Virus record (IMG/VR): IMGVR_UViG_3300005336_000053
Span: 1 to 24,072 of that record
DNA: 24,072 bases
Strand: one strand, 5' to 3'
Origin: a virus
Positions 1-24,072 of this stretch are shown here, one piece after another (within the stretch, counting starts at the first letter, position 1; every line of letters starts with the position of its first letter). The notes beneath the pieces were generated by a model, which worked only from the letters and a program-made list of their open reading frames with translations, ran no database searches and was not told the DNA's origin. The position numbers and the translations under genes were made by a program.

Positions 1-31
1 AGCCCAGTAGATCGCTGGGAGGCTTACGGTT

Positions 32-89
32 AGGTGGAGTAGATTGTATGGGAGTGCAATCTGTACGGGAAGGTACATCTAACTCAAAC
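32..89. repeat. Copy A of a two-copy short element
   Basis: On the plus strand this stretch carries, in order, AGGTGGAGT (32-40), GGGAG (50-54), GGGAAGGTAC (67-76) and TCAAAC (84-89). The same four blocks occur in the same order at 481-530 with similar spacing. In copy A the plus strand could fold as a three-way structure: GTTAG 29-33 with CTAAC 79-83, AGATTG 41-46 with CAATCT 57-62, and GTAC 63-66 with GTAC 73-76. The minus strand is also open here, with a Pro/Ser/Thr-rich reading, so a decayed coding repeat is an alternative. Function unknown. Confidence 0.5.
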
Positions 90-120
90 AAAGGGGCGTT
101 TCTTGCGAGGACGCCTCTTT
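90..120. terminator. Bidirectional intrinsic terminator
   Basis: AAAGGGGCGT (90-99) pairs with ACGCCTCTTT (111-120) across an 11-base loop, giving ten pairs with one G-U on the plus-strand RNA. The plus strand continues TTTCTATTT. The minus strand gives the same stem with one A-C mismatch, followed by TTTGTTT. It lies just past the stop of the last leftward gene (125-337). It could therefore end the leftward phage transcript and any rightward transcript entering from the left edge. Confidence 0.7.
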
Positions 121-124
121 CTAT

Positions 125-337
125 TTAATCTGACTCTATCTGCTCTGTATCAGTTATAAGTGCTACGCTACCGGCGAACTTCTGGAAGTCGCCCCACATA
201 TCAATAGCTTCATTCATGCGGTGTTCAAAGAGGTTCACGAGGTTCGGAGTTGATCCGTCTACTCGGGCGGTCTTCAATCGTTGATAATAAATAGTTATGT
301 TCTCTTCGCATTCAGCTTGTGTTAGGAGTTCGCTCAT
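125..337 (-). CDS. Hypothetical 70-residue phage protein
   Basis: Small acidic, mostly helical protein with no motif that I recognise; no signal peptide or membrane segment is visible. It begins with an N-terminal MSELLTQAECEENITIYYQ stretch and ends in an acidic tail. The start ATG at 337 has only a weak AGAAG-like ribosome site. An excellent promoter (359-387) ends about 20 bases upstream, so the gene probably has its own short transcript that stops at the terminator at 90-120. It is the last leftward gene in the window and is separated from the upstream nuclease by a 220-base gap. Promoter and terminator support a real gene; function is unknown. Confidence 0.6.
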   Translation of the reverse strand: MSELLTQAECEENITIYYQRLKTARVDGSTPNLVNLFEHRMNEAIDMWGDFQKFAGSVALITDTEQIESD

Positions 338-358
338 TTTTGTTCTTCTTTTAAGTTC

Positions 359-387
359 ATTATATCATAAAGGAGGGAGTCTTACAA
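359..387 (-). promoter_or_regulatory. Extended -10 sigma70-like promoter
   Basis: Read on the minus strand: TTGTAA (382-387), a 17-base spacer, then TATAAT (359-364) preceded by TGA, a perfect extended -10. The predicted start lies about 15-20 bases before the ATG of the 70-residue ORF. The inverted repeat 372-396 covers the -35 box and part of the spacer. Confidence 0.7.
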
Positions 388-396
388 CTACCCTCC
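372..396. promoter_or_regulatory. Inverted repeat over the -35 region
   Basis: GGAGGG (372-377) and CCCTCC (391-396) form a perfect 6-bp inverted repeat with a 13-base loop. On the plus strand it is followed by GTTTGTTTTT, so it could be a rightward terminator. On the minus strand it is followed only by TTTAT and overlaps the -35 and spacer of the promoter at 359-387, so it could be an operator or a weak leftward terminator. The sequence cannot decide between these. Confidence 0.45.
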
Positions 397-480
397 GTTT
401 GTTTTTGACATTTGTATTTTGGTGTTCCTCTGCGTTTCTGCCAGTCAAGCTACGAGATATGGAACGAGAGACTTAGTGCG

Positions 481-530
481 AGGTGGAGTTTTGGGAGGTG
501 TTTTACTAGGGAAGGTACTACTGGTCAAAC
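481..530. repeat. Copy B of the two-copy short element
   Basis: Plus-strand blocks AGGTGGAGT (481-489), GGGAG (493-497), GGGAAGGTAC (509-518) and TCAAAC (525-530) match copy A at 32-89 in order. A possible enclosing stem pairs TAGTGC (474-479) with GTACTA (515-520). On the minus strand the copy begins at the expected transcription start of the promoter at 533-561. It lies in the only clearly non-coding gap of the left end (338-557). Confidence 0.5.
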
Positions 531-532
531 GG

Positions 533-561
533 AGTGTATCACGCTTATGGCTGGAAGTCAA
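533..561 (-). promoter_or_regulatory. Leftward promoter overlapping the nuclease stop codon
   Basis: On the minus strand TTGACT (556-561), a 17-base spacer, and TACACT (533-538) preceded by TGA as an extended -10. The -35 box overlaps the stop codon of the nuclease gene. Transcription would enter the 338-530 gap, where no convincing ORF is seen, so the product may be a leader or small RNA running toward the hairpin at 372-396. Confidence 0.5.
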
Positions 562-1325
562 GTGACAAATTGGACGTTACTTTTGATGGTCTGGCGACCC
601 TGTAGCCACTTGCCACAGTTCATACATACGTAACGCTGCCTACGGCCTGTTTTGGTGGGCGTAGAGAGCCCACGGGCTTGTATATGGGGAGAGAGACAGT
701 TCGGGCAACTATCGGGCCTGTCAGCCAGTATATGAAGCGCTGGAGCCTGTGTATCCCACGGGGCGAACTTGACATACAAGTCTTCTAGCGGCGGGATGTC
801 CTGCTTATTGTAGCGTTTCATCTTAGCCCATGACTTCGGGTCTCCGGCCATGCAACCCTTCCAAGTAGCAAAGCCACCGGGATCACCCTTAGCGGCTACA
901 TCTAGGTCTTTGGCTAGTCTACCGAGTCTATTAGAAGTAAACCCACCTATACGCTTGGCGGCCTTTTTAGTGTCGTACTGTTTAACTGGAGAATACGGCT
1001 GGAGTCCTTGGATAATCATCCGGGCCCGGAGCTTCTTCATATCGAACTGGTCTGAATTGTGCCCGACAGTAACGTCCGCTTCGTCTAGTATCTTTCTAAA
1101 CGCCTTGAGAACACTCTTGTCATTGATTTTACCGGGTTTGTAATCTGGGAAATCATCTTGGCCTATGCAGTATACTTTCTTCTCGCCCAGCCACTTCCAT
1201 GCCACAGTAAGAATTTGATAGTCTTCTATGGTCTCTATAACCTGTCCATCTACCCACTCGGTCCATGTGTAGGCTATGATTGGTGAAGTTTCGATGTCAT
1301 AGAATAACACTCGTGGCTTAGACAT
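558..1325 (-). CDS. DnaQ/YprB-like 3'-5' exonuclease with zinc ribbon
   Basis: RNase H-fold nuclease of about 255 residues, probably acting on phage or host nucleic acid in the cytoplasm. The N-terminus has the Exo I motif FYDIETSP with the D and E metal ligands, then GHNSDQFD (Exo II-like) and YNKQDI (Exo III-like), the spelling seen in YprB-type ribonuclease H-like domains. The C-terminus has a CPNC...CMNC zinc ribbon, probably for substrate binding. I chose the ATG at 1325 (MSKPRVLFYD) because it has GAGG about 8 bases upstream and directly precedes the fold. A longer frame to 1376 would add 17 residues lying inside the HNH gene. The gene overlaps the HNH endonuclease stop by 8 bases. Family call is firm; exact substrate (DNA or RNA) is not known. 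Confidence 0.8.
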   Translation of the reverse strand: MSKPRVLFYDIETSPIIAYTWTEWVDGQVIETIEDYQILTVAWKWLGEKKVYCIGQDDFPDYKPGKINDKSVLKAFRKILDEADVTVGHNSDQFDMKKLRARMIIQGLQPYSPVKQYDTKKAAKRIGGFTSNRLGRLAKDLDVAAKGDPGGFATWKGCMAGDPKSWAKMKRYNKQDIPPLEDLYVKFAPWDTQAPALHILADRPDSCPNCLSPHIQARGLSTPTKTGRRQRYVCMNCGKWLQGRQTIKSNVQFVT

Positions 1326-1779
1326 ATAAAGCCTCAGCTTGTTTTCGAGCAGCAACGGCCTGTCGCTTAGAAGCAAACGTACCTAGATTATGTAATTTCC
1401 GCCCAACCATAATTTGAGCCCTCCATTTTTTACGGTCTTTTGCTAACGCAACACCAGTAGTACCGCTTGTATTATTACGGTTCTGCCTACGGTTGTGATT
1501 TTGTTCTTCTGGGGTAGCCCAGCGACAGTTCTCTGGTGTATAATCCCCATCATTATCTATACGATCTATAGTATGCCGTGGGGACGGTTTCTCGCCCATA
1601 TCTTTTATAAACTGGTCAAAATTATACCTCCACTCATCACACATTTTGATACCACGAGCGCCGTAATGTTCATAATGCGTACCGGGAGCATTGCGATAGC
1701 AACGAGCCTTCATATTCATCCACGTCCAGTAGAGCGGGTGCTGATATAGCCCGTGCCTTTTATAAGGTCTTTTTGACAT
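1318..1779 (-). CDS. HNH homing-type endonuclease with AP2 domain
   Basis: A protein of 153 residues. The HNH core covers about residues 69-95 (HTIDRIDNDG...ENCRWAT), followed by an AP2-like DNA-binding domain at about 104-150 (TSGTTGVALAKDRKKWRAQI). This pairing is typical of free-standing phage HNH genes that cut DNA and spread by recombination. The start at 1779 is preferred because AAGGA lies 9 bases upstream; the longer start at 1803 lacks a ribosome site. The 3' end overlaps the exonuclease start by 8 bases, so the exonuclease may be translated by coupling. Both catalytic His and Asn positions look intact. It may be mobile or have been adopted by the phage. Confidence 0.85.
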   Translation of the reverse strand: MSKRPYKRHGLYQHPLYWTWMNMKARCYRNAPGTHYEHYGARGIKMCDEWRYNFDQFIKDMGEKPSPRHTIDRIDNDGDYTPENCRWATPEEQNHNRRQNRNNTSGTTGVALAKDRKKWRAQIMVGRKLHNLGTFASKRQAVAARKQAEALYV

Positions 1780-1811
1780 TGGGAGATGTCCTTCATTTTT
1801 CATTAGTTTTT

Positions 1812-1839
1812 AGGGTGTTTGGAAACTTACCTACACCCT
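1812..1839. promoter_or_regulatory. 7-bp inverted repeat upstream of HNH gene
   Basis: AGGGTGT (1812-1818) and ACACCCT (1833-1839) are perfect inverted arms around 14 bases. Neither side is followed by a T-tract in the direction needed for termination, so an operator or 5' leader structure is more likely. One arm overlaps the -10-like box at 1835-1840. Confidence 0.4.
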
Positions 1840-1863
1840 ATCACACTAATGCTTTTAAGTCAA
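1835..1863 (-). promoter_or_regulatory. Possible promoter for HNH-exonuclease pair
   Basis: Minus-strand TTGACT (1858-1863), 17-base spacer, TAGGGT (1835-1840) with an upstream TGA extended -10. The -35 is good but the -10 matches the consensus at only three positions. It begins right after the stop of the 56-residue membrane protein and would drive 1779-558. Confidence 0.35.
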
Positions 1864-2034
1864 CTAGACCTTTGGAGCTTCGCCACCGCTACCAGTGGTG
1901 TAACCATTGACACCGAAGTAACCGAGTACGACTGCGGTTGCGCCGGGTACATTGCTGTGGGCTACGCAGAAAACAAAGGCTGAGACCGCTAACAGGAACT
2001 TCCGGCTAGTGACATTCTTTAGAAATTGTTTCAT
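1864..2034 (-). CDS. Small membrane protein, holin candidate (56 aa)
   Basis: Short ORF starting MKQFLKNVTSRKF and ending GEAPKV. A basic N-terminus is followed by a hydrophobic stretch (FLLAVSAFVFCVA, about residues 13-25) and a second weaker one (VPGATAVVLGYFGV, about 29-42), then a polar Gly/Ser tail. This is the layout of small phage holins or other lysis membrane proteins. The ribosome site AAAGGA lies 4 bases before the ATG at 2034. It sits directly downstream of the GH25 lysozyme and other small genes, which supports a lysis role (inference). No family assignment is possible by eye. Confidence 0.65.
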   Translation of the reverse strand: MKQFLKNVTSRKFLLAVSAFVFCVAHSNVPGATAVVLGYFGVNGYTTGSGGEAPKV

Positions 2035-2069
2035 ATTATCCTTTCTTACGCAAGAGCAAGCTTGCTTGG

Positions 2070-2135
2070 TTAACGTCTTACGATGAAGACTAACAGAGCT
2101 ATTCCAGCTAGTATTAGTACGACTGTTTCAAGCAT
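2070..2135 (-). CDS. 21-residue membrane peptide
   Basis: Very short ORF, MLETVVLILAGIALLVFIVRR in two parts: MLETVVLILAG then IALLVFIVRR. It is essentially one transmembrane helix with an acidic start and a double-Arg end, the charge pattern of a single-span membrane peptide. Its ATG shares one base with the stop of the upstream 63-residue gene (TAATG), and AAAGG precedes it. Such peptides occur beside phage lysis genes, but at this length chance cannot be excluded. The role could be holin-like or accessory to the 56-residue protein (inference). Confidence 0.5.
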   Translation of the reverse strand: MLETVVLILAGIALLVFIVRR

Positions 2136-2326
2136 TAGACACCTTTCTTATTGTGGTTGAAGTGCTGTGCGTTTAGGGCGAACTGCTTCTTCTTGCGGAT
2201 AGCTGGGCTATCGCCGGGGTGAATGGACAGCTTCTCTATAGGGATTTTCTGTCCTTCTGGTACTCCGAGAGCAGTATGCAATGAACCCTCTTTTGATGGT
2301 TTGATTTTTATGGGTTTGTATGCCAT
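2135..2326 (-). CDS. Small basic conserved-type phage protein (63 aa)
   Basis: Lys-rich protein starting MAYKPIKIKPSKEG and containing a repeated-looking ALGVPEGQKIP / HPGDSPAIRKKKQFALNA pattern. I recall similar short Lys/Pro-rich ORFs from uncultured tailed phages, with no assigned function; that is memory, not a search. A strong ribosome site (AAAGGATT before the ATG at 2326) and tight packing between the lysozyme and the 21-residue peptide support it as real. No membrane segment or enzyme motif is visible. Confidence 0.7.
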   Translation of the reverse strand: MAYKPIKIKPSKEGSLHTALGVPEGQKIPIEKLSIHPGDSPAIRKKKQFALNAQHFNHNKKGV

Positions 2327-2336
2327 ATAATCCTTT

Positions 2337-3230
2337 CTATGCGTTCCAGACTTTTAGTACAAAATTTACTATGGCGGCGATTAGTCGTGATAGTAATCCA
2401 GATTTGGGAGGTTGGGGTGTGGGGACTGGTCCGGGCTGAGGAGTGGGTTCTGGGGGGACGACAGTTCCGGGGTCAGGGACGGGGGTAGGATCGGGAGTGG
2501 GAACCGGGGCTGGCGTGGGCTCCGGGGTTGGAGTTGGGGTTGGGTCTGGTGCCGGAGGGCTAGGCGGCTCAGGCGTTGGCGTAGGTGCTGGCTCGGGAGT
2601 CGGTTCCGGAGCAGGGCTTGGTTGGGGGTTAGGTTGTTGTGGCGCATGGTATCCGTATTCCTTAAATTGATCTACTGTACCGAACCAAGAGTCTTCGTCT
2701 ACTCGGCCAGCAATGCCGGGGATTGTACCGGCGTCGGTATATTGCTGCATAACGTACACGTGTGAAGTTGGGATTGTTCCTTGGGGCGGGACTGCCCAGT
2801 CAGCGATCCATAGACCGCAATTAAGTAGTACAGGACCCCAGTTGTAGGCGTTTAGGGTTGCTAGATTGATGTATAGAAGCGGCCATACGCCGGTGCGATC
2901 ATGGACAGTACTCATGAAGGTCTGAACCCATGCTACCGGGTCGGCATGTTGGACTTCCCAGTCAAGGGCTAGAACATCAAACTCTTCTAGTGGGCTGACA
3001 GCCTGTATGAAGTGCAGAGCTTCAGCGAACGGATCGCCACCCTCTGCAAAGTGGTACATACCGACTGCTTTACCGGCAGCCTTAGCTGCGTAATAGTTAT
3101 GATTAGCTTGTTTATCAAAGTATGAAGAGCCGTCACTGACCTTCATCATTGCAATCGGCGCTGGGACTTGCGACCAGTTGATGACGCCTTGATATTCGCT
3201 GACGTCTGGGATGTTATCTATTTCGCTCAT
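2337..3230 (-). CDS. GH25 lysozyme endolysin with Pro-rich tail
   Basis: Muramidase of glycoside hydrolase family 25, expected to cut the MurNAc-GlcNAc bond of peptidoglycan at the end of infection. Catalytic features are present: PDVSEYQG with D9, LALDWEV with D90 and E92, LWIADW with D144, and DEDSWFG near 178-184. The domain ends near residue 195. It is followed by about 75 residues of Pro/Thr/Glu repeats and a short hydrophobic-amphipathic C-terminus (LLSRLIAAIVNFVLKVWNA). There is no signal peptide, so release probably depends on a holin. The ribosome site is weak (AGGA about 13 bases from the ATG). The neighbours are a membrane coiled-coil protein upstream and small membrane peptides downstream. 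Confidence 0.93.
   Translation of the reverse strand: MSEIDNIPDVSEYQGVINWSQVPAPIAMMKVSDGSSYFDKQANHNYYAAKAAGKAVGMYHFAEGGDPFAEALHFIQAVSPLEEFDVLALDWEVQHADPVAWVQTFMSTVHDRTGVWPLLYINLATLNAYNWGPVLLNCGLWIADWAVPPQGTIPTSHVYVMQQYTDAGTIPGIAGRVDEDSWFGTVDQFKEYGYHAPQQPNPQPSPAPEPTPEPAPTPTPEPPSPPAPDPTPTPTPEPTPAPVPTPDPTPVPDPGTVVPPEPTPQPGPVPTPQPPKSGLLSRLIAAIVNFVLKVWNA
2415..2636. repeat. Degenerate Pro-rich coding repeat
   Basis: Short, imperfect GC-rich repeats encode the P-x-P linker of the lysozyme (units such as PTPEP and PTPDP). Both strands stay open through it, giving spurious Gly-rich ORFs on the plus strand. Such tracts change length easily by slippage. Confidence 0.75.
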
Positions 3231-3300
3231 AGTTTTGCTTTTATTCCTGTTATATTTTGTAGTATAGAGTCTAGGGGATTAGTTATTTGTATAAGTGGCT

Positions 3301-3747
3301 TTAGTTGACTTTTGGGAGAGTTACTTGCAGACCTCCGTTGCTGCTTTGACTATCCGTGCTTGATGGATTGGCTGGGGTAGATTGGGCTGAGGCATTAGCA
3401 TTGGCGCTAGGGGTAGGAGTGGTCTTAGCCGTAGAGCTAGAGCCGGTAGGAGTAGTGGTGGTGGTAGTTTGCGTAGTAGAGTTGCCCGAAGGTTGGTTAT
3501 TAAGATTGGGGACGATGACTAGGGCTATCAGCGCAGTCAGGACTGCGGCGACGATAATGCCTATCACGAAAGAAACGGCTGATTGTACCCACTTGGCCGC
3601 ATACTTTTTATCCAAATTGTCAATCTTACTATTGATCCCTGCAAACTCTGTCGTAACCGTAGTTTTAATATCGGAAATGTCGGAGACGGCTCGGTCAACT
3701 TTTGTTTCTAACACGCTTAACCTTTCTACTTCAAGCTTTGTTGCCAT
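3301..3747 (-). CDS. Membrane-anchored coiled-coil protein (XhlA/holin-like)
   Basis: A protein of 148 residues. Residues 1-50 form a likely coiled coil (LEVERLSVLETKVDRAVSDI...). Residues about 56-80 form one strong membrane helix (SFVIGIIVAAVLTALIALVIV). The remaining 65 residues are a low-complexity Thr/Ser/Pro/Asn tail. The coiled-coil-plus-helix plan resembles XhlA-type phage lysis proteins, although those usually end just after the helix. It lies directly upstream of the GH25 gene. A lysis role as a holin or accessory is likely but not proven; a membrane-tethered virion or spanin-like function is possible. The ribosome site is AGGA, 7 bases before the ATG. Confidence 0.6.
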   Translation of the reverse strand: MATKLEVERLSVLETKVDRAVSDISDIKTTVTTEFAGINSKIDNLDKKYAAKWVQSAVSFVIGIIVAAVLTALIALVIVPNLNNQPSGNSTTQTTTTTTPTGSSSTAKTTPTPSANANASAQSTPANPSSTDSQSSNGGLQVTLPKVN

Positions 3748-3756
3748 TATTTATTC

Positions 3757-4890
3757 CTATACGAGTTCCACCATAAGATATGCCGGGGAAGTTGAACCAG
3801 CCGATATTGACGGGTTGCCGCTGGCGGCAGAAATACCAGCATTGTAAGTTTTATTGGTCGTTGAAGGAGTAATGACGATCTGTGCTATAACTCCCCACGC
3901 ATAGCCATTAGAGGTAGAACTTACCTGTGCCGTATTGAGTAGTGTGCCCGAATTAACCACTCCGTCCCAGATACCTAGTAATGCCGCAGCGGGGCCGACA
4001 GAAGTAGAAAAGCTAGGAGCATAAAGACTAATTCTCACCTTCCGACCAGTCGGGACAATCACGGGGCACGAAAGCCCCGGAACCTGAACTGGAGTAGCAC
4101 CACTACCACTTGTATAGGTGGAGTATATCTGTCTAACACTTAGAATTTTACGGTTAGGATCACGTGGACAAATTAGATTTCCGAGAGAGTCGGTCACAGA
4201 ATAGGCTATACTGGAAGCTATAGGAATAATCTGGGTTTCTTGGCCTTGATTTACGTTTGTAATTGTAGAACCATTAGTTGTAACGACTGCAATGCGGAGA
4301 TTGTTCGTAGATAGGGCTGGGCTGGCGGCATTGTTGGCTACTTCGGTATAAGTAACAGTTACGGTGCCGTCAGAATTACCAGTAATATCTACGTAAGTAT
4401 CTTTAGAGGCAGTATACGTCTTGTTAGCGATGGATGTACCGGCATAGCGCCGACCACTAAGATAGAAAACAATATCAGAGAATGTGCCCACAAGTCCGGC
4501 GCTTTGTGCGACTACTCCACCAGATACAATATAGTCATAGAACAGGGCTGTGCGAAGCGGATCGCTAGATAGAGTACCATTACCAAGCCCCTCAAAGAAG
4601 GATTTGACATCGGCCATAATTACTGTCGAGCCCGTCAGGTGCGCTACGGCGGTTGTACCGCCCCAGCCACGACCATCAGAAGGACAAGTAATAGTAGAAG
4701 CTCCTTTAGAAGTATAGAAAATAACTTCACGGTTAGTGGCAGAGTCAGGCTCAATCACAAGAATACCCGAAGTAGATGACGGAACAGTATCAAGAGTAAG
4801 AGTTAAACTACCAGACGTAATGTCTGATTGTAAAACGGCGGAATAAAAGTTCTGCCAGCCAAAGGTTGTCGGGTCGTATTGTGTAGCCAT
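3757..4890 (-). CDS. Putative tail fibre / receptor-binding protein
   Basis: A protein of 377 residues. It is rich in Ser, Thr, Gly, Val and Ile in alternating patterns, typical of beta-structured phage adhesion proteins. The N-terminal 100 residues (ATQYDPTTFGWQNFYSAVLQ..., REVIFYTSKG, GRGWGGTTAVAHLTGSTVIM) look like the N-terminal module common to fibres of short-tailed phages. The C-terminal half is a variable beta domain ending SPAYLMVELV. It follows its own promoter (4913-4941) and lies between the large internal protein and the lysis genes, a common site for fibres. Receptor specificity cannot be read from the sequence. Confidence 0.65.
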   Translation of the reverse strand: MATQYDPTTFGWQNFYSAVLQSDITSGSLTLTLDTVPSSTSGILVIEPDSATNREVIFYTSKGASTITCPSDGRGWGGTTAVAHLTGSTVIMADVKSFFEGLGNGTLSSDPLRTALFYDYIVSGGVVAQSAGLVGTFSDIVFYLSGRRYAGTSIANKTYTASKDTYVDITGNSDGTVTVTYTEVANNAASPALSTNNLRIAVVTTNGSTITNVNQGQETQIIPIASSIAYSVTDSLGNLICPRDPNRKILSVRQIYSTYTSGSGATPVQVPGLSCPVIVPTGRKVRISLYAPSFSTSVGPAAALLGIWDGVVNSGTLLNTAQVSSTSNGYAWGVIAQIVITPSTTNKTYNAGISAASGNPSISAGSTSPAYLMVELV

Positions 4891-4912
4891 TTTTGTTTTC
4901 TATCTTTCCTAT

Positions 4913-4941
4913 ATTGTATCTTATTTTTGCTAAAAAGTAAA
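4913..4941 (-). promoter_or_regulatory. Promoter TTTACT-N17-TACAAT before the fibre gene
   Basis: Minus-strand TTTACT (4936-4941), exactly 17 bases, then TACAAT (4913-4918). It lies in the short gap between the 1452-residue gene and the fibre gene. The same two hexamers with the same spacing recur at 10309-10337. Confidence 0.65.
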
Positions 4942-4943
4942 GC

Positions 4944-7900
4944 CTAATTCGCAACGGAATTGCGTAGTGTCCTGATGTATGCGGTGCGGAACGGAGTAGC
5001 CAAGACACGGGTTTGACCCTTGCTCGGGATAACATTAGGCGGAGCATTGAATTTAATGGTAGAGACTGGGTTAGCTCGGGCTGCGGCGCTGAACTTCGGT
5101 AGAGCCTTCGTAGTAGCATTTGAGGTCAGGCTGCTAACCAGACTTGTCAGACCTTGATTGACTGTACCGGGAGCCTGTGCGTCTGCAATGCCAGCGTAGC
5201 GTCCCTTAGCTGTTCCACCACCACTACCACTACCGCCAGAGCTGGCAGGACCACCCGTAGGTGTACCGTAGCCATAGGCAGTTCGGAACTTCTTGGAGAA
5301 CTTCAGAGAGCTTGTCAGACCGGCTTGGTAGAGTTGATTGTCAAGCTGGATGGCTGCGTCCAGATCGGGTTTCTTAACACTACCGTTAGCCAGAAGTGTC
5401 TTCAAGTCGTTACTACCGCCTTCTTGGAAGATGTCAGTTACGTTACCCGAGTAATTTAGCTTCGTAGCGGCCGTCTGAAGGGCTTTAGCCTTATTTCTGA
5501 GGTCTATGGCACCATAAGCGTCTTTGCCCGTAGAATGGTTGTTTATGTCCTTCTCGTAGTTAGCGTATAATTGTGCCAGTCTATTTGAGGGTACAAAATC
5601 GGGTAATCCCGGCATTTTCTGAGCATTCAATTTAGCGGCTATATCCTTAGCATTCTGGTCGGCTGGTTGGTCAAGATAAGCCTTTTGGTCCTTAGCGTCC
5701 ATACTGTTCCAGTGTTGGAAGAACTGAGTAGCTTCGGGGGTTGTAACACCCTTCGGTACGGCGTAGTTATTGCCGTGAGCAACGCTATCGGCTGTTTTCT
5801 GGACGTTCTTGATGTGATCCATCGTAGCCTGTGAGATAGTACCGTTCTTAACTTGTTCCTGTAGCTGGGCGTCAGTTAGCTTCATCTGAGATTGGAGGGT
5901 TGGGTCAAGACCTCGGATGTAGGCTTCCTTCACAGCGCTAACTCGCTTGGTTTCAAGCATGTTCTGTTTCTGGGCAGCGGTAGCGCCGTTCGGGAACTGT
6001 ACAACGACAGGTTTGCCGTTCTTGTCAAGGACTACATGACCGCTATAGTCAGTAACCATGTTCGGAGCGATAGGACCGTTGTAGGTAGGTTGGCCTTGAG
6101 CGTTTGGCTTGCCTTGATCTTTAGTGGGAACGGAGCCATAGGTCTGCGCCGAGATACCAAGAATGTCAGGAGCTTCCATGGCGACAGCTCGGGCGTCATT
6201 ACCCGGACTCTTCGTACTACCCATGTCATTAGCGATCTGGTAGAGACCAGACAACGGCAATGGCACGACTAGGTTAGCCAGAGTAGTAAGCGGGTTCACA
6301 GGATTACCACCCCTGTCTTTGCCTCTAAGGAGCTGAGAAGCGGCCGACAGGAGCGGGTTTTCCTTATTCTGTATCATGTCAGAGATAACACTTAGACGGG
6401 TTGAACCGCCGAACTTACTACCAAGTGGTGTAGTAACACCGGTTTGGGAGTTAGTGGTTTCTCCGCTGATTTCACGGGAAGCGGCAACAATGTTTTGCTG
6501 TAATCCGCCGAATATGTCATAACGAGTATTACCGACTTTAATCTTTAAGAAGTCAGCACTTGTAGGATTGGTATCAACGTGAGCACCGGCCAGCGTAGCC
6601 ATACCGAGGATAGTACTGGCTAGAGCAGCAAAGCTACCGACGTTCTGGAGGGCATATTTACGGGCGACAGGTGGCAGTTTGGCGTAGAAGACAGGGTTTA
6701 ACATGTCTAGGCGAGATTTCCACAGACGAGGCGAGAACAGGGCGGTTGACAGAGTTTGAGAATGTTGTTCTAAGTATTGTCCCAAGTCACCACGACCGCT
6801 GAAAGTGTTGATGTACTTAGCAATACCTTTCAGGTCTTCCGGAGTCAAGTCAAGACCAGCATTCTTAGCGTCAGAGGTAATACTGTCATATACACTAGAT
6901 CGGAATTGAGTCAGGAAGCCGGTGTAAGCTCGGTCAGAAGCAGCTACAATACGACCAGCGCCCGGTATCTTCTCAGCCAAGTTACTAACGAACTGTTCCT
7001 CAGATTTGTCAAGGGCTTCAGTTCCGGTAACAGCCAGCCCAGCGTCAAGCTTCTCCTGATAATTAGGAGCTGCGGCAATCTTAGCCATTCCTTCTTTGAA
7101 GTTATTCTCGTTAGCGAAGTATTTAAGCTGGTCTTGGAATGCACTTCCAGCTTCTTTCGGGAAACGTGAAGCCAGTACCCCACCTTGACGGAGGGTTGCA
7201 GATAAGTCACCAGAGGCCATAACAGACTTGGGTAGACCGGCAACTTGGCCCACCTTTTCAGCCAGAGAGCTACCCTTGAATTGGCCTTCATCTGCGGCTG
7301 TTTGGACGGCATTACCGAACTCATCACCGAAGGCTTTGCGGAGCGAACTGATGTCAGATGGAGTCGGACCTTCACCGGTAGTTAGTTTCATAAGGGCGGT
7401 CTGGGCATTAACCTTTTCAAATGGCCGCATTTCAGCGTTAGTCTGGATAGCGTTATGGAGTGCGTCAATCTGTTCGGGGCTCATCTGAATACCATAACCA
7501 GAAGTAGTGTAATCACCCTTCAGGGCACCTAGTTTGGCGTAAACGCCAGCCTGTCCACCACCGGCCGCTTCGTACGCAGCGTCCGCCTGTGCGGATCGAG
7601 CAGCCTTCTCCGCAGCCCGAGCGGTGGCAGATTTATTGTATTCACGGGTTGCACCCGTCAGGCTGTCAATTACTTGTTGTTTGGCGTCAGTAACGGCTTG
7701 CTCGTCTGGAGCAGCACTAGCAGCCGTAACCTGAGCGGCAGGAGTGGCTTCTTGGACAGCGGCAGTTGTAGGAGCAGCCGCAGCGTCAGCGGTGCCAGCT
7801 TCTATAGTAGGAGCATTAGTCTCGCCCATAGCTTTCAGGGCAGCTAGACGGTGCTTACCATCTTCTACTATAGTGTTGCCATTCTCATCTTTTGATGTGA

Positions 7901-9302
7901 TAATAGGCTCAATCGGTTTACCATCCTTGATTTGCTGGATATACTTGGCGACTTGGTCAACGTCCGGCGGTTCATTAGGATCAGTGTTCGGGCCCAGCTT
8001 GAGGTCGCTGATAGGCGTAGAGCCAACTTCACCTTTTGTCAGTCCTTGTTGGGCAAGTTCAGGATTAGCCTCTGAGGGAACTGTCCCACCAGCGGCTTCA
8101 ATAGCGGCTTTATCGCTATCTGGTAATGTGGCAGCATTGAGTTTAATCCCCGGAGCACCTTCGGCTGGAGTACCGTTATCGCCCGGAGTAGTGTTCAGTT
8201 GAATTTCGGGAGGTGGGGTTGGAGCGACAGGCTTAGGCTCTGGGGCTTGTTCACCGGTCAATGGGCTAACACCGTATTTCTCACGGGCTATGGCGTCTGA
8301 GGCAGCGGCACTACCGATAGCAGCCGCACCACCTTCATACGGAAGGTCTGCTAACTGTTTAATGATAAACTTGGCATTGTTGGACCCGGCGATTTCCTGA
8401 GAAGCGTTTTGCAGGGCGTCCGAAGTACCACCATAGATGGACGATAGCAGAGCGTGGATTTGCTCTGGGTCGCTTGAGTTCTTTACGAAATTAAGCGTAT
8501 CTTTTGTCAAGCCCACGCTGGCCGGATTACCAGTTACAAGGTTCTTGGCTTTACTGAACAGAGCACCCAGTACAGGAATTGCACCACCAGTAGCCGCACC
8601 TACGCCGACATTAGTAGCTGTACCGGCGAGTGTAGGATTAGCATTGTTTGAGAGTTCATTCAGCCCACCGAAGCCCGCACCTTCCAAAGCACCGAAGCCG
8701 ATTTTACCAGCTAGAGTACTGGCACCCTCGGCTGCACCTAAGAATGGCGCAGCGGCAACCTGTAGAGCTGAACCAAGTACTTGACTACGGTCAGCGCTGT
8801 TAGCGATGTCCTGAGCATTCTTGCTCTCTTGGTCATAGGAGCTACCCAAGTTGCCCAGCAATGTTGCATACTGGTCTTTATTGATTTTGCCTGAATTGAA
8901 CAGGCCATGAATGAAGTTCTCGTTATCATTAGTGCTCTGAATAGCGGCGTCATTAGCTGCGATGTCGTTCTGGCCGCCGGGTAGGAGCCTAGCAATCCCG
9001 GCAGCGAATGGCTTGAATGGAGCAGCGATAGTACTACCTATGAAGTCTGCGGCATGTTCATAGGGGTTTGGTTGGTCAGACGACGGGTCTTGGTTTTGAG
9101 GACCACCCGCAGTAGCATTCGGGTCTGGAGCAAAGACCTGATTAGTCGGTCGGCCCTGATTGTCGCCCAGCACTAAGTTACCCGGATGGGCAACACCAAC
9201 TGATAGCGGTCCAACAGGTGCAGGGGCAGCGGCCACTCGGAGAGAAGGGCTACTGCTATTGTATGCCTGTAGACGTAGGCGGGCTTGGGCCTGTGGGTCC
9301 AT
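4944..9302 (-). CDS. Large multidomain internal virion protein
   Basis: A protein of 1452 residues, the largest gene here. Residues about 187-250 are Gly/Ala-rich with zipper-like small-residue spacing, a pattern seen in ejection proteins that meet membranes. Residues about 419-494 look like a ParB/sulfiredoxin fold: ISDL near its start, then GKPIEPIITSKDENG and IVEDGKHRLAALKAMG. Long Ala/Gln-rich helical stretches follow, and a Gly/Ser linker near 1342-1366 precedes a basic C-terminal region. Such chains resemble the large polyvalent or internal proteins of short-tailed phages, injected with the DNA. A tape measure is the main alternative, but no tube genes are present. The start has a strong AAGGAG site close to the ATG at 9302. 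Confidence 0.7.
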   Translation of the reverse strand: MDPQAQARLRLQAYNSSSPSLRVAAAPAPVGPLSVGVAHPGNLVLGDNQGRPTNQVFAPDPNATAGGPQNQDPSSDQPNPYEHAADFIGSTIAAPFKPFAAGIARLLPGGQNDIAANDAAIQSTNDNENFIHGLFNSGKINKDQYATLLGNLGSSYDQESKNAQDIANSADRSQVLGSALQVAAAPFLGAAEGASTLAGKIGFGALEGAGFGGLNELSNNANPTLAGTATNVGVGAATGGAIPVLGALFSKAKNLVTGNPASVGLTKDTLNFVKNSSDPEQIHALLSSIYGGTSDALQNASQEIAGSNNAKFIIKQLADLPYEGGAAAIGSAAASDAIAREKYGVSPLTGEQAPEPKPVAPTPPPEIQLNTTPGDNGTPAEGAPGIKLNAATLPDSDKAAIEAAGGTVPSEANPELAQQGLTKGEVGSTPISDLKLGPNTDPNEPPDVDQVAKYIQQIKDGKPIEPIITSKDENGNTIVEDGKHRLAALKAMGETNAPTIEAGTADAAAAPTTAAVQEATPAAQVTAASAAPDEQAVTDAKQQVIDSLTGATREYNKSATARAAEKAARSAQADAAYEAAGGGQAGVYAKLGALKGDYTTSGYGIQMSPEQIDALHNAIQTNAEMRPFEKVNAQTALMKLTTGEGPTPSDISSLRKAFGDEFGNAVQTAADEGQFKGSSLAEKVGQVAGLPKSVMASGDLSATLRQGGVLASRFPKEAGSAFQDQLKYFANENNFKEGMAKIAAAPNYQEKLDAGLAVTGTEALDKSEEQFVSNLAEKIPGAGRIVAASDRAYTGFLTQFRSSVYDSITSDAKNAGLDLTPEDLKGIAKYINTFSGRGDLGQYLEQHSQTLSTALFSPRLWKSRLDMLNPVFYAKLPPVARKYALQNVGSFAALASTILGMATLAGAHVDTNPTSADFLKIKVGNTRYDIFGGLQQNIVAASREISGETTNSQTGVTTPLGSKFGGSTRLSVISDMIQNKENPLLSAASQLLRGKDRGGNPVNPLTTLANLVVPLPLSGLYQIANDMGSTKSPGNDARAVAMEAPDILGISAQTYGSVPTKDQGKPNAQGQPTYNGPIAPNMVTDYSGHVVLDKNGKPVVVQFPNGATAAQKQNMLETKRVSAVKEAYIRGLDPTLQSQMKLTDAQLQEQVKNGTISQATMDHIKNVQKTADSVAHGNNYAVPKGVTTPEATQFFQHWNSMDAKDQKAYLDQPADQNAKDIAAKLNAQKMPGLPDFVPSNRLAQLYANYEKDINNHSTGKDAYGAIDLRNKAKALQTAATKLNYSGNVTDIFQEGGSNDLKTLLANGSVKKPDLDAAIQLDNQLYQAGLTSSLKFSKKFRTAYGYGTPTGGPASSGGSGSGGGTAKGRYAGIADAQAPGTVNQGLTSLVSSLTSNATTKALPKFSAAARANPVSTIKFNAPPNVIPSKGQTRVLATPFRTAYIRTLRNSVAN

Positions 9303-9318
9303 ATGGCTCCTTATTTAT

Positions 9319-10254
9319 TTAGCTTTGGGACTGGTCGCTAGAGGCTGCTAGGTCAGTGTGGAAGGCTTGTAAAAGCTTAGATTGGTCTGAGCCCGGGATG
9401 TCGGCTGCGGCGATTAGTGAACTACCGATAGCGGCCTTAGTGGTCGGGTCAGCGTTACCGTGCAGGATAGATTGCAAAGTAACTTGTAGTTGCTGTGCAC
9501 GGGGAGTAGACGGAGCAACAGACTCAAGTTGTGCCAGCGCTGCGGGCTGAGTTAGGTTGTCAGCACCACTACCTTGTAGAGAAGCAATCTGATTATCAAT
9601 CTGATTACGCAGGGTAACAAGGTTGGTAGGATTGGTCTCTTGAGCAATTTGACTAACAAGTTGGTCAGCGGCAGATTTGCCAGCGTCAATTCCTGCTTTC
9701 TGTGAGGCGTCCCATTGCCCGACAGTAGCGAGGTTAGTTTTCAGTTCGTCACCAAGACCAGCGATTTGCTGAGTACCGGCTTTGGTAATTTGGTCTTGGG
9801 AGTTACCACGATAGGAGCTGTCATAGACACCGTTACCGGCGTAGGCTGCTCCGGCCTGATCGTTCTGTTGACCGATCTGGTCCTGTAATTGTCCTGACTC
9901 AGTTGCGAAGCGGTTGTTCAGGTTAGCTTCCTGATCTCCGGCAGCTTGGTCAATGACCCCGTAACGACTATTGTAAATATCCTTTACGGTGTTAATTAGT
10001 CCGCTAATTTGTGCCCGCAGGGTTGCGGCTTGGGCTGCGTCAGCGGCGGCCTGAGTATTACCGCCAGAGACGGGAGTACTTACGCCAGAGCTAACTAGGG
10101 CTGTATTTTTAGCGCCGGGCTGGGACAAAGTTTGTCCATAGCTGGGAGCTACGGTAGGTTGCAATAAAGCTGCACCGCTACCGCCTTGTACTGGAGTAGT
10201 TGCTACGCCGGTACCGAGTCCGCCATTCTGGACGGGTGCTACTGTTAAAGCCAT
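9319..10254 (-). CDS. Coiled-coil minor virion protein
   Basis: A protein of 311 residues. The first 75 residues are Gly/Pro/Thr-rich and probably disordered. Most of the rest is predicted helical, rich in Ala, Gln, Asp and Asn (for example QEANLNNRFATESGQLQDQI), without membrane segments or enzyme motifs. A cluster of stops (TAAATAAATAA) ends it, followed by the ribosome site of the 1452-residue gene. Position between the tail hub and the large internal protein suggests a second internal or ejection protein (inference). It has its own promoter at 10309-10337. Confidence 0.6.
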   Translation of the reverse strand: MALTVAPVQNGGLGTGVATTPVQGGSGAALLQPTVAPSYGQTLSQPGAKNTALVSSGVSTPVSGGNTQAAADAAQAATLRAQISGLINTVKDIYNSRYGVIDQAAGDQEANLNNRFATESGQLQDQIGQQNDQAGAAYAGNGVYDSSYRGNSQDQITKAGTQQIAGLGDELKTNLATVGQWDASQKAGIDAGKSAADQLVSQIAQETNPTNLVTLRNQIDNQIASLQGSGADNLTQPAALAQLESVAPSTPRAQQLQVTLQSILHGNADPTTKAAIGSSLIAAADIPGSDQSKLLQAFHTDLAASSDQSQS

Positions 10255-10308
10255 GTGTTATTTCCTTTTATAAATTATTTGTTTTTGCATTAGCGCATTC
10301 TTATTCAT

Positions 10309-10337
10309 ATTGTACCACAGATTTGCCTATAAGTAAA
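10309..10337 (-). promoter_or_regulatory. Promoter TTTACT-N17-TACAAT before internal proteins
   Basis: Minus-strand TTTACT (10332-10337) overlaps the last codons of the 556-residue gene. After exactly 17 bases comes TACAAT (10309-10314). The predicted start lies about 50 bases before the ATG at 10254. Both hexamers and the spacing are identical to the site at 4913-4941. Confidence 0.65.
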
Positions 10338-11997
10338 TCTTTTGGCTACTATCAAACACGAAGTGGCTCTTAGGATACGAAGCAAAGACTTCACCAAGCA
10401 CCACGAAGTTCTCGTCTGTGCGGTTATTATAGACCTTAAACTGGATGGTTCGGCTGTTTAGATTAAGCCCGATAGACTCCGGGTTATCTACGAATGAGGT
10501 CGTAGCAGTAGTAGTCTGACCATCTAGGCCGAGCTTAATATGTCCCAGCGTAGCCAGTCCCATACCACGAGAACTACCAGTACCGATCACGGCTGTACCT
10601 ACAGATATACTGTTGTCTTGATATACGGTGAAGGTTACTTGGCCGGTCAGTCGGCGGAAGATTATTCTTAAATCAACCCAGAACTTTGTCAAGTCAGGAT
10701 TTTGTAGGGTCTGGGCTGGCGACGTACACCATGCTTCAATAGCATTACCGTTGTCATTGTAGGTGCCGTCCTGCCGTTGATAGACCTGAGTACCGCCATC
10801 ATCTAAGAAGTACAGGTGCTCCATGTTGCTGCTATCAACATAGCGTACCATCTGTTGTGAATTGAAGTTCTTCCAGACCGTGAAAGCGTCAAACCGAGTA
10901 TCATAGACAATCTGTCTGTCAATACTGGAGCTGCCCGTAGGGACTGCCAGAATAAACTTGTAGTTGTAGTAGATACCATTCATACGAGTAAAGTACTGAG
11001 CATTGATGGAGTTGATGGTCGGCTGAATACGGATGGAAATAACCCGGGTTCGGATCGTAGAACCGGTGCTGGATATGTAACCCTGTTGGTTGCCTAGAAC
11101 ACGCAAACCTTCACGGGACATGAAGTAAATGTCGTTTTCTACGGGTATGACACTCTTGAAACCGACAGCGCCGGTAGCATAGGTAATCGGAGTAATGGTC
11201 GGGTTGCCGTTACTGTCAAAGGTAAGCTGGTATATGGAGCGTTCTTTGAAGATAATAACAAGGTCTTGGAACAGGCCGATGGCGGTGATTTTATCACCAT
11301 CGTTTTTACGGATGTCAATGACGTTGGCCTCGGTCAGGCCCGGAGTTCCAGTAAATACAGAAGCACCCGGGACATTCGGGTTGCCGTTTTCCGTGTCGTT
11401 GGTTGAGTCAGGCTGTGGCTGTGTGCCGCCGGTTGTAACGGTGAAGTCGGTAGCGTCAGAAATGTTGGAGATATACAATCTGCTTGGCTGCCCCGTAACG
11501 CCAGACACAATATGTTTATTCTGATAATAGACGCCGAAACTGGCAGATGGCATAGTCCCCGGCCGTGTAACGGTCGTGCCATCATAATAAGCTCCGCCAT
11601 CAGTACCGTTCCAGATAAACAGTTTCAAACGAGCCTGAGTAAAGACCGTGTCTTTGGCGGCGGTGAAGGTAGCCCCGGCAGCGCTGGACCATGTCGTACC
11701 GGTGTACTTCTTGAGAGTACCGTTGTCTACCGTAAGGAGTTGGCGGATAGTATCAGTCGTATAAAAACCAAGTCCTCGGGCAGCACTTAAAGCGTCCCCG
11801 ACTTTAGCGTAGCCGGAGCGTTTGCGGAGCACACCACCTTCGTCATACTCCATGTTCATGATGTCTGACCATTCCTTGTTGTCAATCAGCGTAGCCGAGA
11901 CAAGGTTATTCAAGCCCTTAGAAGGGTTCATTACTACTAACCTGTCGGGTGGTCTGACCTTCTTAGAAGGTATTTTTTGAGCACTTTTGACGCTCAT
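10327..11997 (-). CDS. Tail hub / stabilisation-like beta-propeller protein
   Basis: A protein of 556 residues. After a basic N-terminus comes PPDRLVVMNPSKGLNNLVS, then MEYDEGGVLRKRSGYAKVG. Repeated beta blades follow, including LTVDNGTLKKYTGTTW, LVIIFKERSIYQLTFDSNG and YFMSREGLRVLG. This order resembles the P22 gp10-type DNA-stabilisation or tail hub proteins and related propeller proteins of short-tailed phages, which close the head-tail channel. The call rests on pattern memory. Its ATG overlaps the endonuclease VII stop (TAATG), and GGAG lies about 8 bases upstream. Confidence 0.65.
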   Translation of the reverse strand: MSVKSAQKIPSKKVRPPDRLVVMNPSKGLNNLVSATLIDNKEWSDIMNMEYDEGGVLRKRSGYAKVGDALSAARGLGFYTTDTIRQLLTVDNGTLKKYTGTTWSSAAGATFTAAKDTVFTQARLKLFIWNGTDGGAYYDGTTVTRPGTMPSASFGVYYQNKHIVSGVTGQPSRLYISNISDATDFTVTTGGTQPQPDSTNDTENGNPNVPGASVFTGTPGLTEANVIDIRKNDGDKITAIGLFQDLVIIFKERSIYQLTFDSNGNPTITPITYATGAVGFKSVIPVENDIYFMSREGLRVLGNQQGYISSTGSTIRTRVISIRIQPTINSINAQYFTRMNGIYYNYKFILAVPTGSSSIDRQIVYDTRFDAFTVWKNFNSQQMVRYVDSSNMEHLYFLDDGGTQVYQRQDGTYNDNGNAIEAWCTSPAQTLQNPDLTKFWVDLRIIFRRLTGQVTFTVYQDNSISVGTAVIGTGSSRGMGLATLGHIKLGLDGQTTTATTSFVDNPESIGLNLNSRTIQFKVYNNRTDENFVVLGEVFASYPKSHFVFDSSQKIYL

Positions 11998-12341
11998 TAG
12001 AAGTTCTCCAAGTATGCTACTAGCGTTAATAGGTGCTCGGGGTCATCATTGACTTTCCCAAGTACTGAATTGCACTTGAAGCACAATAAACCCCTTACAC
12101 GACCAGTGGTATGATCGTGGTCTATATGTAATCTAGTTCCCGTAGACGCTTGGCCGCATACAGCACAAACTCCATTCTGCTCTTCAAACATTCGAGCATA
12201 ATCACCCAAAGTAATGCCATAAAGTCGGCGCATTGTTTTATCAGTCTCACAGTCTTTACAAGAATAATGAGGACGACCAAAACTATATACCCAGAACTCT
12301 GTCAAATTTTTTTTGACCTTACACGTAGAACATTGGCGCAT
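11997..12341 (-). CDS. Endonuclease VII-like HNH nuclease
   Basis: A protein of 114 residues. An N-terminal Cys4 zinc-binding motif is present (C4, C7, C28, C31). The nuclease core has C59xxC62, HIDHDH (72-77) and C87xxC90, the zinc/His-Asp arrangement of the recombination endonuclease VII family. That family resolves Holliday junctions and branched DNA before packaging, but many short members act as free-standing mobile nucleases. It sits between two structural genes with one base shared with the downstream start and a two-base gap from the upstream stop, consistent with insertion or adoption. It is shorter than T4 gp49, which I recall as about 157 residues. Confidence 0.85.
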   Translation of the reverse strand: MRQCSTCKVKKNLTEFWVYSFGRPHYSCKDCETDKTMRRLYGITLGDYARMFEEQNGVCAVCGQASTGTRLHIDHDHTTGRVRGLLCFKCNSVLGKVNDDPEHLLTLVAYLENF

Positions 12342-12343
12342 GG

Positions 12344-12991
12344 CTAAAAGTCTCCGGTTGAACGACCTGTGAGGGATTGGCGAGATTTACGACGTTTACG
12401 GGCATGAGAAACCTGTTCGCCGGACACATCAATAGCAAGGTTTTTTTCAAAAAGGGCTTGGTCCTGAGAGATGTCGGCGTCAGGGTTTTGAGCCAGCTTA
12501 ACATATCGTCGAGCCCCTAGAGCAAGTGTCATACCGTTCGGATAAGGTGTACCGATAGTCCCAGCGGTGTCGAGCGTAGGGGCTACTTGCTGGAAACTCA
12601 CGACCAGTGAGGTTGGGGCAGTATCCTTAGTCTTGAGTAAAAAGCTTCCATCACTTTGAGCGGATAACCAGTATGCTAGATCGCCATCAACAACCTTGGC
12701 TTGGTCATCGGGGTCAATTTCGTCCAGATCATACATCGTGCCGCTAGAGTTAATCCAGCGCACATTCGAGGGGTGGCTATTATCAAAGGTGGTTGGAAGA
12801 GTTACTATTCCGCTGGAGACAGATAGAGTAGCCGTGGTGCGAGCGAACCTCCACGGGAATGCAGAATAAGCGTCGTCAAGCGACTTCTGTAAAAAATCCG
12901 CCCGGCTAGTAGAGGTGGTGGCGTTGACAGTACGTTCGCCCATGAGGTAGGCGATGGTTGTGAGTAGACCGGGTTGGTATAATAGTGCCAT
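12344..12991 (-). CDS. Head-to-tail adaptor / connector protein
   Basis: A protein of 215 residues. It begins MALLYQPGLLTTIAYLMGER and contains FLQKSLDDAYSAFPWRFA. The AxPWxF pattern and the early helical segment recall adaptor proteins below the portal in P22- and T7-like phages. A beta-rich middle (LSVSSGIVTLPTTFD) and a basic C-terminus (HARKRRKSRQS) follow. The neighbours (capsid upstream, tail hub downstream) fit. AGGAG lies about 7 bases before the ATG, which directly abuts the previous stop codon. Confidence 0.65.
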   Translation of the reverse strand: MALLYQPGLLTTIAYLMGERTVNATTSTSRADFLQKSLDDAYSAFPWRFARTTATLSVSSGIVTLPTTFDNSHPSNVRWINSSGTMYDLDEIDPDDQAKVVDGDLAYWLSAQSDGSFLLKTKDTAPTSLVVSFQQVAPTLDTAGTIGTPYPNGMTLALGARRYVKLAQNPDADISQDQALFEKNLAIDVSGEQVSHARKRRKSRQSLTGRSTGDF

Positions 12992-13357
12992 TTAGTAGCT
13001 CCTAGCTATGCGATATTCGGGGAAAGCATTCCAGAGTAGTCTACCGGTCTTGTCGGCAGACGCATTCTTGTAGCTGCCCATTTCTTGTTTAAGTTCCGGA
13101 TCAAGTTTGATAAGCGATGTATAAACCGGTCCGTATAGTTTCATGGAGTTCCGCATAGTGCCAGACTTAGAGGCTGCGAATTTTTCGGAGGAGGCCCGGA
13201 GTTCTTTACAGGCTTGGATGTGTTGGGCTTCGTCTTCAACGAGCCACGGTTTGAGTTCAAAAAGAAGTTTGCGGGTTAGATACCACTTCTCGGGACGAGG
13301 GGCTTGTTCTATGTTAGCGATTGCTTTAAGGTGCTTTTCTTTTTGTTCTGGTGTCAT
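12992..13357 (-). CDS. Hypothetical 121-residue phage protein
   Basis: Charged helical protein starting MTPEQKEKHLKAIANIEQ, with KWYLTRKLLFELKPWLVEDE and a basic end. There is no membrane segment, Cys cluster or known catalytic motif. It lies between the major capsid and adaptor genes and abuts the adaptor without a gap, so it may be a small head-completion or regulatory protein (inference from position only). A GGGGAG ribosome site precedes the ATG at 13357. Confidence 0.65.
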   Translation of the reverse strand: MTPEQKEKHLKAIANIEQAPRPEKWYLTRKLLFELKPWLVEDEAQHIQACKELRASSEKFAASKSGTMRNSMKLYGPVYTSLIKLDPELKQEMGSYKNASADKTGRLLWNAFPEYRIARSY

Positions 13358-13373
13358 ATAGTTCTCCCCCCAA

Positions 13374-13388
13374 CCCTCCGAATGAGGG
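13374..13388. other. Short hairpin after the capsid gene
   Basis: CCCTC (13374-13378) and GAGGG (13384-13388) form a perfect 5-bp stem with a 5-base loop, 15 bases after the capsid stop in the transcription direction. No T-tract follows, so it is not a typical intrinsic terminator. It may mark processing or partial attenuation between the highly expressed capsid gene and what follows. Confidence 0.35.
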
Positions 13389-13402
13389 CTGTACGGGGAA
13401 GA

Positions 13403-14338
13403 CTAGAATACCACTTGGAGTTTGGCACTAGCAGCTTGGTTCCGTGCCTCAAGCGTAAGCTCGGTCAGGATTTCCTTAGCTGTGTAGTCACCAGTGATAG
13501 CGAGGTCTTGGGTGAACGGTCGGCGGTACCATGCGGTGCCCCAGTATCCTTCGTTCAGGCTCAGTACGTCAAAGCCCGGAGTCGCAGTAGTGACATAGTC
13601 ACCCGAGATCGTAACGTGACGGTGAGGGAACAACTTAACTAGCTTGGCTGCGTCGGACGAGTAAACGTCAACGGCGTTAGTCAAACGTCGGTCATTAAGC
13701 TGGATTTGGCGCTGAGTACCAGACGGGCCTGTGAAGCCTGAGATACGACGCTTACCGGTCATTGAGGTATAGACAGAGTCCGGCTCATCACCGTTGGTCC
13801 ATTGCGCTTGGAAGACGTCGTTCAAGATCGTTTCAGTCAAAGTCGTACCAGAGTAGTTAGAGGTAATGGAAGTAATCCATGACTTAACACCCTTCAGGCG
13901 ACGAGCTGAAGCGGTCGAGTTCGAGGCAACACCGGAAGCGATGGTTCCACGGACAAGAGCAAACTCAATGTCGTTTTTAAGAGCCTTCATCTTTTTGACG
14001 AGTTCTCGGCTCATTCGCTTGCCCGCAACACGGCGAAGGTTGTCGGCATTTTCCGAACCAGTGACCTTAGCAGTCTTAGCGAAAATTTGGGTGATGTTCT
14101 GCGGACGGGTTGGGTCGTTAGAAGCGTCAGCCGGGGCGTCAGCACCTTCGGCTTGGGCGTTGTCACCTACTGTTTCCAGTGTGTCAATCGTCCATTCGTG
14201 AAGAGTGTTGTTGGCTGGGCCTTGCATTAAACCGCTCAATAATTGAGTATCGGTAGGCTCCAGCATGTTCATGACGTCAAGCAACGACTCACGTCGAGCC
14301 ACGTCGGGATAGGTATATACGTAACCACCTACTGCCAT
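13403..14338 (-). CDS. Major capsid protein (SU10-type HK97 fold)
   Basis: A protein of 311 residues. It starts AVGGYVYTYPDVARRESLLD. The stretch HEWTIDTLETVGDNAQAEGAD, then NITQIFAKTAKVTGS and SARRLKGVKSWITS, matches my memory of the SU10 major capsid protein family (Pfam DUF5309 group), an HK97-fold subunit forming the head shell. The C-terminus (VLSLNEGYWGTAWYRRPFTQ..., LTLEARNQAASAKLQVVF) is also typical. It directly follows a scaffold-like gene. AAAAAAGGAAAA precedes the ATG at 14338. High expression is expected from the consensus promoter at 15450-15478. Confidence 0.85.
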   Translation of the reverse strand: MAVGGYVYTYPDVARRESLLDVMNMLEPTDTQLLSGLMQGPANNTLHEWTIDTLETVGDNAQAEGADAPADASNDPTRPQNITQIFAKTAKVTGSENADNLRRVAGKRMSRELVKKMKALKNDIEFALVRGTIASGVASNSTASARRLKGVKSWITSITSNYSGTTLTETILNDVFQAQWTNGDEPDSVYTSMTGKRRISGFTGPSGTQRQIQLNDRRLTNAVDVYSSDAAKLVKLFPHRHVTISGDYVTTATPGFDVLSLNEGYWGTAWYRRPFTQDLAITGDYTAKEILTELTLEARNQAASAKLQVVF

Positions 14339-14371
14339 AATTTATTTTCCTTTTTTGTTTTTTTAATTTAA

Positions 14372-15232
14372 CTAACTTAATTTGCCTTCTTTGTCCCACG
14401 TATCGAACAGTTCTGCGAACGCTTCATCGTCACCCGCTTTCAGGCGTTTGCTAAGTTGGATGTTCTTAGCGGTCGGATCGGTCTTTTTCTTTGTGGAACC
14501 GGTAGTTTCAACAGCGGCATTTTTCTGGGTAGTGATAGAAACCTTGGCGTTTTGTGCACCCTCCGCCTTGGCTTCAGCCAATTTGGTTGATGTAATACCG
14601 AGGGCTTCTGCCACGGTCTTAGCAGCCTCGTAAGAGTTGATCTGCTTCCCGTTCAGGATACTAGCGACACGAGCGTTTTCTACCATTTGACGAACCGCGG
14701 GGTTTGTCTTTAGTTCTGGTAAAATCTTCTCGGCGGCGTCTAGTGCCTGATCTTCGACTCGCTGGGTGTGAGCTTCTAGCCGCATTTCGTATTTAGCTTT
14801 TTCGACTATGTAAGTCTGGTACTGCTCAGGGGTCATATTCGTGATATAACCTTCCTCGTTTATCTCGGGAGCAGGAAGCTTAAACTCGGGTGGCGGCGGA
14901 AGATTTGGCTCCCAGTCAGGAGTTGTTTCCGCTTCTTTCGGTTTTTCAGTTTCGGTTTTTGAAGGTGCTGTAGTCTCTGGGGGAGTCTCCGTGTCGTCAG
15001 GGGTCGTTCGGGAAAAATCCTGTGTGTCCTCGACTTCCTCGTCGTCCTCAGCCGGAGCTACTTTTTCTGTTTTTGTTTCTTCCTTTGGCTCTTCTTTTGC
15101 AGCCGCGGGGGTTTTTGTTTCAGTAGTTTTTGTTTCTACTTTTTCTGTTTGTTTTTCGGGAGCGGTCTTGGTGTGCAGGGCCGGTTCCTCGGTGTCAACA
15201 ACGTCTAGGACGCCGTCAAGAATATCGCTCAT
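14372..15232 (-). CDS. Scaffolding-like head assembly protein
   Basis: A protein of 286 residues. The first 120 are very rich in Glu, Lys, Thr and Pro and probably disordered. The middle and C-terminal part is charged and helical (YQTYIVEKAKYEMRLEAHTQ, ILPELKTNPAVRQMVENARV). This composition, the acidic character and the position just before the major capsid gene are typical of phage scaffolds, which guide procapsid assembly. No protease motif is visible. It lacks Cys, and GGAGAC precedes the ATG at 15232. It probably shares a transcript with the capsid from the promoter at 15450-15478. Confidence 0.75.
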   Translation of the reverse strand: MSDILDGVLDVVDTEEPALHTKTAPEKQTEKVETKTTETKTPAAAKEEPKEETKTEKVAPAEDDEEVEDTQDFSRTTPDDTETPPETTAPSKTETEKPKEAETTPDWEPNLPPPPEFKLPAPEINEEGYITNMTPEQYQTYIVEKAKYEMRLEAHTQRVEDQALDAAEKILPELKTNPAVRQMVENARVASILNGKQINSYEAAKTVAEALGITSTKLAEAKAEGAQNAKVSITTQKNAAVETTGSTKKKTDPTAKNIQLSKRLKAGDDEAFAELFDTWDKEGKLS

Positions 15233-15272
15233 TTTGTCTCCATGAAAGCTATAAAAGCCTTACGTAATGTTT

Positions 15273-15497
15273 TTATGCATTTGGGCGAATGTACCAACCT
15301 CGGCCACACTTGGGGTTTGAACACCCGTGGTAGATGGCTTCACCGATAGTGTCGGTAGGGTCAGGAACCAGTGTCTCGTGTTGACATTCTATATCATTGA
15401 TTGGCGGAACGCCGGAGAGATCAATGATTTCATCTTTCTCATTGCCTACATTATAGCTTGTTTCTGACGACTTGTCAACATTTTTATTCTGATCCAT
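15273..15497 (-). CDS. Small putative zinc-binding protein
   Basis: A protein of 74 residues from the ATG at 15497 (a TTG one codon earlier is also possible). An acidic N-terminus is followed by a C-x-H ... C-x4-C arrangement (ECQHETL ... GCSNPKCGRGW), which could bind one zinc ion. No enzyme motif is seen. It overlaps the stop of the 104-residue gene by 14 bases. A perfect consensus promoter (15450-15478) lies inside its coding region, an unusual feature. Function unknown. Confidence 0.65.
   Translation of the reverse strand: MDQNKNVDKSSETSYNVGNEKDEIIDLSGVPPINDIECQHETLVPDPTDTIGEAIYHGCSNPKCGRGWYIRPNA
15450..15478 (-). promoter_or_regulatory. Perfect sigma70 consensus promoter inside a CDS
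   Basis: On the minus strand TTGACA (15473-15478), exactly 17 bases, and TATAAT (15450-15455), matching all twelve consensus bases. It lies inside the 74-residue zinc-protein gene and about 210 bases upstream of the scaffold ATG. It probably provides extra transcription of scaffold and capsid, the most abundant structural proteins. Confidence 0.85.
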
Positions 15498-15798
15498 CAA
15501 GCTTCTCTTGAATTTTAATACGTCTAGCTGGGCTGGCGGCTACTTGCAGTTTGCGAAGTATCCTCTTATAAGCTAGTAAATCAGATAGGGCGTTATTATA
15601 GCCGGTCGGGTCCTTCCGATATTTCTCGGAGGTGACATCGTTGACAATCCGGGTTATTTCGTCTGTGACTAATTTAGTCCAGAGTTTACCTGTAGCTGTC
15701 TCGAAGAACCGCTCTGCGGCTGCGGACTCAAGAAGCTGTTGCTCCAACTGGAGCCGTTGGTTCTCCGCTGGCGTTAGGTTGTTGGGCTGTTCCTGCAT
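15484..15798 (-). CDS. Hypothetical helical protein overlapping portal gene
   Basis: A protein of 104 residues, mostly helical (ENQRLQLEQQLLESAAAERF; DLLAYKRILRKLQVAASPAR), with no recognised domain. The AAGGAG ribosome site is ideal, 6 bases before the ATG at 15798, so I keep this start even though it makes a 71-base out-of-frame overlap with the portal's Pro/Gln-rich C-terminus. The small helical product between portal and scaffold could be a head assembly factor (inference). Confidence 0.7.
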   Translation of the reverse strand: MQEQPNNLTPAENQRLQLEQQLLESAAAERFFETATGKLWTKLVTDEITRIVNDVTSEKYRKDPTGYNNALSDLLAYKRILRKLQVAASPARRIKIQEKLDGSE

Positions 15799-17818
15799 TT
15801 GGGTCTCCTTGTGGTTGTTCTAATGCTGCTTGCTGATGGGCATGTCCCATAGCGTCTGTCACTGTCTGGTGGGGGTGCATAACCCCGGCGTGTAGACCAG
15901 CGACCTCTTCAACTTGTGCCTGAACATCGGCGTCAAGTTTAGGTAGGTTCTTAGCGATACCATCCAGAGCAACACCCTGTGGCGTGTCTCGGAAGTTAGG
16001 CTGTTCACCAGTTGACGGGGTCTGGACATTGCTGTCTAGTAAGTATCGGTTGAAGTTCTTCTTGCTAAATAGTTCGGCGGTATCTTCTACCAGCTCATTG
16101 AAGTTGAAGCGTGGTACGTCTTGTGGGGTCTTGAAGATTTCGGCTTGTTGGATGGCTGCCTTTTGGAGCAAGAGAATGTCGTTGACGAAGCGGTCGTTGG
16201 CGTCCATCTTGTCCTGCTTGGACAATGGGGTCATGGAGTCGTCATCAATATCCAGTTCCATCTCACCTTGATAGTCGCTAGGTAACACTACGTCTGGGAC
16301 AGTACGGCCGTTGACAACCCGGCGGATTTCGGCAGGATCATCAGCGAATTGCTGGAGATTAGAGAGCCATATACGCCCTACAATCTTCATGGATTGCTTG
16401 AAGTTGTCTCGGAAAAAGCCGATCTTGGTTGTAGCTGCTTCGGTGATGGTTTTCACACCATAGGCTGTACCACGGGTCTTATCGGCGGGGTCGTTCGGAG
16501 TGCCGGTAGCATATGGCGAGAATGTAGCATTATCAATGCCTTTTTCAAGCACATTCATCACGACTGATAGCTGTGTAGGATTAGGCTCGGGGAACTTAAA
16601 CTGTTTTGGCGCTTCACCGGTAAATGTAATTTCGCCGCCGGGCTCAATGATGAAGTCGTTAGTAAGAGTACCGTCTTCGTACATCAGCATAGAGTCAATG
16701 GACAAGTTCCAGTTGTCTAGGTAGTGATTGAACAGGTCGTTAGTGGCAGATTGCAGAGTACGGTTGTTTTCAAACAGCGACTCACCGAACGGAGAGAAGC
16801 TTTTGCGGCGACAGTAGAACGGTACGACGGGGTACATATTGTGCCAGTAAGGAACAGAGGTTTCTCGGATTTCAACCCACGGGTGGTCTTCCTGTGGTGT
16901 TTCGCTTCCATCGTCTGACATATCAGCCAGTCCTTCAGCATATGTAGTGAGAGTAATGCCGTCGGCAGTCTTTTCATAACACTCGTAGTAAGTAATCATG
17001 TCAACGGTATCGTCCATTGCGATCATGTCTAGTTCGTTCAGGACACGGTCTCGGGATTGGTCATATAGCGTAAACTCATCTACGGGCTGGCGTGGCCCAG
17101 TATCACACTTATCTAGGTTCTCATAGAGACCGGAGGCTTCCATCTCAACGAGGGGTTTATAACCACGGACAATCAGGTAGGGTATCTTGAACCAGCTCGG
17201 ACCGTCGGCGGGGAATACGTTGAAGAAGTTGACCGGCTCAAAACCATTGTAGCCAGTTTGGGTGGTCTTAGTGACGGTCTGTGTGTTGTCCATATTGCCA
17301 ACCTCATCATATGGACGGGCGTTCTGAGAGTCCTCAGTAAAGCACCATGGCGCATAAGCATAACCGGTGCCAGCGACGACTGCGTCTACTAGCGGATCAA
17401 AGACTTTGAGTTTCATAGGCTCTTCGTGACCACAGAGGTAGTCATAATGCAGTTTGGCTTCTATGCGCTGTTCACGCTCTTCAACACCTTGTGCTAATTG
17501 GAAGTTGCCCGTTGTGTCATCTAGGTCTAACTCGTTTTTAATGGTGACGTCAAACAGGGGTACAACGTCTGACATTTTAGCGATGAGGTCCCATGCTTTA
17601 CTTGCTAAGATTGGGACATAGACTTTGGATTTCCACGGAGATATTTTCTGAGTATTCTGAACGGCATACATGATGTCGTAGTACTTAGAGGCGTCCTCGA
17701 ACATCTGTCGTTGCTTGATTTTTCTATTCTCGAAGCGTTGCTGCCAAACCGAGGCGGAGGTTTCAACGTCCTCTTGGGCTTGCGTTTCCCCGTCATCGGG
17801 AATATCGTTCTTTGCCAT
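15728..17818 (-). CDS. Portal protein (P22-like)
   Basis: A protein of 696 residues forming the DNA-entry ring of the head. Recognisable pieces are WKSKVYVPILASKAWDLIAKM near the N-terminus, the helix/loop stretch MYPVVPFYCRRKSFSPFGESL, NRTLQSATNDLFNHYLDNWN and NDPADKTRGTAYGVKTITEAA. These fit large P22-type portals with an extended C-terminal helix (barrel) region. The last 60 residues are Gln/Pro/Ala-rich and overlap the next gene. AAAGGAA precedes the ATG at 17818, and a strong promoter lies 60 bases upstream. Confidence 0.85.
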   Translation of the reverse strand: MAKNDIPDDGETQAQEDVETSASVWQQRFENRKIKQRQMFEDASKYYDIMYAVQNTQKISPWKSKVYVPILASKAWDLIAKMSDVVPLFDVTIKNELDLDDTTGNFQLAQGVEEREQRIEAKLHYDYLCGHEEPMKLKVFDPLVDAVVAGTGYAYAPWCFTEDSQNARPYDEVGNMDNTQTVTKTTQTGYNGFEPVNFFNVFPADGPSWFKIPYLIVRGYKPLVEMEASGLYENLDKCDTGPRQPVDEFTLYDQSRDRVLNELDMIAMDDTVDMITYYECYEKTADGITLTTYAEGLADMSDDGSETPQEDHPWVEIRETSVPYWHNMYPVVPFYCRRKSFSPFGESLFENNRTLQSATNDLFNHYLDNWNLSIDSMLMYEDGTLTNDFIIEPGGEITFTGEAPKQFKFPEPNPTQLSVVMNVLEKGIDNATFSPYATGTPNDPADKTRGTAYGVKTITEAATTKIGFFRDNFKQSMKIVGRIWLSNLQQFADDPAEIRRVVNGRTVPDVVLPSDYQGEMELDIDDDSMTPLSKQDKMDANDRFVNDILLLQKAAIQQAEIFKTPQDVPRFNFNELVEDTAELFSKKNFNRYLLDSNVQTPSTGEQPNFRDTPQGVALDGIAKNLPKLDADVQAQVEEVAGLHAGVMHPHQTVTDAMGHAHQQAALEQPQGDPNAGTAQQPNASGEPTAPVGATAS

Positions 17819-17879
17819 TCGGGTTCCTTTTTGTTTTGAGTGTTGTAAGTATGACTAAGCAGTCACTTCATTTACTTAC

Positions 17880-17908
17880 ATTATACCCTAAAATTGTATC
17901 GTTGACAA
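17880..17908 (-). promoter_or_regulatory. Strong promoter upstream of the portal gene
   Basis: Minus-strand TTGTCA (17903-17908), exactly 17 bases, and TATAAT (17880-17885), eleven of twelve consensus bases. It lies in the 92-base gap between the methyltransferase stop and the portal ATG. This separates transcription of the head genes from the accessory GroEL block. Confidence 0.8.
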
Positions 17909-17910
17909 GC

Positions 17911-18591
17911 TTATTCGTAACGAACATTGATTAAATGATTGTGGACGCTGACGTCTTTTACCCTGTCGGGGCCGATTTCTTTGTAGATAGATGTTGCTTT
18001 TCTGACATGCCCGTACTTGTTTTCACGTGAATAATCTTCCTTTTCAGTCGTGTAAAGCCGAATATGGCACTTGTTTTTCTCATCGTCTGCGCCGTAAACC
18101 GGGCTCTCAAAAGCTGGCGTAGATACGAGTACTGAGCCGCCGGGAGCCAGAACGTCATCAATCAGTCTAAGAACTTCTTGGACATCCTTAACATGTTCAA
18201 TAACCTCAAACAGTGTGACGACATCAAAACTATGGGGTTCAAAACCACGTATCTGTTCTTCTATAGGTCCCTGATAGAAATGGGCGTTTAGTTTGGCTTG
18301 TTCCGCCCGTTCCTTCGCAATTTTAATGCCATCAACCGTGAGATCAATGCCGCTAACGGGTATATGTAGGTGTCTCGCAACAGTAAGTGCAAACGAACCA
18401 TCCAGACAACCAAGGTCCAGTAGGTTCTTTGGCTGAAGCTCTTCAACTTGGTCAAAGGCCCAGCCGAAGCGGGGAATAAATTCGTGAATATCAAAAGCAT
18501 GTTTTTCGTTAATCGGCTCAAATTTGTGGTGCTCATAGAAGTCCTCGTATTGCTCTAGGCTAAAGTCTTGTTCAGATTTACTTCCTACCAT
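17911..18591 (-). CDS. Class I SAM-dependent methyltransferase
   Basis: A protein of 226 residues. Motif I LLDLGCLDGSFAL (about 57-69), post-I GIDLTVDG, motif near FDVVTLFEVIEH, and LAPGGSVLVSTP match the class I Rossmann methyltransferase fold of the UbiE/Methyltransf_11 type. The substrate is unknown. Because it ends the glycosyltransferase-GroEL block, modification of a sugar or of a virion or surface glycan is likely (inference). The ribosome site AAGGA lies 6 bases before the ATG at 18591. Confidence 0.88.
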   Translation of the reverse strand: MVGSKSEQDFSLEQYEDFYEHHKFEPINEKHAFDIHEFIPRFGWAFDQVEELQPKNLLDLGCLDGSFALTVARHLHIPVSGIDLTVDGIKIAKERAEQAKLNAHFYQGPIEEQIRGFEPHSFDVVTLFEVIEHVKDVQEVLRLIDDVLAPGGSVLVSTPAFESPVYGADDEKNKCHIRLYTTEKEDYSRENKYGHVRKATSIYKEIGPDRVKDVSVHNHLINVRYE

Positions 18592-18668
18592 GGTTATCCT
18601 TCTTGTAAAAATGCTCGGCGATGGATAGTGTCTTACCGCCTATCTTGTTGCCGAAAGCATATCCCTTC

Positions 18669-19268
18669 TTAGTGAACCTTCTGTCTTTTTGGCTTAGTCG
18701 TCTTCGGAGCGAGGAGCGATTGAATGGTATTGTCCCATTCTTGGGCGACGTCTCCCCAGTCGCAGCTAGGTACTGCCGTGCCAGTTTTGCCCTCTCGGAG
18801 AGCGTCAATAACTTTTTGAATGAATTGTTCTTGTTTGTACTCATCGGTATATATCTTCTGTGTCCTTATTTTATCGCCGCTTTTTACTGTTTCTTTAAGT
18901 GCACCAACCGTAGTAACCACCGGGTAACAGCCAGCTTCTTGAGCCTTGAGTGCTGTAATACAGTGGATTTCAGGGAATTCAGTCGGGTAAGCCCATACTT
19001 GGATTTTTGACATTGCCTTCGCCAGTTCTTCATGTGAAACCCGGCCATGAACAGTAACGCCTTGGTCTGCCAGTTCAGCGAACCGACGCTCCATTCTAAA
19101 ATAGAAATCGTCTTCACCCTCCAAGCCAACCCACGACTCCCAACCATAATAGACATCGAGAGTTGCGTCGGGGACTGCCTCACGAATAACGGGCCACATC
19201 TGGAGTAGACACTCAAGTCCCCTGTAGTATGCCGAAAAATATCCAACACTATTCTTCCTCTTTTTCAC
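18669..19268 (-). CDS. C-terminal GT-B half of a GT4 glycosyltransferase
   Basis: A protein of 199 residues from a GTG at 19268. It contains YRGLECLLQMWPVIREAVPD, LDVYYGWESW and HGRVSHEELAKAM. It also carries the nucleotide-sugar segment VWAYPTEFPEIHCITALKAQ, which resembles the E-x7-E region of GT4 enzymes. This is the donor-binding Rossmann half only; the acceptor half is absent. The 558-residue protein at 21048-22724 ends exactly where this half should begin. It overlaps the end of GroEL by 20 bases. It may work as a separate subunit with that protein, or be a relic. Confidence 0.75.
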   Translation of the reverse strand: MKKRKNSVGYFSAYYRGLECLLQMWPVIREAVPDATLDVYYGWESWVGLEGEDDFYFRMERRFAELADQGVTVHGRVSHEELAKAMSKIQVWAYPTEFPEIHCITALKAQEAGCYPVVTTVGALKETVKSGDKIRTQKIYTDEYKQEQFIQKVIDALREGKTGTAVPSCDWGDVAQEWDNTIQSLLAPKTTKPKRQKVH

Positions 19269-20817
19269 TTTTATCTTCCTCTCTAGTTATGATTACGCCA
19301 GTAGTCAAGGCAGACGCCGCCACAGATACAGCGTTGGTGATAGTCTGCTTAATCACCAAGACGGGGTCAATTATTCCATGTTCTTTGAGATTGATAGGTT
19401 TTTCAGGATCGCCCATAATGTCGTAGCCGGTGCCAAACTCGTGAGCTTCTAGTTGCTCGAGCTGTTTTCCGTACCGTAGACCGGCATTTGTCATCAGGAC
19501 CTTAAATGGTGCCTCTAATGCTTCTTTAAGGAGCTGTGCGCCGTCTGTGTCGCTCACAAGCTCTCTTGCGAGGCGTATGTATGTCATACCACCGCCCGGG
19601 ACAATTCCTTCCTTCAGAGCGGCTTCTGTAGCTGCTACTGCGTCATCAATGAGATACTTGCGTTCTTCGGCCTCCATTTCGGTGTTACCACCTACTCTGA
19701 TCTGACCGACACGTGCCCGGAGCTGGGCGATACGCTTCTCAATCTTACTCTTATCAAATTCGCCTTTTGTGTTCTTAACTTTGGCCTGTAGACCCTTGAT
19801 GTAGTCGCTAACGTCTTGACCGCCAGTAATGACAGTCTCAGCCTGAGTAGCCACCAGCTCAGCACAAGTACCTAGATCGGGCGGTTTTAGATCGGAAATT
19901 TTCTTAGGGAACTTCGCACCTACTGGCTCTGTACCGACAAAGGTTGCAATGTCACGTAAGCGTTCCATGCGCTGTTCACCGAAGCCCGGAGACTTAATCC
20001 CGATGACATCAAACTCACCAGCCCGGAGCATGGCCCAGTCTAGTAAGTCATTCTTGAAGTCATCAGCAATGATTACAATACCATCCCGACCTTGGTTAAA
20101 TAGGTCTTGGCATAGTCCCACCACATCCTTAAACCCGACTGTCTGGTGGGCAACTAGAATGGGAGGATTAGCGGCAGTAGTGCTCTGGGTGCGCTGATCC
20201 AGTATCATGGTCGGACTGAGGAGACCGGTATCAAAAGAATAACCCTCCACAATCTCGTACTCAATAACTGGCTTCTGGCCGAGTTCTACAACCACCATAG
20301 CGTCTTTACCGAGCTTATGGTACATCTGTCCAACCTCTTTACCGATGGTCGGATTTTCACTAGCGATGGTCGCAACCTCAATGGTTGACTTTTCGGTAGT
20401 AATAGGTTCTGCTAACTTAGGAAGTGCTGCAAGGGCTTCTTCCGCTGCGGCGTCTAATTCACGCCGGAGAACCATAGCATTCTTGCCCGTCTGGATTTTA
20501 GCCAGACCACCATCTATCAGGTGATAGGCGAGAATAGTAGAGCTGGTCGTACCGTCACCTACGTTGTCATTAGTCTTGCTGGAGCTGGCCTTAATCATCT
20601 CAATACCGACCCTAGCGCCCGGTGAACAGTCTTTGACATCCTCAATGGATTTGGCGACAGTTACACCGTCATGGGTTACAACAGGTTCGCCATATGCCTC
20701 AATGACAGCATTTTGGCCTTTCGGACCAAGGGTAGTGGACACGGCTTCATAGAGAAGCTTGGCACCCTCAAGGAGCTGTTCTTTGGCCTTATCGCCGGTT
20801 ATGATCTGTTTCTTCAC
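19249..20817 (-). CDS. groL: GroEL-type group I chaperonin
   Basis: A protein of 522 residues from the GTG at 20817 (KKQIITGDKAKEQLLEGAKL). This start is preferred because GGAG lies 6 bases upstream and because it aligns with normal GroEL N-termini. The open frame extends further to 20973, but that adds 52 residues unlike GroEL. ATPase motifs are intact: TLGPKGQNAVIEAYG, DGVTVAKSIED, VGDGTTSSTIL and DDAVAATEAALKEGIVPGGG. The C-terminus is acidic (EEDKSEKEEE) instead of a GGM-rich tail. No GroES is visible. In phages, chaperonins assist folding of capsid or other virion proteins. The gene overlaps the 35-residue ORF by four bases (GTGA). Confidence 0.95.
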   Translation of the reverse strand: MKKQIITGDKAKEQLLEGAKLLYEAVSTTLGPKGQNAVIEAYGEPVVTHDGVTVAKSIEDVKDCSPGARVGIEMIKASSSKTNDNVGDGTTSSTILAYHLIDGGLAKIQTGKNAMVLRRELDAAAEEALAALPKLAEPITTEKSTIEVATIASENPTIGKEVGQMYHKLGKDAMVVVELGQKPVIEYEIVEGYSFDTGLLSPTMILDQRTQSTTAANPPILVAHQTVGFKDVVGLCQDLFNQGRDGIVIIADDFKNDLLDWAMLRAGEFDVIGIKSPGFGEQRMERLRDIATFVGTEPVGAKFPKKISDLKPPDLGTCAELVATQAETVITGGQDVSDYIKGLQAKVKNTKGEFDKSKIEKRIAQLRARVGQIRVGGNTEMEAEERKYLIDDAVAATEAALKEGIVPGGGMTYIRLARELVSDTDGAQLLKEALEAPFKVLMTNAGLRYGKQLEQLEAHEFGTGYDIMGDPEKPINLKEHGIIDPVLVIKQTITNAVSVAASALTTGVIITREEDKSEKEEE

Positions 20818-20921
20818 GCCTCGCTCCACTCTCTCAGGCTTGGGTTCCAGATGTATAGTAGACCGTCTGAGCCGAGGCCGTATAGTGCGTTGTTGTAAGG
20901 TGTAATTTGGATAATAGTCAT
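20814..20921 (-). CDS. 35-residue single beta-blade-like peptide
   Basis: MTIIQITPYNNALYGLGSDG followed by LLYIWNPSLREWSEA. The LYGLGSDGLLYIW...W pattern looks like one blade of a beta-propeller or tectonin-like repeat. AAGGAG lies 6 bases before the ATG at 20921. The ATG overlaps the previous stop (ATGA), and its own stop overlaps the GroEL start (GTGA). Context, ribosome site and overlaps argue for a real gene that couples translation to GroEL. Its function is unknown; assembly of several copies, or a pure coupling role, are both possible. Confidence 0.7.
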   Translation of the reverse strand: MTIIQITPYNNALYGLGSDGLLYIWNPSLREWSEA

Positions 20922-21058
20922 TCTTTCTCCTTCTTAAATCCGATCTCGCCGTCGCCCCCCCCCACATAGTCAAGGAGGAGATTGGCTAAGGTTTCTATCT
21001 GTTTATCGCCCATGTCAGCAATAATCTCAAGTTTTTCGCAGAGTTGCTTAGTCGTCAT
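20918..21058 (-). CDS. 46-residue small protein with G9 tract
   Basis: Short helical, acidic protein beginning MTTKQLCEKLEIIADMGDKQ and ending DGEIGFKKEKE. AAGGAG precedes the ATG at 21058. This ATG lies within the last codons of the glycosyltransferase, giving an 11-base overlap. A nine-base homopolymer in the coding region (20955-20963) encodes the GGG run. A longer frame to 21172 exists but is a shadow of the glycosyltransferase. It is too small for GroES and shows no GroES features. Function unknown; it may be part of the GroEL cassette. Confidence 0.6.
   Translation of the reverse strand: MTTKQLCEKLEIIADMGDKQIETLANLLLDYVGGGDGEIGFKKEKE
20955..20963. repeat. Nine-base C/G homopolymer inside a CDS
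   Basis: C9 on the plus strand, G9 on the coding strand, inside the 46-residue gene. Such tracts slip during replication and are also prone to sequencing error. An indel here would change the 46-residue product's C-terminus and could join it to a neighbouring frame. Confidence 0.85.
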
Positions 21059-22724
21059 GGAACTGCTCCTTCTTAATGCCGTTGCCGATGACCTTAGACC
21101 GAACTGGGCCATAAAGACCTTTGTGGAATTCGCTCTTGAACATGTAAGTAACGTCTGGGTAATCCTTGACAACTTCTTCTGGAATGATGTCGTGGATGTC
21201 GGCTAATTTGACCTTGGCTGTGATCGGCTCGAGGTACTGAGGTGCCCTCCATGCAACAAAGATGTTGAACTTATCACGCTTATCAATCTCTTTCCATGGG
21301 AGATATTTAACATGGTATTCTTTCGGCTCAACAGTCGTGTCGGAAGTGGGTTCGTTGACTTCGCCGTAGACGGTTACATCATAACCAAGCTTAGACAATT
21401 CACGTGAAAGGTAGACAACCGCTTCTTCCGAACCGCCCATTCCTTTATCCATGGTTTGCGGGCCCCACTCTTCAAATCCTTCGCCGCAGAAAATAACAAT
21501 GGAGTTATCGGGCCAAGTTTTAGGCTTGTGAGTTGCAAAACGGAGTGCCTGAATGCGGGGATCATACTGTATATCTCTACACAGGCTTTCCCACAGATAG
21601 TGGTCGTTATGGAAATACTTCCTGATTTTTGGTAACAGATTAACGAAGGTCTCGGCGTCCGCTTCTTCAATGAAGCCATCCATAAGTTCTTTGGCGTCAC
21701 TGTCGTTCGGAATTTTGCGGAGCCAAGCGAGAGCCTTGTTGTAGTTACCGAGCCGGAAATCTGCCTGAGCAGCTATCAATATGGCTCTGTCTCTGGCGCT
21801 AGGGTCCCAGACCGAGAGGGTCTTAGGATCGGGCTTAGTCAGTGAGGTACGTACCCATTCTAGGGCTTCGGCGAAGTTGTTCTGGTTATACTCATACTGA
21901 GCCAGCAACCAGTATGCCATTGGGTAGTTTGGCTTTAGGCACATTGCTTTCGTGGCATATTCCAGCGCAATATCAGCTTGTTTTAGGTGATAGGCACCTT
22001 CACTAATAAGCGATAGAGCCCGGTAAATATCCTCCATGGAACCACCGACTTTTAGGTAGTCTCGTAAGACAAGCATACTCTTCTCATATTCCCCTTTACT
22101 GAATAGAGAGGCTCCAAAGTAGTAGGCGTAGCGAGGATCGTCTGTTTCGGTGTATGCCTTTTCTAAGATTTTGTGGTTGCGCTCAACTGATGACTCAACG
22201 TGGTCCATGTGGTGAACAACTTCCGGATTATCCATAATATGACTCTTGTAGTTTGTGGTGGGCCAGATCGGAGTCTCATGTACCCAACCTTTCCACGTGA
22301 AACCTGACGCCATCCGCAAAAGCCTCTCTCGGAACTGCTTAGTAACACATACGCCGTTCTCGTCCTGAGCATAGTTGTATGGTAGGAACAGGGCGTCTAT
22401 CTTGTTATCTACGGTAATTTGCAGTAATTCGGGTATGGTGTTGAAGTCAAATGTATCGTCGGCGTCTAGCCAGAAGGCATAGTCTGAATGGCACATTGCA
22501 AAGTTGGCGTTCCGGGCGTCATCAAACTTGTCATTCCATTCACGCCATTTCACGTGAAACTCAGGCACACCTTCACCGAGTTTCCGAAGCTTATTAGCCG
22601 TGGGTTTGTCTGAAACGGTTAGGTTGATTTCATTGAAACAACTAGCCTGAACAGCGTGGGCTACTAGATTAGCAACTTGGTCATATTCGTCTTTTACTAT
22701 CAGTTGTAGGCTAATTGTGGGCAT
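21048..22724 (-). CDS. GT2-TPR glycosyltransferase with GT4 N-terminal half
   Basis: A protein of 558 residues. Residues 1-165: GT2 (GT-A) domain with IVKDEYDQV and the metal/nucleotide motif LDADD (about 86-90), plus FTWKGWVHETPIW. About 170-350: TPR-like repeats (YYFGASLFSKGEYEKSMLVL; LAQYEYNQNNFAEALEWVRT). About 406-558: GT4 N-terminal Rossmann fold with MGGSEEAVVYLSRELSKLGY and ending KVIGNGIKKEQFHDD. The chain stops in the hinge between the two GT-B lobes. It probably transfers sugars onto a virion or host surface component (inference). Its ATG shares one base with the DUF5659 stop. Confidence 0.85.
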   Translation of the reverse strand: MPTISLQLIVKDEYDQVANLVAHAVQASCFNEINLTVSDKPTANKLRKLGEGVPEFHVKWREWNDKFDDARNANFAMCHSDYAFWLDADDTFDFNTIPELLQITVDNKIDALFLPYNYAQDENGVCVTKQFRERLLRMASGFTWKGWVHETPIWPTTNYKSHIMDNPEVVHHMDHVESSVERNHKILEKAYTETDDPRYAYYFGASLFSKGEYEKSMLVLRDYLKVGGSMEDIYRALSLISEGAYHLKQADIALEYATKAMCLKPNYPMAYWLLAQYEYNQNNFAEALEWVRTSLTKPDPKTLSVWDPSARDRAILIAAQADFRLGNYNKALAWLRKIPNDSDAKELMDGFIEEADAETFVNLLPKIRKYFHNDHYLWESLCRDIQYDPRIQALRFATHKPKTWPDNSIVIFCGEGFEEWGPQTMDKGMGGSEEAVVYLSRELSKLGYDVTVYGEVNEPTSDTTVEPKEYHVKYLPWKEIDKRDKFNIFVAWRAPQYLEPITAKVKLADIHDIIPEEVVKDYPDVTYMFKSEFHKGLYGPVRSKVIGNGIKKEQFHDD

Positions 22725-23011
22725 TAGTTCTCTCTTTTCTTACGTGCTTCGTTGACAAATCGGTTGACTATTTTCAAGGAACGGTGGTACTTTTTGAAGT
22801 CGCCAGTGGCCTTTCCGAGCCTCCATGCAACTTCGCATTCTGCGACATCGTCGTCAAAAATGAAGATCAATACTTCTCTTTTATAGTCGTTGGGGTCTTG
22901 TTTAGAACCTACTATTTTATGTCCGCTATAGTGCAGATATGCCGCAAACGGTGTATCGCTGGTGCGGTAGGGTTCAAGCTCAGTTAAGGGCTCGTCCGGT
23001 GTCGGGATCAT
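22724..23011 (-). CDS. DUF5659-like small protein
   Basis: A protein of 95 residues from the ATG at 23011. PFAAYLHYSGHKIVGSKQD, then EVLIFIFDDDVAECEVAWRL and FKKYHRSLKIVNRFV, match the layout I recall for DUF5659 domains (short alpha/beta protein common in phages). Function is not known. It overlaps the terminase stop by 32 bases and shares one base with the glycosyltransferase start. A GTG at 23032 would add seven residues; the ATG is preferred because it begins the conserved-looking part. Confidence 0.65.
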   Translation of the reverse strand: MIPTPDEPLTELEPYRTSDTPFAAYLHYSGHKIVGSKQDPNDYKREVLIFIFDDDVAECEVAWRLGKATGDFKKYHRSLKIVNRFVNEARKKREN

Positions 23012-24072
23012 AATATCTCTTTCTTTTCTCACGCTTAATCGGGTTGGCTCGGTCCATGGCTAGGTACCGAATAGCGTCCATGGCGTGATTATTTTTATCT
23101 TCTGGTACGTTGGTGATTTCTCCGAACTGATCTCTGATCCATGAATAACTCTCAAATTCCTTGATTGTATTCTTACAAGAAGCTCGGATATACAGTTTCG
23201 GCTTACCGGTGTCTTGCCTGATAGCAAGCAGCGCCTTGACTTCTTTTATGCCATTAAAAACAGAGTCGGCACCCTTTTTGGAGGCAGTAATACGGAACCG
23301 TCTGGCACGGAGCGACTCTAACTCAAATCTAGCAGCGCCGTCGCCAAGTATTCGGGAGAAGTGGTCATCGCCCATCTTATCTCGCATGACGTATACAAGC
23401 TGGTCAAGGTGCAAATCGGACTGATAAATCTCGTCATATATCCACCAGTTGCCTTCATAATCAATTTTTACGAACCCTCCGGCGGTCGGATCAGTCATAC
23501 CGAAGTCAAGCGTCAGATTGTTCGTACCTTTGGTGGGCAGTCGCTCGTCAAACTCCTTATTAGGCAATACATGGACATTTCTGTCAAAATCACCATAGAC
23601 TAGCTGGGTCGGGTTAGAAAACTCAGCCATCCACTCCTGATTAAACTGGTCGAGTTTGCCCTCTTTTTCGTACTCACGCTTCGTTTCAGCCCATTCCGCT
23701 TGCGGGAAATAAGGGTTATCTTGAGCTGTGGCGTGGGAGAAGTAGTACATCTCGGGGTCGCCTTGAGCGGTTTGACAAAGGTCATAAAAGTAGTTATAAA
23801 CACCGTTTGGCGTGGAAATGAAGATTGCCCAGCCATTCTTGTCAGCTAGTGCCGGGCGGATAATAGTGTCATATAGGTATTTACCGTCACTGATGAAGGC
23901 GTACTCGTCCATAACTGCGCCAGCTATACCCGTTCCACGGAGTGAGTCTGGATTGTCGGCACCCTTCAGTTCAATCCGGGTGGGCGGTAGGTCTGGATCG
24001 TGGTTGACTGTGATCGGACCATTCTGAGTCTCAAGAGTAACACCGGACAGATGGTCAAAAGTGATTGATAAT
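22980..24072 (-). CDS. Terminase large subunit, N-terminus beyond window
   Basis: Packaging motor protein, partial. The frame stays open to the window edge at 24072. The first readable residues include VTLETQNGPITVNHDPDLPP. Walker B-like GAVMDEYAFI, coupling motif FISTPNGVYN, and nuclease features (LTLDFGMTDPTAGG, GDGAARFE, NHAMDAIRYLAMD) are visible. The Walker A motif must lie outside. It uses ATP to move DNA into the capsid and cuts it. It overlaps the DUF5659-like gene. Confidence 0.93.
   Translation of the reverse strand, partial: LSITFDHLSGVTLETQNGPITVNHDPDLPPTRIELKGADNPDSLRGTGIAGAVMDEYAFISDGKYLYDTIIRPALADKNGWAIFISTPNGVYNYFYDLCQTAQGDPEMYYFSHATAQDNPYFPQAEWAETKREYEKEGKLDQFNQEWMAEFSNPTQLVYGDFDRNVHVLPNKEFDERLPTKGTNNLTLDFGMTDPTAGGFVKIDYEGNWWIYDEIYQSDLHLDQLVYVMRDKMGDDHFSRILGDGAARFELESLRARRFRITASKKGADSVFNGIKEVKALLAIRQDTGKPKLYIRASCKNTIKEFESYSWIRDQFGEITNVPEDKNNHAMDAIRYLAMDRANPIKREKRKRYYDPDTGRALN

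Follow-up and report, generated by a model that had tools for sequence, protein, structure and literature searches.

A GroEL gene between the two halves of a phage GT-B glycosyltransferase gene

Several phage enzymes are encoded by genes in pieces, including the NrdA of Aeh1 (interrupted by the homing endonuclease gene mobE), the topoisomerase 39/60 of T4 (mobA) and gene 43 of Aeromonas phage 25, and the split products of both the Aeh1 NrdA and the phage 25 DNA polymerase are active (PMC2988022). Alg13/Alg14 and EpsE/EpsF are split MurG-like GT-B glycosyltransferases, broken between their Rossmann lobes with one chain per lobe (PMC4973528), and GT-B lobes expressed as separate chains are able to assemble by themselves into active enzymes (PMC10937113).

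The DNA analysed here (24,072 nucleotides of the IMG/VR virus record IMGVR_UViG_3300005336_000053, hereafter the window) shares traits with both groups. As in the Aeh1 NrdA group, a phage enzyme gene is broken by an inserted gene and both halves are retained; however, the insert consists of a chaperonin and tiny ORFs rather than an endonuclease, the broken gene encodes a glycosyltransferase (GT), and breaks at this hinge have occurred several times. As in Alg13/Alg14 and EpsE/EpsF, the break separates the Rossmann lobes, but the enzyme is a GT4 by Pfam and not MurG-like, and it has both a GT2-TPR part and a gene wedged between the lobes, neither of which occurs in those pairs. Moreover, the splits and fusions of those pairs are scattered over deep lineages, whereas the GT4 splits recur among related phages. 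The GT2 and TPR modules resemble those of the glycocin S-glycosyltransferases SunS/ThuS, although SunS has no GT-B module and is not split, and the TPR and GT-B modules are similar to those of OGT-like enzymes, although OGT has no GT2 module and is not split either. Like the phage chaperonins EL gp146 and that of AR9 (PMC7185714, PMC9598537), the GroEL is phage-encoded and group I-like; unlike those of the EL and AR9 jumbo phages, it comes from a phage of ~42 kb. The closest known cases are thus the split NrdA of Aeh1 for the history of the gene and Alg13/Alg14 for its architecture. No description of split phage glycosyltransferases was found by title or abstract in the literature searched.

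The interrupted gene and its insert

The features of the locus, all on the minus strand, are as follows, in the order of transcription.

22724..23032 (-), upstream flank, 102-aa ORF (orf102) adjoining the large terminase gene, kept beside split and intact versions
21048..22724 (-), N half of the GT, 558 aa: GT2 (GT-A) domain, TPR repeats and GT4/GT-B N-lobe, with the C-terminal end NGIKKEQFHDD
21051..21512 (-), GT4 N-lobe part of the N half, ~residues 405-558 (GMGGSEEAVVYLSRELSKLGYDVTVYGE...), from the Glyco_transf_4 match at 429-498 and alignments
21066..21071 (-), AAGGAG within the hinge codons (KKEQF), also a Shine-Dalgarno-like site for the next gene (ATG at 21058)
20918..21058 (-), tiny ORF 1, 46 aa, with look-alike ORFs in L003, L006 and L008
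20814..20921 (-), tiny ORF 2, 35 aa (IIQI..LYGL.SDGLLYIW)
19249..20817 (-), GroEL (group I chaperonin), 522 aa, GTG start, from Pfam and PHROG matches
19275..19281 (-), GAGGAAG, ribosome-binding-like site for the C half, within the 3' end of the GroEL gene
18669..19268 (-), C half of the GT, 199 aa, own GTG start, complete GT4/GT-B C-lobe (donor side)
17911..18591 (-), downstream flank, SAM methyltransferase (MT), kept beside split and intact versions

Two tiny ORFs and a full-length GroEL thus lie between the two GT halves, and the successive junctions overlap by 11, 4, 4 and 20 bases. The first-pass annotation had described a GroEL set between two halves of one glycosyltransferase; this observation was confirmed, and its coordinates and overlaps all held.

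The first ~340 residues of the N half form a separate GT2 (GT-A type) domain (Glycos_transf_2, 4e-9) with TPRs, so that the reading of this ORF as a GT-B lobe held only in part: the GT-B N-lobe comes after them. Its Pfam match (Glyco_transf_4, PF13439, 8e-4) is under the curated cut-off, and the lobe can be aligned with intact homologues over its whole length. In PDB comparisons, the GT2-TPR part shows a SunS/ThuS-like layout and aligns with SunS (7msn, Foldseek E 6e-19). From this layout and the OGT-like succession of TPR and GT-B modules, it is inferred that the acceptor is likely to be a protein.

As for the C half, its matches to Glyco_trans_1_4 (PF13692, 1.5e-10) and Glycos_transf_1 (PF00534, 2.5e-9) both exceed the cut-offs, and it corresponds exactly to the C-lobe absent from the N half. 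The possibility that the 199-residue ORF belongs to an independently complete enzyme family, which would have refuted the first reading, was looked for and ruled out: in the nearest GroEL-free phages, its counterpart is the C-lobe of intact proteins of 741-762 aa. Modelled alone, the C half is predicted to adopt a confident fold (pLDDT 91.5, pTM 0.86), which retrieved GT-B C-lobes in a Foldseek search. The same search also returned GPCR constructs having a glycogen synthase domain as fusion partner. By sequence, the only PDB matches were designed TIM barrels, over a C-terminal stretch, and were judged spurious. An E-x7-E-like donor segment had been claimed and is present, but in the form E-x7-K (EIHCITALK). 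E-x7-E is common in GT4 enzymes without being strictly universal. Since intact relatives (L028, L029 and L031) also have E-x7-K, the lysine is a subfamily variant and not an effect of the split; intact L041-L045 have E-x7-E.

The GroEL matches Cpn60_TCP1 (PF00118, 2.9e-46) and PHROG 5725 (3.9e-107, spanning positions 3-538 of 540). A 574-aa version of the ORF was discarded, its start being placed too early, in favour of the GTG-start protein of 522 aa. The ATP-site motifs GDGTT, DDAV and IDP are conserved, an acidic C-terminus replaces the GGM tail, and identity to phage GroELs outside the clade is at most ~34% in the collection searched. No GroES was found in 11 phage records. Concerning mobility, the insert of the window contains no endonuclease, none was seen in the inserts at the other GroEL loci, and no recombinase was found among the inserted ORFs. 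The two insert borders carry no direct repeats, which rules out a transposition scar. Promoter and terminator scans remained at chance level.

Intact relatives and recurrent breaks at the hinge

The same gene order and break, with GroEL, were found in nine other phages, including the GenBank 'complete genome' MW202497; as the arrangement recurs in ten phages, an assembly error or contig chimera can be ruled out. PF00118 is present in exactly these ten GroEL-split records among the 40 searched, and GroEL is the sole inserted gene common to all ten, the tiny ORFs coming and going: ORFs like tiny ORF 2 lie between the halves in L003, L009, L010 and L014, and also, without GroEL, in L073/L074.

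Intact homologues of about 750 residues, a proposed check of the first reading, do exist: profile searches gave ~50 proteins joining both ORFs in one frame (e.g. 762 aa in L028, 753 in L029, 746 in L031 and 741 in L033). At the same locus, an unbroken gene lies between orf102 and MT in L052/L053, L061, L062, L063 and L067, whose records contain no GroEL. A comparison of related phages with and without GroEL had also been suggested, and the sisters whose records lack GroEL carry the unbroken gene; these records may be fragments, and the absence of GroEL from the whole phages is unproven. A 558-residue protein that was full length in GroEL-free homologues would have contradicted the split; in these it is not the full-length form. 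At loci showing an N half alone, the contig runs out (in L071, 360 bases further on). A scan of genome contigs with the C half found nothing; with the N half it gave 30 loci, among which the GT2-TPR-GT4 family is represented by three intact and four split genes, in contigs binned as MAGs.

The linker between the lobe motifs (NG..RG) measures 21-24 residues, with a mode of 23, in 35 of the 36 intact enzymes having a readable motif pair, to which the count is limited. In the window it is split 8 + 15 = 23, without loss of a residue. On the model of the intact L067 protein (pLDDT 92.9), the break maps to the coil (residues 539-547) that links the final N-lobe helix to the first strand of the C-lobe, i.e. 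between the GT-B lobes with each lobe a chain, as in Alg13/Alg14. All C halves begin with a start codon of their own. For the anti-Shine-Dalgarno energy of the hinge AAGGAG, ~2% of the codon windows within the gene are equally strong. Only this within-gene background was used, because the comparison of split and intact ribosome sites is biased, the split windows having been picked relative to a start codon; the script also chose a wrong upstream ATG for L026.

In the tree, the GroEL-split clade is monophyletic (100/99); its sister (L031/L033/L061/L063) is intact, and so is the next group (L028/L029). AU tests reject all splits as one clade (p 4e-58) as well as GroEL plus group B as one clade (p 1e-73), so that a single ancient split common to all is ruled out. 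In other branches, breaks at this hinge hold a DNA methylase, an HNH endonuclease, tiny ORFs or nothing at all: L075, L079, L130 and L134 are split without any insert, their frames overlapping, L073/L074 have a tiny ORF only, and HNH_3 occurs at the hinge only in the distant L133. L075 and L079 are each represented by one contig only, and a sequencing error cannot be ruled out for either. The hinge was thus broken several times, mostly without GroEL, the chaperonin being one of several cargoes; therefore GroEL is not the cause of splitting in general. This reading of the tree holds only if the gene was ancestrally intact in the GroEL clade; the trees of the N and C halves are not fully congruent within that clade. 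Two exact re-fusions would also fit the tree, but they would have required a restoration of the 23-residue spacing.

Both halves are under purifying selection. Where dS could be measured, dN/dS among split genes is 0.05-0.15 in both. Within the GroEL clade there is one measurable value (0.09, C-lobe); because dS is saturated for most pairs, the case there rests more on low dN and invariant motifs than on ratios. Among the ten phages, mean identity is 0.76 for the C half vs. 0.58 for the N half, the donor-site motifs of the C half are invariant, and clade members are only 52-80% identical.

Origin and significance of the split

The explanation considered likely is that of a glycosyltransferase gene in pieces, whose two Rossmann-lobe chains assemble and whose hinge holds a chaperonin cassette; the assembly, the activity and any role of GroEL are inferred. 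The ancestral enzyme would have been a single chain of ~750 residues (GT2, TPR and GT4), the frame of which was broken, in the ancestor of the clade, in the loop between the two GT4 Rossmann lobes, where the GroEL gene and tiny ORFs now sit. The halves would be translated from one operon by coupled initiation, and the two chains, by analogy with Alg13/Alg14, would meet as subunits to form the active cleft. Since the sisters are intact and the same hinge is recurrently broken, both halves probably still work together as two separate chains. Of the two origins first proposed, this lineage agrees best with a cassette that entered a GT gene which survived the event, since the sister and next-sister clades are intact and their records lack GroEL; the claims that overlapping ORFs are translated in series and that the lobes meet as subunits remain inferences.

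A full-length enzyme could still be made if the halves were rejoined, whether by an intron, an intein, programmed bypass or excision of the GroEL cassette from the DNA. This would agree with the use of introns and bypassing by phages and with complementary halves that have lost no linker. It is nevertheless highly improbable: the window has no Rfam intron match, the spacer varies from 1,560 to 2,025 bases in the GroEL clade without a fixed frame relation, the insert has stops and starts of its own, all C halves have a start codon, and neither repeats at the borders nor an inserted recombinase were found. Decay of the gene, with a dead GT4 domain, a GT2-TPR part used alone and the C half as a relic, would be in keeping with gene splitting often marking decay and with the complete GT2 domain of the N half. 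It is equally hard to sustain, given that the C half is the better conserved of the two and its donor-site motifs invariant, that dN/dS is low in split lineages, that the split persisted through so diverged a clade, and that the loci showing an N half alone are truncated by contig ends.

A closer contest is offered by another history of the same two-chain enzyme, in which a frameshift at the hinge, compensated by translational restart, split the gene to begin with, and GroEL later entered a pair of genes already split and coupled. The hinge codons AAGGAG-CAGTT indeed make a strong ribosome site, and splits without insert or with a tiny ORF only are seen elsewhere; yet no GroEL-free split member is known inside or beside the GroEL clade, and two of the insert-free splits may be sequencing errors, which tips the balance slightly against this order. 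Finally, GroEL could be kept at the locus as the folder and assembler of the split enzyme, the cassette being a dedicated fold-and-join unit. Its presence as the only inserted gene in all members, its position between its two supposed clients, and its intact ATP site together with the lack of GroES in the records speak for this, but other split lineages keep both halves conserved with no GroEL in their records, and many phages carry GroEL elsewhere: in MW202566 it immediately precedes the terminase gene, and the 11.6 kb of sequence read there has no annotated GT gene. The proposal is thus doubtful. Under the preferred gene-in-pieces reading, the most likely role of the chaperonin is a general one for phage proteins, and being expressed in the head/packaging operon would be to its benefit; it might also help specifically to assemble the split enzyme, although this has not been shown. 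A bolder view, which we regard as improbable, is that the interlobe hinge is a natural break-and-dock site, its codons acting as a ribosome site that would allow a function-sparing split and a landing place for chaperonin, methylase or endonuclease genes, and that in one clade the captured chaperonin became the assembly factor of the two-chain enzyme.

As a whole, these phages provide a natural series of one gene, intact, split without insert and split with cargo, in which the steps from one enzyme to two subunits can be compared directly. The series suggests that a GT4 enzyme is divisible at its interlobe hinge, like other GT-B enzymes that have been divided by engineering, and that phage genes in pieces extend beyond the targets of homing endonucleases. 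The constant place of GroEL between the halves also makes it possible to ask whether an inserted chaperonin aids the enzyme that it divides.

The split locus and its intact relatives

Between the large terminase and portal genes, the minus strand carries, in this order, a 102-aa ORF, a 558-aa glycosyltransferase (GT), two tiny ORFs, GroEL, a 199-aa GT and a SAM methyltransferase. Every ORF was confirmed where the first-pass annotation had placed it, as were the junction overlaps of 11, 4, 4 and 20 bases. The features at the break are as follows.

22724-21048 (minus): 558-aa N half, comprising GT2, TPR and GT4 N-lobe
21058-20918 (minus): tiny ORF 1
20921-20814 (minus): tiny ORF 2
20817 (minus): GTG, the true start of GroEL (522 aa)
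19268-18669 (minus): 199-aa C half, a GT4 C-lobe

The 3' end of the C half shares 176 bases with an 88-aa ORF (18578-18844) that is read in a different frame and kept in the related locus L008 (60% identity); both C halves have a longer tail where this ORF overlaps, and it is possibly an overlapping gene. A 16-base near-repeat (88%), inside which an AAGGAG ribosome site falls, is common to the ends of tiny ORF 1 (20927-20942) and of the N half (21066-21081).

That GroEL lies between the halves of one GT-B enzyme, as first proposed, held and is stronger than claimed, since an intact-to-split series exists. The proposed search for intact homologues of about 750 residues was run with profiles of the halves, and single proteins with both parts were found: L028 (762 aa), L029/L030 (753), L031/L032 (746) and L033 (741), together with numerous more distant ones, the majority of 740-830 aa. 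The nearest intact GTs occupy the same locus, preceded by a homologue of the 102-aa ORF and followed by the methyltransferase (L052/L053, L061, L062, L063 and L067).

Close-relative searches returned this GroEL in eight IMG/VR contigs and the C half in ten. With Manatee Spring phage MW202497 added and the near-copies L003 and L004 treated as one, 10 phages including the window carry N half, GroEL and C half at the matching position between the terminase and portal genes, with GT halves 52-80% identical to those of the window. The proposed comparison of phages with and without GroEL was also run: PF00118 is present in 10 of the 40 records searched, precisely the GroEL-split set, and was not found in the other 30, which may be fragments, although L067 comes from a contig of 37.9 kb. 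GroEL is the constant element, while the ORFs separating it from the N half differ: L005 has a metallopeptidase-like ORF there and L007 none, its N-half stop and GroEL start overlapping as TAATG. When the window halves were compared with L020-L027 and L049, the window joined L022 in the N-half tree (91/91) and L020 and L021 in the C-half tree (90/92), a discordance that might reflect recombination at the break.

Precision of the break and state of the halves

Among the 36 intact rows with a readable motif pair, the N-lobe NG and C-lobe RG motifs are 21-24 residues apart in 35 (mode 23); the two ends in the window give 8 + 15 = 23, and the sums across the GroEL clade are 21-28. On the model of the intact L067 enzyme (pLDDT 92.9), the break is predicted to fall in the coil that connects helix 535-538 to strand 548-551, i.e. 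the interlobe linker. Modelled alone, the window C half forms a confident Rossmann lobe (pLDDT 91.5, pTM 0.86), and the neighbours of this lobe in the PDB are GT-B enzymes, among them GtfA, glycogen synthase, PimA and TarM.

Where dS is unsaturated, chiefly among the group B splits and L073/L074, dN/dS is 0.05-0.15 for both halves. As for the GroEL clade, dN is 0.13-0.30 with saturated dS, and its sole dN/dS value is 0.09 for the C-lobe (L024-L025). The C half is better conserved than the N half, and the donor-site residues do not vary within this clade. Each C half begins at a start codon of its own; the ribosome site serving it in the window, GAGGAAG, sits within the final GroEL codons. The N-half hinge codons AAGGAGCAGTT supply a ribosome site for the next gene; its strength ranks in about the top 2% (median) when set against windows from within the same genes. 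These are sequence facts, while assembly of the two chains is inferred. GT-B lobes made separately can self-assemble (PMC10937113), and both Aeh1 NrdA and the phage 25 polymerase are functional in split form (PMC2988022).

Recurrence of the break

The GroEL clade forms one group on IQ-TREE trees of 75 rows and of 82 rows with MAG contigs added. Its sister (L031, L033, L061, L063) and the next group (L028, L029) are intact. The other splits are listed below.

Splits without GroEL at the GT hinge
Group B (L019, L034-L038, L040): 53- and 50-aa ORFs between the halves; L034/L040 with an additional 418-aa DNA methylase
L039: 43-aa ORF
L073/L074: single tiny ORF
L075, L079: overlapping halves without insert; single contigs, in which sequencing error cannot be excluded
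L046: 86-aa ORF
L129: 62-aa ORF
L130, L134: overlapping halves
L133: HNH endonuclease and 46-aa ORF

At least five changes between the intact and split states are required. A single clade of all splits was rejected by AU tests on 32 rows (p 4e-58); joining the GroEL clade with groups B and C (p 7e-32), or with group B alone (p 1e-73), was likewise rejected. Change counts cannot separate gain from loss of the split; the alternative of repeated re-fusion is argued against by the constant spacing in intact enzymes. In the group that holds L046, L129, L130, L133 and L134, the N half stops a few residues sooner, at or just past NGI/NGV/NGL, which fits the expectation of a separate event.

L133, a contig binned as Bacteroidetes, has an HNH_3 match (6881-7294, 3e-10) exactly at the same hinge and is a classical homing-type split within the same gene family. 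The methylase (N6/N4) lies at 2031-3287 in L034 and 2980-4236 in L040, and the two tiny ORFs inserted with it also occur in near relatives that lack the methylase. The C half is fused to an extra domain in L129 (6948-8444, GT2-like by Pfam) and L130 (1247-2779, similar length, domain not scanned), the detached C-lobe having acquired a new partner domain, in L130 judged by length only. Tiny ORFs of one family (IIQI..LYGL..DG.LY.W....W) are found repeatedly in separate split lineages, at the break or next to it (window 20814-20921, L073 2766-3017, L039 1767-1841).

The chaperonin and the split enzyme

The GroEL has conserved ATP-site motifs and an acidic tail; no GroES was found in 11 phage records, several of them 42-44 kb. 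Its nearest relatives beyond the clade, in the phage collection, show about 34% identity or lower, and within 4 kb of the four distant IMG/VR GroEL loci no homologue of the window's GT halves is present. Split lineages whose available records lack GroEL suggest that the split GT does not need it in general; help to its two neighbours is not established. In another Manatee Spring phage, L169 (MW202566, 4660-6611), an ORF annotated mhsp60 precedes GroEL, which is located immediately upstream of the terminase gene, and no GT is annotated in the stretch read around it.

Concerning function, the GT2 and TPR part resembles SunS and ThuS, which add sugar to peptide cysteine, and the TPR and GT-B layout recalls OGT. 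By inference, the likeliest guess is a protein acceptor; it may be a virion protein, as suggested by the placement among head genes. The split GT matches Aeh1 nrdA in gene history and Alg13/Alg14 in protein architecture; what is new is the combination of the two, with a chaperonin as the wedge.
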